From contig JAKASX010000009.1 of the NCBI GenBank assembly GCA_021818865.1, positions 1 to 59,389 of the forward strand: a stretch of 59,389 nt of DNA, read 5' to 3'. The notes below the pieces were generated by a model. That model searched no databases. It was given only the letters and a program-made list of their open reading frames with translations, and was not told the origin of the DNA. This DNA is from Acidobacteriota bacterium (GTDB taxonomy: Bacteria; Acidobacteriota; Terriglobia; Acidiferrales; UBA7541). This document shows positions 1-59,389 of the stretch, in pieces. The position numbers were made by a program, and so were the translations under genes. Position 1 is the first letter of the stretch. The number at the start of each line of letters is the position of its first letter.

Positions 1-185
1 CCCAGCGCTCGCTCGACGTCTTTCACGTAAATCATGGCGTGATTGAAGCTGAGCTTGGCTTCGGATTCCGCGGATGAGGAGGGCGGGCGGGGCGCGGACA
101 GGGAACGCTTGGCGGATGCGCGGCGGGCGGAACGCTGGGGAGCTGCGCGCTTCTTGGACCGTTTGGTTCGCGCCGGTCGTTTCAT
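1..185 (-). CDS. VOC-family (glyoxalase/bleomycin-resistance fold) protein, N-terminus only
   Basis: The minus strand reads from an ATG at 183-185 off the left edge, giving about 61 codons. The first ~45 residues are a Lys/Arg/Ala/Ser-rich leader. The phrase FNHAMIYVKDVERAL then follows, which is the typical first beta-strand and helix of a VOC (glyoxalase/extradiol dioxygenase) module, with His as a likely metal ligand. An AGGAG-type ribosome site lies just upstream of the ATG (reverse complement of about 188-196), which supports this start despite the basic leader. The substrate cannot be inferred because the rest of the gene is outside the window. Confidence 0.7.
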   Translation of the reverse strand, partial: MKRPARTKRSKKRAAPQRSARRASAKRSLSAPRPPSSSAESEAKLSFNHAMIYVKDVERAL

Positions 186-455
186 CAGAGCGCTCCTAGT
201 TCGCGGGCGCGGGTCGCAAACCGGCCGAAACGCGAAACGCCGCGCCAATGCAGCGAATCGGCAGCATTATCTCCGCAGTTGGAGGGAATAGCAACCCCGG
301 AAAGCGCGCAGGCAAGAGCGGCCGTACTGCTGTTGCCGGGTTGCGTCGCGGGGCGGGAAAAAAGCAGATCCTTCGGCCGTTGAACGCTGAGGCTGTTTGG
401 ATGCTCCGGCGTTCAGTTTCAGGATGACAGGATTTATCGGGGGCGGCGGGGCGCG
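186..455. other. Non-coding gap between VOC gene and RND transporter
   Basis: No supportable gene is present. It contains an imperfect inverted repeat around 381-415 (GAACGC ... GCGTTC) downstream of the RND stop on the minus strand, and a run of six T on that strand near 360. Together these could be a weak terminator, but the spacing between stem and T-run is poor. Confidence 0.4.
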
Positions 456-3400
456 CTAGCTCTCGGAGGGGTGGGCGATGCGCTTCGATTCAGGGGCGAA
501 CTGTGGCTGCGGTTGAACCGACGGAGCCATGGCCGGCGCCGGCACGGCGCTCTTGACTTTCGATTTGCCGCGCCATTTCAGGAAGCCATCCATGTAGGTG
601 TAGACGACCGGCGTCAGGTAGAGCGTGACGAATTGCGCGAAGACGAGACCGCCAACGACGCACAGGCCGAGCGGGCGGCGAGCGCCGGCATCGGCGCCGA
701 AACCGATGGCGATGGGCAGCGTGCCCATGATCGCGGCGGCAGTAGTCATCATGATCGGCCGGAAGCGGATCATCGAACCCTGATAGGCGGATTCGGCGGC
801 GGAGATATCGCCTTTGCGTTCGAGTTCGAGGGCGAAATCCACCACCATGATCGCGTTCTTTTTCACGATGCCGATCAGCATGATCAGGCCAACGAAACCA
901 TAGATATCGAGCTGCATATGAAAGAGCGAAAGCGTGAGCAAACCGCCGAAGGCCGCCGCGGGAAGGCCGGAAAGAATCGTGATGGGATGAATGTAACTCT
1001 CATAGAGGATGCCGAGAACGAGATAGATGACGAGGACAGCCATGAAAAGAAGGATGGGCAGGCCTTTCATGGATTGCTGGAAGGCCTGGGCGCTGCCTTG
1101 GAAGCTGGTGGTGATCGAAATCGGCAGGAGCGACTTGGCGAGGTTCTGGACTTCGGTGACGGCCTGGCCGAGCGCGACGTGGGGCGCGAGATCGAAGGAG
1201 ACGGTGACGGAGGGCAACTGGCCGGTGTGGTTGACGGTGAGCGGGCCGACGCCGGTGGTGAATTTCGAGACCGCGCTGAGCGGAACCAGATGGCCGGTCG
1301 AGGAAGTGATGTACAGGTCGGACAGCATGTTGGGATCGGCCTGGAAACGCCTTTGCACATCCATGACCACCCAATATTCATTGGTGGGCGTGTAGATGGG
1401 CGAAACCAGGCGCTGGCCGTAGGCGCTATAGAGAGCGCTTTCCACCTGCTCCGGCGTGACGCCGAAAGCCGAAGCTTTGTCGCGATCAACAACGACGTTC
1501 GCCTGGGGATTTTTCACCTGGAGATCGGTGGTCACGTCCGTGAGACCGGGGAGGGACCTCATTTTCGATTCCATCAGCTCGGCGTAGTGATAGAGCTGCG
1601 TGGTGTCCGGCCCGGCGAGCGTAAATTGATACAAACTCTTGGTGGAATAGCCGCCGATGCGGATGGCCGGGGGATTCTGCAGGAACACTTTCATGCCGGG
1701 AACCTTGTTCAGCTTCGGTTGCAATTCCTGCATGATGTCCTGAATGTCCACGTGGTGCTCGAAGAGCGGACGAGTAAGATGGACGAGCGAGCCGAGGACG
1801 GCGACGTGGCCGTAGCGGGCGACGAGGCGGTCGTAGGTGGGGCTATCGGTCCAGGGACGATCGGAAAGATCCTTCAAATGCAGGAAGGCGTGGCCGTTGT
1901 TGAGGCCGCTGCTATTGGAATCGCTGATGCCGGAAAAAAACTGAACGACGCTCGGATCGGCCTGCAAGATGCGATTGACGGCTTCCTGGTGGGCCTTCAT
2001 CGAGGCAAAAGAGATTCCCTGATTGGCCTCGGTGGAGACGGCGATTTCGGATAGATCTTCCTCGGGCAAAAACCCTTTCGGAATCACCCAGAATTCCCAC
2101 GCGGTTCCCACCAGAACCAGAACGCCCAGCAGCAACACGAGCACCCGATGGCGCAACGACCAGCGAAGGGTCGTGCCGTACCAACGAAGCGAAGCGTCGA
2201 GGCCGCCCTCGAGCTTGCGATACAGCCAGCCGTGTTTTTTTTCGTGCTCGGGACGCAGGTACCGATGGCAGAGCATCGGCGTGAGCGTGAGCGAGACGAC
2301 GCCCGAAACGAGCACCGCGGAAATCGTCACCACGGCGAATTCGTGCATCAGACGCCCGAAGACGCCGGCCATGAAAAAGACCGGAAGAAAAACAGCGGCG
2401 AGCGAAAGCGTCATCGAGAGGATGGTGAAACCGACTTCCCTGGACCCGGCGACGGCGGCTTCCAGCGCATCCTTGCCCATCTCCATGTGGCGCACGATGT
2501 TTTCGAGCATGACGATGGCGTCGTCGACGACGAAACCCACCGACAGCGTCAGAGCGAGCAGGGATAAAGTGTCGATGGTGTAGCCGAGCAGGTACATCAC
2601 CGCGAACGTGCCGACGATGGCCATCGGCAGGGCCAGGCTGGGAATGATGGTGGCGGAAGCGTTTCGGAGGAACAGAAAGATCACGAGGATGACGAGAATC
2701 ACCGCGAGAAAGAGCGTGAATTTTACGTCGTTAACCGACTGCTGAATGGGAACGGAGCGGTCGTATTCGATCGAAAGATCGATCGAGGGAGGAAGCATCG
2801 AGTAGAAACGCGGAATCAGCTTGCGGATGCGCTGGACGATATCGATCGTGTTCGTGCCGGGCTGGCGCTGAACGGCAAGCATGATGCCGGGAATGTTGTT
2901 GATCCAGTTGGCGACGTATTTATCCTGCACGCCGTTGGTGACGGTGGCGACCTGATCGAGCCGGACCGGAGCGCCGTTGCGATAGGCGACGATGAGCGGG
3001 CGGTAGACGGCGGCGTCGGCGAGCTGGCCGTTGGATTCGATGTTGTAGGCCTTGTGAGCGCCGAAGAGCGTGCCCATGGGCAAATTGACGTTGGCGTTTT
3101 GAATCGCCTGTTGCACCTGATCGATGCCGATCTGGCGGCTGGCGAGCTCGTCGGGATTCAGGGAGACGCGCACGGCGTATTTCGCCTGGCCGTTGACCGT
3201 GACTTCGGCGACGCCGGGAACCATCGAAACCTGCTCGGCGATCAGGTTTTCCGCGTAGTTATCCACGTCGTAGAGCGGAAGCGTGGGAGATGTGACGGCG
3301 AGCAAGAAAATCGCCTGATCGGCGGGATTCACTTTTTTGAACGTGGGAGGGAACGGCATGTTGGCCGGGAGTTGACTGCCGGCGGCCGCAATCGCCGATT

Positions 3401-3725
3401 GAACGTCGAGCGCGGCGGAGTCAATGCTGCGGCTAAGCGAGAATTGCAGCGTGATCTGCGTGTTTCCCAGCGAGCTGGTGGACGTCATCGAATCGAGGCC
3501 GGCGATCGTGGTGAACTGCTTTTCGAGCGGCGTGGCGACCGATGAAGCCATCGTTTCGGGACTGGCGCCGGGAAGGCCAGCGGAAACCTGGATCGTGGGA
3601 AAATCGACGTTAGGCAGATCGCTGACCGCCAGATCGCGATAGCCGAGGATGCCGAAACCGAGGATCGCCAGCATGACCAGGCTGGTCATCACCGGGCGGC
3701 GAATGAAGAGTTCGCTGATATTCAT
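456..3725 (-). CDS. RND-family multidrug efflux transporter (HAE1/MdtC-like inner-membrane pump)
   Basis: A 1089-residue protein with the hallmark start MNISELFIRRPVMTSLVM, the first transmembrane helix of AcrB/MdtB/MdtC pumps. Periplasmic porter loops follow, then a block of helices from about residue 335 to 540 and a second set from about 860 to 1040, matching the duplicated 12-helix RND topology. The proton-relay pair in VGFVVDDAIVMLEN lies in the first helical block. The wording of the N-terminal porter domain (SVATPLEKQFTTIAGLD) is closest to the MdtB/C subgroup. It lies 15 bases downstream of its adaptor gene and is surely co-transcribed with it. No TolC-like outer-membrane factor is adjacent. 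The final ~45 residues are a Pro/Ala/Gln-rich cytoplasmic tail. Drug export is family knowledge; the substrate is unknown. Confidence 0.95.
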   Translation of the reverse strand: MNISELFIRRPVMTSLVMLAILGFGILGYRDLAVSDLPNVDFPTIQVSAGLPGASPETMASSVATPLEKQFTTIAGLDSMTSTSSLGNTQITLQFSLSRSIDSAALDVQSAIAAAGSQLPANMPFPPTFKKVNPADQAIFLLAVTSPTLPLYDVDNYAENLIAEQVSMVPGVAEVTVNGQAKYAVRVSLNPDELASRQIGIDQVQQAIQNANVNLPMGTLFGAHKAYNIESNGQLADAAVYRPLIVAYRNGAPVRLDQVATVTNGVQDKYVANWINNIPGIMLAVQRQPGTNTIDIVQRIRKLIPRFYSMLPPSIDLSIEYDRSVPIQQSVNDVKFTLFLAVILVILVIFLFLRNASATIIPSLALPMAIVGTFAVMYLLGYTIDTLSLLALTLSVGFVVDDAIVMLENIVRHMEMGKDALEAAVAGSREVGFTILSMTLSLAAVFLPVFFMAGVFGRLMHEFAVVTISAVLVSGVVSLTLTPMLCHRYLRPEHEKKHGWLYRKLEGGLDASLRWYGTTLRWSLRHRVLVLLLGVLVLVGTAWEFWVIPKGFLPEEDLSEIAVSTEANQGISFASMKAHQEAVNRILQADPSVVQFFSGISDSNSSGLNNGHAFLHLKDLSDRPWTDSPTYDRLVARYGHVAVLGSLVHLTRPLFEHHVDIQDIMQELQPKLNKVPGMKVFLQNPPAIRIGGYSTKSLYQFTLAGPDTTQLYHYAELMESKMRSLPGLTDVTTDLQVKNPQANVVVDRDKASAFGVTPEQVESALYSAYGQRLVSPIYTPTNEYWVVMDVQRRFQADPNMLSDLYITSSTGHLVPLSAVSKFTTGVGPLTVNHTGQLPSVTVSFDLAPHVALGQAVTEVQNLAKSLLPISITTSFQGSAQAFQQSMKGLPILLFMAVLVIYLVLGILYESYIHPITILSGLPAAAFGGLLTLSLFHMQLDIYGFVGLIMLIGIVKKNAIMVVDFALELERKGDISAAESAYQGSMIRFRPIMMTTAAAIMGTLPIAIGFGADAGARRPLGLCVVGGLVFAQFVTLYLTPVVYTYMDGFLKWRGKSKVKSAVPAPAMAPSVQPQPQFAPESKRIAHPSES

Positions 3726-3740
3726 CGGATCCGCGTCCCG

Positions 3741-4883
3741 TCATAGCCCCTTGGCGAAATAAACCTTCGTGCCGGGTACCAGGCGCACCTGACCGTCGGT
3801 GACCACCGTTTCGCCCGGCTTGAGCCCCTGGAGAATTTCCGTCTCATTTTCGGCGGTTTGGCCGGTTGTTACCTCGCGGACGGCGACGGTCATGTCTGGT
3901 TTCACCACGAAAACGAAACTTCCCTGCTGGCCGGCCTGAATCGCTTGCGACGGCACAATCAGCACGTTTTCCTGCTCGCCCAAGCGCAGCAGGACGTCCG
4001 AGAATTGGCCGGGCCAAAGCCGATGATCGGCATTGGCAAAGGTGCCCATCAGCTCGATCGTGCCGGTTGCGGTGTCCACCGTGTTGTTTACGAACGTGAG
4101 GTAGCCATTTTCCGGCGCGGTGCCGCCGGGAGGCGTGGCCTGCACCGGCAGGCGCGCACGCGCCATGGACTGCTTGATTTGGCCAAGGTATTGCTGCGGC
4201 ACCGAGAACGTGACGTAAAGCGGCGAAACCTGATTAATAACGACGAGCACCGGCAGATTATTGGCGGTGACCGTCGCGCCGGGATAGACGAGCTGGGCAC
4301 CGGTAACGCCGCTGATGGGCGCGTAAATCGAGCAGTAGGAAAGCTGAATTTTAGCCGTTTGGATGGCGGCTTCGTCAGCGGCCACGGTGGCGTTCGCCGA
4401 GGATGCAGTAGCGAGATATTGATCGTATTGCTCGCGCGCGACGATGCCCTGCTGATAGAGCTGCTTGTAGCGGCCGAGTTCGGCGGAATCGAGCTGGGCC
4501 TGTGCTTTGTCGCGAGCGAGCGTGGCCTGGGCCTGCGCGAGCGTAGCGAGAAAAGGACTGTCGTTGAGCGTGACCAGCAGATCGCCGCGGCGAACGAACT
4601 GGCCCGGGCGATAGTGAACCTGCTTCACGATGCCGGCGACTTGCGATTCCACGGAAACCGTTTTGAACGCCTGGCCGGTGCCGATGGCGTGCAATTCCAC
4701 CGGGATCGAGCTGCGCTGGACTTTCGCGACGATGACGGGCACGGCAGCGGTGTCCTTCGGCCGGGCGATGGCGCCGCTGGTGAGCGAAGCCTGGCCGGAG
4801 CCTGCGCTATCTCCACACGCGGCAAGAACGCACGCAAATACAAGCATCGAAACAACGGAAAAAACTTTCAGGAATCTGATCAT
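3741..4883 (-). CDS. RND periplasmic adaptor (membrane-fusion) lipoprotein
   Basis: The adaptor partner of the RND pump, linking it to an outer-membrane channel. From the ATG at 4881-4883 the protein begins MIRFLKVFSVVSMLVF and has a lipobox LAAC, so it is probably a lipid-anchored periplasmic protein of 380 residues. A longer reading from 4931 would add 16 residues before the signal peptide and is less likely. The order is lipoyl half (VHYRPGQFVRRGDLLVTLND), a coiled-coil hairpin rich in Ala/Gln, second lipoyl half (YAPISGVTGAQLVYPGATV), then beta-barrel and membrane-proximal domains. This is the usual HlyD/AcrA/MdtA arrangement and length. The pump gene follows after 15 bases. Confidence 0.93.
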   Translation of the reverse strand: MIRFLKVFSVVSMLVFACVLAACGDSAGSGQASLTSGAIARPKDTAAVPVIVAKVQRSSIPVELHAIGTGQAFKTVSVESQVAGIVKQVHYRPGQFVRRGDLLVTLNDSPFLATLAQAQATLARDKAQAQLDSAELGRYKQLYQQGIVAREQYDQYLATASSANATVAADEAAIQTAKIQLSYCSIYAPISGVTGAQLVYPGATVTANNLPVLVVINQVSPLYVTFSVPQQYLGQIKQSMARARLPVQATPPGGTAPENGYLTFVNNTVDTATGTIELMGTFANADHRLWPGQFSDVLLRLGEQENVLIVPSQAIQAGQQGSFVFVVKPDMTVAVREVTTGQTAENETEILQGLKPGETVVTDGQVRLVPGTKVYFAKGL

Positions 4884-5105
4884 TCGTTCCGGTACCCTGC
4901 TCTTCGTTTTCGCCCAACCTGCCAGGCGCATTTGCCAAACGCCCTGCCTTCACCGCACGGTGGCCAAGCGTGCCCAACCGCGCAGACGGCAACGCCAGCC
5001 GCTTTCGATGCCCGGCCAAGGGGCCATTAAATTCCACCTCGCGCCCCAACACCTATCTGACGTTTCCGAATGCCGCTACGTTGCGGCCAGCTTCGGCGAT
5101 TCGAG

Positions 5106-6296
5106 TCAGGCGCGGGAGAGCCGGGCAAGGCGCTCGGCCGCGGCGCGGAAGGTTTCCTCGGTTTTGCAAAAGGCGAAGCGCAGTTGGCGGCCGCCGTCCG
5201 CCGGATTGCTGTAGAAACTGGAACCGGGGACCGCCGCGACGCCGATTTTCTCCACCAGATAGCGGGCGAAAGCACCGTCGTCGGGAAAACCGAAGCCGGA
5301 AATATCGGTCATGATGTAATAGGTGCCGCGCGGGCGGAAACAGCGGAAACCGGCTCCTTCGAGAATGCCGAGCAGGCGATCGCGGCGGACGAGATATTCG
5401 GCAGCGAGCGTTTCGTAATAACTTTCCGGGAAACCGAGCGCGACGGCTCCGGCTTCCTGGAGCGGGGCGGCCGCGCCGACGGTGAGAAAATCGTGCACTT
5501 TGCGGATTGCCGCAGTGGTTTCCGGAGGCGCGATGCACCAGCCGACGCGCCAACCGGTGACGCTGTAGGTTTTCGAGAGGCCGTTGATAACGATCGAGCG
5601 CTCGCGCATCCCGTCGAGCGTGGCGGGAGAAATGTGGCGCGCGCCGTCGTAGACCATGTATTCGTAGATTTCGTCGGTGATGACGAAAGCGTCGTGGCGA
5701 ATCGCGAGGTCGCGAATCGTTTCGAGTTCCTCGCGCGTGAACACCTTGCCGGTGGGATTATTCGGCGTATTCAAAATGATCGCTTTGGTGGCCGGCGAAA
5801 ACGCAGCGGCGAGTTCGGCAGGATCGAACGTCCAATCGGGCGGATGGAGCTTGACGAAGCGGGGCGTGGCGCCGGAAAGAATCGCGTCGGGGCCGTAATT
5901 TTCGTAAAACGGCTCGAAAATTACCACCTCGTCGCCGGGATTGACGATCGCCATCATCGCGGACATCATCGCCTCGGTCGCGCCGCAGCAGATGGTGATT
6001 TCGCGTTCTGGATCGATGTCGAGCCCCTGCGTTTTCCGAACGCGCTCGGCGATGCGGTCGCGCAGCGATTTCGCGCCCCAGGTGATGGCGTACTGATTGA
6101 CGTCGCGCGCGATCGCTTCCTGCGCGGCGCGCTTGATTTCCGCGGGAGCGGGAAAATTGGGGAAGCCCTGCGCCAGATTGATCGCGCCGTGAGCGAGCGC
6201 CAGGCGCGTCATTTCGCGAATCACGGATTCGGTGAAGCGCGCGGCCTTTAGGGAATGGCGCGGGCGATCGATACGCGGGGACGGGGAAGCGGTCAT
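5106..6296 (-). CDS. Class I/II PLP-dependent aminotransferase
   Basis: A 396-residue fold-type I aminotransferase. Visible signatures are the PNFP and NQYAITWG substrate-site segments, the NNPTG motif at about 179-183, DEIYEYMVYDG at about 208, the Schiff-base lysine K242 in SKTYSVTGWRVGW, and the arginine of the C-terminal substrate clamp in RQLRFAF. The overall wording resembles the kynurenine/methionine aminotransferase (YbdL, KAT) group more than aspartate aminotransferases, but the amino donor cannot be fixed from sequence. Cytosolic. It sits alone between the efflux adaptor and the lytic transglycosylase on the same strand, with a gap of ~90 bases to the latter. Confidence 0.92.
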   Translation of the reverse strand: MTASPSPRIDRPRHSLKAARFTESVIREMTRLALAHGAINLAQGFPNFPAPAEIKRAAQEAIARDVNQYAITWGAKSLRDRIAERVRKTQGLDIDPEREITICCGATEAMMSAMMAIVNPGDEVVIFEPFYENYGPDAILSGATPRFVKLHPPDWTFDPAELAAAFSPATKAIILNTPNNPTGKVFTREELETIRDLAIRHDAFVITDEIYEYMVYDGARHISPATLDGMRERSIVINGLSKTYSVTGWRVGWCIAPPETTAAIRKVHDFLTVGAAAPLQEAGAVALGFPESYYETLAAEYLVRRDRLLGILEGAGFRCFRPRGTYYIMTDISGFGFPDDGAFARYLVEKIGVAAVPGSSFYSNPADGGRQLRFAFCKTEETFRAAAERLARLSRA

Positions 6297-6384
6297 CGAG
6301 AAACCTCACATCGAGCAGTTGAGAAACGCAACGGTCGCCGACAATTTCCTTTCCGACGATGGCAAAGGGCGCTTCCGTGGCTAC

Positions 6385-8907
6385 CTATCGCCCCGGAGTT
6401 TGCCGTGATTTTTGCCGGAAGCCGCGCTCCGGCGCGCTGCGACGGGCGACGGCCGGGGATGCGGCGCGCGATGCGAGCGAAGCACCGTAAAGGCGCTGGT
6501 AGATCACCGCGCCGTCGAGCACCACTTGCACGTAGTGGCGCGTCTGGCTGAACGGAATCGACTCGACGAATTTCGCCGGACCATCGTCGCCCCGATCGTC
6601 CTGCAGCCACTCGGAAACCTTAACCTCGCCCGCATTATAGGCGGCGAGCGCCGCTTCCACGTTGCCGAATTCACCGACGAGCGCGTGAAAATAGGCGCCA
6701 CCGACGCGCAGATTGTAACTCGGATCGTCGAGACGGCGCCGCGAATACCACAGGCGCAGCTTGCGGCTCCATTTCAAAGCGGTGTACGGCTCGAGTTGCG
6801 CGAGGCCAATGGCCCCGGCGCTGCTGACGATACTCGGTTCGAAGCCTGATTCCTGCCGGACGAGCGAAGCGAGCAACATGGGATCCTCGCCGTAGCGCGA
6901 GGCGTAGAAACGGATCAGCGAAGCGTAAGGGAAGGGATAAACGATGCGCCAAATGGCCGCGGGAACCGCGTCGAAGGGACGAGATTCGAGATCGGGCACG
7001 AGTTGCCGCACGAGCGCGGCGCCAGTTAAATAATGATGTGCGGCTTGCGCGGCGAGCGCGGCGTCCACGAGCAAACGAGGTGCTTTCGTCCGACGGTAGG
7101 CTGCCTGAAATTCGAGCATCGCGGTGTCGTCGAACGCCACGGTGCGCAACGCGACGCCGCGCTCGTATTGCCGCTCGACCGAAGCGGGCACACCGCTTTC
7201 GATTCGCAACGCCGGCGGCACCGGAGGGATGCGGTCGAGCACCGGCAAGATGGCCGAGCCATGGGCCTCGGCGTGAATCGTGGCCAGGCGCGCGCGCGCC
7301 AGTCGCGCGAAATAATTTTCCGCGAAACGCGTGGAAAGCTTGGCGTAGTAGGCGCGGGCGCCGGCCAGATCGCCGGCTTTCTGGCTCAAGCGGCCCAGCC
7401 AATAAAGCGCATCGGGAACGAACGAGGAATCGGAATAGTTTTCGATCTGCTCGCGCAGCAGCGCGGCGGCTTGCGGATCCTTTTCGAGATACGCGGTCCA
7501 GGCAATCCGCCAGTGAGCGGTTGCGGCGTCGGGGCCGAACGGCGCGCGGGCCAGCAATTGCCGGTAATAGGGCACCGCCTGATCGCGCTCGACGTGCGCC
7601 CAGAAATAATTTCCCTGGTCGAAGAGCGCACGATCGGCAAGCTCGGCGGGCGCGCCATGCGCGGCGAGCGCGAGGACCTGATTAACGGCCGATTGCATCC
7701 CCGCTTCGTCCTTGCGGTCCCAGGCGAGGTTGAAAATCGCCAGCCAACGCTCCGCGTCCAGCGCTGGATCGGTCAGAGTAAGCCCTTCGAGCGGACCGGC
7801 AAGACGCAAGAGACGCGCGTCGCATTCAGCGACGCGCAAATCGGCGCGCTGCCGCTCGACGCCAACGAGCGAATCGCCAAGGCGCAGCCACGCGAGTCGC
7901 GCATCGCGCCAGCGGCGATGGCGGAACAGGATGTCGGCGCGAGCGATGCGATCGGCAACGGGCGCTTCGGGAAAGCGCGGGCCCAAGGCCTGGCGCATGC
8001 GGTCGATGCCCTCGGCGGCGTCGCGCGCGGCCGGCTTCAGTGGAAACAGATCGTACACGCGCTGAAAATCAATTGCGGCATACGACGGATTGCCGGCATT
8101 TTGCTCGGCGAGCGCGAGTCGGACGAGAAGCGTGGCGGAATTGGCCGTGCCGGGATACGCGCGCAGCGCCTGGATGGCGCGATCGGGCTCTTTCGCTCCA
8201 ATCGCGGCGAGAGCCAGGGAGCCGAGTGCGGGTTCCTGCAATACGGAATCCGGAAACGCGGCAAGGAAGTTTCCGAGCAGAGCCAGCGCATCGTGGTTGT
8301 CGCCGGCGGCGAGCGCCGTCTGGCCCTCCCAATAGAGGGCGTAGCGGGCAAGGATAGGATCGCGGCGCGCGACGCGAAACCACGTCGTCGCGTCGGCGTA
8401 ACGCTTGCGCGAAAAATCGAAATAGCCGAGCGCAAACGCGGCGCGATCGTGCTCGAGCCCGGTCCAGCGGCGCTCGAGCACGAGCAGGCGATTAAATGCG
8501 CGCTGAGCGACAAGCCGATTGGGATCGCGCGTCTGCGCGGCAAGAGACGCCAACAGAGGAAACTCGTTTGCGGATGCGGATTTCGCGACGGCCTGGTTGG
8601 CGGCGGCCGGAGCCGCGAGTTTCTGCGCTTTTGGCGCGACGCGAACGGACGCGCGGGCTCGCGAAGGAACTGATTGAGGATGGGCGACTCGCTGAGCGAT
8701 TTTCCCGTGCGACGTGGATTGTTGCGACGCTTGGCGCGGCCATGCAAGGAGCGTCAAACCAACGCCGATCAGACAAACGGCCACGCATACCGGCCCGAAA
8801 AGTTTTTTGGAAAGCTTCCAGAACGCGCCCAGCCTTGCCTTGATGGCCCGACCCTCCGCCGGGAAACCCGGTGCTTCTAGTGTCAGACGATGCGGGCGCA
8901 AGAGCAA
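6385..8907 (-). CDS. Soluble/periplasmic lytic transglycosylase with TPR-like superhelix
   Basis: An 840-residue exported protein. A hydrophobic segment at about residues 38-55 (FGPVCVAVCLIGVGLTLLAW) acts as signal anchor. A long helical-repeat region of TPR-like units follows to about 620, like the U-shaped superhelix of Slt70. A C-terminal SLT catalytic domain starts at about 670. The catalytic glutamate is E686 in VRQESGFEP, followed by AGAIGLAQL and the AAYNAGEVKV motif that defines goose-lysozyme-type transglycosylases. It cleaves peptidoglycan glycan strands to anhydro-muropeptides. The C-terminal 30 residues are Arg/Ala-rich and lie beyond the domain. It stands alone just upstream of ssrA on the opposite strand. 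Confidence 0.93.
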   Translation of the reverse strand: MLLRPHRLTLEAPGFPAEGRAIKARLGAFWKLSKKLFGPVCVAVCLIGVGLTLLAWPRQASQQSTSHGKIAQRVAHPQSVPSRARASVRVAPKAQKLAAPAAANQAVAKSASANEFPLLASLAAQTRDPNRLVAQRAFNRLLVLERRWTGLEHDRAAFALGYFDFSRKRYADATTWFRVARRDPILARYALYWEGQTALAAGDNHDALALLGNFLAAFPDSVLQEPALGSLALAAIGAKEPDRAIQALRAYPGTANSATLLVRLALAEQNAGNPSYAAIDFQRVYDLFPLKPAARDAAEGIDRMRQALGPRFPEAPVADRIARADILFRHRRWRDARLAWLRLGDSLVGVERQRADLRVAECDARLLRLAGPLEGLTLTDPALDAERWLAIFNLAWDRKDEAGMQSAVNQVLALAAHGAPAELADRALFDQGNYFWAHVERDQAVPYYRQLLARAPFGPDAATAHWRIAWTAYLEKDPQAAALLREQIENYSDSSFVPDALYWLGRLSQKAGDLAGARAYYAKLSTRFAENYFARLARARLATIHAEAHGSAILPVLDRIPPVPPALRIESGVPASVERQYERGVALRTVAFDDTAMLEFQAAYRRTKAPRLLVDAALAAQAAHHYLTGAALVRQLVPDLESRPFDAVPAAIWRIVYPFPYASLIRFYASRYGEDPMLLASLVRQESGFEPSIVSSAGAIGLAQLEPYTALKWSRKLRLWYSRRRLDDPSYNLRVGGAYFHALVGEFGNVEAALAAYNAGEVKVSEWLQDDRGDDGPAKFVESIPFSQTRHYVQVVLDGAVIYQRLYGASLASRAASPAVARRSAPERGFRQKSRQTPGR

Positions 8908-9023
8908 GCGTTCTTCGCGGGATTTGCGGCGTATGATGAATGGAGCGGGGCGAGATCGGCAACGGGCGAATCCACGGACGGCCGCACGGGTGACGCGCTT
9001 ACTACCCGCTCCGGCGGACGCGA

Positions 9024-9052
9024 TTGACCCGAATCGGGCAGCCGGGTACGAT
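9024..9052 (+). promoter_or_regulatory. Probable sigma-70 promoter of ssrA
   Basis: TTGACC at 9024-9029 and TACGAT at 9047-9052 are separated by exactly 17 bases. The predicted start near 9059 leaves about 18 bases of 5' leader before the mature tmRNA end at 9077, consistent with RNase P processing of a precursor. Confidence 0.6.
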
Positions 9053-9076
9053 CATCTTATAGGTAATCTCACCGAA

Positions 9077-9427
9077 GGGGGCGAAACGGTTTCGACGGGA
9101 GTTCGAGTTGTCAGAAGGCATGTCGGCCGCCACTTGTCCGTTATCGAGTGGAAAACGAAAACTGCCAATCCACAATTGGCTCTGGCTGCCTAAAAAAGGC
9201 TAGCCCGTCTCCTCAGGCTTCGCCCATGGGCCTGAGATGAGGCGTCGCACAGTGGGCTGGCCGTCGGGTTTCGGTCCGTAATCTGGCGGCGAGAACCATC
9301 GGACTAGCTTTCGGCGTTTCTTGCCCGCTCTGAGCGCCGAGGGCGAACCCAATGGAACGGGATACGCATGTAGGCTTCTGACGGCAAGGCTCTTCGGACG
9401 GGGGTTCGACTCCCCCCGCCTCCACCA
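9077..9427 (+). ncRNA. ssrA: Transfer-messenger RNA (tmRNA)
   Basis: One-piece tmRNA of about 351 nt that rescues stalled ribosomes and adds a degradation tag. The 5' end has the diagnostic GGGGGCGAAACGGTTTCGAC and its first seven bases pair with CGCCTCC at 9417-9423. The 3' part has the GGCAAGGCTCTTCGG segment, the T-arm GGGGG-TTCGACT-CCCCC, and an encoded ACCA at 9424-9427. The tag reading frame ends at TAA 9191-9193 and reads KTKTANPQLALAA, with the expected ALAA end; the resume codon is not certain. Open frames in this interval on either strand are artefacts of the RNA gene. Confidence 0.96.
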
Positions 9428-9519
9428 ACCTTCGCGCAAAAACGGCGCTACGGCTGGCAGGCCGCTCCCCTATTGCAATCCATCCAACGCCGGGCTGTAA
9501 GGCGCCGCGCGAAGGTTGG
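9425..9519. repeat. Perfect 13-bp inverted repeat at the ssrA 3' end
   Basis: CCAACCTTCGCGC at 9425-9437 and its exact reverse complement GCGCGAAGGTTGG at 9507-9519 bracket about 69 bases. The left arm includes the terminal CCA of ssrA. There is no T-run directly after the right arm, so it is not a plain terminator. Confidence 0.8.
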
Positions 9520-9790
9520 TGCCCGCCGTAGCACCGAGCCAGCGTCAACGACGCCAAATCCGATCCGGCTCGTGCTAGCATCCCGAGCGGCAAGTTCAGC
9601 AAGCGAAGGCGGGCTCTTTTTTCGCGCAAAGTCGGCGCAACGGCAGACGGGCCTGCTTGTCCCAAAGACGCGCCAGCGCCAAGCTTCCTGAAAGCGCGCG
9701 AAGGCGGATACCTGCCGTACGGCCACGCCAACACTACAGGATTCCATCCCGATCCGTACGTGCCGGCATCCGCCTTCGCACTCACAAACA
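9431..9790 (+). repeat. Two degenerate ~190-bp tandem direct repeats downstream of ssrA
   Basis: Unit 1 starts at about 9431 (TTCGCGCAAAAACGGCGCTACGG) and unit 2 at about 9622 (TTCGCGCAAAGTCGGCGCAACGG). In both, GCGCGAAGG, a CCGATCCG block and a GTGC..GCATCC block follow in the same order. The spacing between equivalent positions is about 190 bases. A third, poorer copy of the same wording occurs at about 16741-16880. No coding potential is convincing here; this stretch otherwise fills the gap 9428-9904. Confidence 0.6.
9698..9779. repeat. Imperfect 25-bp inverted repeat (hairpin) in repeat unit 2
   Basis: The left arm at 9698-9722 (GCGAAGGCGGATACC...CCGTACGG) is nearly complementary to the right arm at 9754-9779 (CCGTACGTGCCGG...CCTTCGC), with about 31 bases between them. 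Ends of 12 and 7 bases pair without error. It may be a recombination or processing structure; its function is not known. Confidence 0.55.
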
Positions 9791-9904
9791 CGGTTGCGAC
9801 ACTGGGCCAAGCCCTGCGTTTGATCGCGAACCCACGCGGCTATTGGCCGCCGAGCGTGACCGCGAGCTAACGCGCGCCTGGCGTACAGAGCCGACCTGGG
9901 GCGC

Positions 9905-10657
9905 TCACTTCGAAATCGAGAAGCTGAAAGCCACGTAAAAGAGTCCAAGCGGAGTAGTAGTCGCCTTGCCTTTGGTCGTTGTGACTTGAACGAGTTCGCC
10001 AAGCGCGGCGGGCTCGCCGGACGAATTCGTGACGTAGTTAGGAACGGGCGTTACTGCCCATCCAATGCACGGTTTGCCGTCGCCGGCGGTCCCGCTGGTG
10101 CAAGCCACATGGACCCAAGTGCTCCCGACGGCGTTGGCTCCATCAGGATCCATGATTATCTGATACTGGCCGCTACCGTGGGTGAACACGATGTCCAAAG
10201 GACAATCGAGACTACTGCCGCTCACCATCGTGCCGAAATTCGTCGTGTTGTTAGGGTTATTTTGGCAATTCGAGACGATGCCACCCGCAAACGCCTGCGT
10301 CCCCGTGAACGGTGCGTTGTTGCTTCCGTCCGGGTAGTCGAGCGTCAGGTTAAACTTCCGCGCCGTTTGCTGCGTCAGATTGAGCGTCCAATCGCAACCC
10401 TTCTGAATCTGCGAAGTGACTCCGTTTACATTCGTGTAGACTTCGCTGCCGCCGTCTTGCGCGTCGCTCTGAACCTGGAAAGGCAAATTGCTGAAGTTGG
10501 CATCGGTATCGTAGATGGTGCTTGTGACGTTATAGCCGCAGGAAGTGCTTGAGCCTCCCCCTCCGGGCTTACCTTTTGCCCAGGTGGGCACGGCCACGGC
10601 CATGCCCGCCATCGCGCACAGGATGATCCACTTTCTGATTGAGAGTGCTTTTTTCAT
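9905..10657 (-). CDS. Secreted protein of unknown function
   Basis: A 250-residue protein starting MKKALSIRKWIILCAMAGMAVAVPTWA, a clear Sec signal peptide with cleavage likely after WA. A GKPGGGGSS linker follows, then a beta-rich, Asn/Thr/Gly-rich mature domain with about six cysteines that could form disulfides. The start has a strong GGGGGAG ribosome site 7-10 bases upstream. I recognise no family. It is the first gene inside the putative ssrA-linked island and is read towards ssrA. The composition (low Lys, high Thr/Ser/Asn/Gly) suits an extracellular or surface protein. Confidence 0.75.
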   Translation of the reverse strand: MKKALSIRKWIILCAMAGMAVAVPTWAKGKPGGGGSSTSCGYNVTSTIYDTDANFSNLPFQVQSDAQDGGSEVYTNVNGVTSQIQKGCDWTLNLTQQTARKFNLTLDYPDGSNNAPFTGTQAFAGGIVSNCQNNPNNTTNFGTMVSGSSLDCPLDIVFTHGSGQYQIIMDPDGANAVGSTWVHVACTSGTAGDGKPCIGWAVTPVPNYVTNSSGEPAALGELVQVTTTKGKATTTPLGLFYVAFSFSISK

Positions 10658-11480
10658 CTTTCATCTCCCCCTGATTTGAATTGATTTTCAGAGGCGCTCG
10701 GGCCAGGGGCCTTCACGCCTGTGCTTCGCGCGTCCTTAGTTTCGTGATGTGCTCACGGAAGCAACCCACCGCGACACGCCGCTCCCGCTTCTCCCGGACC
10801 GAGGCCGGCGGAAGTTGTGCGTGCTTTTCCCCCCTACTTGTATTAGCGGAAGCTGCCCCTGAAAACGGACACCCCTGATGATTGTCCTTAGTCTCATTGA
10901 ACCCTTCTTCGCGCAAAGCATGCGGGGTCAAGCTGACACAACCGCAACAGCCCGCGCATCTCCCAAATGGGAGATTTCTCTCTTTCGACTCGCCGTAGGC
11001 TTGCCCCGGTGGTTCTATCACGTGAATGGCCCAGTTCTTTTTCCTTGGGTATCGGCGCAATCCGAGGCGTTCCCTGAACGACGGAGATGGCTGGAATTGC
11101 CTCCGGCTGGGCGTTGATATAAGCCTGAATTCCGAAGTTGAAAGCGATTTCATAGTGTTTCTAGATTCATTGGGGGCTCAGGTCCGGGGTTTGAGATGCA
11201 ACTTCGGAGAGGTTAGAGTCGTGTACGATGGGACCATTTCCAACAGCTGGATCCGCGACCTGAAACCGCCCCAGGACGAGGACGGGTGAAGCAGCAGGCG
11301 CCGGGCGGCGCGGCCGAGCAGAGCGCCGCAGAGACAGACATGGGCGTGTAGGGTGGCCGGCGCACGTGCCAATGCGGTCAGGCCATGCGGAGGGAAGCCC
11401 GGCCATTTTGAGGCCTTATAACGCGGGAAGGCAGGTACCCCATCGCCTCTGCCCGGCCCCGCATACGCCGCGATGGGGTG
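10658..11480. other. 823-base intergenic region with no supported gene
   Basis: Open frames here have the composition of random GC-rich DNA and no ribosome site or family signature. The one clear structure is an 8-2-8 perfect palindrome, ATCTCCCA-AA-TGGGAGAT, at 10958-10975, a possible operator. A segment near 10845-10875 resembles an insertion-sequence end in style but cannot be assigned. The region may be the decayed interior of the island. Confidence 0.5.
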
Positions 11481-12689
11481 CTATGTGCCCGGCAGCGAGA
11501 GCATCAGCCGCATGAGATCCGTCTGTCGGCCGGCGCCGGTTTTAGCGAGGATTCGCTTGAGGTGAAACCGCGTGGTTTCCAGGGTCGTTCCCAAGCGGTC
11601 CGCTGCGTCCCGGACCTCTAGGCCTTGCAGCAAGAGATCGGCAAGGCGCGATTCCGTGGGCGTCAGACCGCACAGCGCACGCAGGACCGCAGCGCGAGAC
11701 TTCGGAATCGCGGAAGGATCGCTGAACTGAATCAACGCCGTCGCTTCCGGCTCGTTCATGAGTGCTCCGGGACAGAACGGGGAAACGACCACGTGCAGAG
11801 GACGGAGCGAATGCTTGCGGTGAATGAGCATGGCGCCGCCCGCCGGCGCGGTCCAACTGCGGACAGCGGCGTTACCCGCAGCTTGCGACCGAACGGACAC
11901 GGGGTTTTGGAGTCCACGATTCGCTCCTGTTAGGCAAGCGCCCATAATCAACGCGTCAAGCGCCTGCTGCTCGCTGTGGTCCGCCACCCGGAGCCTCCCT
12001 TTGTGCAACGAGACGCCACCATCCTGCGCCGCAAACAGCCGTTCCACACCCTCGGTGGAGCGGAGAACCGTCCCGTCCTGCCGAACCATGCAGATGGCGA
12101 TTCCCATTTCCTCAATGCCCTTCGCCAACATTGCATTCGCGCTTTGCAACCCACGAAGAGTCCTGGAAAGCCCCAAGGCCTGGCGAAGGTGAGGCGCCAG
12201 AGTGGTGAGCAGTTCAAGCTCGGGCTGATCGAAATATGGAGCTTTCCGGGCACGCACAATGCTGATAGATGCGTGGTAACCAAGTCTCTCGACAATCTTC
12301 GTCCACATCATCGGTCCGACGTCGAAGGGCCGGAGATAATCGGCGTGAAAGTCCAGCCGCTGCAGTTCGTGTTTGGTGACGAGAAGCTGGCTTACCCCGC
12401 AATCTGCCGCTCTGAAGCGTTCAAGGCAGCGCTTTAGGTAGATGTCGTTTTGCCATGCATGCGTGACATAAACCTGTAAGGACTCCTCGGAGTACCCAAC
12501 GGTCTCAGCCAAGTCGGTCGTATCGACGTGGAAATCTCGGGCGGTGCTGAAGGTGTGCTCTCGAAAGACCGCACCTTTGGCGTCCACAGACCGCACCACT
12601 TCCGTGAGGAAGGCAGACATCTGCTCAGGACTCGACACTCCTTCGTAGAGAAGGAGCAACAAGCGGGACAATCCGTTTGGGGCGAGCAC
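11481..12689 (-). CDS. LuxR-type transcriptional regulator with long N-terminal sensor region
   Basis: A 402-residue protein. The last ~65 residues form a LuxR/GerE helix-turn-helix (LTPTESRLADLLLQG, then TTLETTRFHLKRILAKTGAGRQTDLMR). The ~330-residue N-terminal part has no recognisable receiver domain. It resembles the PAS/GAF-like region of the solo helix-turn-helix regulators common in Acidobacteria and Proteobacteria, so a small-ligand or redox signal is possible. It is divergent from the ECF sigma gene, with ~117 bases between the two starts, so shared control is plausible. It lies inside the putative ssrA-linked island. Confidence 0.85.
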   Translation of the reverse strand: MLAPNGLSRLLLLLYEGVSSPEQMSAFLTEVVRSVDAKGAVFREHTFSTARDFHVDTTDLAETVGYSEESLQVYVTHAWQNDIYLKRCLERFRAADCGVSQLLVTKHELQRLDFHADYLRPFDVGPMMWTKIVERLGYHASISIVRARKAPYFDQPELELLTTLAPHLRQALGLSRTLRGLQSANAMLAKGIEEMGIAICMVRQDGTVLRSTEGVERLFAAQDGGVSLHKGRLRVADHSEQQALDALIMGACLTGANRGLQNPVSVRSQAAGNAAVRSWTAPAGGAMLIHRKHSLRPLHVVVSPFCPGALMNEPEATALIQFSDPSAIPKSRAAVLRALCGLTPTESRLADLLLQGLEVRDAADRLGTTLETTRFHLKRILAKTGAGRQTDLMRLMLSLPGT

Positions 12690-12806
12690 AGAACTCTCCG
12701 GGGAAGATTCTGACGGATTTTAGCCTGTGTCAAGGGCGAAGTGAAAGGTGTCAGTGACTGGAGGGAATGGATGTGATAGGCTCGGAGCGAACGGGGACCT
12801 CGAGCT

Positions 12807-13412
12807 GTGGGGATCTTGGGGTGTTCGGTGGGGCACTCGAGACGGCAGGACGTGACCGCACTGCTTCGGGCGTGGAGCGGCGGCGACGAGGCGGCGCTCG
12901 GGACGCTTACGCCGCTGGTCTACGAGGAGTTGCACCGCATCGCCCGCCGTTACATGTCCCGTGAGCAATCCGGCCATACCCTCCAAACCACCGCGCTCAT
13001 CAACGAAGCTTATCTACGCCTAATTGGCACGCGGCCGGCGAGCTGGGAGAATCGGGCGCACTTCTTTGCCGTTTGCGCACAATTGATGCGGCGCATTCTG
13101 ACGGATTTCGCCAGGTCCCGGCTCAGTCGGAAGCGCGGAGCCGACGCGGCACACCTTTCCTTGGACGAAACGCCGGAAATTTTCCAGGAGGAAAGCGCTG
13201 ATTGGGTGGCGCTGGATGAAGCGCTGGGGCGACTGGCTGCGCTGGATCCAAGGAAGAGTCAGGTGGTGGAACTGCGGTTTTTCGGCGGCCTGTCGGCCGA
13301 AGAAGCGGCGGAGGTACTGAAGATTTCGCCGAAGACGATCCTCCGCGATTGGAACCTAGCCAGGGCCTGGCTGCTGCGCGAGATGAGCGACGGGAAACAC
13401 GATGGAGCCTGA
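12807..13412 (+). CDS. ECF-type RNA polymerase sigma factor (acidobacterial/planctomycete-type)
   Basis: A 201-residue sigma-70-family factor. Region 2 begins around [17 protein letters not shown] and includes INEAYLRL and [17 protein letters not shown]. Region 4 follows with [37 protein letters not shown], a helix-turn-helix for the -35 element. This wording is typical of the ECF group encoded beside Ser/Thr kinases in Acidobacteria and Planctomycetes. The start is taken at GTG 12807; GTG 12828 is a shorter option. No classical anti-sigma gene is next to it. Instead its 3' end overlaps the kinase gene by 11 bases, so the kinase is its likely regulator. Confidence 0.9.
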
Positions 13413-16400
13413 GCGGTGGCGTAGGATCGAGCGAATCTACCACGCGGCTCTCGAGCGCGACGCGAGTGAGCGAGACGCATTTTTGGAGGAAGCCTGCGCC
13501 GGCGACGAGGCGTTGCGCCACGAGGTCCTGTCTCTCCTCGACCGCCAAGAGCAGGCGGGAAATTTCCTCGAAGTCCCCGCCCTGGAAGTCGCCGGAAGGG
13601 AGCTTGCAAAAGAGGCGGGCGGGGATCCTCGGCGTGAGTCCGCGCGCCGCGGCCTGGTCGGCGGAACAATTTCCCATTACCGCGTTCTCGAGAAGCTTGG
13701 CAGCGGCGGGATGGGAGTGGTCTACAAGGCCGAGGACACCAGGCTTCGCCGCCTGGTGGCGCTGAAACTGTTGCCGGAAGGGTTCGAGAAAGAAACGGAC
13801 GCGTTCGGCCGATTCCGACGCGAGGCGCAGGCAGCTTCGGCGCTGAACCACCCGAACATCTGCACTATATACGATATCGGTGAGTTCGAGGGGCGTCCCT
13901 TCATCGCGATGGAGCTGCTCGAGGGGCAGACGCTGGAAGACCTCATCGGGGGAAAGCCCCTCGAGGCCAGTCTCGTGGTCGATCTGGGCGTGCAAGTGGC
14001 CGACGCGCTCGGAGCGGCTCACGGGAAGGGCATCATCCACCGCGACATCAAGCCGAGGAATATTTTCGTTACCACGCGCGACCAGGCCAAGGTGCTGGAT
14101 TTTGGGCTAGCCAAGCAGTTGCCCTCGCCGCAGGCGGCAAGGCGGGACTCGAGTGGTGAGGAGACGGAGGCGGGCTCGGACGAGGCGTTCGCCACCGTTT
14201 CCGGGGCTATTCTGGGAACGCCGCCGTATATGTCTCCCGAGCAAGCGCGGGGCGAGCTGCTTGACGCCCGCACCGATCTCTTCAGCTTTGGCGCGGTGCT
14301 CTACGAGATGGCCACCGGCCGGCCGGCTTTTGTGGCCAAGACCCATGCGCTGACGTTTGACGCCGTCCTAAATCAAGAACCCGAATCGGCCTTGGCCTTA
14401 AACCCCAAGATACCCCTCGATCTCAACGGAATTATTCATAAGGCCATCGAAAAAGATCGCCATCTGCGTTACCAGACGGCGCCTGACCTGGAAGCGGATT
14501 TGAAACGCCTGAAGCGCGACTCGGCGACGGGCCGTGCAACAACTGGCCAACCCGCCCGCCGGCGCGCGGCCGGGGAGCGCGAGGCGGGTGTGCCGGCAGC
14601 AGCGAGCGGTCGTCGGGCCTGGGGAAACTGGTGGTTCTGGCTGCTCGGGGTAACCGCGGTGGTGCTGGCAGTGGCGATTGCAGGGTTTTATATGCTCAGG
14701 CCCACCCCGTCCCGCCCGACCGCCGCGCTGAATTTCCACCCCATGGATACGGTGCTGATCGCCAGTTTCGACAACCGGACGGGCGAAGCCGTCTTGAATG
14801 GATCCCTGGAATACGCCCTGCAAGTGGATCTGGACAATTCCCGGTTCGTGAGCGTAGCGCCACGCGAGCGGATCGATGACGCGCTGGCGCTCATGCGCAA
14901 GCCTCCTAACACCCGCGTCGATGCCGCGCTCGGCCGCGAAATCTGCCTGCGCGACGGCGGCATTCGCGCGCTCATCACCGGCCGGGTCGAGAAATTCGGC
15001 GCGACCTACGTGCTTAGCGCGCAGATCATCGACCCGACGACGGGCAACGCTGTTGCCGGTTTCGAGGAGCAGGCAAACAGCCAGGCACAGATCCTCCCCG
15101 CGATTCACCTGCTCTCGAACCGCATCCGCCAAGCGCTGGGCGAAAAACTGTCCCAAATTCGCCAGAGCGATGTAGCGCTTGCGAGGGTCACAACGCCGTC
15201 GCTCACCGCGCTACGACTCTATTCGCAAGCGAACGAAGACTTGGAGGAAAGCGATACGCGGGGCAGTGGGGACTGGGCCGAGGCGAACGCGGCCGCCTGG
15301 GGATTGTTGAAACAAGCTATCGCAGTGGATCCGAGCTTCGCTTCAGCCTACATCCTCGCCGCGTGGTCCCTTCGCAACCGGGATAAACCTCCGGCCGAAT
15401 ATATGCCCTACGCAAAGCGTGCTTTCGAGCTCTCGGGCAACGCTACCGAGCCCGAGCGATACTTCATCGAGGGCAGCTACTACGAAATGGAGGGCCAAAG
15501 GGACAAGGCGGAGGGCGCTAACGAGGCGCTGTTGCGAATTGACCCGAACAATTATTGGGGGCTGAACAACCTCGAGAATGACTATGAGTCCGATGACCGG
15601 ATGCAGGATGCGACGAACATCGAGGTCCGGATAGCCAAGCTCCGTCCGCAAAGCGTGGACGCGAATGACAGCGCCGCCTTCTATCTGCCGTATCTAGGGC
15701 GCGGGTTTAGAGAGGCCAGCCCCTACGTCGAGCGCGCAAGCGCGCTGCTCTCAGGAATGAGCAACAGCGGCCGGGCTCGGATCGCACAGGACGCCCTCTG
15801 GACGCAACTCTATCCGGTGTACCGGGCGTGGATGAAAGACGACGTTGGGCTCGCCAACACCGAACTGAGCCAAGCCGAAAAGAATCCGATCGTGCGGAAC
15901 GGTGGCGTCGGTCCGGAGTACTTTGGCTTCGTCGCGTTGGCGCTTGGACAAGCGGCTCAGGCGAATTCTTTTTTTCAGGATATGTCGACCGCCGAGACTC
16001 GGTTTGACCGTGAAGCGGACCTTGCCACCCTCGCTTACGTTCGCGGCGACCAGACCACGTTGCGATATTGGCTTCGGCAAATCGCCCAGCTATCGTGGCC
16101 AGGCAACATCCCCATCTCGCTCATGCTTCGCGAAGGGCTCATGAGCGAGGCGAACATCGCCATTCGGAAGCTCCCCGCTGAATTCCTCCCCGATCAGCCG
16201 CCACCGTGGGAGATGCAACGTGTGACCGGAGAGAAGCTCTTGGCACAGGGCCAGGCGGCCAAAGCAGTGCCGTTGCTCCGCAAGGGAATGAAGGCTGCTC
16301 GATTCGAAGCGATGCCAGTGTACTTCTTTGATGCCGATTGGCTCGCCCGTGCTTACGAGAAACAGGGCAACCTGCTGGCCGCCGTTCAAGTGCTCGAGGG

Positions 16401-16638
16401 CGCTTCGGCGAACAGAGCTGCGGTCAATTTTTCCGTTCCCATGGCCGGCGTTCCATTTTGGATGCAAGACGAAATGGATTTGGCGCGATTGTATCGCCGC
16501 CTTGGCCGCGTCCAAGACGCGGAAAGAATCGAAAACGAACTGCGGAAGCTGCTAGTCTACGCCGACCCCGACTTTCCCCTGCTAGTCGAGCTTAAGAAGC
16601 TCAAGGACGCGCCCACGCTTGCCCACAACAGGAACTAA
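13402..16638 (+). CDS. Transmembrane serine/threonine protein kinase with TPR-like C-terminus
   Basis: A 1078-residue Hanks-type kinase. Residues 1-75 form a helical lead with a possible sigma-interacting role. The kinase domain runs from about 90 to 375: glycine loop [12 protein letters not shown], Lys122 in VALKLL, catalytic loop [14 protein letters not shown], and [10 protein letters not shown] single transmembrane helix lies at about 413-433 ([23 protein letters not shown]). The ~640-residue outer part begins with a segment that reads like a FlgO/TolB-style fold and continues in TPR-like helical repeats. The start codon lies inside the ECF sigma gene, so translation is coupled. A kinase that phosphorylates the ECF factor and senses the periplasm is inferred from context. 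Confidence 0.92.
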
Positions 16639-16679
16639 CTCCGTTCCGGGAAAACCGCCATATCGACCATCGCCTCCAG

Positions 16680-16745
16680 TTGGTTTCTAAAGGCAAGGCT
16701 CTTCGGGTGTTGGCTCTGCTCCCCGCCGGAAAAACTTCTGCTTCG
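16680..16745 (+). repeat. Decayed duplicate of the ssrA 3' end (putative integration scar)
   Basis: GGCAAGGCTCTTCGG at 16692-16706 is identical to ssrA 9383-9397. The bases on both sides also align: TTCTAAAGGC against TTCTGACGGC before it, and a degraded T-arm with CTCCCCGCC against CTCCCCCCGCC after it. The same order of downstream wording (CGCGAAG, CTAGCATCCC, GGCTCTTTTTT) then follows in both places. It is in direct orientation, 7.3 kb from ssrA. This is what integration into the tRNA-like end of ssrA leaves behind, but no integrase gene survives in between. Confidence 0.6.
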
Positions 16746-17182
16746 CGAAGATCTTGTCCGCCGCACCGTCAGCCAAAACCCCAAGCCCCTACACCACCCC
16801 ACACGCGCTAGCATCCCCACTCGCCAATTCGGCATGTAAAGGCGGCTCTTTTTTCACGGAAAAACCGGCGTCCCGATAGGCAATCCCGCGTTTCCTAGAA
16901 AACAAGACGGCGCTGGGTAAAAGCACTCCGGAATCGCGTTAATTCGCTCAGCCAGAATGGCTCCTAAAGGGTTGTTGCGTCTCAACTTCCACATTTTCCT
17001 TCACTTTCACGCGCAGTGCGTTGGCATACGGAATGCGGATGTGACGCTAAAACCGGCGGTCAGGCGGCCACAAGCCCAACAGGCGACGTGGAACGAAGCC
17101 GCGACCGTCGAGCATCGGAAGGGTCAGAAAGGCGACCCCTCCCGAACGCCCCCCGAATTCCGAACCAGAGAAGGAGGAAACG
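16746..17182. other. Intergenic region holding a third diverged copy of the post-ssrA repeat
   Basis: From about 16741 to 16880 the DNA matches, with many substitutions, the stretch that follows ssrA, including GCTAGCATCCC at about 16807 and a six-T run at about 16850. The rest to 17182 has no supported gene. Its last bases carry a strong AGAAGGAGGAAACG ribosome site for the next gene. Confidence 0.45.
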
Positions 17183-18484
17183 ATGAAGCCGTTTGCCCGG
17201 ATTGGTATTCCCGCCGTTCTTGTGGCCCTCGCGATGCTGGTCAGTCCAAGCGCCGCTCGCGCCCAGAATTCTCGAGGCTGTGCATGGCCGCTCGAATGGT
17301 CGCCGGAGGGGATTGGTAACTGGGCGATCCCCGACACCTACGCCCGATGGTGGGTGATGCCGTTTGACAACTACCAGACAATGACGATCAAGGGCACATA
17401 TCCAAACGCCCGATTTTTCTCTTTCGCCGCCTATAACACGAATAGTCTGAAGATGTCGGCGGGCCTCGCCGGGCATCTTTACGATGTCGAAATCAGGCCA
17501 GATCCGGGCAGCGTCAACCCCTTCGCCGAACCCGGCGCCGGCAACGGCACTTACACCGTCGTAATCTCGCGTGCCGGCCAGAGCTCGGGGAATGCAATCA
17601 CGGTTTCCTCAGACTTTGCTTGGGTAGTCTTCAGGCTGTACGTACCTGGCCCTGATCCGTCCCTGGGCGGTCGAAGCCTGATGGGAGGCGTGCCGCTGCC
17701 CACTATATCCGTTACAGGAAACGGAGGGAGTCAGCAGTTGCAGCCGTGCTCGCCGGTCAACAGATTGGACGACGTGAATGTATTTCGCGGGATGCTCTTT
17801 CCCGTAGATCTGAGCGGGAGCGAAGGCACGCTGTCATCCGATCAGCTGTGGTTTGCACCGCCGAGAGTCCCACCGCCCGCCTTACTTCCCAACCCAGACG
17901 GCAACTATATGGCCATGTTGCCGGGCGATACTTACCAGCCCGGTCGAATTATCGTGATCCACGGCAAGGCGCCGGGTTTCCCCAACACATTCGAAGGTTC
18001 GCCGATCTGGGTGCCGGCACGGGGCTTCCGGACCGTCGACATGCGGTATTGGTCGCTGTGCGAGGTCGACTTCATGTTGCCGTTGTCGAGCCCCGCTTGC
18101 GCAACCGATCTGACAACCACCGTAGAAGGCGGCTATTACACGATCGTCATTTCGGACGATCTGTTTCGCCCCGATTGGCTAAAGCCCAATGTGAACTGGA
18201 TGCCGTGGGGGGACGAGCAGTATCCCAAGATGCTGATTCTCCGAAACGTGCTGACCACCGACAATTTCCCCTATTCCATCCAAAAGGCTATTACGGCCGA
18301 CTGCACGTTTAACTTCAACTTCCCGTCCATTCCAGATCGGAACGAGGTGGACACCGCTGGCCAGTGCGCCCAAGGAGTGATGGGCGACTACTATCCCGTT
18401 GCGGTTTGGTGCGATAAGGCGACATTCGTCGCTGGTGGAGTCCGGGCGTGTTTAAAGGCTTCGGAGGAACCCGAAACAAAGTAG
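17183..18484 (+). CDS. Secreted protein of unknown function (possibly DUF1254/DUF1214-related)
   Basis: A 433-residue protein with a textbook Sec signal peptide (MKPFARIGIPAVLVALAMLV ... AARAQ) and an AGGAGG ribosome site 6 bases before the ATG. The mature part is rich in aromatic residues, Pro and Gly, and contains ARFFSFAAYNTNS and GNGTYTVVISRAG. These recall the beta-sandwich wording of DUF1254/DUF1214 proteins (ARFWSF..Y), but the similarity is weak. Six to eight cysteines suggest disulfides. It stands alone just beyond the ssrA-linked island. No function is proposed. Confidence 0.75.
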   Translation: MKPFARIGIPAVLVALAMLVSPSAARAQNSRGCAWPLEWSPEGIGNWAIPDTYARWWVMPFDNYQTMTIKGTYPNARFFSFAAYNTNSLKMSAGLAGHLYDVEIRPDPGSVNPFAEPGAGNGTYTVVISRAGQSSGNAITVSSDFAWVVFRLYVPGPDPSLGGRSLMGGVPLPTISVTGNGGSQQLQPCSPVNRLDDVNVFRGMLFPVDLSGSEGTLSSDQLWFAPPRVPPPALLPNPDGNYMAMLPGDTYQPGRIIVIHGKAPGFPNTFEGSPIWVPARGFRTVDMRYWSLCEVDFMLPLSSPACATDLTTTVEGGYYTIVISDDLFRPDWLKPNVNWMPWGDEQYPKMLILRNVLTTDNFPYSIQKAITADCTFNFNFPSIPDRNEVDTAGQCAQGVMGDYYPVAVWCDKATFVAGGVRACLKASEEPETK

Positions 18485-18844
18485 CCGCAGCGCCCGCCTC
18501 GCTCCAATGACCCGAGGCGGTCGAGACGGGTCAGCGGTTCAGCTTCGAGGAAGAGACAGGCGGTCGTTTGTTGATCAAAGAGGCCCGGAATTATCCGTCG
18601 TGGCTTCCGAGATCGGCTCCGGGAAGGGTGCGCGTGTATGTTCGCGGAGCACCTCCTGAGGTCAAACGCCGTTACCCTCCAGGCTACTGGAGACCACGAC
18701 TCCTTCACGCTTTCTGGGGATCTGGAAGGCTCCGAGTCCGTGCTGCGCCACCTTCGTTGCGACTCTCAACTCGCAAGGGGAATACCGGCAAGAGCCGCCG
18801 ACGGCTGTGGCGGGAGGACCGTACAACACGTCGACCGGCCCGGC
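18485..18844. other. 360-base gap between convergent genes
   Basis: No gene, RNA or terminator can be supported. Open frames crossing this stretch continue antisense into the pirin gene and have no ribosome site or family signature. Confidence 0.5.
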
Positions 18845-19750
18845 TCAGCGGTGCTTGATGAATTGGCCGGTTTTCAACTCGGCGAAAGCCTGGCGCAACT
18901 GCTCCTGCGTATTCATTACGATTGGCCCGTACCAGGCGACAGGTTCTTCGATCGGTTTTCCCGAAATCAGCAAGAAACGCATGCCTTCATCGCCCGTTTG
19001 CACCACGATTTCATCGCCGCGATCGAACAGAACGAGGGAGTGATTTCGGGCGTCGTAAACGGGCGCCGCGTTCGGGTCCACCACCTGGTCGGTCAAGACT
19101 GGTTGCGGACTTGAAGCGTCGCGAAACGTCCCCGAGCCGGCAAAAACGTAGGCGAACGCGTTGCGATCGGTTTCGATTTTCAGCCGGCGGCGCGTGCGCG
19201 GCGGAACGGACACGTCGAGATAATTCGGATCGGCCGCAACGCCCTCCACCGGTCCTTTTTTCCCCCAGAATTCGCCGCAAACGACGCGAACGCGCGTGCC
19301 GTCGTCGTCGGTAACTTCGGGAATCGCGCTCGACGGAACATCCTGATAGCGGGGATCGGTCATCTTGAGGGATGCCGGCAGATTCGCCCACAACTGAAAG
19401 CCGTGCATTCGCCCATGCGGATCGCCTTTGGGCATTTCCTGATGCAAGATTCCGCTGCCTGCCGTCATCCACTGCACGTCGCCGGCGGTCATTTTGCCCT
19501 TGTTGCCCAGGCTATCGCCGTGTTCCACCGAACCGGCGAGCACGTACGTGATGGTTTCGATTCCGCGATGCGGATGCCAGGGAAAACCGGCCAGATAATC
19601 CTCGGGATTGTCATTGCGGAAATCGTCCAGCAGGAGAAAAGGATCGAAATCCTTCGTCTGGCCGAAGCCGAACGCACGTTCCAGCTTGACGCCCGCGCCT
19701 TCGATCGTCGTTTTCGTCTGAATTGTTTTCCTTACCGGTCGGAGCGACAT
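18845..19750 (-). CDS. Pirin-family bicupin protein
   Basis: A 301-residue protein from the ATG at 19748-19750, which has an AGGGGGAG ribosome site ten bases upstream; a reading from 19792 is less likely. The N-terminal cupin contains the pirin signature FPWHPHRGIETITYVLAG, with His residues for metal binding, then GILHQEMP and a second cupin half with fewer ligands. Pirins bind Fe(II) and some bacterial members have quercetin 2,3-dioxygenase activity or act in redox sensing. It is the last gene of a probable marR-yceI-pirin unit, 60 bases after yceI, which favours an oxidative or electrophile-stress role. Confidence 0.92.
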   Translation of the reverse strand: MSLRPVRKTIQTKTTIEGAGVKLERAFGFGQTKDFDPFLLLDDFRNDNPEDYLAGFPWHPHRGIETITYVLAGSVEHGDSLGNKGKMTAGDVQWMTAGSGILHQEMPKGDPHGRMHGFQLWANLPASLKMTDPRYQDVPSSAIPEVTDDDGTRVRVVCGEFWGKKGPVEGVAADPNYLDVSVPPRTRRRLKIETDRNAFAYVFAGSGTFRDASSPQPVLTDQVVDPNAAPVYDARNHSLVLFDRGDEIVVQTGDEGMRFLLISGKPIEEPVAWYGPIVMNTQEQLRQAFAELKTGQFIKHR

Positions 19751-19810
19751 TTCGTTTCTCCCCCTTTGCGCCGACGGCGCTGCTAGCTGCAACCGACACC
19801 TGAGAAAAGT

Positions 19811-20362
19811 TCAGGACTTCAAAAACTGCACGTCGAGACTGATGGCCACTTCGTCACCAACCAGAATACCTCCGGTTTCAAGCGCCGCGTTCCAGTTCAG
19901 ACCGAAATCCTTACGATTGATCTTGGTGGCGGCAGACAGGCCAATTCGCTCCTTGCCCCAGGGGTCGCGAGCAGGCTCGGACGGACCATCCACGCTGAAG
20001 ACCACTTCGCGAGTGACGCCGTGAATCGTCAGATCGCCAGTAACCGCTAGCGAGCCGTCGTCGCGGCGCGCGACGCCGCGGGAAACAAACGACAACGTCG
20101 GGAACTTCGCGGCGTCGAAAAAGTCGGCGCTCTTCAGGTGCGCATCGCGCTGCAGCTCGCCGGTCGCGATCGAAGCGGCATCGAGCGAAGCTTCGACCCG
20201 GGAGCGGGTGACGTCTTCGCCGTCGAGTGTCAGTGTTGCGCGAATAGCCGCGAAATGGCCCTTTACGCTCGAAATCATCATGTGCTTCACCTTGAATTCC
20301 GCCACGGAATGGACCGGATCGGCGGTCCAGGTGGTCGTTTGCGGCAAAACCGATGTGCTCAT
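19811..20362 (-). CDS. YceI-family lipid-binding protein (no signal peptide)
   Basis: A 183-residue YceI-like lipocalin-type barrel: WTADPVHSVAEFKVKHMMIS, LTLDGEDVTRSRVEASLDAASI, LKSADFFDAAKFPTLSF, LTIHGVTREV and the closing GDEVAISLDVQFL are all diagnostic. Family members bind isoprenoids or fatty amides. Many are periplasmic, but this one starts MSTSVLPQTTTW with no signal peptide, so it is predicted to be cytosolic. The ribosome site is AAAGGAGAAAGAAC before the ATG. A palindromic operator in the gap upstream matches the one in the marR promoter. Confidence 0.93.
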   Translation of the reverse strand: MSTSVLPQTTTWTADPVHSVAEFKVKHMMISSVKGHFAAIRATLTLDGEDVTRSRVEASLDAASIATGELQRDAHLKSADFFDAAKFPTLSFVSRGVARRDDGSLAVTGDLTIHGVTREVVFSVDGPSEPARDPWGKERIGLSAATKINRKDFGLNWNAALETGGILVGDEVAISLDVQFLKS

Positions 20363-20424
20363 GTTCTTTCTCCTTTTCGGCTGGCTTCAATTGCCAACAC
20401 CCCTTAGATGCGTGACAACGATAT

Positions 20425-20436
20425 TCGTTGCAACGA
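20425..20436. promoter_or_regulatory. MarR-type operator upstream of yceI
   Basis: TCGTTGCAACGA is a perfect palindrome about 63 bases upstream of the yceI start. It differs only at the two central bases from TCGTTATAACGA in the marR promoter. ATATT-like flanks are shared. Confidence 0.6.
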
Positions 20437-20454
20437 CTTTTAAGGCTAAAAATA

Positions 20455-20916
20455 TCAGCGGCTCTCCCGGCGCGCCGCTTGCAATAACTGCATGAGTTTC
20501 CGCAGCTTGCCCGCGCCCAGGTGTCCGAGCTGCTGGCGATGCGCCTGCTGAACCGGCGCGTCCAGCCGCCCGAGCAGCACGAGTCCGGCCGGCGCGACCC
20601 GCGTGAGCACGGTTCGCCGGTCTTTCGCTTCCCGGGAACGGGAGATCAGCCGGCGCTTCTCGAGGCGGTCGAGCAGGCGGGTGATATCGGGATCGCGGGT
20701 GATCATCCGTTCGGCAATTTCGCCGCAGGAGAGCCCTTCAGGCGCGCCGCGCAGGATGCGCAGCACGTTGTACTGCGTCGGCGAGAGGCCCTCCGTCTTG
20801 AGGACGCCGACGATTCCGCGCTCGAGCAGGTCGGCGGTGCGGAGCAAGTCGAGGAAAGCCGCTTCTTCCGGGCTGGCGACGCGGCGGCCCCTGGCGGAAC
20901 GCTTTGGTTCCTTCAT
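20455..20916 (-). CDS. MarR-family transcriptional regulator
   Basis: A 153-residue winged-helix regulator from the ATG at 20914-20916. The recognition region reads LSPTQYNVLRILRGAPEGLSCGEIAERM, then RDPDITRLLDRLEKRRLISRSREAKDRRTVL, a standard MarR winged helix with the DxR wing. There is no redox cysteine of the OhrR type. A longer frame from 20952 would start inside the -35 element and is rejected. The -10 box ends seven bases before the ATG, so the transcript is probably leaderless. It is the first gene of the unit with yceI and pirin, and most likely represses itself and yceI. Confidence 0.92.
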   Translation of the reverse strand: MKEPKRSARGRRVASPEEAAFLDLLRTADLLERGIVGVLKTEGLSPTQYNVLRILRGAPEGLSCGEIAERMITRDPDITRLLDRLEKRRLISRSREAKDRRTVLTRVAPAGLVLLGRLDAPVQQAHRQQLGHLGAGKLRKLMQLLQAARRESR

Positions 20917-20923
20917 GCAAGGG

Positions 20924-20952
20924 ATATTAGTCGTTATAACGACAAATGTCAA
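20924..20952 (-). promoter_or_regulatory. marR promoter with embedded palindromic operator
   Basis: On the minus strand TTGACA (20947-20952) and TAATAT (20924-20929) are 17 bases apart. The spacer carries the palindrome TCGTTATAACGA (20931-20942). A repressor bound there would block polymerase directly. The predicted transcript start coincides with the start codon at 20916. Confidence 0.7.
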
Positions 20953-20980
20953 GACGGGGATTCAGCCGGGGACGCCGGCG

Positions 20981-22846
20981 TTACGGCAATTGGACGCTGA
21001 AACGGTTATTGCACACGGCCGTGGAATTGTCGGCAACGCTCTTCACATGGCCGCCAGAACGCACGGTGAATTTCAGCGACGAATCGGCAGGCAAGCCGGC
21101 GAATCGCGCCTCGCCTTCGGCGTTGGTCGCAATTTGAACTTCGGTCTTTTGCAAACCAAGGAATCCGTGCCGGATCGCCAGGCTGAGTTGCGCGTTGTCC
21201 AGAGGGTTCCCCGCGGCGTCGTTTACAACGAACGCGGCCGAGCACTTGCCCAGCCGTGCATCCACCACGGGTACGGCGGCGCTGTTGGGCGCGGAAGCTT
21301 TGGGAACAATCTTTGCGACCGGGGTGGTCGCGGCGACGGCCGTTGCGGCTGGCTGCGCCGGCGATTTGGGCGCAGACGTGGAAGCCGCCGAATTTTCCGG
21401 TAGTTCCGCGAGCGAATTCGCCGCCGTTTCGATTTTCTTCTTAGCCGGAGCGCGCCGCACGATTTTCCGCGCAACCTTTCTGGCAACTGGCACGCGGGCT
21501 TCGGTGTGCGCCTCGGCCGGCTTGGCCGCAGCGGGAGCGGGAGACGCAACAGCCGGTGCGGAGGAAGCGTTGCTGCTGTTTGCCGGGACCGCGTTCGCGG
21601 CCGCTGTGGCTGCTGGCGACACGCTGGCTGCTGTTTTTGCCGGCGCGGCCGGCGCGGGCGCATGGTTCAGCGAGCGCAAGAAACGCGGAATCAGAAGCAT
21701 TCCGGCGACGGCAAGAATCGCCACGGCTTCGAGCGCGATCAAGCCCCAGCGCGGTTTGCGCTGCGGAGCAGGTTGCGGCTCGACAGCCGGAATCGCCCCG
21801 CCCGGGGCAACTGGCGCCGGCGATTGGGACGCCACGGATGTTCCCACAGTCGCCCGCGCGGTCGAGCCCGATCCGCCAGCGCCGATTGCTTGCGTCATAT
21901 CGTTATCGAATGGGCTCACCGTGCTGACCGATGCCGAGCGCGCCAGATCGGTATCGCGTTTCAGCCGCTGCAATTCCGCGCGGACTTCCGCAGCGGTCTG
22001 GTAGCGCAGTTTGCGGTCCTTTTCGAGCGCCCGGCTGATGATCCGCTCGATTTCAGGCGACAGGTCGGGATTCAAGCGGAGCGGCGCGACGGGAGCGCGA
22101 TGCAGAATGGAATCGAAAACGGCGGTTGAGGTGTCCCCGCGAAACGGCACGATGCCCGTCGCCATCTCGTAAAGCACTACGCCAAAGGAAAATAGATCGG
22201 TGCGCGCGTCCAGTTCTTTCCCCAGCGCCTGTTCGGGCGACATATAAGCCACCGTGCCGAGCGCCGTCCCGGGATTGGTCAGTGCCGTGGCCTGGAGACC
22301 GGCCGTGAGTTGGGTTTCCGCCGTAGAAGCTTCCTTTGCCGGACGGCCTCCCGGCGTCTGTTTCGCCAAACCGAAATCGAGGATTTTCGCGTGGCCGCGG
22401 CGAGTGACGAAAATGTTCGCGGGCTTGATATCGCGGTGAACGATGCCCTGCGTGTGCGCCGCATCGAGAGCGTCGCTGACTTCAGTCGAAATTTCCAGCA
22501 GGTCGTCCATGTCCATCGGCTTGCCGGCAATCCTCTGCTTCAGCGTTTCGCCTTCCAGAAATTCCATGGCGATGAACGCGCGGCCGTTTTCCTCGCCGAT
22601 GTCGTAGATAGTGCAGATGCCCGGATGATTGAGCGCGGAGGCGGCCTGGGCCTCGCGCCGGAAGCGCTCGAGCATCACCGGATCCTTGGTCATCTCCTCA
22701 GGCAGGAATTTCAGCGCGACGAACCGGTTCAGGCGCGTGTCTTCGGCCTTGTAGACCACACCCATGCCGCCGCTGCCAAGTCTTTCGACGATCCGGTAGT
22801 GAGAGATGGTCTCGCCGTTCATCGCTTGATCGTGCTCAGGCGCCAA
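20981..22846 (-). CDS. Transmembrane serine/threonine protein kinase with C-terminal Ig/carboxypeptidase-regulatory-like domain
   Basis: A 621-residue protein. A TTG start at 22846 is chosen because GGGGGAG lies seven bases upstream; the ATG at 22822 has no such site. The kinase domain spans about 16-290: [12 protein letters not shown], Lys in [26 protein letters not shown] and [12 protein letters not shown] basic/Pro linker and one transmembrane helix at about 373-393 follow. A long Ala/Pro/Lys low-complexity stalk comes next, then a ~90-residue terminal domain ([26 protein letters not shown]) like the carboxypeptidase-regulatory beta-sandwich, with two Cys. It is probably a sensor kinase with a wall-spanning stalk. 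It stands 28 bases upstream of the marR promoter region on the same strand. Confidence 0.9.
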
Positions 22847-22976
22847 GGTGTTCTCCCCCGTTTACCGCGGATCGGACGAAATATCCCCGGATGATACACC
22901 AGCGGCGAGGGCGCGTTCCAGCGCGCCCCGACCGGTATGCGGCGCGGCTGAAATGGTGCGTTGGAAAGTGCGGCGC

Positions 22977-23252
22977 TTATCGGAGCGTGACGATCGTCGC
23001 GCCCCAGCCGCCGGCTTCCATCGGCGCGTCGCTGTAGGAAACGACGAACGGCGTCCGCGCGAGCACCGCGCGCACCATCCGCCGCTGCACGCCTACGCCG
23101 CGCCCGTGAATGATGCGCAGGGCTTTCAGACCCATCCGGTGTGCTTCCTCGAGGTACGCTTCCACCACCGCTTCGGCATCGCGCGGCGGCACCGAATGCA
23201 AATCGAAAACATCAGTGATAGGAATCCGAATCGGTTCGTCGTCAGCGGCCAT
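22977..23252 (-). CDS. Stand-alone Smr-domain protein
   Basis: A 91-residue Smr (small MutS-related) domain. It shows FDLHSVPPRDAEAVVEAYLEEA and the active-site motif IHGRGVG, with the closing GGWGATIVTL typical of the family. Smr domains are endonucleases acting on DNA or on mRNA in collided ribosomes. The start is the ATG at 23250-23252; the open frame runs much further upstream to 23624 but that part has no family similarity and is low quality. No clear ribosome site is visible, so the exact start is uncertain. Confidence 0.88.
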   Translation of the reverse strand: MAADDEPIRIPITDVFDLHSVPPRDAEAVVEAYLEEAHRMGLKALRIIHGRGVGVQRRMVRAVLARTPFVVSYSDAPMEAGGWGATIVTLR

Positions 23253-23450
23253 GGGGGATACGCATTCATCGTAGCACGCGCTTGGGTACCGCACGCTTCT
23301 CTCGCTCGGTCGCGCGGCACTCTTTCCACCGCTCGGAATACCAGCTTCCCGTTGATTTCCTTGCCGGGCAGAAATATTCTCGCTACCAGTCCCACAGATG
23401 GAATCGGAATTCCCGGATGAAATGGAGACACGCCAGCGGAGGAGAAACCG

Positions 23451-24098
23451 ATGGGGGAAACGAAAAGGCGAAATTTGGCGGGGGAAACTGGACTTGGCGC
23501 GGGCCTGGCAATCGGGCTCGCGATTGGTTTGGCTTTGGGACATGCAACTGCACGACCAGCGCAGGCGAGGAGTAACACGCCGAATCACTCGAATGGTGCG
23601 GCGCAAGCGATGGTGGAAAAGCATGCCTCTACGCTAAGCGCTCCGCATGAAGCGCTTGCCAAGCTCGTGGGACATTTCGATCGCGTGATCAAATTCGTGG
23701 GACAAACGGGCGCGGCGGCGAAACCGTCCAGCGGAACATCCACGTTTTCGCCGGTCCTGGGCGGGCGATTCATTCTGGAAAATAGCAAGGACGTCGTGTT
23801 TGGCCGGCCGGTGGAGGGATTGCGGATTTACGGTTACAACGACGCAACAAAGCAATATGAAATGGCGCGGATGTACACGATGTCGACCGGCATCACGATG
23901 ATGAATGGCACCAGCAGCGACGGCGGCAAAACGATCGAGTACGCGGGCGAGACGTATAGCGCGGGGATGGGCGACATGCCGCTGTACGCGCGACTGCATT
24001 GGGATAGCGAAAATCAGTTCACCGTGACGATGTCCACGACGGGCAAGGACGGAAAGCAAGTGCCTTTTCAGGAAACCATCTACACGCGGGAAAAGTAA
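23451..24098 (+). CDS. DUF1579-family exported protein
   Basis: A 215-residue protein with a Lys/Arg start, a Gly/Ala/Leu-rich signal segment (GLGAGLAIGLAIGLALGHATA) and a DUF1579 domain: HEALAKLVGHFDRVIKF, STFSPVLGGRFILENS, GRPVEGLRIYGYND and YEMARMYTMSTG follow the family order closely. The fold is a lipocalin-like barrel of unknown function that is frequent in Acidobacteria and Planctomycetes. A GGAGGAGAAACCG ribosome site precedes the ATG. It is divergent from the Smr gene. Confidence 0.88.
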   Translation: MGETKRRNLAGETGLGAGLAIGLAIGLALGHATARPAQARSNTPNHSNGAAQAMVEKHASTLSAPHEALAKLVGHFDRVIKFVGQTGAAAKPSSGTSTFSPVLGGRFILENSKDVVFGRPVEGLRIYGYNDATKQYEMARMYTMSTGITMMNGTSSDGGKTIEYAGETYSAGMGDMPLYARLHWDSENQFTVTMSTTGKDGKQVPFQETIYTREK

Positions 24099-24233
24099 AT
24101 CCTTGGCGCGTAGCCCCGCTTCTCATCACCGCCCAACGGAAGACGGGCACAATCCGGTTGACTGGGCGCGTGGCGCGGCGTAATCTCCCGAATCATTCCG
24201 GCATCCTTCCCTCGTACACCAAGGAGGCCGACC

Positions 24234-24791
24234 GTGGTTCCACTCAGCGCGCTTTGGCTCCCAATTCTGGTTTCGGCGGTGATTGTGTTCGTAGCCAGTT
24301 CGATCGTACATATGATGCTGCCGTATCACCGAACCGATTATCAGCCGCTCCCGCAGGAGCAAAATATTCTTCGTGCGTTGCGCGAAGCCGGCGTGAAACG
24401 CGGGCTTTACATGTTTCCCTTTTGTACCGACCGGCAACGGAAATCCCCCGAAATCGCCGAAAAATTCCGGCAGGGCCCGGTGGGAATGATGGCGGTCTTC
24501 CGGAGCGGTCCGCCGGCGATGGGGAAATATCTGGCCGAATGGTTCCTCTACTGCCTCATCATCAGTTATTTCACCGCGTACCTCACCGGCCGCACGCTCG
24601 CGCCTGGAACGGCCTACCTTGGGGTATTTCGCGTGGCGGGCACGGCGGCGTTCATGGCATTCGGGCTGGGGCAGCTGAGCAATGGCATCTGGAGAGGTTA
24701 TCCCTGGACGGTCGTGCTGAAGGAAGTTTTCGACGGCCTCATCTACGGCCTGCTCACCGCGGGAACGTTCGGCTGGCTGTGGCCGCGTTGA
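24234..24791 (+). CDS. Integral membrane protein of unknown function
   Basis: A 185-residue protein starting with GTG at 24234, preceded by an AAGGAGG ribosome site. Predicted helices lie at about 5-27, 101-120, 128-148 and 160-182, with a ~70-residue cytoplasmic or periplasmic loop between the first two (HMMLPYHRTDYQPLPQEQNI). I know no characterised family. Similar four-helix proteins appear in Acidobacteria annotation as hypothetical. It is not tightly linked to neighbours; the next gene is convergent. Confidence 0.78.
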   Translation: MVPLSALWLPILVSAVIVFVASSIVHMMLPYHRTDYQPLPQEQNILRALREAGVKRGLYMFPFCTDRQRKSPEIAEKFRQGPVGMMAVFRSGPPAMGKYLAEWFLYCLIISYFTAYLTGRTLAPGTAYLGVFRVAGTAAFMAFGLGQLSNGIWRGYPWTVVLKEVFDGLIYGLLTAGTFGWLWPR

Positions 24792-24806
24792 CGCCGAAGT
24801 CTCGCG

Positions 24807-25406
24807 TCAGGCGCCAGTGCTATCGCCGCTTTCAGCGGAAATGAAGCGTTCGATAGCTTCGCAGACGAACGGCCAGAGCGCCGGCAGCGCCGTGCGCACC
24901 GGATCCATACGGCGAAGCACCTGCGCGCGCGTGGGATGATAGATGCGCCACGTGCCGCCCTCCGTCGCCAGATTCTGCAGGAGCGGCTGAAACCGGTCCA
25001 CGGCGTTGGCGAAACGCGATTCGGGCGTTTGGTGTGCCTCGAATTCCTCCCACAACGCGCGGAATCGCGCGCCGGCGGCCTGCGGCAACAGGCCGAACAG
25101 GCGGTCGGCGGCGCGCCGTTCGCGATCGGGCCGCGTCTGGTTCCCTTCGACGTCGTAGGCGAACGTGTCTTCGGCGTCAATTTCCACTAGGTCGTGCACG
25201 GCGAGCATTTCCACAACGCGCTCGAAATTCAGCGGCTCGGCCGCGTAATCGCGCAACACCATCGCGGTGAGAATGATGTGCCAGGAATGCTCGGCCGTAT
25301 TTTCGCGCCGCGAGCCATCCGTCAGCAGCGTGCGCCGGAGGACCAGCTTCAACTTATCGGCTTCGGTGAGAAACGCGGTTTCGCGGGAAAGGCGGTCGTC
25401 GCTCAT
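24807..25406 (-). CDS. HD-domain hydrolase (YfbR/HDDC2-like 5'-deoxynucleotidase)
   Basis: A 199-residue protein from the ATG at 25404-25406. Metal ligands of the HD fold are visible as H in ENTAEHSWHI, the HD pair in LAVHDLVEIDAED, and an Asp further on in ANAVDRFQPLL. The pattern is that of the HD_3 group, whose members YfbR and HDDC2 dephosphorylate deoxynucleoside 5'-monophosphates. Cytosolic. It is divergent from the amino-acid permease with about 76 bases between starts. Confidence 0.88.
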   Translation of the reverse strand: MSDDRLSRETAFLTEADKLKLVLRRTLLTDGSRRENTAEHSWHIILTAMVLRDYAAEPLNFERVVEMLAVHDLVEIDAEDTFAYDVEGNQTRPDRERRAADRLFGLLPQAAGARFRALWEEFEAHQTPESRFANAVDRFQPLLQNLATEGGTWRIYHPTRAQVLRRMDPVRTALPALWPFVCEAIERFISAESGDSTGA

Positions 25407-25482
25407 GGCGGCTATTTTTGCAGGAAACGCGGCCAAGCGAAAGCGCGCGTCGAGCGCCGCGTTGCGCTAGAATCCTGCGTTC

Positions 25483-26859
25483 ATGGAACGCGAATCCTCT
25501 CCGCATCTGGTACGAGGCTTCGGCCTCGTCGGCGCGACCGCGCTGAATATGTCCAACATGGTCGGCGTGGGGCCGTTCATTTCGATTCCGCTGCTGCTCG
25601 CGGCGATGAACGGGCCGCAAAGCATGCTCGGATGGATTCTGGGCGCGCTGCTTGCCGCATGCGACGGCCTCGTATGGAGCGAACTCGGCGCCGCGCTCCC
25701 GGGCTCGGGCGGAAGTTACCGGTTCCTGCGCGAAACCTACGGCCCGGAAACGTTCGGGCGGTTGATGGCCTTCCTTTTCATCTGGCAATTTGTTTTGAGC
25801 GGACCGCTCGAAATTGCTTCGGGCATGATTGGATTTTCCGATTACGCGGGCTATTTATGGCCGGGGATGACGCCGCTCGAGGGGAAATTCGTCGCCGCGG
25901 GCGTGGGCCTGCTCGCGCTCGCCTTTTTGTATCGGCGAACGACCGTCCTGAGCCGGCTCACCGTGACTCTGTGGCTCGGCACGGTGCTGACGATGGCGGC
26001 GATTCTGGCGGTGGGACTTCCGCATGCGAACTTTCACCAGGCGTTTGCGTTTCCGCCTCACGCGTTCGCGTTTGGTAGCGGATTCGCGATGGGACTCGGC
26101 AGCGCGACGCTCGTGGCGATGTACAACTATCTGGGCTATTACGACGTTTGCTACATCGGCGACGAAGTTCGCGAGCCTGCGCGCGTGATTCCGCGCTCGA
26201 TTCTGCTGTCGGTCGCGGCCTGCGCTGTCGCTTACGCGGCGATCAACGTGGCGCTCATCGGCGTGGTGCCGTGGCGACAGGCAATGCATTCGCCGTTTTT
26301 GGTTTCGGAATTCATGGGCCGGCTCTACGGCCGGCCGGCGGCGATTGCGATTACGGTGATGATTTTGTGGACGGCGTTCGGCTCGGTGTTCGCGCTGCTG
26401 CTCGGCTATTCGCGGATTCCCTACGCCGCGGCGATGGACGGTAATTTCTTTCGCCCATTCGCGCGGCTGCATCCGAAGAAGAATTTTCCGCACGTCTCGC
26501 TGCTGACGGTTTCCGCGATCGCGATCGTCGCGGCGTTTTTCCGACTGGACGTGGTGATCGCGGCGCTGATCACCACGCGCGTGTTGGTGCAGTTCATCGG
26601 GCAGATTTTCGCGTTGCCGCTATTGCGCCGGAAATTCCGCGAATCGGCGCGGCCTTACAAAATGTGGCTTTATCCGCTGCCGGCCATCGTGGCGCTTGCC
26701 GGATGGATCGCGGTGTTTCTGTCTTCAGGCATGCGTTACGTCCTGTTCGGCCTGTTGACGCTGCTGGCGGGGCTCGGCGTCTTTTTTCTGCGCGCGCGCT
26801 GGACGCGCAGTTGGCCGTTCGTCCACGCTTCAAACCAACCCGCCGCTCCCGCTCCGTAA
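25483..26859 (+). CDS. APC-superfamily amino acid permease
   Basis: A 458-residue protein with about 12 transmembrane helices. The opening GLVGATALNMSNMVGVGPFI matches helix 1 of APC transporters with its unwound Gly-rich substrate site. The GSGGSYRFLRETYG and YLGYYDVCYIGDEVREPARVIPR segments are typical of the amino acid/polyamine/organocation family. Substrate not deducible. TAGAAT at 25468-25473 ends nine bases before the ATG, so transcription may start almost at the start codon. Confidence 0.92.
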   Translation: MERESSPHLVRGFGLVGATALNMSNMVGVGPFISIPLLLAAMNGPQSMLGWILGALLAACDGLVWSELGAALPGSGGSYRFLRETYGPETFGRLMAFLFIWQFVLSGPLEIASGMIGFSDYAGYLWPGMTPLEGKFVAAGVGLLALAFLYRRTTVLSRLTVTLWLGTVLTMAAILAVGLPHANFHQAFAFPPHAFAFGSGFAMGLGSATLVAMYNYLGYYDVCYIGDEVREPARVIPRSILLSVAACAVAYAAINVALIGVVPWRQAMHSPFLVSEFMGRLYGRPAAIAITVMILWTAFGSVFALLLGYSRIPYAAAMDGNFFRPFARLHPKKNFPHVSLLTVSAIAIVAAFFRLDVVIAALITTRVLVQFIGQIFALPLLRRKFRESARPYKMWLYPLPAIVALAGWIAVFLSSGMRYVLFGLLTLLAGLGVFFLRARWTRSWPFVHASNQPAAPAP

Positions 26860-26920
26860 GGCGGCCTGGGCCGCGAAGGATTCTTGCGAACCGCGCCGGC
26901 GCCCCGGAGCGACGCCTGCT

Positions 26921-27343
26921 TCACGGATCCACGATGAGTTCACCCTTCATCCGCTTGTGGCCGAATCCGCAAAAGTGGCAGCAATGGAAAGGATACGTGC
27001 CGGGAGTTTTCGCTACGAACTCGATGATCGTTGTCTTTCCCTTGGGCAGGTTCCAACACCTGCGAGGCGAGTCGAAGACGAGCCCTGGCGCCGCATTTTT
27101 GCCCGATCCCACCGGCGTGAGTTGGATGGAAAAACCGTGCCTATGATCGATTGCAGTGATTCGCAGCTCGACTTTCGTTCCCTGCTTGACGTGAATCGGC
27201 GACGGATCGAATTCGTATTTTTTCGCTGTGACGTTGATGATCTGGACATTAGGGGCGCTCGTTGCCGCCTTGCGCGAAGGCGGGGCCGTGGCCGCAAGGG
27301 TCAGCACAATTGCCAGAAGAGGCGCGCGATTGAGCATTCCCAT
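26921..27343 (-). CDS. Small secreted cupredoxin with complete CuA-type ligand set
   Basis: A 140-residue protein from the ATG at 27341-27343, with a GGAGGGGGGAACC ribosome site. The signal peptide is about 1-25 (MGMLNRAPLLAIVLTLAATA). A cupredoxin barrel follows: YEFDPSPIHVKQGTKVEL, then DHRHGFSIQL, and a C-terminal loop FHCCHFCGFGHKRM. Ligand spacing C121-x3-C125-x3-H129-x2-M132 plus H69 is exactly that of binuclear CuA centres in cytochrome oxidase subunit II and nitrous-oxide reductase. An additional C122 and flanking H120/H123 are unusual. It is a probable periplasmic electron carrier or copper chaperone. No oxidase genes are nearby; the next gene upstream is boxD, 262 bases away. Confidence 0.85.
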   Translation of the reverse strand: MGMLNRAPLLAIVLTLAATAPPSRKAATSAPNVQIINVTAKKYEFDPSPIHVKQGTKVELRITAIDHRHGFSIQLTPVGSGKNAAPGLVFDSPRRCWNLPKGKTTIIEFVAKTPGTYPFHCCHFCGFGHKRMKGELIVDP

Positions 27344-27605
27344 GGCAGGTTCCCCCCTCCAACCGGAAGAACGGCTTCTCGCGAACAACGCCGCTGCCTC
27401 AGGAAGTCGATTCCTGATTCCGGTCCGTTTGCAGCGAATCGTTTCGCGCGGCACGCCGCTCCAGACAACAGTATGCCGGGCTCGCGGCCGTAGCAACTCC
27501 AATCTTTCCGCCGTTCGCGCGGGCGCTCCAGAACAAGAACGCGTAGCGCCGCGGAATTGTCCCGCGTGCGGGCAGATGGCTCGGTGGTGCGTTGGGACCG
27601 TCTGA

Positions 27606-29186
27606 TTACGCGTAGAGGAGTTGCGAATCGGCGCAGCGCTCCGCCATGGAATCGAGCAACGAGGGAGGACCCTGCACAACGAACCGGCGATGGTAGAAGA
27701 GCAGCGCGCGCAACGCCGCTAGCTCTTCGCCGCCGCCGGCGCGGCCGGGACCGCCATGCAGGCAGCTCGGCACCACGTTGCCGTGGCCGGTGTGCTGTGC
27801 GCCGACCGAAGGATCCACGGCCACGATGCGGCCATGCAGGCCGGAAATTCCCAGCGTGAGCGCGCGGAGGAAATCGGCATCGGCGGAAAAAACTGACGCG
27901 ACGAGCGACCCGAGGCCGCGTCGCGCGATCTCGACTGCATCGGCAACGCCGTCGTAAGCGATGAGTGTGGCGGCCGGGCCGAAGACTTCCACGTCGTGCA
28001 CCGCGCTCGCCGCCGCGGCATTTTCGCACGCAAGCAGCGTCGGTGGAACGAAGCAGGATTTCCCGGGATCGGCGTCGAGCCGCGCAAAATCGGGATTCCC
28101 GCCGAATATCACCGCGCATTCCTTTCGCAATTCGGCGATTCCTGCGAAACAGGAAGCCTGCTGGGATTTGGTCACCACCGGCCCCATCTTCACTTCCTGG
28201 TTGCGCGGATTGCCCACCTTGATTTCGGCGAGTTTCGCCGCGATGGCATCGGCCGCGGCGCGAAATTGCACGCGAGGAACCAGCACGCGCCGAATCGCGG
28301 TGCATTTCTGTCCGGCTTTCAGCGTCATTTCTCGAACTACTTCCTTCACCAGCAAATCGAAGACCGGCGTGCCGGGCGCGGCGTCCGGGCCGAGAATGGT
28401 GGAATTGATGCTGTCGGCTTCGGCGTTCACGCGGACCGAGCGGCGAAGCACGTTCTGGTGGCCGCGAATGCGCGCGGCATTTTGCGCCGAGCCGGTGAAG
28501 GAAATCACGTCCTCTTCGCCGGCGGCGTCAAGCAGCTCGCGCGCCGATCCGCACAAGATCGAAATCGCACCCGGTGGCAGAATGCCCGCGGCGACAACGT
28601 CGGAAACCATTTTCTGCGTGAGCCACGCCGTCGAAGTGGCCGGTTTCACTACCACGGGCACGCCGGAAAGCAGTGCGGGTGCGGCCTTTTCGCACCAGCC
28701 CCACGCCGGAAAATTGAAGGCGTTGATGAAAATCGCCGCTCCGGCGACCGGCTGAAGGAAATGATCGGCCTGAAAAGCGCCGGTTTTCGAAAGCGGAGCG
28801 CGCGCGCCTTCACGCAGCATGCGGGCGTCGCCCAGGGCGCGCCCGGCCTTGGCAAAATATTTCATCGTGTAGACGGCGCCATCCACGTCAAAGGAAGCGT
28901 CGGGATCCGTGGCGCCGGAATTCAGCAGCGAAATGCGGAAATACTCGGCGCGATTCGCCGCGAGCGTATCCGCGATTTTCCCGAGCAGTTCCGCTCGCTG
29001 CGCGTAGCTCAACTCGCTGAGCGCGACGTGGCCTCTCGATCGCGCAAATGCCAGCGCGGCGGGAATGTCCACGCCTTCGGTCGACGCGCGCGCCAGTTCC
29101 TCGCCCGTGACCGGATCGACGAGCGGATCGCCCGGGCCGCAGCCTTCGACCCATTCGCCGCAAACGTAATTCGCCAGTTTCGTCAT
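27606..29186 (-). CDS. boxD: 3,4-dehydroadipyl-CoA semialdehyde dehydrogenase (box pathway)
   Basis: A 526-residue aldehyde dehydrogenase with the PaaZ/BoxD wording (YVCGEWVEGCGPGDPLVDPVTGE at the start, INAFNFPAWGWCEKAAPALL in the Rossmann part). The catalytic residues are Cys295 in LKAGQKCTAIRR and Glu256 in VNAEADSIN. There is no C-terminal MaoC hydratase domain, so it is BoxD-like and not a PaaZ fusion. In the box pathway it oxidises the semialdehyde formed after ring cleavage to 3,4-dehydroadipyl-CoA with NADP. It is divergent from boxR-C-B across a ~250-base control region. The ribosome site GGGGGAG precedes the ATG. Confidence 0.92.
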   Translation of the reverse strand: MTKLANYVCGEWVEGCGPGDPLVDPVTGEELARASTEGVDIPAALAFARSRGHVALSELSYAQRAELLGKIADTLAANRAEYFRISLLNSGATDPDASFDVDGAVYTMKYFAKAGRALGDARMLREGARAPLSKTGAFQADHFLQPVAGAAIFINAFNFPAWGWCEKAAPALLSGVPVVVKPATSTAWLTQKMVSDVVAAGILPPGAISILCGSARELLDAAGEEDVISFTGSAQNAARIRGHQNVLRRSVRVNAEADSINSTILGPDAAPGTPVFDLLVKEVVREMTLKAGQKCTAIRRVLVPRVQFRAAADAIAAKLAEIKVGNPRNQEVKMGPVVTKSQQASCFAGIAELRKECAVIFGGNPDFARLDADPGKSCFVPPTLLACENAAAASAVHDVEVFGPAATLIAYDGVADAVEIARRGLGSLVASVFSADADFLRALTLGISGLHGRIVAVDPSVGAQHTGHGNVVPSCLHGGPGRAGGGEELAALRALLFYHRRFVVQGPPSLLDSMAERCADSQLLYA

Positions 29187-29418
29187 TGTTTATATCTCCC
29201 CCGCGCCAAACTCGATAGGTTGCGGCAGCAAATCCCGCACGCCGGCAGCGGAAAGCATAGCGCATTCGGCACAATAGTTCATCAAGGGATGGTAACGAGC
29301 CGATCCCGGTTTCGGTAAGACGTTAGTTGCAACTTTAAGCCCTATAAAGAGTTATCAGCGTAGCAGGAAGAAATACCAGCCAATGTTCGAAAAACGAATC
29401 AAGCGGCTGCAGAATACG

Positions 29419-29448
29419 TTGACCTCTATGGGGTGACATGTATTATAT
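29419..29448 (+). promoter_or_regulatory. Probable boxR-boxCB promoter overlapping the nominal boxR start
   Basis: TTGACC at 29419-29424 is followed 16-18 bases later by TATTATAT at 29441-29448. Transcription would start near 29453-29456, downstream of the ATG at 29438 and at or next to the in-frame GTG at 29456. TGCA cores, like those bound by the BzdR/BoxR family, occur at 29328, 29408 and 29449. Confidence 0.5.
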
Positions 29449-30358
29449 TGCATGCGTGGGGGAATTCGTTCAAAACAAACCGCTGCTCGAGGCCGACGGT
29501 GCGCCTACGGATGCCGAATTTCTGTCGTTCCTGGGCCGGCGGGTGCGCCAACTCCGGAATCGGCGCGGAATGACGCGGAAAATGGTGGCGCAGGAAGCCG
29601 ACGTCAGCGAGCGGCACCTGGCGCAGCTCGAAGCGGGCGACGGCAATATTTCCATCCTTCTATTAAGGCGAATCGTGCAGGCGCTCGACGTTTCGCTCGA
29701 AACCCTGTTCGTTCCCGAACCGGAAGTGAGTGAGGAGCGGCTGCGAATCGAGCGGTTTCTCGACAGGATTCCGGCGCACCGGCTGAATGAGGTAATCGAA
29801 CATCTCTCGCGTGAACTGGGCGACGCGCACGACGCGAGGCGGAAACGCATTGCTCTCGTCGGGCTGCGCGGCGCAGGAAAAACGGCGCTTGGAGAGCGGC
29901 TGGCGCGCGAGCGCGGCGTTGCGTTCGTCGAACTCGATCGGGAAATCGAAAAAGACGCAGGCATGCCGCTCGACGAAATTTTTTCGCTCTACGGGCAATC
30001 GGGCTACCGGCGGATCGAAAGCCGCGCTCTCGACCGCGTGCTCGCCGAGTACGGAAACGCGGTGATTGCGGCGGGCGGCGGCGTGGTTTCCGAAGAGGAA
30101 ACTTACGCGCGGCTACGGGCGAATTGCTACACCGTGTGGATCAAGGCGCGGCCCGAGGAATACATGGCGCGCGTGGTGGCGCAGGGCGACCGGCGCGCCA
30201 TCGCCGCGGGCGGCGAAGCGCGCGAGGATTTGCGCCGAATTCTGGAAGCGCGGGAGCCGCTTTATCGCAAGGCGGATCTGCAGTTCGACAATTCCGGCGA
30301 TTCGATCGATGCGAATTTTAGCCGGCTCGCCGCAGCTTTGCGGGCCGAACTCGGCTAA
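29438..30358 (+). CDS. boxR: BoxR: benzoyl-CoA-responsive repressor (HTH + shikimate-kinase-like domain)
   Basis: A 306-residue protein of two parts. Residues ~30-95 are an XRE-type helix-turn-helix (LGRRVRQLRNRRGMTRKMVAQEADVSERH). Residues ~135-306 are a shikimate-kinase-like P-loop domain with Walker A GLRGAGKTALGERLA. This exact fusion is known as BzdR/BoxR, where the kinase-like half binds benzoyl-CoA and releases DNA. It is the first gene of boxR-boxC-boxB. The nominal ATG lies inside the likely promoter; the GTG at 29456 is the better start if the transcript is leaderless. boxC follows 10 bases after its stop. It should control both this operon and the divergent boxD. Confidence 0.92.
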   Translation: MYYIACVGEFVQNKPLLEADGAPTDAEFLSFLGRRVRQLRNRRGMTRKMVAQEADVSERHLAQLEAGDGNISILLLRRIVQALDVSLETLFVPEPEVSEERLRIERFLDRIPAHRLNEVIEHLSRELGDAHDARRKRIALVGLRGAGKTALGERLARERGVAFVELDREIEKDAGMPLDEIFSLYGQSGYRRIESRALDRVLAEYGNAVIAAGGGVVSEEETYARLRANCYTVWIKARPEEYMARVVAQGDRRAIAAGGEAREDLRRILEAREPLYRKADLQFDNSGDSIDANFSRLAAALRAELG

Positions 30359-30368
30359 GGAGGCAGGC

Positions 30369-32045
30369 GTGGACGCGGCGGCAACGCAAGACAAGGCGCC
30401 AAAATTCGAAGTGGATTACCAGACCGATCCCGCGCGCTACCGGCATTGGCGGCTGGAATTCGACGGCCCCGTGGCGACGCTTGTGATGGACGTGAACGAG
30501 GAAGCACCGCTGCGGCCGGGCTACAAACTGAAGCTGAATTCCTACGATCTAGGGGTTGATATCGAACTGGCTGACGCGCTCGACCGGATCCGCTTCGAGC
30601 ATCCGGAAACGCGAGCGGTGGTTCTGACGAGCGCGAAAAGCCGCGTCTTCTGCTCCGGCGCGAATATTTACATGCTGGGCAGTTCGTCGCATGCCTGGAA
30701 AGTGAATTTCTGCAAATTCACCAACGAAACCCGAAACGGCATCGAAGATTCGAGCCGGCATTCGGGCCTGAAATTTCTGGCCGCGCTCAATGGAACGACG
30801 GCTGGCGGAGGGTACGAACTGGCGCTCGCGTGCGACGAAATCGTTTTGGTGGACGACCGCAATTCCGCGGTGAGTTTGCCGGAATTGCCGCTGCTCGGCG
30901 TTTTGCCGGGCACCGGTGGTCTCACGCGCGTCACCGACAAGCGCAACGTGCGGCGCGATATCGCCGACCTCTTCTGCACCACACCCGACGGCGTAAAGGG
31001 ACAGCGGGCGAAGGATTGGGGACTGGTGGACGCGGTGGTGAAAACGCAGCAGTTCCCCGATTATGTAAAATCCCGCGCACATGAGCTGGCCGCGCAAAGC
31101 GATCGTCCGGCCCAGGCGCGCGGTGTTGCGCTCACACCGCTCGAGCGCGTGGTGGACGCCGCGGGGCGCCACTACAAATTCGTGGACGTGCAGACGGATT
31201 CCGCGGCGCGCACGGCAACGTTTACGATTCGCGGGCCGGAAGGCGTCGCGCCAAAAACGATTGAAGAAGTTCTGGCCGCCGGCGCGCACTGGTGGCCTTT
31301 GCAGATGGCGCGCGAACTCGACGACGCGATTTTGAGTTTGCGCACGAACGGTCTGGAATTGGGATTGTGGATTTTCAAAACCACGGGCAGCGCGGACGCC
31401 GTGCTCGCCATGGACCAGTTTCTCGTCGAGCACGCGGATCATTGGTTCGTGCGCGAAACGATCGGCAAGCTGCGGCGAACGCTGGCGCGGCTGGACGTGA
31501 CGTCGCGCTCGATGTTCGCCGTGATCAAGCCGGGATCGTGTTTCGTCGGAACACTTTTCGAGTTGGCACTGGCGTCCGACCGCAGCTACATGCTGGATGC
31601 GACCGAAGGCCAAGCCGCGAGCGTTGCGCTTTCGGCCATGAATTTCGGCCCGTTGCCGATGGTGAACCAACTGCCGCGTATCGCCGCGCGATTTTATAGC
31701 GACGAATCGGCGATCGAGGCGCTTCGCCATCGCGAGGGGGAAGCCATCGCGCCGCGGGAAGCGGCCGCAGCCGGCATCGTGACCGCAGCGCCCGACGAAC
31801 TCGATTGGGAAGACGAATTGCGCCTGGCGATCGAATCGCGCGCCTCGCTTTCGCCCGACGCGCTCACCGGGCTCGAAGCGAATCTGCGATTCGGATTGCC
31901 GGAAACGATGGAAACGCGAATTTTCGGCCGGCTTTCGGCGTGGCAAAACTGGATTTTCAACCGGCCGAACGCGATCGGCGAGCACGGCGCGCTGAAGGTC
32001 TATGGAACGGGCGCGCCGGTGAAATTCGGCTGGGACCGCGTCTGA
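30369..32045 (+). CDS. boxC: Benzoyl-CoA-dihydrodiol lyase / 2,3-epoxybenzoyl-CoA dihydrolase
   Basis: A 558-residue protein from GTG 30369, which has AAGGAGG nine bases upstream; the open frame extends back into boxR but that part is antisense-quality. The N-terminal half is a crotonase-fold domain with CSGANIYMLGSSSHAWKVNFCKFTNETRNG and ALNGTTAGGGYELALACDE, as in Azoarcus BoxC. The C-terminal half is a second, diverged crotonase-like domain. BoxC hydrolytically opens 2,3-epoxybenzoyl-CoA, releasing formate and yielding 3,4-dehydroadipyl-CoA semialdehyde. Length and wording agree with the family. Cytosolic; between boxR and boxB, 36 bases before the latter. Confidence 0.94.
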   Translation: MDAAATQDKAPKFEVDYQTDPARYRHWRLEFDGPVATLVMDVNEEAPLRPGYKLKLNSYDLGVDIELADALDRIRFEHPETRAVVLTSAKSRVFCSGANIYMLGSSSHAWKVNFCKFTNETRNGIEDSSRHSGLKFLAALNGTTAGGGYELALACDEIVLVDDRNSAVSLPELPLLGVLPGTGGLTRVTDKRNVRRDIADLFCTTPDGVKGQRAKDWGLVDAVVKTQQFPDYVKSRAHELAAQSDRPAQARGVALTPLERVVDAAGRHYKFVDVQTDSAARTATFTIRGPEGVAPKTIEEVLAAGAHWWPLQMARELDDAILSLRTNGLELGLWIFKTTGSADAVLAMDQFLVEHADHWFVRETIGKLRRTLARLDVTSRSMFAVIKPGSCFVGTLFELALASDRSYMLDATEGQAASVALSAMNFGPLPMVNQLPRIAARFYSDESAIEALRHREGEAIAPREAAAAGIVTAAPDELDWEDELRLAIESRASLSPDALTGLEANLRFGLPETMETRIFGRLSAWQNWIFNRPNAIGEHGALKVYGTGAPVKFGWDRV

Positions 32046-32081
32046 CGCGCGCGAATAGTTTCGATTGCGAAGGAGACGGCG

Positions 32082-33506
32082 ATGATTGATTATCTCGACA
32101 AAATCCCCAACAACGTGGATTTGGGGCGCGATCGCGTGTTGCAGCGCGCGCTCGAGCACTGGCAACCGGCCTACCTGAATTGGTGGTTCGACATGGGCCC
32201 GACCGAAAGCCACACGTACGACGTCTACCTTCGCACCGCGACCAGCGTGGAACCAGACGGCTGGGCGCAATTCGGCTACGTGAGGATGCCGGAGTATCGC
32301 TGGGGAATTTTTCTACAGCCGCGCGATTCCGATCGGCAGGTGAATTTCGGCGTGAGCAAAGGGCAGCCGGCGTGGCAGGACGTTCCCGGCGAATTCCGGT
32401 CGCCGTTGCGGCGAATCATCGTGACGCAGGGCGATACCGAACCGGCTTCGGTGGAGCAGCAGCGCACGCTGGGGCTCTCCTGCCCATCGCTCTACGATTT
32501 GCGGAATCTGTTTCAGGTGAACGTCGAGGAGGGCCGGCACCTGTGGGCGATGGTCTATCTGCTCCACCGCTATTTCGGCCGCGACGGCCGCGAAGAAGCG
32601 GAATCGCTGCTCGAACGCCGCTCAGGCGACGCGGATAATCCGCGCATCCTGGGCGCGTTCAACGAACCGACGCCGGACTGGCTGGCGTTTTTCATGTTCA
32701 CGTTTTTCACCGATCGCGACGGCAAATTCCAGTTGAGTGCGCTCGCCGAATCCGGCTTCGATCCGCTGGCGCGCACTTGCCGCTTCATGCTCACCGAGGA
32801 AGCGCACCACATGTTCGTGGGCGAAACCGGCGTCAGCCGGATCATCCGCCGCACGTGCGACGTAATGAAGGAAAACAACGTGGAAGATCCGGCCGACGTT
32901 CGCGCGCTCGGCGCGATCGATCTCCAGACCATCCAGAAATATCTGAATTTCCACTACAGCGTCACACTCGATCTTTTCGGCGGCGACGCTTCCTCGAACG
33001 CGGCCAGCTATTACACCTCTGGCCTCAAAGGCCGCTATGAAGAAACGAAAGTCGGGGACGATCACCTGCTTCAGGACGGCGATTACCCGATTCTCGAAGT
33101 GGGTGGCGACAAAATACTGGAACGCCGCGTGCCCGCGCTGACGGCGTTGAACGAGCGCCTGCGCGACGACTACATCCACGAAATCGAAGCGGGCGTCGAC
33201 CGCTGGAATCGCAATATGGAACGCGCCGGGCTGGCCTTCCGGCTCACGCTCCCCCACAAGGGCTTTCATCGCGCCATCGGGAATTTCGCCGGCCATTTCA
33301 TCAGCCCCGCCGGCGAAGTGCTCAGCGAAGAAGCGTGGCGAAACCGCAGGGACGAATGGCTGCCGAGCGGGCGCGATTACGCGTTCGTACAGTCGCTGAT
33401 GAGCGGGCGCGTGGTGGAACTTGGAAAATTCGCCAACTGGATCTCGCCGCCAGTGCGAGGGATTAATCAGCAACCGATTGATTTCGAATACGTGCGGTTC
33501 AATTGA
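32082..33506 (+). CDS. boxB: Benzoyl-CoA 2,3-epoxidase, di-iron subunit
   Basis: A 474-residue class I di-iron oxygenase, matching the usual BoxB length. Candidate iron ligands sit at E120, E150, H153 (VEEGRH), D211 and E240/H243 (TEEAHHMF), which is the ligand pattern of crystallised Azoarcus BoxB as I recall it. It inserts oxygen into benzoyl-CoA to form the 2,3-epoxide, using electrons from BoxA. GAAGGAGACGGCG precedes the ATG. boxA, the NADPH-dependent reductase, is not present anywhere in the window. The hcr genes follow after 29 bases on the same strand and are probably co-transcribed. Confidence 0.95.
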   Translation: MIDYLDKIPNNVDLGRDRVLQRALEHWQPAYLNWWFDMGPTESHTYDVYLRTATSVEPDGWAQFGYVRMPEYRWGIFLQPRDSDRQVNFGVSKGQPAWQDVPGEFRSPLRRIIVTQGDTEPASVEQQRTLGLSCPSLYDLRNLFQVNVEEGRHLWAMVYLLHRYFGRDGREEAESLLERRSGDADNPRILGAFNEPTPDWLAFFMFTFFTDRDGKFQLSALAESGFDPLARTCRFMLTEEAHHMFVGETGVSRIIRRTCDVMKENNVEDPADVRALGAIDLQTIQKYLNFHYSVTLDLFGGDASSNAASYYTSGLKGRYEETKVGDDHLLQDGDYPILEVGGDKILERRVPALTALNERLRDDYIHEIEAGVDRWNRNMERAGLAFRLTLPHKGFHRAIGNFAGHFISPAGEVLSEEAWRNRRDEWLPSGRDYAFVQSLMSGRVVELGKFANWISPPVRGINQQPIDFEYVRFN

Positions 33507-33535
33507 CGCCGAAGCGCCGGGCGAACCCGCCGAAC

Positions 33536-34024
33536 ATGAAAAAACTGCTGATCACGCTCAACGTCAACGGCCGCGACGTCGAATTCGCCTGCGCGCCGAA
33601 TCAGACGCTGCTCGACGCGCTCCGGCTCGATCTGCGTCTCACCGGATCGAAGCGCGGCTGCGACGATTCCTCCTGCGGCGCGTGCACGGTGGAAATTGAT
33701 GGCGAGCCGATGCTCGCGTGCACGCTGCTCGCCGCCGCGTGCGAAGGCCAGCGCATCCTGACCGTCGAAGGCATCGCCGAGCACGGCGCGCTCGCCGCAA
33801 TTCAGAAAGCCTACGGCGAATGGGGCGGCGCGCAATGCGGATTTTGCACTCCCGGATTCATGATCGCCGTTCATTCCTTACTCGAACAAAATCCCGATCC
33901 CAGTGAAGAAGAGATTCGCGCGGCGCTCAGCGGAAATTTGTGCCGGTGCACCGGCTACAACCAGATGTACCAGGCGGTGAAAGCCGCGATCGAGGCCGAA
34001 AAAGCCGGCCGGAGGGCCTTGTGA
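33536..34024 (+). CDS. hcrC: 4-Hydroxybenzoyl-CoA reductase, gamma (2Fe-2S) subunit
   Basis: A 162-residue subunit of the xanthine-oxidase family with two [2Fe-2S] clusters. The plant-type cluster is held by C42, C47, C50 (GCDDSSCGAC) and C62. The helical-domain cluster is held by C101, C104 (QCGFC) and C136, C138 (LCRC). The start is ATG 33536; a TTG 33 bases earlier overlaps boxB and is less likely. It passes electrons between the molybdenum site and the beta subunit in the dehydroxylation of 4-hydroxybenzoyl-CoA to benzoyl-CoA. Its stop overlaps the hcrA start (GTGA), a sign of translational coupling. Confidence 0.9.
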   Translation: MKKLLITLNVNGRDVEFACAPNQTLLDALRLDLRLTGSKRGCDDSSCGACTVEIDGEPMLACTLLAAACEGQRILTVEGIAEHGALAAIQKAYGEWGGAQCGFCTPGFMIAVHSLLEQNPDPSEEEIRAALSGNLCRCTGYNQMYQAVKAAIEAEKAGRRAL

Positions 34025-36615
34025 ACGAATTTTCGGTGATCGGGAAGCCCGTAGCGCTGGTGGATTCGGCGGGAAAAACCACTGGCCAGGGAAAATACAC
34101 GGACGATCTCTCGATGCCGGGAATGCTCATCGGCAAGATCCTCCATTCGCCCTTGCCGCACGCGCGGATCGTGGGCATCGACGCATCGCGCGCGCTCGCG
34201 CTCGATGGGGTGGTCGCGGTGGCCGTCGGCGCGGACGCGCCGAACAAATACGGGATTTTGCCAGTGGGCCACGACGAAACGGCGCTGGCAGTGGACAAGG
34301 TGCGGTACGTGGGCGACAACGTGGCCTGCGTCGTGGCGGAGTCGGAAGCAATCGCCGAAAAAGCGCTGGAACTCGTTGACGTTCGGTACGAGCCGCTGCC
34401 CGCGTGGTTCGATCCGGAAGATTCCATGCGCGCGGAAACCGACCTGCTCCACGAGCAGCGGCCGCACAACATCGAAAAGGAATATCACCACGCTTTCGGC
34501 GATCCCGCGGCTGGATTCGCACAGGCCGATACGGTGATCGAGGGCCGCTACATCGCGAACGAAGTGACGCACGCGGCGATGGAGCCACATTCGACGCTCG
34601 CCGCGTTCGAAATCGATCCGCAAACGGGCCGGCCCGGCCGATTGACCGTCTGGTCGTCCACGCAAGTTCCCTATTATTTACAGCACAAGCTGAGCATCGT
34701 GCTCGAAATGCCGATGTCGCAGATCCGCGTGATCAAGCCGCTCGTGGGCGGCGGATTCGGCGGCAAAAGCGAAGTGATTCCGCTCGAAATCATCGCGGCC
34801 GTCGCGGCGCGCGAGGCGCGGGCGCCCGTGAAAATCACTTACACGCGCGAGGAAGTGTTCTGGGCGCATCGCGGGCGGCCGCGCACCATCGTGGATTTGA
34901 AAACCGGCGTGACGCGCGATGGGAAAATCACCGCCGTCGCGGCGAAAGTGATTCAGGACGGCGGCGCGTATTGTTCGTACGGCGTGGTGACCATCCTTTA
35001 CGCCGGCGCGCTGCTCGGCGGAGCGCTCTACCAAATACCGAATTTTCAGTACGACGGTTATCGCGTCCTCACGAACAAACCCGCCTGCGGCGCGATGCGC
35101 GGCCACGGCACGGTCAACGTTCGATTCGCGTTCGAAGCGCAACTCGATGAAGCCGCCCAGCGAATCGGGATGGACCCGGTGGAAATCCGCCGGCGGAATC
35201 TGCTCGTGCCGCCATGCGTCACGGTGAATGGATTGCGCGTCGGAAGCTACGGCTTGCCGGAATGCATCGCTCGCGTGGCAGAACGCTCCGGCTGGAGCGA
35301 GCGCAAGGGCAAATTGCCGCGAGGACGCGGCCTGGGAATCGCGTGCAGCCATTACGTGAGTGGCGCGGCGAATTCGATCATCCGCAGCGACATGCCGCAT
35401 TCGACGGTGAACATCAAAATCGATCGCGACGGCGGCGTGGTGGTCTACACCGGCGCTTCGGATATCGGCCAGGGATCGGACACGATGGTGGCGCAGATCG
35501 CCGCGGAAACGCTCGGCTGTTCGCTCGGCCGGGTTCGCGTAGTCGCGGCGGACACCGATCTCACGCCGATCGACATCGGATCGTATTCCAGCCGCGTGAC
35601 GTTCATGAACGGCAATGCGACGCTGCGCGCAGCACAGGCGGTGAAACGCCAGATCGCCGAAGCCGCGGCCAAGCGTATGAATTCCACTCCCGAGGACGTA
35701 ATCATGCGCGGCGATCGCGTGTGGAACCATGGCGCATACGGAGACGAAGGTCCCGGCGCGGTCGAGGAAACAGCAACGATTGCGGCGAGTGGGCGCGTGG
35801 AAGGCCAGATTTTGCGTGGTTCGGTCCAGCAAAAGCGCGCCGAGGAGTGCCCGAAGGACAGAATGACGTTCGAGGAAGCCGTCGTGGCCGCGATTGATTT
35901 TCACGGCGCGCTCGGCGGCTCGGGTTCCTACGCCCCGCCCGTGGAAGCGCGTGGCGGGCATTACAAAGGATCGGGTGTTGGCCCATCGCCAGCCTATTCC
36001 TATTCCGCCCAGGTGGCCGAAGTGAGCGTGGACGAGGAAACCGGCGTCGTGACGGTGCACAAAATCTGGGCGGCGCACGATTGCGGCCGCGCGCTCAATC
36101 CCGTCGCCGTCGAAGGCCAAGTGATCGGATCGGTTTGGATGGGACTCGGGCAGGCGCTGGAAGAGGAATTGGTCTGGAAAGACGGATTGCTGATGAATCC
36201 CGGCCTGCTCGAATACCGCTCGCCTTCCGCGGCGGAATCACCGGAAATCGAATGCATCATCGTGGAAAGCGTGGACCCCGAAGGCCCGTTTGGCGCGAAA
36301 GAAGCGAGTGAGGGCTCGCTGGCCGCGGCGATTCCCGCGATCGCCAACGCGATTCACGACGCTGTGGGCATTCGCCTCCGCGAAGCTCCTTTTACGCCCG
36401 AGCGCGTGTTGGCCGCATTGCGCGCGCAGCGGCCGGAAGCGAAGAAAGTCCGGTTGGCGGGCAACGTGGATCCCGCGCGGCCCGCGACGTTTCGCGAACA
36501 TGGCGGCTCGCTCTGCCACGGCGGGCGCGGGCCGGCGCGGCACCCGCTCGATCCAGCCGTGCGGCGCAAAAGCGCGGCTGGCAGCGCATCGAAGCGCGAG
36601 GATGACGCCCGATGA
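34021..36615 (+). CDS. hcrA: 4-Hydroxybenzoyl-CoA reductase, alpha (molybdopterin) subunit
   Basis: An 864-residue molybdenum hydroxylase large subunit, GTG start at 34021 with a GGAGGG site. The N-terminal Ald_Xan_dh_C domain begins VIGKPVALVDSAGKTTGQGKYTDDL. Molybdopterin segments include VGGGFGGKSE, GACGAMRGHG-type wording (KPACGAMRGHG), GASDIGQGSDT and the active-site glutamate region GPFGAKEASEG. It reduces the phenolic hydroxyl off the ring. It is about 90 residues longer than characterised HcrA: an insertion near residues 590-630 and a Gly/Arg/Pro-rich C-terminal tail of ~60 residues. It overlaps hcrB by 4 bases. Aldehyde or xanthine dehydrogenase alternatives are made unlikely by the hcrB insert. 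Confidence 0.88.
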   Translation: MNEFSVIGKPVALVDSAGKTTGQGKYTDDLSMPGMLIGKILHSPLPHARIVGIDASRALALDGVVAVAVGADAPNKYGILPVGHDETALAVDKVRYVGDNVACVVAESEAIAEKALELVDVRYEPLPAWFDPEDSMRAETDLLHEQRPHNIEKEYHHAFGDPAAGFAQADTVIEGRYIANEVTHAAMEPHSTLAAFEIDPQTGRPGRLTVWSSTQVPYYLQHKLSIVLEMPMSQIRVIKPLVGGGFGGKSEVIPLEIIAAVAAREARAPVKITYTREEVFWAHRGRPRTIVDLKTGVTRDGKITAVAAKVIQDGGAYCSYGVVTILYAGALLGGALYQIPNFQYDGYRVLTNKPACGAMRGHGTVNVRFAFEAQLDEAAQRIGMDPVEIRRRNLLVPPCVTVNGLRVGSYGLPECIARVAERSGWSERKGKLPRGRGLGIACSHYVSGAANSIIRSDMPHSTVNIKIDRDGGVVVYTGASDIGQGSDTMVAQIAAETLGCSLGRVRVVAADTDLTPIDIGSYSSRVTFMNGNATLRAAQAVKRQIAEAAAKRMNSTPEDVIMRGDRVWNHGAYGDEGPGAVEETATIAASGRVEGQILRGSVQQKRAEECPKDRMTFEEAVVAAIDFHGALGGSGSYAPPVEARGGHYKGSGVGPSPAYSYSAQVAEVSVDEETGVVTVHKIWAAHDCGRALNPVAVEGQVIGSVWMGLGQALEEELVWKDGLLMNPGLLEYRSPSAAESPEIECIIVESVDPEGPFGAKEASEGSLAAAIPAIANAIHDAVGIRLREAPFTPERVLAALRAQRPEAKKVRLAGNVDPARPATFREHGGSLCHGGRGPARHPLDPAVRRKSAAGSASKREDDAR

Positions 36616-37601
36616 GCCTGCCCGAATTTCAATTGCGACGGCCGAAAACGCTGGCCGAAGCCGTTTCTTTACTGGCGCAAACCGACGGAATAGTACAAGT
36701 GATCGCCGGCGGAACGGATTTGATCCCTTCGATGCGGCAGCGGCTTTTCGCGCCGAGCGAACTGGTGGATTTGCGCGGCGTGACCGAGCTGCGCGGCATC
36801 CGGCAATCGGCGGAAGGCCTTGAAATCGGCGCGCTCACGCCGCTCGCGGAAATCGATCGAAACGAAATCATTCGCCGCGACTATCCGGTGCTCGCCGAAG
36901 CCGCTCATGCCGTCGCTTCGCCCGTTTTGCGGAACATGGGCACCATCGGCGGCAATATTTGCCTCGACACGCGATGCCTTTGGTACAACCAATCGCTCGC
37001 GTGGCGGAAGTCCTGCGGCTATTGCATCAAGAAAGACGGCGATCTGTGCCATGTGGCGCCGGGCGGAACGGAATGCTGGGCCGTGTTTGCCGGCGACACC
37101 CCGCCGGCGTTACTCGTTCTGGACGCTGAGATCGAAATCGCCGGGTGCGACGCCACGCGCCGCGTTCGGCTGGCGGATTTCTACACGAACCAGGGCGACA
37201 CGCGCATGAAGCTCGGCAGCCGCGAAATCCTTACGCGCGTTTTCCTGCCGCGCAGCACGCGCGGCTGGCGCGGCGCATACCGCAAACTGCGCGTGCGCGG
37301 CTCGATCGATTACCCGCTGGCGGGCGTAGCCGTGGCGCTGCGAATGCGCAACGGTGTGGTGGAGAATGCAAAGGCGGCCATTACCGCGCTCAATCCCGCT
37401 CCGCTGCTGGTTTCGGGAATCGAGGAACAGTTGGCGGGAAAGACGCTGACGGCGGTGCTGGCCGAAACCGTCGGCGCGCTGGCGGCCAATACCGCGCGGC
37501 CGCTCACCACGTCCGCGCTCACGCCCGAATACCGGCGTGAAATGGTGCGCGTGATGGCCAAGCGCGCGCTCGTCGAAGTCGCCAGCTGCGGCTCGCGCTG
37601 A
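36612..37601 (+). CDS. hcrB: 4-Hydroxybenzoyl-CoA reductase, beta (FAD + extra 4Fe-4S) subunit
   Basis: A 329-residue FAD-binding subunit of the CO-dehydrogenase medium-chain type (VIAGGTDLIPSM, NMGTIGGNICLD). Between about 117 and 158 it carries the ~40-residue insert unique to 4-hydroxybenzoyl-CoA reductases, with cysteines at 117, 122, 135, 138, 146 and 155. C122, C138, C146 and C155 are the expected ligands of the extra [4Fe-4S] cluster, which lets low-potential electrons enter from ferredoxin and flow in the reverse direction. This insert separates the enzyme from ordinary xanthine-type dehydrogenases. It is the last gene of the run starting at boxR. Confidence 0.92.
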   Translation: MSLPEFQLRRPKTLAEAVSLLAQTDGIVQVIAGGTDLIPSMRQRLFAPSELVDLRGVTELRGIRQSAEGLEIGALTPLAEIDRNEIIRRDYPVLAEAAHAVASPVLRNMGTIGGNICLDTRCLWYNQSLAWRKSCGYCIKKDGDLCHVAPGGTECWAVFAGDTPPALLVLDAEIEIAGCDATRRVRLADFYTNQGDTRMKLGSREILTRVFLPRSTRGWRGAYRKLRVRGSIDYPLAGVAVALRMRNGVVENAKAAITALNPAPLLVSGIEEQLAGKTLTAVLAETVGALAANTARPLTTSALTPEYRREMVRVMAKRALVEVASCGSR

Positions 37602-37811
37602 TTTGGCGCATGCAGGCTCGCCGCGGATTTGCGGGGCGCAACTGCGAGCGGCGGAAACCGATCGTTGAAAAACAAAGGGCGTAAGAACCTGCTCAGAAAA
37701 GCGGCCGCGGAGCTGGCCGGTGTCCTGCCAGTTACGCTGGACCGTTTCGGATAGCCTGACGGAACAGGGCTGCCTCCTATTGATGCGCTGCGGGAAGGCG
37801 CGTATGCTCTC

Positions 37812-40289
37812 GTGGAGCGCCGAATGCCGCTCGAAGCGCCGATTCGCGACCTTCGATACGCCGCTCGGATCCTTTCGAGAAGGCCGGGTTTCGCGATCGT
37901 TGGGGTGCTTACGCTTGCGCTCGGCATCGGCGCGAATGCCGCGATTTTCAGCGTGGTCTACCGCGCGCTTCTCCAGCCGCTTCCCTACCCTCACGCCAAC
38001 CGTCTGGTTTTCTTCGGCATCATCGTGCCGGAGGCCGACTCCCGTCCCATTTTGTCCGGTGCGTCCTATATGAACCTGCGCCACGAACAAACGCCCTTCG
38101 CTTCGATGGCCTCCTGGATACCCGGTGTTTCCGGGTGTGATTTGACGGAAACGCGGCCGATGCGGCTCGCCTGCGCGCGAGCGGAATCCACGTTTCTGCC
38201 AACCTTCGGCGTGAGACCAATGCTCGGCCGCACTTTCACCTCGGAAGAGGACCGTCCCGATGCGCCGCGCGTTTGCCTTATCTCGTACGGCTTGTGGCAG
38301 GAGCGTTTCGCCGGGAATCGCAGCGTGCTCCACCAGACGATCTCACTCGACGGAAAGCCGACGCGAATCATCGGCGTTCTGCCGCCCGATTTTGAATGGC
38401 CCACGCTCGACCGCGTGGACGTGGTACTGCCGGAAGCATTGACGGCGGCGCAGCGCACGCAGCCGTTGGCAATCTTCCTGCGCGCCTACGCGCGCCTGAA
38501 GCCAGGCGTAAGCATTGCGCAGGCACGCGCACAAATGGAGCCGATTTTCGAAAGTTGGAAGCGAACCATGCCTCTCGTGTTTCGGAAGCAGATGCGTTTG
38601 GGCCTGCTCACCGTGCGCCAGGACCAGACCGGGCCGATTCGACAAGCGCTGTGGGTCCTGTTCAGCGCTGCGCTGGCCTTACTCCTGCTGGCTTCTGCCA
38701 ACGTCGCCAATCTTCTGCTCGCGCGCGGCGCCGGCCGCGAGCGCGAATTCGCCGTGCGAGCCGCGCTCGGCGCGACCCGACGGAATATCATCCGCTTGAA
38801 CCTTGCCGAAAGTACCTTGCTCGGCCTGGGAGGGGGAGTGGTTGGCACGGGCATGGCGTTTGGGCTGCTGCATGTGTTTGTCACGCTGGCGCCGGCTGGA
38901 ATTCCGCGGATCGCGCAGGCGAATCTGGACGCGCCGGTGATCGGATTCATCGTGGCAGCGTCGCTTTTCGTCGGATTGTTGTGCGGCACGGCCCCGACGA
39001 TTTCCGCTTCCACAGGCCACCGGTTTATTGCCGGACAATCGCTCGGCTCGCCGCGTCGGCGTTTGGGCGCCACGCTCGTGGTTGCGCAGATCGCAGTGTC
39101 GCTTGTACTCGTGGTTGGCGCGGGGCTTTTTCTCGACACGCTCCGGAATCTTCAAAATGCGCCGCTGGGGATGGGGGCGGCCAAGGTCGTGGTTGCAAAC
39201 ATCACGCTGGGCCGGCTGGGCTACAGCCAGCCGGGCGCGGCGAGCGAATTCTTCGATCATTTGGAGGCGAGATTGCGCGCGTTGCCAGGGATAACCGGCG
39301 TCGCGATTAGCGACTCCCTTCCACCGCACGGAGGTGAACGCGCACGCCCATTTTTCACCATTCGCGTCGAGGGACGGCCAGCCGTCGAGAAAGGGACAGG
39401 AGGAATGGTCGGCTGGCGCGCCGTTTCGCCGGGCTATTTCGGGATGCTGAGGATACCGATTCTCGACGGCCGAGGGTTCATTGCAGCGGACGCGGAACCT
39501 GGTTCGAACAGCGTCGTCCTAAGCAAAATGCTCGCCACGCGTTTGTTTCCTCGCGAAAATCCGATCGGCCGGCAAATCCAATTGCAGACCGCTCAAGGGC
39601 AAGGCCAGTGGTGCACGGTCGTTGGCGTGGCCGGCGACGTGAAATACATGGAAAGCTCGGGCGCCATTTTGCCGCCTGGTCCCGAATATTACGTGGCGCG
39701 CAGGAGTGCTCCGGAGTGTGGGCCCACCGGTGCGACGCCGCCGAGCGACGCAAGGCACGCGTTTTTCCTACTGAAAAGCCCGCTTGAGGCCACGGCGGTT
39801 GAACGGATGGTGCGCGGGGAAATCGCGTCGCTCGATCCCACGCTTCCCGTGAAGATTTCGACGCTCGGCGCGCGGATCGCCCGTTTGCGGGCTCGCCCGC
39901 GATTCAACGCCGCCCTCATCGGCCTGTTCGCCGCGCTTGGACTGCTCGTGGCGTCGCTCGGCCTGTACGGGCTGCTTTCGTTTCTCGTCGCCGGAGGGAC
40001 GCGGGAGATCGGCGTGCGAATGGCGCTGGGCGCGGATCCCAGGCGAGTGCTCGGGATGGTCGTATGGCGAGGCGTGCGGCTGGCGGTGGTTGGACTCGCA
40101 GCAGGCGCGGCGCTCGCGCTGGCGACAGCGGACCTGCTGCACGGACTGCTCTACGGCGTCAGCGCCACGAACCCAAAAATCGCCGCGGCAGCCGCGCTGC
40201 TCCTTCTGCTCGCGGCGCTTGTGGCGTGCTATTTCCCCGCGTGCCGCGCTGCGCGGATCGATCCCGCGCGCGCGTTGCGGCACGAGTAA
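37812..40289 (+). CDS. ADOP-type ABC transporter permease (MacB/FtsX domains, duplicated)
   Basis: An 825-residue permease with the arrangement typical of acidobacterial duplicated orphan permeases. The N-terminal helix is in RRPGFAIVGVLTLALGIGANAAIFSVV, followed by a MacB periplasmic core with LFFGIIVPEADSRP-type wording. Three helices come at about 280-400 (FSAALALLLLASANVANLLLARGAGRERE), then a second anchor helix, a second core and terminal FtsX helices ending SYFPACRAARIDPARALRHE-like. No ATPase is encoded beside it, as is usual for ADOP genes. The substrate and role (lipoprotein or peptide export, mechanotransmission) are unknown. A GTG at 37812 is taken as start; ATG 37824 is an alternative. 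Confidence 0.92.
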   Translation: MERRMPLEAPIRDLRYAARILSRRPGFAIVGVLTLALGIGANAAIFSVVYRALLQPLPYPHANRLVFFGIIVPEADSRPILSGASYMNLRHEQTPFASMASWIPGVSGCDLTETRPMRLACARAESTFLPTFGVRPMLGRTFTSEEDRPDAPRVCLISYGLWQERFAGNRSVLHQTISLDGKPTRIIGVLPPDFEWPTLDRVDVVLPEALTAAQRTQPLAIFLRAYARLKPGVSIAQARAQMEPIFESWKRTMPLVFRKQMRLGLLTVRQDQTGPIRQALWVLFSAALALLLLASANVANLLLARGAGREREFAVRAALGATRRNIIRLNLAESTLLGLGGGVVGTGMAFGLLHVFVTLAPAGIPRIAQANLDAPVIGFIVAASLFVGLLCGTAPTISASTGHRFIAGQSLGSPRRRLGATLVVAQIAVSLVLVVGAGLFLDTLRNLQNAPLGMGAAKVVVANITLGRLGYSQPGAASEFFDHLEARLRALPGITGVAISDSLPPHGGERARPFFTIRVEGRPAVEKGTGGMVGWRAVSPGYFGMLRIPILDGRGFIAADAEPGSNSVVLSKMLATRLFPRENPIGRQIQLQTAQGQGQWCTVVGVAGDVKYMESSGAILPPGPEYYVARRSAPECGPTGATPPSDARHAFFLLKSPLEATAVERMVRGEIASLDPTLPVKISTLGARIARLRARPRFNAALIGLFAALGLLVASLGLYGLLSFLVAGGTREIGVRMALGADPRRVLGMVVWRGVRLAVVGLAAGAALALATADLLHGLLYGVSATNPKIAAAAALLLLLAALVACYFPACRAARIDPARALRHE

Positions 40290-40358
40290 TCAGCCGACTT
40301 TGCCGCGAATCGCTTTCGGGCGCCGTCGAGCAGCGCACTCTGCATCCGGCGCGATTTT

Positions 40359-40907
40359 TTATTTCATCATATGGATTTCGACCGACGCCCGCGTCCGCTC
40401 CCAATCCACATGCATCGTGCAAACGTTGCCATGGGGGGCGAAAGAGATCGTCAGGTCCTGGATCGTCTTCGAAAGAGGCGAAACGCTCATCGGCACGCGC
40501 GCGAAATCATATTGTTCGCCCGGATAGGGAATGCCCCATTCGCCTGTTTTCTTGCTGATGATGAGCGTCCAACTCTCTGGCGTGGGAATCGTGAATAGTG
40601 TGTAATTCCCCGCCGGAATCCGCTTGCCCTCGATGGTGACGTCGGTAGTGGCGTCGAATGTGGTCGCCTTGTTCGCGCCAAGCCGCCACACTTTATCGAA
40701 CGGCACCAGCCCGCCGTAAATCTTGCGGCCGCGCATGCGCGGGCTCGAATAATTCACGGTGATGGTTTTGCCGCCGGCGAATTGGCAGCCGGCTTTCGCC
40801 GGCGGGCTGAGCGGCGGCTTGGCCTTCTTTTGCTGCGCGATGGCTGGCAATGCCACGAGAAGCAGGGCGGCGAACAGGGCGCTCGATGCCGCAACGGAGT
40901 TGCGCAT
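40359..40907 (-). CDS. DUF2911-family exported protein
   Basis: A 182-residue protein from the ATG at 40905-40907, which has a GGAGGG ribosome site; the frame upstream of it is not needed. The signal peptide is MRNSVAASSALFAALLLVAL...AIAQ. The DUF2911 domain reads ITVNYSSPRMRGRKIYGGLVPFDKVWRLGANKATTFDATTDV and GNYTLFTIPTPESWTLIISK, an exact match in order to that family. Function unknown; frequent in Acidobacteria and Bacteroidetes. Convergent with the ADOP permease. Confidence 0.9.
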   Translation of the reverse strand: MRNSVAASSALFAALLLVALPAIAQQKKAKPPLSPPAKAGCQFAGGKTITVNYSSPRMRGRKIYGGLVPFDKVWRLGANKATTFDATTDVTIEGKRIPAGNYTLFTIPTPESWTLIISKKTGEWGIPYPGEQYDFARVPMSVSPLSKTIQDLTISFAPHGNVCTMHVDWERTRASVEIHMMK

Positions 40908-41183
40908 GGTTTTCCCTCCGAGGAAACGCGACTCAATCGGACTTTTTCGGTTCCCCGCGCACAAGAACGAGCGAATCTCTCGCTCCCCTTGCGCCCGGAA
41001 CCGAATGGGGCGATTTTACTCCCGAAATCGGGACTCGTGTTGCCAATTCCCATCGCTGGGCAACCCCGCTAGGCTAAGATTCGTCCCAGCCGGTGGGGCC
41101 GTAGGTTGCAACGTTGTCCGTTCCGGCATCTGACGGGGAACGCGGCGCGGCGGAAGGACGAAGCAAGAGCAGATTTGAGAAAG

Positions 41184-41678
41184 ATGGGAACCAAACGAGT
41201 GGAAGAACGTGCGTCCGAAGCGATGAATTCCTTGGCTGGCCCCATCGCGATTGGCGTTCTTTGCTTCATTGTCTCGGCCACGCTGTTTCCGTTCGATTTT
41301 TCCATCCGACTCACGGCCAGCCTGCGGAATGGATTCTTTCTGTTCTGGCCCCATCTAGTAGCGAAAAACTGGGTAGGCTGGCTGCTGAATCTGCTCTTTT
41401 TCATGCCGTTCGGCTTCGCGGTTCTGTGGTGGGGCCAGCCCGGAAACCGGCGGCTGCTCTCGCACTGGGCGCGGGTTACGCTCGCAGGTTGCGCGCTTTC
41501 CACCCTGGTCGAATATCTCCAGCTTTTCGTCCCTGGGCGAAGCTCCTCGTGGGACGACGTGCTGATGAACACGCTGGGAACGATCGCGGGATCGTTAATT
41601 TACCAGCGCTGGGGCCAGGGTCTGGTGCGATTCGCCGAATCGGCAATGGTGGACCTGCGCGCGATCTTCGAGCGCTGA
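41184..41678 (+). CDS. VanZ-like membrane protein
   Basis: A 164-residue protein with about four helices (IAIGVLCFIVSATLFPFDF, NWVGWLLNLLFFMPFGFAVLWW, then TLAGCALSTLVEYLQLF, and NTLGTIAGSLIY). The VanZ signature is the combination LNLLFFMPFG, VEYLQLFVPGRSSSWDDVLMNTLGTIAG. VanZ proteins raise teicoplanin resistance in enterococci but chromosomal homologues have no settled role. ATG 41184 is chosen; ATG 41223 is also possible. Convergent with the DUF2911 gene on its left only by distance, with no linked partner. Confidence 0.85.
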   Translation: MGTKRVEERASEAMNSLAGPIAIGVLCFIVSATLFPFDFSIRLTASLRNGFFLFWPHLVAKNWVGWLLNLLFFMPFGFAVLWWGQPGNRRLLSHWARVTLAGCALSTLVEYLQLFVPGRSSSWDDVLMNTLGTIAGSLIYQRWGQGLVRFAESAMVDLRAIFER

Positions 41679-42303
41679 GGGGACCGGCAGCCCAGACCGA
41701 GCAAGCCGGCGAAACCGGATCTACGGAACCTGGGGCAAGGGGCTTGAGCCGGGCAAATTCCGCAAACTAATCTTGGCTGTATTGCTTAAAAAGATAATCC
41801 GTTAGGGATCGGGAATTTTCGGTGCTTTACGGCCAAGCGCCAAAATCCTTGACGGATCACAAGATGCCGGAAATCGCCATCGAAAAACCCAAGTTGAATT
41901 CAGGCGAAACTTCGGCTGCGTCAGGTGGATTTTCTCCGAAGTTATCAAATTGTAAACAAAAGACTTATGCAAATAGTGGCTTGCGTCCAGCCAGGAAAAC
42001 GAAGCTCCCGTGCTCTGTGGAAAGCAACTGGCGGGGCGCAAAATGTATCTAGACAAGTACACGGGACGGTCGTACCATTTACTAGAAAGTTACTGACAGT
42101 CGTCGAAGCGACCCGTGTTTGGGAGGAATTGATGGCCCTGCTCCACAATGATACACTGCCCAAGATCGGTACAGGCCGCGTTGTGGGACGGGGTGAATCG
42201 TCCTTGCTTTTTGAGATTGAGGCGTGATGTCGCGACGGCTGGCGGGGCGTAGGTTGGCGGTGCCGGCCAAACGCGCAATTCAAGAATTAAAGGGAGAGTC
42301 GCC
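41679..42303. other. 625-base region with no firm gene; one weak small ORF
   Basis: A 100-codon plus-strand frame at 41925-42227 ends with plausible protein wording (LLTVVEATRVWEELMALL) but lacks a ribosome site and its N-terminal half looks random. A hairpin at about 41822-41846 (GGTGCTT ... AAGCGCC) is flanked by T and A runs. A near-palindrome TGTATCTAGACAAGTACA lies at about 42043. None of these can be named. Confidence 0.35.
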
Positions 42304-42846
42304 ATGCGGAAGAGCGGTGAACGCATGACGGTGGAAAAAGCAGGCAAAGGCCAGCGGGGATCCGAGCGCGGCGCCGTGCATCCGGCAATCCCGGCGGTAC
42401 TCATGCTGGTGGCGTTTGCGGTATTCATGGCTGCAATCGCCCCTCTGGATTTCAGCGCCATTTTGCGGAAACTTTTCCCTCCGGCCATTCCCACCGTTCC
42501 ACACAAACAGGCGGCTGTGTGGGTGGATAAGACCTCGGGGGTGTACTACTGCTCGAACAGCGTGCTTTTCGGAAAGACCCCAGGCGGATATATGACCCAG
42601 GTCGGCGCGCTGGACCACGGCTATCAGCCCGCGCTAGGTACTTATTGCAGCGGTCCGGCGATGGCGCTGCCTGAGGCGGAAGTGGAATCCAAGCCTCAAC
42701 CGCAGGCACCGGCCAAGGTCAAAGGAAATGCACGACCCCTGCCGCCGGTAAATCCGTCCATCTTTGAAAACCCGAATTACCGGCCGGAGGGCCAGAAACT
42801 GCCGGGTTCGGGCAATCAGACCACAACGCCGCTGCAGCCTTTCTAA
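42304..42846 (+). CDS. Single-pass membrane-anchored protein with short C-terminal motif domain
   Basis: A 180-residue protein preceded by AAAGGGAGAGTCGCC. A transmembrane helix at about 29-47 (IPAVLMLVAFAVFMAAIA) is followed by a short exported module, VWVDKTSGVYYCSNSVLFGK with GGYMTQVGALDHGYQPALG. That is close in pattern to the VWVNTxSGVYHxxGxxxYGxT / GxYMxExxAxxxGYRP module found at the end of many small exported bacterial proteins. A Pro/Gln-rich tail completes it. Function unknown. A strong terminator lies 30 bases past the stop. Confidence 0.75.
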   Translation: MRKSGERMTVEKAGKGQRGSERGAVHPAIPAVLMLVAFAVFMAAIAPLDFSAILRKLFPPAIPTVPHKQAAVWVDKTSGVYYCSNSVLFGKTPGGYMTQVGALDHGYQPALGTYCSGPAMALPEAEVESKPQPQAPAKVKGNARPLPPVNPSIFENPNYRPEGQKLPGSGNQTTTPLQPF

Positions 42847-42876
42847 GGCCGCGCGGATAGCGAGTTCCTCTAAGAG

Positions 42877-42907
42877 ATTCGGGCGCGCAAGCGCCCGAAT
42901 TATTTTT
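42877..42907 (+). terminator. Intrinsic terminator after the 42.3 kb gene
   Basis: A perfect 10-bp stem ATTCGGGCGC / GCGCCCGAAT closes a GCAA tetraloop and is followed by TATTTTT. It ends the plus-strand transcript. The minus-strand EVE gene stop (42900-42902) abuts the stem, so the hairpin may also act on that strand. Confidence 0.88.
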
Positions 42908-43439
42908 CTGCCGCTTTTGTCCTGGTTCTCGCTGTGTGCCCGCTCCCCGTGCCCTCGTTTGCGTAACGGGCGATGGTTTCCCTCTGCCCGGGATTGAAAC
43001 GGGCGAGCAGCGCCAGAACCGCTTTCACTTCATCCCTCCGCAGCGCGTGAATCGTCCCTCTCGATGGAACGCAAAACGCCGCGACGTGCCTGAAGACAGC
43101 ACGAGTGGAGGGGTGGGCAACGGGAACCGGAACGTCGAGTCGCAGCCCGTGCGGCTCGAAATCCACCGAATCGAAAATTCCCGACCCCTCCAGATTTTCA
43201 TAGCCCGGTCCCGCGGCGCGAGCCAGGCCGTAGATTTTGCGCTCGTCCGACTGGTAGCAGACGAATAGATCGCCGGCGCGAACCTGGCGCAACCGCGCCC
43301 AGGTCTGCGGGCTGCGAATCCATTCGCGGCCGCCCATCCGGCAAGGACCCGCTCGGCGCGAGCGAAAGAAATTGTCGAAATGCCAGCTGGTCGCCAGCCC
43401 CGGCCGGCGGGAATTGACTTTGTAGACCCAGGCGTTCAT
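42900..43439 (-). CDS. EVE-domain (YTH/PUA-like fold) protein
   Basis: A 179-residue protein from the ATG at 43437-43439, with a GGGGAAGGG ribosome site about ten bases upstream. The open frame runs on to 43892 but that part is antisense to the amidase gene and is rejected. EVE features: NAWVYKVNSRRPGLA at the start, WARLRQVRAGDLFVCYQSDERKIYGLARA in the middle, and DVPVPVAHPSTRAVF late. EVE domains bind modified bases in DNA or RNA and often accompany restriction or RNA-modification genes; none is adjacent here. The C-terminal 25 residues are basic and low complexity. Confidence 0.8.
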   Translation of the reverse strand: MNAWVYKVNSRRPGLATSWHFDNFFRSRRAGPCRMGGREWIRSPQTWARLRQVRAGDLFVCYQSDERKIYGLARAAGPGYENLEGSGIFDSVDFEPHGLRLDVPVPVAHPSTRAVFRHVAAFCVPSRGTIHALRRDEVKAVLALLARFNPGQRETIARYANEGTGSGHTARTRTKAAEK

Positions 43440-43521
43440 CGCGCGATTCCCTTCCCCGAGTGGCACGGACATGATACGGGAAAGCGGCGCGACGGGCGAT
43501 TCGCATAAAGCCGATTCTGTT

Positions 43522-44421
43522 ATGCTCAGAGGCGTGCGAAAAGCAGCATGGTTGGCAACGTTTCTGGGACTGGCGGTTGCGCTGACGGTTTCCGGGGAAG
43601 CCGGCGCCAGGCAACGCGCCAATCGTCTCAACTCGCCGGTCGAGCAGTCGGCTTCCACTACTCCCGTTTCCGTAAAAAGCGCGGCGCAGACCGCGCGACA
43701 ATCCGGATCGCAAACCAGGCAGAATCCCCCCGCAACGCCTCCCGCAGCCAGTTCGGCAGCCACGCCCGGAGCCACACCGCCCGCTTCGCAAACAGAGGCC
43801 GCAACGCTGGAAACGATCGTTCTCGATCCTGCACATGGCGGGACGGATGAAGGCGCACACGGCTCGGGCGGCATCATGGAAAAGGACATCACGCTGGCGC
43901 TGGCGCGGGAAATCGCGGCTCGCCTCGAACGCGACGGCCTGAGCGTGGTGATGACGCGGCAGAGCGATCAAACGCTTTCTTTCGAGCAGCGCGCGGCGAT
44001 CGCCAACGCGCAAACCAACGCGATCTTTCTGAGCCTGCACGTCGGCTCAAGCGGGCCTGTGGGAAGCGCCTGCGCTTACTATTACAACTTCAGCCAATTG
44101 GCGCCCAGTTCCACGCCGCCCGCCACCGGCGGCCTGCTGAACTGGGAATACGTGCAACTGCCCTGGCAGCGATGGAGCTGGCGCCTGGCCGAACTGCTGC
44201 AATCGGAGATTTCCGGACGCCTAGCGCACTCGCCTGTATTGCCTGTCGGCGCGGCGGTCTACCAACTGCGGGAAATCAACGAGCCGGCCGTCGCCATCGA
44301 ACTCGAAAACGTGAACGCGCCGAGCGCGGCAACGCTCGAAGCCGCAGGGCGGCCGCTGGCCGAAGCGATCTGGCGCGCGGTCCAGGCGTTTCGTGCTATG
44401 TATCCGGCGGGGGCGCGCTGA
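43522..44421 (+). CDS. N-acetylmuramoyl-L-alanine amidase (Amidase_3)
   Basis: A 299-residue exported zinc amidase. A signal segment (RKAAWLATFLGLAVALTVSGEAGA) and a long Ser/Ala/Pro/Thr linker are followed by the catalytic domain from about residue 115: TIVLDPAHGGTDEGAHG with the first zinc His, MEKDITLALAREIAARLERDGLSVVMTRQSDQ with the Glu, and FLSLHVGSS with the second His. It cleaves the stem peptide from MurNAc. The start is ATG 43522 or GTG 43534; the latter follows TATGCT (43521-43526) by exactly seven bases and may be a leaderless start. Its stop overlaps the next ATG (TGATG). Confidence 0.88.
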   Translation: MLRGVRKAAWLATFLGLAVALTVSGEAGARQRANRLNSPVEQSASTTPVSVKSAAQTARQSGSQTRQNPPATPPAASSAATPGATPPASQTEAATLETIVLDPAHGGTDEGAHGSGGIMEKDITLALAREIAARLERDGLSVVMTRQSDQTLSFEQRAAIANAQTNAIFLSLHVGSSGPVGSACAYYYNFSQLAPSSTPPATGGLLNWEYVQLPWQRWSWRLAELLQSEISGRLAHSPVLPVGAAVYQLREINEPAVAIELENVNAPSAATLEAAGRPLAEAIWRAVQAFRAMYPAGAR

Positions 44422-45137
44422 TGTCGCGACGATGGAAAATCGTGATTTTCGCGCTGGCGGCGCTGGTGGTCGCCGGGGCCATTTACTGGCCGGTGCTTTA
44501 CCGCCGCGTCGCCGGACTGAAGCGAAGCACCGCAACCGGAGAGGCCGAGCGGCGCACCGTGCTAGAACCGCCCCTTTCGACGCCCACCGATCAGCCGGTG
44601 ACCGCGCGAATGTTCTGGGCTTCCACCGCCCTTCCCGGAACGCTCGACGAAACCGACGTGCAATTGAAGCTTTCCGCCGATCCGGTGGAGCGCGGCAAAC
44701 AGTTGCTGGCCGCATTAGTCGCCGGGCCGAGCGATCCTGCCAAGCGCACGCTGCCGCCCGAAGCCACTCCGCTCGAATTTTATCTGCTGCCGGGCGGCGT
44801 GGCCGTGGCGGATTTTTCGAGCGCGCTTTCCACCGACATGCCCTCCGGCATCCAGAGCGAACAACTGGCGGTGGAATCCATCGCCGATACGCTCGCGGCC
44901 AATATCCCGAATCTCCAGCGACTGAAGATTCTGATTGACGGCCAGGAAGCGAAAACGCTGGCCGGCCACATCGACCTGACCGGCTATTTCGTATTGCACG
45001 CGCCTCCGGCCTCGGCCTCGGCGCGGAGCTCAAGCGGAGGGCCGGCCGCGATTGACAGTCCCTCTCCCGACCGGCAAACTGAAACGCCGATTCCCCGCGC
45101 GAGTGCCGCGCCAAGGGGTGAACATGGCACGAAGTGA
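44421..45137 (+). CDS. GerMN-domain membrane-anchored protein
   Basis: A 238-residue protein. An N-terminal anchor ([21 protein letters not shown]) precedes a GerMN (sporulation/germination) domain: [54 protein letters not shown] and [24 protein letters not shown] follow that family's order. A Ser/Pro-rich tail ends it. The domain is widespread in non-sporulating bacteria, where it accompanies murein amidases, as here. Coupled with the amidase by TGATG and overlapping rph by 14 bases. Confidence 0.85.
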
Positions 45138-45864
45138 CGGTCGCGCGCCGGACCAATTGCGCCCGGTGCGGATGACGCCCGATTTCATTCCCACAGCCGA
45201 AGGCAGCGTGCTGATCGAGATTGGAAACACGCGCGTTGTCGTCACAGCATCGGTGGAAGACACCGTGCCGCAATTCCTGCGCGGGGGCGGGCGCGGCTGG
45301 GTGACCAGCGAGTATGCAATGCTGCCGCGAGCAACCGAACAACGTACCGCGCGCGAATCCTCGCGCGGCCGGCCGTCGGGCCGCACGCTGGAAATTCAGC
45401 GGCTGGTGGGACGGGCCTTGCGCTCGGTGACGGACACCGCTGCGCTGGGTGAGCGCACGATCTGGATCGATTGCGACGTGTTGCAGGCCGACGGCGGCAC
45501 GCGAACCGCCTCGATCACCGGCGGGTTCGTCGCCCTGGCTCTCGCATGCCAACGGCTGGTGGCAGCGGGAATTTTGCGGTCAGTGCCGCTGGCAGATTCG
45601 GTGGCGGCGACGAGCGTCGGCATCGTTGACGACGCTCCCTTGCTCGATCTGGCGTACGACGAGGATTCGCGGGCGCAAGTGGACATGAACGTGGTGATGA
45701 CCGGCGAGGGGCAGCTCGTGGAAATCCAGGCGACCGGCGAAGGACGTGCATTTTCGCACGATGAATTGGGAGATCTGCTCGACCTCGCGGAAAGCGGCAT
45801 CGAGCAACTGAAGGCCGAGCAGCGGGCGCTGCTCCAAATGGATTTCCGTGGCCGCCGCCGCTAA
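45124..45864 (+). CDS. rph: Ribonuclease PH
   Basis: A 246-residue phosphorolytic 3'-5' exoribonuclease that trims tRNA 3' ends. Signatures: [92 protein letters not shown] and [21 protein letters not shown]. The start is ATG 45124 with AAGGGGTGAAC upstream; it lies within the GerMN gene end. It overlaps rdgB by 17 bases, and the rph-rdgB order is common in bacteria. Confidence 0.95.
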
Positions 45865-46486
45865 GCTCGTCGTCGCCACGTCGAATCCCGGCAAGCTCGT
45901 CGAATATCGTTCTATGGCCGGACCCTCCGAGACTCTTCAGTTGGATTTGCTTCCTGGTTTCGCTTCCCTGCCCGAATTCGAGGAAACCGCGCCGACGTTC
46001 GCCGAGAATGCGGCGGGAAAAGCGCTCCATTACAGCCGATTCACCGACGATCTTCTGCTCGCCGAGGATTCCGGGCTCGTTGTGCCGGTGCTCGGCGGCG
46101 CGCCCGGGCCGCTATCGGCGCGCTGGGCCGGTCCCGGCGCAAGCGACGCCGATCGCGTGCAAAAACTGCTTCGCGAAGTGGACGACCGGCCGGCGGGCGA
46201 ACGGGAAGCGCGATTCGTGGCCGTCGTCGCGCTGGCTCGGCGCGGCCGGATGGTGGCGATTTTTTCTGATTTCGTGGCCGGCGTCCTGGCGAGGGAGCCG
46301 CGCGGGCAGGACGGCTTCGGCTACGATCCGATTTTCCTCTTCGAGCCGCTCGGCCGCACGTTCGCCGAATTGAGCCGCGAAGAAAAGAACCGGTACAGCC
46401 ACCGCGGACGCGCCTTTCGCAAGGTGCTGGCGTTCTTGCATTCGCGCGAAAACGGGCTTTTGCTGGACGCCTTGCCGGCCAGGTGA
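45848..46486 (+). CDS. rdgB: RdgB/HAM1 non-canonical purine NTP pyrophosphatase
   Basis: A 212-residue enzyme hydrolysing dITP, ITP and XTP to monophosphates, preventing incorporation of deaminated purines. It has the SNPGKLVEY motif near the start, [42 protein letters not shown] and [11 protein letters not shown], all family hallmarks. The start is GTG 45848 inside rph. It is followed by a 48-base gap to nth, where a new promoter-like box appears. Confidence 0.94.
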
Positions 46487-46534
46487 GACGCGGCGCGGGG
46501 CTCGGGCTGTGCTATAGTGCGCGTCGGGAAAGTC

Positions 46535-47260
46535 ATGGCCAAGTCGGCAGCGAAAATGAAAACTTCGAAGAAGCGCGGTGCGGCTAAGACGGCCCGTCCG
46601 GGTTCGCCATCGGGCGCCAATCCGCGGCGCGTGCGCAAAATCCTGGCCGGGCTGGACAAAGCTTATCCCGCGGCGCAGTGCGAATTGCATCACGAGAACG
46701 CATTCCAGCTTCTCGTCGCGACCATCCTTTCCGCGCAGTGCACCGACGAGCGCGTGAACAAAGTGACACCCGGCCTTTTCGCCAAATATCCCTCGCCGAA
46801 GCATTTCGCCCACGTCGATCCCGGCGAACTCGAACGGGACATCCGCTCGACCGGTTTCTTCCGCAACAAGGCGAAATCCGTCATCGGCGCAAGCCGCCGC
46901 ATCGAGCAGGAATTCGATGGGCGCGTGCCGCGCTCGATGGACGAAATGCTCACGCTGCCGGGCGTGGCGCGGAAAACGGCGAACGTGGTGCTGGGAACCG
47001 CGTTCGGAATCCCATCGGGTGTGGTGGTGGATACGCACGTGCAGCGGCTGGCGCAACGTCTCGATTTGACGAAGCAGACCGACCCGAAAAAGATCGAACA
47101 GGACCTGATGAAGGCGCTGCCGCAGGACCGCTGGATTCTCTTTTCCCACCAGCTTATTTGGCACGGCCGGCGCGTTTGCCAGGCGCGCAGGCCGAAGTGC
47201 GCCGATTGCGTGCTGGAAAAGGTCTGCACTTCCAAGGACAAAACGTATTCCAGCAGCTGA
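46535..47260 (+). CDS. nth: Endonuclease III (DNA glycosylase/AP lyase)
   Basis: A 241-residue base-excision-repair enzyme. The helix-hairpin-helix LPGVARKTANVVLG carries the catalytic lysine, and VVDTHVQRLAQRL the catalytic aspartate. The iron-sulfur loop CQARRPKCADCVLEKVC closes the C-terminus. A ~35-residue basic Lys/Ala-rich N-terminal leader precedes the fold. The ATG at 46535 is preferred over GTG 46517, because TATAGT at 46513-46518 is a good -10 box that would overlap the latter. The short leader GGGAAAG can serve as ribosome site. It follows rph-rdgB but probably has its own promoter. Confidence 0.94.
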   Translation: MAKSAAKMKTSKKRGAAKTARPGSPSGANPRRVRKILAGLDKAYPAAQCELHHENAFQLLVATILSAQCTDERVNKVTPGLFAKYPSPKHFAHVDPGELERDIRSTGFFRNKAKSVIGASRRIEQEFDGRVPRSMDEMLTLPGVARKTANVVLGTAFGIPSGVVVDTHVQRLAQRLDLTKQTDPKKIEQDLMKALPQDRWILFSHQLIWHGRRVCQARRPKCADCVLEKVCTSKDKTYSSS

Positions 47261-47290
47261 GCGGGGCACAACGGTACGCCGCGGCCTCCG

Positions 47291-49732
47291 CTAGATGCTC
47301 TTCAAGTCCCAGATTTCGCGAGCGTAATCCTTCACGGTGCGATCGCTCGAAAAACGGCCGATGCGCGCCACATTCCGAATCGCCATGCTCGTCCACTGAA
47401 CGCGGTCGTTGAACGCCGCCGCCGCTTTCCCGTGTTCCTCGATGTAGGTCGGCAGATCCGCCAGATGAAAGTGCGGATCGTCGGAATCGAGCACCGTCTG
47501 TGACGCCCAGGTGAAAAGGCCGGGTTCATCGGGGCAGAACCGCTTCGACGCAAAGGCGTCCACCAGCCGCCGGACTCGCGCGTCGCGCTCGTACAATTCC
47601 CTCGGGTGATAGGATTCGGTTTCTCGCATCGCCCGCAGTTTGTCCGCAGTGAGGCCGAAAATGAACATATTCTCCGGACCCACCTGATCGAGAATCTCGA
47701 CGTTCGCGCCATCGAGCGTGCCGATGGTCACCGCTCCATTGAGCGCGAGCTTCATGCTGCTGGTTCCCGAGGCTTCCGTCCCGGCGGCGGAAATCTGCTC
47801 GCTGAGATCGGCGGCAGGGAGAATGGCTTCGGCGAGCGAGACGCGGTAATCGGCGAGAAACGCCACCTTGATCCAATCCCTCGCGCGCGGATCGCTGTTG
47901 ATGGCGCGGGCCACGTTGTGGATCAGTTTGATGATCTGCTTCGCGCGACGGTATCCCGGCGCTGCCTTTCCGGCGAACACGTAGGTGCGTGGCGCGCTTG
48001 GCGGCTTGCCGTCCTCGACGAGCGCCAGATATTCGTCCACCACGTGAAGGACGTTCAGCAACTGGCGTTTGTAGGCGTGAATACGCTTGGCCTGGATGTC
48101 GAAAAGGGAATCCGGATCGGCCTTGACGCGCGAGGAATCCCAAAGCAGGGCCGCGAGTTTTTCCTTGTTGGCGCGCTTGATTGTGTGAAACTCGGACTGG
48201 AAGCCGGCGTCGCCGGCAACTCGTTCGAGCCCGCGCAGATGCTCGAGATCGGTTATCCAGGCGTCGCCGATTGTCGAGGAAATCAGATCGGCGAGGGCGG
48301 GATTGGCTTCGAGCAGCCACCGCCGCTGCGTGATGCCGTTCGTCTTGTTGTTGAATCGTTCCGGCCAAAACTGGTGGAAATCGGGAACGAGGGTCGTTTC
48401 GAGCAAACCGGTGTGGATGACCGATACGCCGTTCACCGAATGGCTGCCAACGATCGCCAAATTCACCATGCGCACTTGTTTCGGCAGGGATTCCTCGACG
48501 AGCGACATCCGGTTGATCCGGCTCGTTTCTCCCGGGAAGGCCGCGTTCACCTGCTGCAGGAAGCGCCGGTTGATTTCATAGATCACCTCCAAATGGCGCG
48601 GCAGCGTGTATTCGAGCAGTGGAATCGGCCACTTCTCCAGCGCTTCCGGCGCGAGCGTATGGTTGGTATATGCCAGCGTGGCCTGGGTGATTTCCCACGC
48701 TTCGGCCCAGGGGAGTTCCTTTTCGTCCACAAGAATCCGCATCAATTCGGCGACGGCGAGAGCGGGGTGGGTGTCGTTCAGCTGGATCGCGGTTTTCGCG
48801 GAAAATTCGCGAAACGACGAGTGATTCCTCTCGTATTGGCGAACGATGTCCCGCAGCGCGCACGCCACCAGAAAATATTCCTGCAACAGGCGCAGCTCGT
48901 GGCCGCCAATCACGGCGTCGGAGGGGTAAAGAACCTTCGAAACGTTTTCCGAGGCGATTTTCTGCTCGACGGCCTTGAAGTAATCGCCGTCGTTGAAAAT
49001 CTGCATGTCGAAATCGCGTGAGGAACGTGCGGAATAGAGCCGCAGGAAATGCACGGCGCGTCCGCCGTAGCCGGGAACGAGCATGTCGTGAGGCACGCCG
49101 ACGAGCAGTTTCCAATCCATCCACATCGGGTTGTACACGCCGTGGCGATCCACGCCGTGCTCGATTCGGCCGTATACCGGCACCAGGCACGCCTCGTCGG
49201 GCCGCGCGATTTCCCAGGGACTCGACTGGGCCAGCCAGTTATCCGGCTTTTCCCGCTGGTATCCGTCGTCGATCTCCTGCTTGAACAGGCCGTATTCGTA
49301 GTTGATCCCGTAGCCGTAGCCGGGCATGCCGAGCGTGGCGAGCGAATCGAGAAAGCAGGCCGCGAGTCGGCCGAGCCCGCCGTTGCCGAGCGCGGCGTCG
49401 GGTTCGCTGCGCTCGATCTCCCCCAGATCCGCGCCGAGCCGCGCGAGCGCCTCGCGGCAGGATTCGCGAAGGCCGAGGTTGCGCAGATTGTTGCCGAGCG
49501 ATTGGCCGATCAGGAATTCGATGGAAAGGTAATGCAAACGCTTCGGATCGGTCTGGCGGTATCGCTCCTCGGTGGCCAGCATGGCGTCCACCATGCGGTC
49601 GCGCACGGCCAGCGCGACGGCGGCGAATCGCTCGTGCGGAGAAAGATCGGGCCACGCCTTGCCCAGGGAATATTTGGCGTGGCGGCAGATGGCTTCCTGG
49701 ATTTCCGAAACGGAAGTGGGCGCGGCATTCAC
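47291..49732 (-). CDS. glgP: Glycogen/starch alpha-glucan phosphorylase
   Basis: An 813-residue family GT35 phosphorylase. It shows YLSIEFLIGQSLGNNLRNLG near the start, NYEYGLFKQEI, the LNDTHPALAVAELMRIL motif, RIHAYKRQLLN and the PLP lysine in EASGTSSMKLALNGA. It releases glucose 1-phosphate from reserve glucan. The length equals that of bacterial GlgP. A GTG start at 49732 follows the STAS gene by 30 bases, so it is probably the third gene of the sensor-STAS-glgP unit. This suggests glycogen breakdown under control of, or with, a stress-signalling switch. Confidence 0.95.
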   Translation of the reverse strand: MNAAPTSVSEIQEAICRHAKYSLGKAWPDLSPHERFAAVALAVRDRMVDAMLATEERYRQTDPKRLHYLSIEFLIGQSLGNNLRNLGLRESCREALARLGADLGEIERSEPDAALGNGGLGRLAACFLDSLATLGMPGYGYGINYEYGLFKQEIDDGYQREKPDNWLAQSSPWEIARPDEACLVPVYGRIEHGVDRHGVYNPMWMDWKLLVGVPHDMLVPGYGGRAVHFLRLYSARSSRDFDMQIFNDGDYFKAVEQKIASENVSKVLYPSDAVIGGHELRLLQEYFLVACALRDIVRQYERNHSSFREFSAKTAIQLNDTHPALAVAELMRILVDEKELPWAEAWEITQATLAYTNHTLAPEALEKWPIPLLEYTLPRHLEVIYEINRRFLQQVNAAFPGETSRINRMSLVEESLPKQVRMVNLAIVGSHSVNGVSVIHTGLLETTLVPDFHQFWPERFNNKTNGITQRRWLLEANPALADLISSTIGDAWITDLEHLRGLERVAGDAGFQSEFHTIKRANKEKLAALLWDSSRVKADPDSLFDIQAKRIHAYKRQLLNVLHVVDEYLALVEDGKPPSAPRTYVFAGKAAPGYRRAKQIIKLIHNVARAINSDPRARDWIKVAFLADYRVSLAEAILPAADLSEQISAAGTEASGTSSMKLALNGAVTIGTLDGANVEILDQVGPENMFIFGLTADKLRAMRETESYHPRELYERDARVRRLVDAFASKRFCPDEPGLFTWASQTVLDSDDPHFHLADLPTYIEEHGKAAAAFNDRVQWTSMAIRNVARIGRFSSDRTVKDYAREIWDLKSI

Positions 49733-49762
49733 GGGCGGGATCCTCGCTCGACCAGGGCTGGG

Positions 49763-50128
49763 TCAGCCGGAAAACGCCCGCACGGCTTCCTCCCGCGTGG
49801 GGAAAATATCGAAGATGCGATGCATGCGAACCAGCTCGAAGGTGGAGCGGACCTGCTTCGACATTCCGCAAAGCTTCAAATCGCCGCCTTTGGCGCTCAG
49901 CTGCCGGAGGCAGGAAAGCACCGCGCCCAGGCCGGAACTATCGATGAAGCGCAGGCGGCTGAAATCCATCACCACGCGCGTATCGGATTCGAGCACGGGC
50001 GCCATATCTCGCTTGAACTCGCCGGCGTTGCTGGCGTCCAGTTCATCGACGGGGATCATGGCGATGGTCACGCTTTCCGTCTTTTCGACCGGTATTTCCA
50101 TGGGCTCTCGCTTTCGCTCGGTTGTCAC
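49763..50128 (-). CDS. STAS-domain anti-anti-sigma factor
   Basis: A 121-residue SpoIIAA/RsbV-like protein with the phosphorylatable serine region MDFSRLRFIDSSGLGAVLSCL and the closing GMSKQVRSTFELVRMHRIF. In partner switching, the unphosphorylated form captures an anti-sigma kinase and frees its sigma factor. The GTG start overlaps the TGA stop of the upstream sensor gene (GTGA), so the two are translationally coupled. The preceding gene encodes both a SpoIIE-type phosphatase and a HATPase domain, its natural phosphatase and kinase. Confidence 0.93.
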   Translation of the reverse strand: MTTERKREPMEIPVEKTESVTIAMIPVDELDASNAGEFKRDMAPVLESDTRVVMDFSRLRFIDSSGLGAVLSCLRQLSAKGGDLKLCGMSKQVRSTFELVRMHRIFDIFPTREEAVRAFSG

Positions 50129-53100
50129 TTGCAGATTTTAACCAGCTCCACGCAATGTCTGCCACGTTCGTCGCGGTAATACTGCACGCCGTCGGTGCTC
50201 TGGGCGATCAGGAAAACGCCAAATCCGGATTCTTGGGACGCGTTCATCTCCGGCAACCGCACGCTCGAAGGATCGAACGCGTCGCCCAGATGGCGCAGCC
50301 GGATGAAGACGCGGCCGGGAAAAGCCTCCAGCTCGAGTCGAATCCATTGCCCCGGACGGCCATGGTAGGCGTGCTTCATGATGTTGCTGGCCGCTTCGTT
50401 CACCGCCAGCTCCAGCGCGCAGGTGCCATTCTCATCGATCGACCGTCCGGGAAGCGAGCGGCAGAATTCGCGCACGAACTGCCGCGCGCGGCGCAGATGG
50501 ACGAGATCGCTTTCGAATTCCATGTCCGCGCGCGCGATCGGCGGCCCGATTTCCTGCACGCGGATCGCGACGCCGGTCAGATCGTCGGCCAAATGGTCGG
50601 ATTCGGAAAAGGAGATGACGGCGCGCCGGATCGCCTCGACCAGCGCGTCGGGAGCGAGCGAGCGGTTGTTTCGCACGCACTGTTCCAGGCGCTCGGAGCC
50701 GTAAATCTGCCGGGCCGGATTGCGGGCCTCCGTGATCCCGTCGGAAAAAAGCAGCAGCAGGTCGTCCGATTGCAAGGGGATGGAAATCTGCTCGTACACC
50801 TCATCTTCGCGGACTCCCAGAGGGAGATTATCGCCGTGCAGCACCTCGAGGGCGCCCGTCTGCCCGCGGACGCGCAGGATGCCGGTGTGCCCGCAATCCA
50901 CCAGATCCAGACGGCGGCGGCTCGGATTGAGGCGCACGTAGGAAAGCGTGACGAAGCTTTCCAGCCCGATCAGATCGCTCACGATGGCGGCGTGGGCCAG
51001 CATCACGATTTCCTTGGGCTGTGGGATTTCGCGGCCTTTCGAACGGTCCAACAGGCTGCTCAGCGCTTTCAGAAATTGGGTTTTCGTCGCGGCGCCAAGT
51101 AGCGCGGCGGGGATTCCCTTGCCCATCACGTCCCCAACGATCACGTCGAGGGACTGATCCTGATGCTTGATGAAAATGTAGAAATCGCCGGCGATCCTCT
51201 GCGACGGCACGGTGAGCGCGGCCACCTGCAGGCCGGAAATATCCCTGGGCGGCGGATCGAGCAGCAGCGTCTGCTGGATGCGGAACCCGACTTCGCTTTC
51301 CCGCTCGCGCGCTTGTTCGATCTGGGCGTTCGCCGCTTCGAGTTGCGCGGTGCGCCGGGCGACGCGATCCTCGAGGTCGGCGTTAAGCTGGCGAATCTCC
51401 TCTTCCGCACGGTTGCGTTCCGCGCGGGTGCGCAGCGTGGCGATTCCAAAAGCGAGATCGGACGCGAGCTCCGAGAGGAGCTGAACCTCCTCGGCACCGA
51501 AAATGTCCGGCTCGGAGGCGTAAATCAGCAGCGCACCAAAGGGATCCGAATCGATGAGCAATGGAATGGAAGCGACCGAGGCGTAGCCGCGCCGAAGCGC
51601 CTCTTCGCGCCACGGGGCCATGTGCGGATCGGTGGCGATATTCCGCGAAACAACCGCCTGGCGCGTGCGAATGCAACTGCCGGCCGGGCCGCGGCCGCGC
51701 TCGTCATCGGCCCAAGTGGCTTGCACGACATTCAAGTAGCCGGCCTCGAATCCCGCCTTGGCCAGCGGCAGCATCGACTTGGCCTCGTCGTGCTCGGCGC
51801 GTCCCACCCAGCAGAAGCGGTACCCGGCCTCGTCCACCACCGTATCGCACACCTGGCGAAGCAGCGTGGATTCGTCGGTGGCGCGCACCAAGGCCTGGTT
51901 GCACTTGCTGAGCGCGCGCTGGGCGCGGTTCATTCGCACCAACTCGGCTTCGCCGCGCTGGCGTTCTATGGCCGAGCCGAGAACGTTGGCGACGGACTGG
52001 AGAAAATCGACTTCGCTGGAAGAAAACGTGCGCCGGCGCGCCGTGTGAGCGCCGAGTACGCCGTAAGGCCCCTCTTTCGTCGAAATCACCACCGAAACTC
52101 CGCTGACCACGCCGTGCTCGTGCAACAAAGCCGTCCCGCGGAAGCGCGTTTCGCTCGGCAAATCCTCGACGATGACCGGTTCGTCCACCGCTAGAGCGTA
52201 ACCAGCCTGCGACTCCTTGCCGAGACCCACCGTCGCATGGCCGACATATCCCGGCTTCCACCCCACGCCCGAGCGCAACAGCAGCGATTCGCGATCGGGC
52301 AGAATCTCCAGAATCTTGCAGAATTCGACCTTCAGGGTGCTCGCGACCTGAGTGGTTGCGTCGTCCACCACCGCCGAAAGAGACCTATGCCGCAGCGCCC
52401 GCTCGCCCAGCTCCGCTACGACCGCCTGCAAATGCGCCACCAGCCGCATCTCGTTTTCCGCGCGCTTTCGCGCGGTGATGTCGTAGACCGTCGCCCGGCT
52501 CATGACGTAATTTCCGTCCGGGTCCGTGACGGCGGTGGCGCTCACCAGGACCGGCAGGCGCGTGCCGTCCTTGCGGACGAGTTCTAATTCGAGGTCGCGC
52601 ATTTCGAGCGTTTTGAGGAACGGGGCGAAGGATTCCCAGAAGCGGGCCTGACTTTCGGGGGCCAGCAGCTCGGCAAATTTCATTTTTCCGGCCACGTCCG
52701 CGCGCGCGTAGCCCAGCCAATCGAGCTCGGTGTCGTTGATCCGGACGATGACGCCATCGGCGTCAAGCGAATGATAGCCGCAGGGGGCGCGGTTGTAGAG
52801 ATCGCGGATTTCCTCGGCGGATTTTCGGAGCGCGGCTTCGGCGAGTTTCCGCTGGGTAATATCCTGGACGGTGCCGTTGCCTTCGATGGCCTTGCCGTCC
52901 TTGTCGAACCGGAGCTGCGCCATCTCGCGAACCCATTTCAGCTCTCCACCCACAAGGATGCGGTGTTCGACGTCGTACGGCGCGCCCTGCAAAGCGTTGG
53001 TCCACGCATGGCGCACGAATTCCCGGTCTTCCGGATGGACGGTTTCGAGAAATACCTCGTAGGTGAGCAGTGCGGATTTGGGCTTTCCAAACATGCGATA

Positions 53101-53556
53101 CACTTCGTCGGACCAGGTCAGCCGGTTTCGCGGCAAATCCAGATGCCAACTGCCGATATGCGCGATCTTTTGCGCGGTCGTGAGGTTTCCCTCGCTTTCG
53201 CGTAGCGCCAACTCGCGGCGCCGGGCACGCTCGGAAAGCTGGCCGGCGGTAATCGCTGTGGTCAGAAAGGCGAACAGGGCGATCCAGTCGCGGGGATTGG
53301 TGATCGCGAGGGTATGAATCGGATGGACGAAGAAATAAGCGAAACACAACGCGCCCAAAACGGACGCCAGAAGGGCCGGCCCGCTGCCCCACGCGGCCGC
53401 GACGAACAGCACCACCAGCAGCATCCCGAGCGCCACTGTCATACCGTTGACGTGCGCGCGCAATGCGGTGCACACCGCCGTCATGGCAATGACGCCCACG
53501 ACCGCCGTCAAGTAACCCGCGACCTTGCTTCGCAAAACCCTGCTCGAAAACCTCAT
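50125..53556 (-). CDS. Membrane sensor protein: DUF4118-PAS-PAS-GAF-GAF-SpoIIE phosphatase-HATPase
   Basis: A 1143-residue multidomain regulator from the ATG at 53554-53556. From N to C: four transmembrane helices of the KdpD/DUF4118 type (VAGYLTAVVGVIAMTAVCTAL, FFVHPIHTLAI); a PAS-fold domain (HIGSWHLDLPRNRLTWSDEVYRMFG); a second PAS; two GAF domains; a coiled coil (EEEIRQLNADLEDRVARR); a PP2C/SpoIIE phosphatase (VPSQRIAGDFYIFIKH, IVGDVMGKGIPAAL, LVDCGHTGIL, LLLFSDGITEARNP); and a HATPase_c_2 domain (LELAVNEAASNIMKHAY, RHLGDAFDPSS, GFGVFLI). Phosphatase and anti-sigma-kinase modules in one chain are coupled to the STAS gene. The signals sensed are unknown. Confidence 0.92.
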   Translation of the reverse strand: MRFSSRVLRSKVAGYLTAVVGVIAMTAVCTALRAHVNGMTVALGMLLVVLFVAAAWGSGPALLASVLGALCFAYFFVHPIHTLAITNPRDWIALFAFLTTAITAGQLSERARRRELALRESEGNLTTAQKIAHIGSWHLDLPRNRLTWSDEVYRMFGKPKSALLTYEVFLETVHPEDREFVRHAWTNALQGAPYDVEHRILVGGELKWVREMAQLRFDKDGKAIEGNGTVQDITQRKLAEAALRKSAEEIRDLYNRAPCGYHSLDADGVIVRINDTELDWLGYARADVAGKMKFAELLAPESQARFWESFAPFLKTLEMRDLELELVRKDGTRLPVLVSATAVTDPDGNYVMSRATVYDITARKRAENEMRLVAHLQAVVAELGERALRHRSLSAVVDDATTQVASTLKVEFCKILEILPDRESLLLRSGVGWKPGYVGHATVGLGKESQAGYALAVDEPVIVEDLPSETRFRGTALLHEHGVVSGVSVVISTKEGPYGVLGAHTARRRTFSSSEVDFLQSVANVLGSAIERQRGEAELVRMNRAQRALSKCNQALVRATDESTLLRQVCDTVVDEAGYRFCWVGRAEHDEAKSMLPLAKAGFEAGYLNVVQATWADDERGRGPAGSCIRTRQAVVSRNIATDPHMAPWREEALRRGYASVASIPLLIDSDPFGALLIYASEPDIFGAEEVQLLSELASDLAFGIATLRTRAERNRAEEEIRQLNADLEDRVARRTAQLEAANAQIEQARERESEVGFRIQQTLLLDPPPRDISGLQVAALTVPSQRIAGDFYIFIKHQDQSLDVIVGDVMGKGIPAALLGAATKTQFLKALSSLLDRSKGREIPQPKEIVMLAHAAIVSDLIGLESFVTLSYVRLNPSRRRLDLVDCGHTGILRVRGQTGALEVLHGDNLPLGVREDEVYEQISIPLQSDDLLLLFSDGITEARNPARQIYGSERLEQCVRNNRSLAPDALVEAIRRAVISFSESDHLADDLTGVAIRVQEIGPPIARADMEFESDLVHLRRARQFVREFCRSLPGRSIDENGTCALELAVNEAASNIMKHAYHGRPGQWIRLELEAFPGRVFIRLRHLGDAFDPSSVRLPEMNASQESGFGVFLIAQSTDGVQYYRDERGRHCVELVKICK

Positions 53557-53721
53557 GGACCTACCGTTACCTCTACTATACGTCCGCCGAAGGGTTCGCC
53601 GCGACGGTGATCCCGGGCAGGCCCGGACCCGGAGGATTTTTCGGCTTGCCGACATGCGCTCGGCAGACGGCAACGACGCTTGGGCCAAAGACCCATTTTT
53701 CCGGCGGGAACGCGACCCGAA

Positions 53722-54597
53722 TCACCAGCCACGCCAATAGAGGATTTGCACCACAGTCGCGGCGCACAGGCAGTAAACGCCAAACCAGTGCCAGCGGCCC
53801 TGTTCCAGCCAGCGCGAAAGCCAGCGCAAAGCAACGAGGCCGGCCAAAAACGCGCACACCATGCCGAGCAAGCTGGGAGCAAGCGCCGCGCCCCAATGGA
53901 CGGCAACGCCGGTGACGTCTGCCCTGTGCATCAAGCGCCACGCCTCGCGCGCGATTGCCAGCGGCGTGATCGCCACGACCATGGCGAAACTGAAGGATTC
54001 GATTTCCGCTCGATTTCCGCCGTTCAACAAACCGCCGGAAATCGTCGAGCCCGACCGCGAGAAGCCGCGAAACGGTATGGCAAACCCTTGCAGGACGCCC
54101 ATCACCACCGCGTCCAGCCAGCGAATTCCCCGCGCTCTCTTCGCGTTCTCCGCCGCCGGCCGCCGCACCTCGCGTAAGCCGGCGTACAAAATCAGCAAGC
54201 CGACAATGGCCAGCGCCGGGGCGATCCAATTGAGTTTGTGGAACAGCGCTTCGATCGCGGCGTGATGATTTCCATGGCTCAAAATATGCTCGACGAGCAG
54301 GATCAGCGGATAGCCGATGAGCCCGGAAAAGAGCGAGGCCACGAAAACGAGCTGGCAGAAGCGCCAGAAGCGCGCCCACGAAGAGAGGAACTCCTCCATC
54401 CATCGCCGCCAGAAATAGGCGATGACGGCGAACATCGTGCCAGTGTGCAGCATCACGAGCAACAACGCATTCGCCGGCGTCGACATGTTCTCGTGCAGCA
54501 GTTCGGCCATCACGATCACATGGGCCGAACTCGACACCGGCAACAGTTCCGTCAATCCCTGGATCAGCGCCAGGATCACCACATGCAGCCAGTTCAT
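53722..54597 (-). CDS. uppP: Undecaprenyl-diphosphatase (UppP/BacA)
   Basis: A 291-residue membrane enzyme recycling the cell-wall lipid carrier from C55-PP to C55-P. The first catalytic region is LIQGLTELLPVSSSAHVIV (the family has GLTEFLPVSSSGH). The second is FRGFSRSGSTISGGLLNG (family PGxSRSG, here with Arg-Gly in the loop). Eight or so helices are predicted. The ribosome site GGGAGGAGAAC lies before the ATG. High copy confers bacitracin resistance in other bacteria. It stands alone on the minus strand between the sensor gene and the divergent Crp/Fnr regulator. Confidence 0.93.
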   Translation of the reverse strand: MNWLHVVILALIQGLTELLPVSSSAHVIVMAELLHENMSTPANALLLVMLHTGTMFAVIAYFWRRWMEEFLSSWARFWRFCQLVFVASLFSGLIGYPLILLVEHILSHGNHHAAIEALFHKLNWIAPALAIVGLLILYAGLREVRRPAAENAKRARGIRWLDAVVMGVLQGFAIPFRGFSRSGSTISGGLLNGGNRAEIESFSFAMVVAITPLAIAREAWRLMHRADVTGVAVHWGAALAPSLLGMVCAFLAGLVALRWLSRWLEQGRWHWFGVYCLCAATVVQILYWRGW

Positions 54598-54774
54598 GCG
54601 TTCTCCTCCCGGGCATTGTAAACAAAAACGGACTGAAACCCGCTCGCGCTTTCGGGTGAAGTTTCGGATTCACGGGACGCCTGAAAACGGCACCCGGGAG
54701 GGACAACGACTCAGGGCCGCCGGAGCGGACGAAAACGCAGGCGGGGAGTAAAATGGCGCAGGGGGGAGAAACCC

Positions 54775-55491
54775 GTGTCGACCACAAGCCTTGATTCGCG
54801 CGTCGTCGGTAACTGCTTGGCTTGCCCGTTCCGGCAGGAGCGGCTCTTTTGCAATCTGTCGCCGGCGGCGGCGCAGGCGCTCGCGGCAATCACAACCCTC
54901 AACACGTATTCGCGTGGCGCCATGCTCTTCGAGGAAGGACAGGAATCGAAGGGGCTTTTTATCCTGTGCTCGGGCCGGGTGAAGCTTTCAGCTTCTTCGG
55001 CTGCGGGCAGAACGGTGATTCTCCGCGTGGCCGAAACGGGAGCGGTGCTGGGCCTCGAAGCCACCGTAAGCCGCAAGCCCTACCAAACGACGGCGGAAAT
55101 CATCGAGACCAGCCACGTGAATTTCGTTCCGCGCGAACCCTACCATCGCTTCCTGCGCGAGCACGGTGAAGCGGCCTGCCGCGTCGCCGAGGAGCTGAGC
55201 AACGCGCAGCAGGAACTTTTCTCCGAATTGCGCTCGGCGAAGCTCGTGCGCCGGACGGAGGAAAAGCTGGCCAAGTTCCTGCTCGCCTGGAGCGGAAGAA
55301 CGGCCGCAAACGATGGCGAGGACATGGTGCGGCTTACGCTGACGCACGAGGAAATCGGCCAAATCATCGGGGCTTCACGCGAGACGGTGACGCGGCTGCT
55401 GGCGGAACTCAAAAGAAAACAGCTAATCCAGGTGACCGGCTCGCGAATGCTGGTTCGGCGCGCCGCATTGAAGAATTTGCTGAAAACCTAG
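54775..55491 (+). CDS. Crp/Fnr-family transcriptional regulator
   Basis: A 238-residue protein from GTG 54775 (GGGGGGAGAAACCC upstream). A cyclic-nucleotide-binding-like barrel (YSRGAMLFEEGQESKGLFILCSGRVKL) is followed by a dimer helix and a C-terminal winged helix (THEEIGQIIGASRETVTRLLAELKRKQLI). The N-terminus has C14-x2-C17-x8-C26, similar to but not identical with the Fnr cysteine cluster (Fnr has C-x2-C-x5-C plus a central Cys); C65 and C135 could supply a fourth ligand. Redox or nitrosative sensing is possible; cAMP-binding residues are not obvious. Divergent from uppP. Confidence 0.9.
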   Translation: MSTTSLDSRVVGNCLACPFRQERLFCNLSPAAAQALAAITTLNTYSRGAMLFEEGQESKGLFILCSGRVKLSASSAAGRTVILRVAETGAVLGLEATVSRKPYQTTAEIIETSHVNFVPREPYHRFLREHGEAACRVAEELSNAQQELFSELRSAKLVRRTEEKLAKFLLAWSGRTAANDGEDMVRLTLTHEEIGQIIGASRETVTRLLAELKRKQLIQVTGSRMLVRRAALKNLLKT

Positions 55492-55583
55492 CCTCGATTT
55501 CCCGCTTCGGAAAGACCGCGCCGAACATCCAGGCCGCAACCGAAACCTGATTCGCGGCCACGCGCCGCGGCAAGAAATGCCCG

Positions 55584-57284
55584 CTAATCCTCGCGCAGGT
55601 GCAGCATTTGCCTGCTCTTCACGTTGCGCAGGATTTGCCGCCGTCCACCCGGCCAGATGACTTCGATCCGCTCCGCCGAGCCGGCCTGGCCCAGCCCGAA
55701 ATGCAGCGCGGTGGCGTGCTGCGAGAGATAAGAACCTTGGCTGCCGTACGCGCGCGTATCGGTGCGGCCGTTCGCGGTGACGCGGACCAGCGCGCCAATG
55801 CCCTGCCGGTTGCTCTTGATCCCTTCCAGGCTGATTTTGAGCCAGTTTCGTTTCTCGGCTCCATCCGCGCGCAGCAGAATCAGCGGCCCGCGATTACAGG
55901 AGATCGCCAGGTCGAGGTCGCCATCGTTATCGAAATCCGCCGCCGCCAGCCCGCGCGCGTTGAGCGGGCGGTCGATGGCCGGTGCGATTTCGCCAACGAC
56001 GTCATGGAATTCCGTCCCGTCGTAATGAAATAGAAACGGCTTCTGCGGCACGAGCAGGCTGGGATTTTCTGGATTTTCGAGCGTGCTGCCGTTGACGACG
56101 GCGACGTCGAGCAAGCCGTCGTTGTCGAAATCGAGAAACGTGCAGCCCCAGCCGACCATTGGCAAGGAGATGTAGGCGAGGCCAACAGTGTCGGCGACGT
56201 CGCCAAACGTCAATTGGCCGGTGGGCACCAGCATATTCTGATAGAGCGAATCGCCTTGGCCCAGCCAGTGCGAAATGTAGATATCGAGGTCGCCGTCGAA
56301 ATCGTAATCGGCCACCGCAAGCCCCATCGTGCCCTTGTTTTCGCCGAGAAAGGTCTGCGCGCTGCGGTCGAGGTATCGTCCATCCTTCCGATTCAGATAG
56401 AACCGGTTCATGCTGAAATCGCCGCCGACGTAAATATCCGGCCACGAATCCCGGTCGAAATCGGCCACGGTCACCACCAGACTTCTGCCGCCGCGATTCG
56501 CGACGCCGGCTCGTTCGGTGACGTCGGTGAACGTGCCGTTGCGATTGTTGCGCAGCAGGCGATTCGCCTGGCCGCGAAACGATTCCGGATTCAGCGCCGC
56601 CGGCACAACCACGCCGTATTCGCTTCCCCGACCGAAGCGCAATTGGCGAACGTCCGTGGGGTAATCCACGTAATGCAGAACGTAGAGGTCCAGCCAGCCG
56701 TCGCCGTCGAAATCCACCCACGCGGCGCCGGAGCTCCAAAGGGCATCGAAAACACCGCTTTCGCGAGTGACGTCGCGAAAACGGCCATTGCCTTCGTTGT
56801 GATAAAGCTTCGTGCCGCCGACGCCGGTAACGAAAAGATCGAGCAGGCCGTCATTATCGTAATCGCCCCAATAGGCGCCCATGCCCCAATGCACGTATTC
56901 GAGCCCGGCGCTTTCGGTGACGTCCGTGAAAGTGCCGTTGCCGTTGTTGTGAAAGAGACGGTCGCCGGGGCCCTCGAGCCGGCCCGATCCGAACGCTCCC
57001 GCTTGATTCACCACGTAGAGATCGGGGAATCCATCGTTGTCGTAATCGCCCCACGCGAGGCCGGAACCCATGTCCTCGGGAAGCAGCCGGCTGCGCGGGC
57101 CGGTCGAGTGAACGAAGTGCAGGCCCGATTCGGAGGTGACGTCGCGAAACGCGATGCCGGCATCCGGCCCGTGGCCGCCGGCCGGTTTCGCCGCGCGCGA
57201 AGCCGAGCGAGGCGAACGTTCGCAGCCCACGACGCCAAGAAATGGCGCTGCGGCGAGCCAGCGCAAACAATCGCGACGGGTCAC
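55584..57284 (-). CDS. Tat-exported CRTAC1-type FG-GAP/ASPIC-UnbV protein
   Basis: A 566-residue protein. It starts TRRDCLRWLAAAPFLGVVGC, which has a twin arginine and a lipobox-like VVGC, so Tat export with possible lipidation. At least six FG-GAP/VCBS calcium-binding repeats follow with the DYDNDGFPDLYVVN, DFDGDGWLDLYVLH, DYDFDGDLDIYISH and DFDNDGLLDVAVVN type motifs, forming a beta-propeller. An ASPIC/UnbV domain ends it (IGALVRVTANGRTDTR ... HFGLGQAGSAERIEVIWPGG). The ATG overlaps the TGA of the pentaheme cytochrome gene by 4 bases, so the pair is coupled. Substrate unknown. Confidence 0.93.
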   Translation of the reverse strand: MTRRDCLRWLAAAPFLGVVGCERSPRSASRAAKPAGGHGPDAGIAFRDVTSESGLHFVHSTGPRSRLLPEDMGSGLAWGDYDNDGFPDLYVVNQAGAFGSGRLEGPGDRLFHNNGNGTFTDVTESAGLEYVHWGMGAYWGDYDNDGLLDLFVTGVGGTKLYHNEGNGRFRDVTRESGVFDALWSSGAAWVDFDGDGWLDLYVLHYVDYPTDVRQLRFGRGSEYGVVVPAALNPESFRGQANRLLRNNRNGTFTDVTERAGVANRGGRSLVVTVADFDRDSWPDIYVGGDFSMNRFYLNRKDGRYLDRSAQTFLGENKGTMGLAVADYDFDGDLDIYISHWLGQGDSLYQNMLVPTGQLTFGDVADTVGLAYISLPMVGWGCTFLDFDNDGLLDVAVVNGSTLENPENPSLLVPQKPFLFHYDGTEFHDVVGEIAPAIDRPLNARGLAAADFDNDGDLDLAISCNRGPLILLRADGAEKRNWLKISLEGIKSNRQGIGALVRVTANGRTDTRAYGSQGSYLSQHATALHFGLGQAGSAERIEVIWPGGRRQILRNVKSRQMLHLRED

Positions 57285-59227
57285 CGAACTCCCGTGGCAA
57301 CGGCGGACGCTCGCTGGGTGCGCTGGCCGACTTTCGCGCCCAACGGGATTTCGATGGCGTTGTGCGAAATTTCCAGCACCGGGATGTGCGGCGGGTTATG
57401 AGGAAAGAGTTGGGCCTGGGATTTCGAATTGAACTTGCGATACAGCAATTGAACGTCGCAGTGCAACGGCCCCACGGCGTCCCGCGGCACGGTGAATTGA
57501 AATTCCGCGGTGTCGCTCCCGCCAGGCGGAATCACGCGCTTGCCGCGCGCCGCCACTACGTTCCACAGCGAGTGCGTGAAGACGGGCTGGGCGTTGCGAT
57601 CGAGCAGGTAGGAACGATATTCCACCGTCTTCCCCACGATCTGCCCCTGGGCGCCGAGCGTGCCCGTGGAATAAATCACGCGGCCGCGCGCATCCGTCAC
57701 GCGGAATTCCAGCCACGACTCGATAACGTCCAGCGGTCCGGTGGGAAACGCGTGGCCCACTTTCCGGTTCGTCACCAGGACCCGCACCTTCGCGGGACGC
57801 CCAGCCAGGTAGGACCCTTCCGCGAAGAGTTGCACCGGAAGGATCGGCCCGCGCGGCCAGACATTGGCGATTTCCGGAATGACGGTTTCGCCCGTCATCC
57901 ATTGATCCACCATTTGTTCCTGCCGCCGCGCGCCAGCCAGATGAAGGATTCCCGGCATGTAGTCGTTCGCGGCCAGAATGCGATGATCGTGAATGAATCC
58001 CTGGGGCGTGCGCGCCGGGTCGTCCGCCCGCACCAGATGCATGTGGCAATCCTGGCATTGCAGTTCGCGCCGGGGATCGGTATGCCACGGACCGTTTATC
58101 CAGTCGTCGTATTGGTCCTGCAGCTGAACGAAGCCCCATCCGTTTTCCGCTTTGTTGATGTACTGCTTGTGACAGGTGCCGCAAAATGCCGCCGTTTCCG
58201 ACGGCTTCACGTTGTAGTCGCGGTCGTGCTGTTCGGGGTGCAGGCGAATCAGCACGTGGGAAACGTCGCGCAGCCAGGGATTCGCCGATGATTCGAACAG
58301 GTACGGATCGGGTGGGCGAACCAGATAGTTCGCGTTACCGCGATTCTTCAATTTGCGCAGCACGTGGCAAAACGCGCACGAGCTGCCGGAATCGGAACCG
58401 GGCTGCGCGCCGGCCACGATTTGCACACCGGCCATCAGCGGAACCGGTTCGTGGCATCCGGCGCAATAGCGCGGCGAATCCGGTCCGCGATCGTGAATGT
58501 AATTGGCCTTCACCGCGCCGTAAAAAGGATCTCTCGAAGAATAATGATGGGCTCCCGGCACCCACTCCTTGTAAATCGTCGCGTGGCATCCCGCGCTGCC
58601 GCAATCGGCCGATCCGCGCAACAGCGACATCGGAATCACATGGCCGGTGGTAGTGCGGGCGTTCGAGGGCCGGAAATTCGCCGCCGCAAGCGCCGGCGTT
58701 CGCCGAGCGTACCAGATGCCAAACGCGCCCAGAACGAAAACGGACGTCCACAAAATCAGCGGCGACGCCAACTGGCGATACCGCGCTCCCGCAAACTCGC
58801 TTTTCCGCAGGCCGTTGAAGAGATGATAAAGGCCCACGCCGCCCAAAACGACTCCGGCCGTCGCGTGCACGACGTGCATCCGGTAGGGAACGAAAATTCC
58901 CCACACGCCTTTCACCACCAGCCACAATCCCGTCACGCTGAGCACCGCCCAGCCCACCCCGGCCCACACGCCGGCGTTCCACCAGCGCGCGGGATGCTTC
59001 GCCTGCGTCGCGCGCGCATGCTCCCACAAAATGACGGAGATCGGCACGACGGCGATGATTCCCGCCACGATGTGGAGCAACAAAATCCATTGCGGAATCA
59101 CGCCGTAAGGAAAGAGCAGAGGCGCCAGTCCGCTGAGCGTCAGAAACAGAAGGACTCCCGAAATCCTCCGCAGCCGTTTGATTTTTCCCGGAAGGTCCAG
59201 ACTATTCACACTGTGAGTTTCGGACAT
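57281..59227 (-). CDS. Membrane-anchored pentaheme cytochrome c
   Basis: A 648-residue protein. About five transmembrane helices occupy residues 22-175, with His residues inside or at the ends of helices (H52, H70, H118, H121, H135) that could hold b-type haem. A periplasmic domain carries CGSAGCH (C209, a CX4CH form) and four CXXCH motifs: CAGCH 255, CAFCH 284, CGTCH 349 and CQDCH 391. A C-terminal beta-domain (~440-620) has VLVTNRKVGHAFPTGP, which is typical of multihaem c-554-like proteins. It is a probable quinol-to-periplasm electron-transfer component. It overlaps the FG-GAP gene by 4 bases and has an IS element just upstream. Confidence 0.9.
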   Translation of the reverse strand: MSETHSVNSLDLPGKIKRLRRISGVLLFLTLSGLAPLLFPYGVIPQWILLLHIVAGIIAVVPISVILWEHARATQAKHPARWWNAGVWAGVGWAVLSVTGLWLVVKGVWGIFVPYRMHVVHATAGVVLGGVGLYHLFNGLRKSEFAGARYRQLASPLILWTSVFVLGAFGIWYARRTPALAAANFRPSNARTTTGHVIPMSLLRGSADCGSAGCHATIYKEWVPGAHHYSSRDPFYGAVKANYIHDRGPDSPRYCAGCHEPVPLMAGVQIVAGAQPGSDSGSSCAFCHVLRKLKNRGNANYLVRPPDPYLFESSANPWLRDVSHVLIRLHPEQHDRDYNVKPSETAAFCGTCHKQYINKAENGWGFVQLQDQYDDWINGPWHTDPRRELQCQDCHMHLVRADDPARTPQGFIHDHRILAANDYMPGILHLAGARRQEQMVDQWMTGETVIPEIANVWPRGPILPVQLFAEGSYLAGRPAKVRVLVTNRKVGHAFPTGPLDVIESWLEFRVTDARGRVIYSTGTLGAQGQIVGKTVEYRSYLLDRNAQPVFTHSLWNVVAARGKRVIPPGGSDTAEFQFTVPRDAVGPLHCDVQLLYRKFNSKSQAQLFPHNPPHIPVLEISHNAIEIPLGAKVGQRTQRASAVATGVR

Positions 59228-59266
59228 GCGCCCCCCACCCAGTGAAATAAAGAAGCGGGGATTCTA

Positions 59267-59389
59267 GAAGCTATCTCATAAATCACAACAAGTCGAATTA
59301 GGCGTTGCCGATGGGCGGGGAGAGGTCCAAAACGTGTTCATGGACCTTACCGACGCCCAGTGGGCGATTCTCAAACCCTTGCTGCAATC
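59267..59389 (+). mobile_element. Left end of an IS5-family-like insertion sequence (cut by window edge)
   Basis: The transposase start codon at 59340 is preceded by about 73 bases with no other gene. The candidate terminal repeat begins GAAGCTATCTCATAA at 59267, similar in style to the ends of IS5/IS427-group elements. The right end and target duplication are outside the window. Confidence 0.6.
59340..59389 (+). CDS. IS5-family transposase, N-terminal fragment (DUF4096)
   Basis: The first 16 codons read MDLTDAQWAILKPLLQ, the characteristic opening of the DUF4096 (LTDAQWAILEPLLP) domain of IS5-family transposases. The remainder lies past the window edge, so completeness cannot be judged. It sits directly upstream of the pentaheme cytochrome gene, in divergent orientation. 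Confidence 0.8.
   Translation, partial: MDLTDAQWAILKPLLQ

Follow-up and report, generated by a model that had tools for sequence, protein, structure and literature searches.

In cytochrome oxidase and N2O reductase, electrons enter at the CuA site. Soluble one-electron carriers include blue copper proteins and mono-haem cytochromes c. Outside the two enzymes, a CuA-type site has been described in PmoD of methanotrophs, a stand-alone CuA protein and small periplasmic cupredoxin whose CuA spans a homodimer and uses a Cx7MxHxnC ligand set, the protein having in addition a C-terminal transmembrane helix (PMC6189053). Its authors set the PmoD site apart from every CuA centre characterized before it (PMC6189053). 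A literature search that covered few subscription journals returned no description of a stand-alone CuA family with canonical ligands, and none is described in the available portions of PMC10654088, PMC13122619 and PMC8239418. Here we discuss a protein encoded in what we call the window, i.e. the whole stretch of 59,389 nucleotides that was analysed (contig JAKASX010000009.1 of assembly GCA_021818865.1, from an Acidobacteriota bacterium). It shares with PmoD the format of a small cupredoxin, probably periplasmic, with a CuA-type site outside oxidase and NosZ, but differs from it in having the canonical ligand set within one chain. In the window protein, C125 to M132 reads C-x6-M and there is no C-x7-M, hence the PmoD/AmoD motif Cx7MxHxnC is not found in it.

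The gene lies on the minus strand, as do all the parts of it listed below, and runs from 27343 to 26921 as an open reading frame for 140 residues plus a stop (26921..27343), for which homologues were found and which we list as a stand-alone CuA-type cupredoxin. Upstream, GGAGGGGGG (27352..27360), 5' of the ATG at 27343, is a likely ribosome-binding site of the GGAGG type. A scan of 26700-27800 found no promoter, and two terminator-like sites in the same interval compare with 1.6 expected. The protein starts with MGMLNR, followed, as judged by eye, by a hydrophobic segment that extends to approximately residue 19. This export signal-like stretch (approximately residues 1-20, 27284..27343) falls within residues 1-30, where the confidence of the structural model is low, and its character suggests that the protein is probably exported across the inner membrane. 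Residues 31-140 (26924..27253) make up the predicted cupredoxin domain. The first-pass annotation had named H69, C121, C125, H129 and M132 as CuA ligands, and the translated frame confirms both these positions and the exact CuA spacing. H69 (27137..27139) is the N-terminal ligand, and the other four are located in the loop C121-C122-H-F-C125-G-F-G-H129-K-R-M132 (26948..26983), which was identified by motif scan and alignment; C122 and H123 lie within it, and H120 directly before it. The motif C-x3-C-x3-H-x2-M is present once in the protein, as CCHFCGFGHKRM, and arose 19 times when the protein was shuffled 200,000 times, a count that requires neither the upstream His nor the fold.

The window protein belongs to the generic Pfam family Cupredoxin_1 (PF13473, 52.1 bits against a gathering cut-off of 27), and it displays a CuA site in the sense of a His followed by C-x3-C-x3-H-x2-M on a cupredoxin fold. 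The AlphaFold2 model, for which the input was seven aligned sequences, has a mean pLDDT of 85.5 and values of at least 90 over most of residues 31-140. The nearest sequences of solved structure are Thermus ba3 CuA domains (E 2.5e-12), and in structural comparisons, which matched model residues 30-140 and in which Z-values less than 1 apart are treated as ties, the model superimposes best on CuA domains, namely on 2cua from Thermus ba3 with a Z of 13.4 (rmsd 1.5 Å, 94 residues, 31% identity) and on the CuA domain of 6pty with a Z of 13.6 (1.5-1.6 Å, 94 residues). The Thermus domain thus shares with the window protein the cupredoxin fold and all five side-chain ligands at equal spacing, whereas the window protein has no linked subunit I and is distinguished by a loop about 16 residues longer and by the additional C96 and C122. 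However, E. coli CyoA, which has no CuA, also scores a Z of 13.4, and therefore it is the ligands, and not the fold by itself, that identify CuA. Other matches are NosZ (Z about 12), nitrosocyanin (11.9) and 4hcf (12.9), a Cupredoxin_1 protein of B. anthracis that is alike in both fold and family model. The matches to proteins other than CuA domains (CyoA, 4hcf and nitrosocyanin) are what might be expected of a mononuclear cupredoxin, whether blue, green or red and nitrosocyanin-like, in which the CuA motif would reflect ancestry only. We consider this unlikely, since the best sequence matches are to CuA and in NCBIfam the window protein has no match to the nitrosocyanin model TIGR03096 up to an E of 1; this model does match a homologue from Ilyobacter, but below its cut-off.

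How well the site is conserved bears on the same question. One hundred domains were aligned, comprising 24 from acidobacterial CoxII, 11 that are NosZ-like (an open frame of more than 600 amino acids with the loop motif, L038 alone having been compared with a NosZ model) and 65 stand-alones, which were gathered by likeness to the window protein and are defined simply as lying outside the other two sets. The last set consequently takes in L079, in which a stand-alone-type CuA domain is fused to some 350 further residues, and L094, where the fusion adds some 500; inspection of L089 by eye points to a membrane stretch. The complete set of five ligands is retained in 63 of the 65 stand-alone domains, H69 likewise being His in 63, and this figure includes L024:1573-1935, in which three extra residues separate the second Cys from the His (CSVQCSMIGHGHDRM). 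Both bridging Cys, which a one-copper site would not need, are found in 65/65. In the two exceptions, Leu replaces H69 (L027), or Asp replaces H69 and Leu replaces M132 (L080), which implies that a normal CuA site is impossible in some members and lends the mononuclear reading a measure of support. A plasmid-borne homologue from Cupriavidus (L154) is without the first His and, together with L027 and L080, makes up a group of relatives with lost CuA ligands that possibly bind one copper or none. An earlier alignment (A1) held 29 of 35 sequences and omitted L016, L018 and L023 (cut off), the NosZ-like L038 and the odd L024 and L027, so that ligand invariance in it partly reflects the selection of rows, 63/65 being the representative figure. 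With a predicted fold, structural matches and conservation behind it, the description of a stand-alone protein with a full CuA ligand set is well founded.

The HCCHFC stretch is a different matter. The first-pass annotation had seen a cluster in the residues around the two bridging Cys, and these residues are indeed present, but their status as a conserved metal cluster has to be rejected as stated because neither His is conserved: among the 65 stand-alone domains, a His occupies position 120 in 7 cases and position 123 in 13. The Cys next to ligand C121 has a distribution of its own. C122 is Cys in 20 of the 100 domains, all of them stand-alones, and in 19 of these 20 a second Cys is found in column 96 (19/65 stand-alones, every one with C122), while none of the 80 domains that lack C122 has a Cys in the loop that includes column 96. 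The remaining C122 domain, L086, has no loop Cys and has one at position 72 instead. In the window protein, the proposed partner residue C96 (27056..27058) is followed by W97 in the loop of residues 79-100 (27044..27109), which according to the alignment exceeds that of most relatives by about 16 residues and is present in the taxonomic family of the window genome (f1). The pairing of the two Cys is seen both with this long loop, in the branch of the window protein, and without it, in L071 and L072 from another taxonomic family. The co-occurrence gives a Fisher value of 1.5e-19, which is too strong because the rows are related. In a tree built without these columns, the C122 trait changes four times and the loop-Cys trait three times, and on well-supported branches the link between them comes down to one independent pair, for which a sign test is not significant. 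Since Cys at 96 goes with C122, a C96-C122 disulfide is the simplest reading and is what the alignment suggests; both Cys are also kept in L027 despite the loss of H69, as expected of a structural bond. Alternatively, a copper site may use the thiols of C96 and C122. For a mononuclear cupredoxin it is relevant that a C122 tied to C96, directly beside ligand C121, could alter the site.

The first-pass annotation had proposed a phylogeny against CoxII, NosZ and Sco proteins. A Sco link is unsupported, as PF02630 (SCO1-SenC) gave no Pfam match to the window protein up to an E of 1. The comparison with the other two bears on whether the protein works within a larger enzyme, either as a haem-copper oxidase subunit II encoded at a separate locus or as a CuA half split off from NosZ. 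Such an origin could be read into the NCBIfam matches, of which the best is to the CuA end of the lactonase-type L-NosZ (60.5 bits against a cut-off of 700), with NosZ_Gp at 44.3 bits (cut-off 625) and CoxB at 34.2 bits (cut-off 147.7), although these cut-offs are whole-protein ones and the window protein is far below all of them. The Pfam COX2 model gives 13.1 bits against a cut-off of 22. With 140 amino acids and scores below the cut-offs of these models, the protein does not qualify as a nitrous-oxide reductase, which comprises a beta-propeller and a CuA domain; it has the ligand set in common with the C-terminal CuA domain of NosZ (clade I/II and the lactonase-type L-NosZ) but is devoid of a beta-propeller or CuZ part. 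Nor does it qualify as an oxidase subunit II, since it scores below the COX2 and CoxB cut-offs and is not coded with subunit I. The only COX1 and COX2 matches of its own genome are about 185 bases apart on contig C129, whereas the window is contig C114, so that the gene is coded apart from any oxidase, as had been claimed, and the CoxII encoded beside COX1 has intact CuA ligands of its own in the alignment. L-NosZ scores over its cut-off in none of 101 genomes (the own genome and 100 relatives).

The trees point the same way, with the proviso that roughly 100 columns restrict every inference drawn from them. A careful tree of 73 rows and 101 columns, for which 31 of the 100 aligned rows were dropped (including the long-branch L080, L089, L094 and L151) and four were added, splits 14 acidobacterial CoxII rows from all others with support of 100/97, and because of this split the stand-alones do not appear to be recent cast-offs of the resident CoxII. 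The other side of the split holds the stand-alones, the NosZ-like and ba3-type CuA domains and the Ilyobacter and Cupriavidus proteins. Within it, the NosZ-like domains form a clade of their own (100/99) and the ba3-type CuA groups with a Methylobacterium CoxII (100/97), but the branching order among these groups is unsupported. A quick tree nests the NosZ-like domains within the stand-alone set, a placement that is weakly supported. Altogether, a role as a dispersed part of either enzyme is very improbable.

Far from being rare, as had been supposed, such proteins are frequent in Acidobacteriota. A match at E 1e-8 or better was found in 39/101 genomes, a count that includes the 670-amino-acid NosZ-like frame of G008 and two weak matches of 29-30% identity (G026 and G043). 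In a phylum-wide sample, the family profile was matched at 1e-12 in 101/396 genomes; in 16 of these the match was only in frames of at least 600 amino acids, and in 85/396 there was a match in an open frame below 600 amino acids, among which some frames of 450-500 amino acids may be fusions and a few may be NosZ fragments. The named relatives are five Acidobacteriota records and one proteobacterial MAG, and among plasmid records the motif is present in a 'cupredoxin domain-containing protein' of Ilyobacter. A stand-alone CuA-type family is thus apparently widespread and unstudied, with a possible role in electron or copper transport outside the inner membrane. Haem-copper oxidase subunit I (COX1) is missing in 3/85 genomes with a member and in 61/311 without one, but these are raw genome counts in which relatedness may explain the difference, and the association could reflect nothing else than 'aerobic lineages'. 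In f1, at most one COX1 match was found in 9/24 genomes with the protein as opposed to 0/35 without it (the weakly matching G026 and G043 being excluded, and one of the nine being a 59%-complete genome without a COX1 match). The idea that the protein marks genomes with a single oxidase was dropped when this pattern was not repeated in another family (f11), where none of 27 genomes with a match to the protein had a single COX1 match, at most four candidates having been scored per genome.

Downstream of the window gene lies a convergent amino acid permease (25483..26859, plus strand; Pfam), which we place outside the system. Upstream, 262 bases away, is a boxD-like gene (27606..29186, minus strand) that scores 766.8 bits against a cut-off of 444 with the model for 3,4-dehydroadipyl-CoA semialdehyde dehydrogenase, and it too is thought to be outside the system. 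It opens an aerobic benzoyl-CoA (box) cluster (window 27606-36615) in which boxD, a boxR-type regulator with a shikimate kinase domain, boxC and boxB are followed by a 2Fe-2S subunit and then by a 4-hydroxybenzoyl-CoA reductase alpha-type subunit. The first-pass annotation was right that the gene is next to boxD, but little can be made of it, as the adjacency is confined to the window and one congener, i.e. 2/26 loci (of which L033 and L048 overlap). An electron donor or other partner of the box (benzoyl-CoA epoxidase) pathway, which that adjacency and the box genes that follow might evoke, is therefore hardly credible, all the more so since the box enzymes reside in the cytoplasm, whereas the window protein, judged by eye, seems to be exported; this link was rejected.

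In general, the neighbours of the window gene (by Pfam) and of its close relatives (by eye) are unrelated metabolic genes. No cytochrome gene was found within four ORFs in 23 loci (the window, close relatives and a few more, without L033, L048 and L060, where the family ORF was outcompeted by an overlapping one), the sole CXXCH in that scan being in a 418-amino-acid ORF four genes off in L055. In a few lineages, the situation is different: in 3/20 further acidobacterial loci, which is a small number, the CuA gene is directly followed on its own strand by one for a mono-haem cytochrome c (PF13442; L138:5242-5718, L140:3795-4298 and L150:4300-4836), and these loci belong to three families other than that of the window. 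Several other neighbours recur. A metallophosphoesterase gene precedes the CuA gene in L140 (Pfam) and in L141 and L144 (by eye); a DUF5777 membrane beta-barrel gene comes next after it in L145:3906-4814 and L147:5101-6258 (Pfam) and in L142 (by eye); and a Ferritin_2 gene precedes it in L057:1725-5435 (Pfam) and, by likeness, in L053 and L058, a PAP2-family gene also lying before it in L057 and L058. The Ilyobacter plasmid homologue (L153:4881-5273) has a lipoprotein-like start by eye.

The main rival to an electron carrier is a periplasmic copper store or chaperone, whose CuA-like pocket would hand copper to CoxII or other cuproproteins in place of PCuAC. In bacteria, CuA assembly uses Sco and PCuAC, and PCuAC is itself cupredoxin-like (PMC6696091), which makes such a replacement conceivable. 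The own genome has one Sco match, five CBB3-type cytochrome c domains and no PCuAC match. PCuAC was found in 1/101 genomes, the own included, although COX2 was found in 60/61 genomes searched and all 24 aligned CoxII domains have CuA ligands, suggesting that CuA assembly may do without PCuAC here. However, PCuAC is equally missing in relatives without a stand-alone protein, and since there is no complementary pattern, genome content is uninformative on this point and the case for a PCuAC substitute built upon it was set aside. The window protein itself has no Pfam match to the PCuAC model PF04314 up to an E of 1. The Ilyobacter homologue, which lies near genes for a multicopper-oxidase-domain protein and a periplasmic heavy-metal sensor, speaks for copper handling. 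Against it, the neighbours of the window gene (Pfam) and of its f1 relatives (by eye) include no recognisable copper-homeostasis gene, and the full ligand set including Met, kept in 63/65 stand-alone domains, is beyond the need of a delivery site. A store or chaperone is thus possible but, in our estimation, doubtful.

The canonical ligands, the fold, the likely export and the cytochrome c neighbours in a few lineages make us favour a free periplasmic CuA electron carrier, with a C96-C122 disulfide in the branch of the window protein, a reading derived from sequence and model to which we give about an even chance. According to this proposal, the protein would be exported across the inner membrane and fold as a cupredoxin, and two copper ions would be bound between C121 and C125, with H69, H129, M132 and the backbone carbonyl of H123 completing a canonical CuA. 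The loaded protein would then act as a small periplasmic one-electron carrier, in the manner of cytochrome c or a blue copper protein, with which it would share the soluble carrier role but not the metal site, and would be linked to the aerobic respiratory chain through electron exchange with c-type cytochromes. In the window branch, the putative C96-C122 disulfide would tie the ligand loop to the neighbouring strand and stiffen or tune the site.

The wider picture can only be sketched tentatively. Free CuA carriers, some of them disulfide-locked, might occur throughout the phylum, so that canonical CuA would have a third natural setting in addition to oxidases and NosZ, and they might perhaps be the stock from which NosZ drew its CuA; this last idea comes from the weakly supported nesting of NosZ-like domains among the stand-alones in the quick tree, the careful tree supporting no particular order. 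A natural soluble single-domain protein with a complete canonical site would make CuA a free electron carrier too. If true, stand-alone CuA would provide a ready-made small CuA model protein and would bear on how oxidases and NosZ gained their CuA domains, while the C96-C122 disulfide, if real, would represent a natural experiment in tuning the CuA ligand loop.
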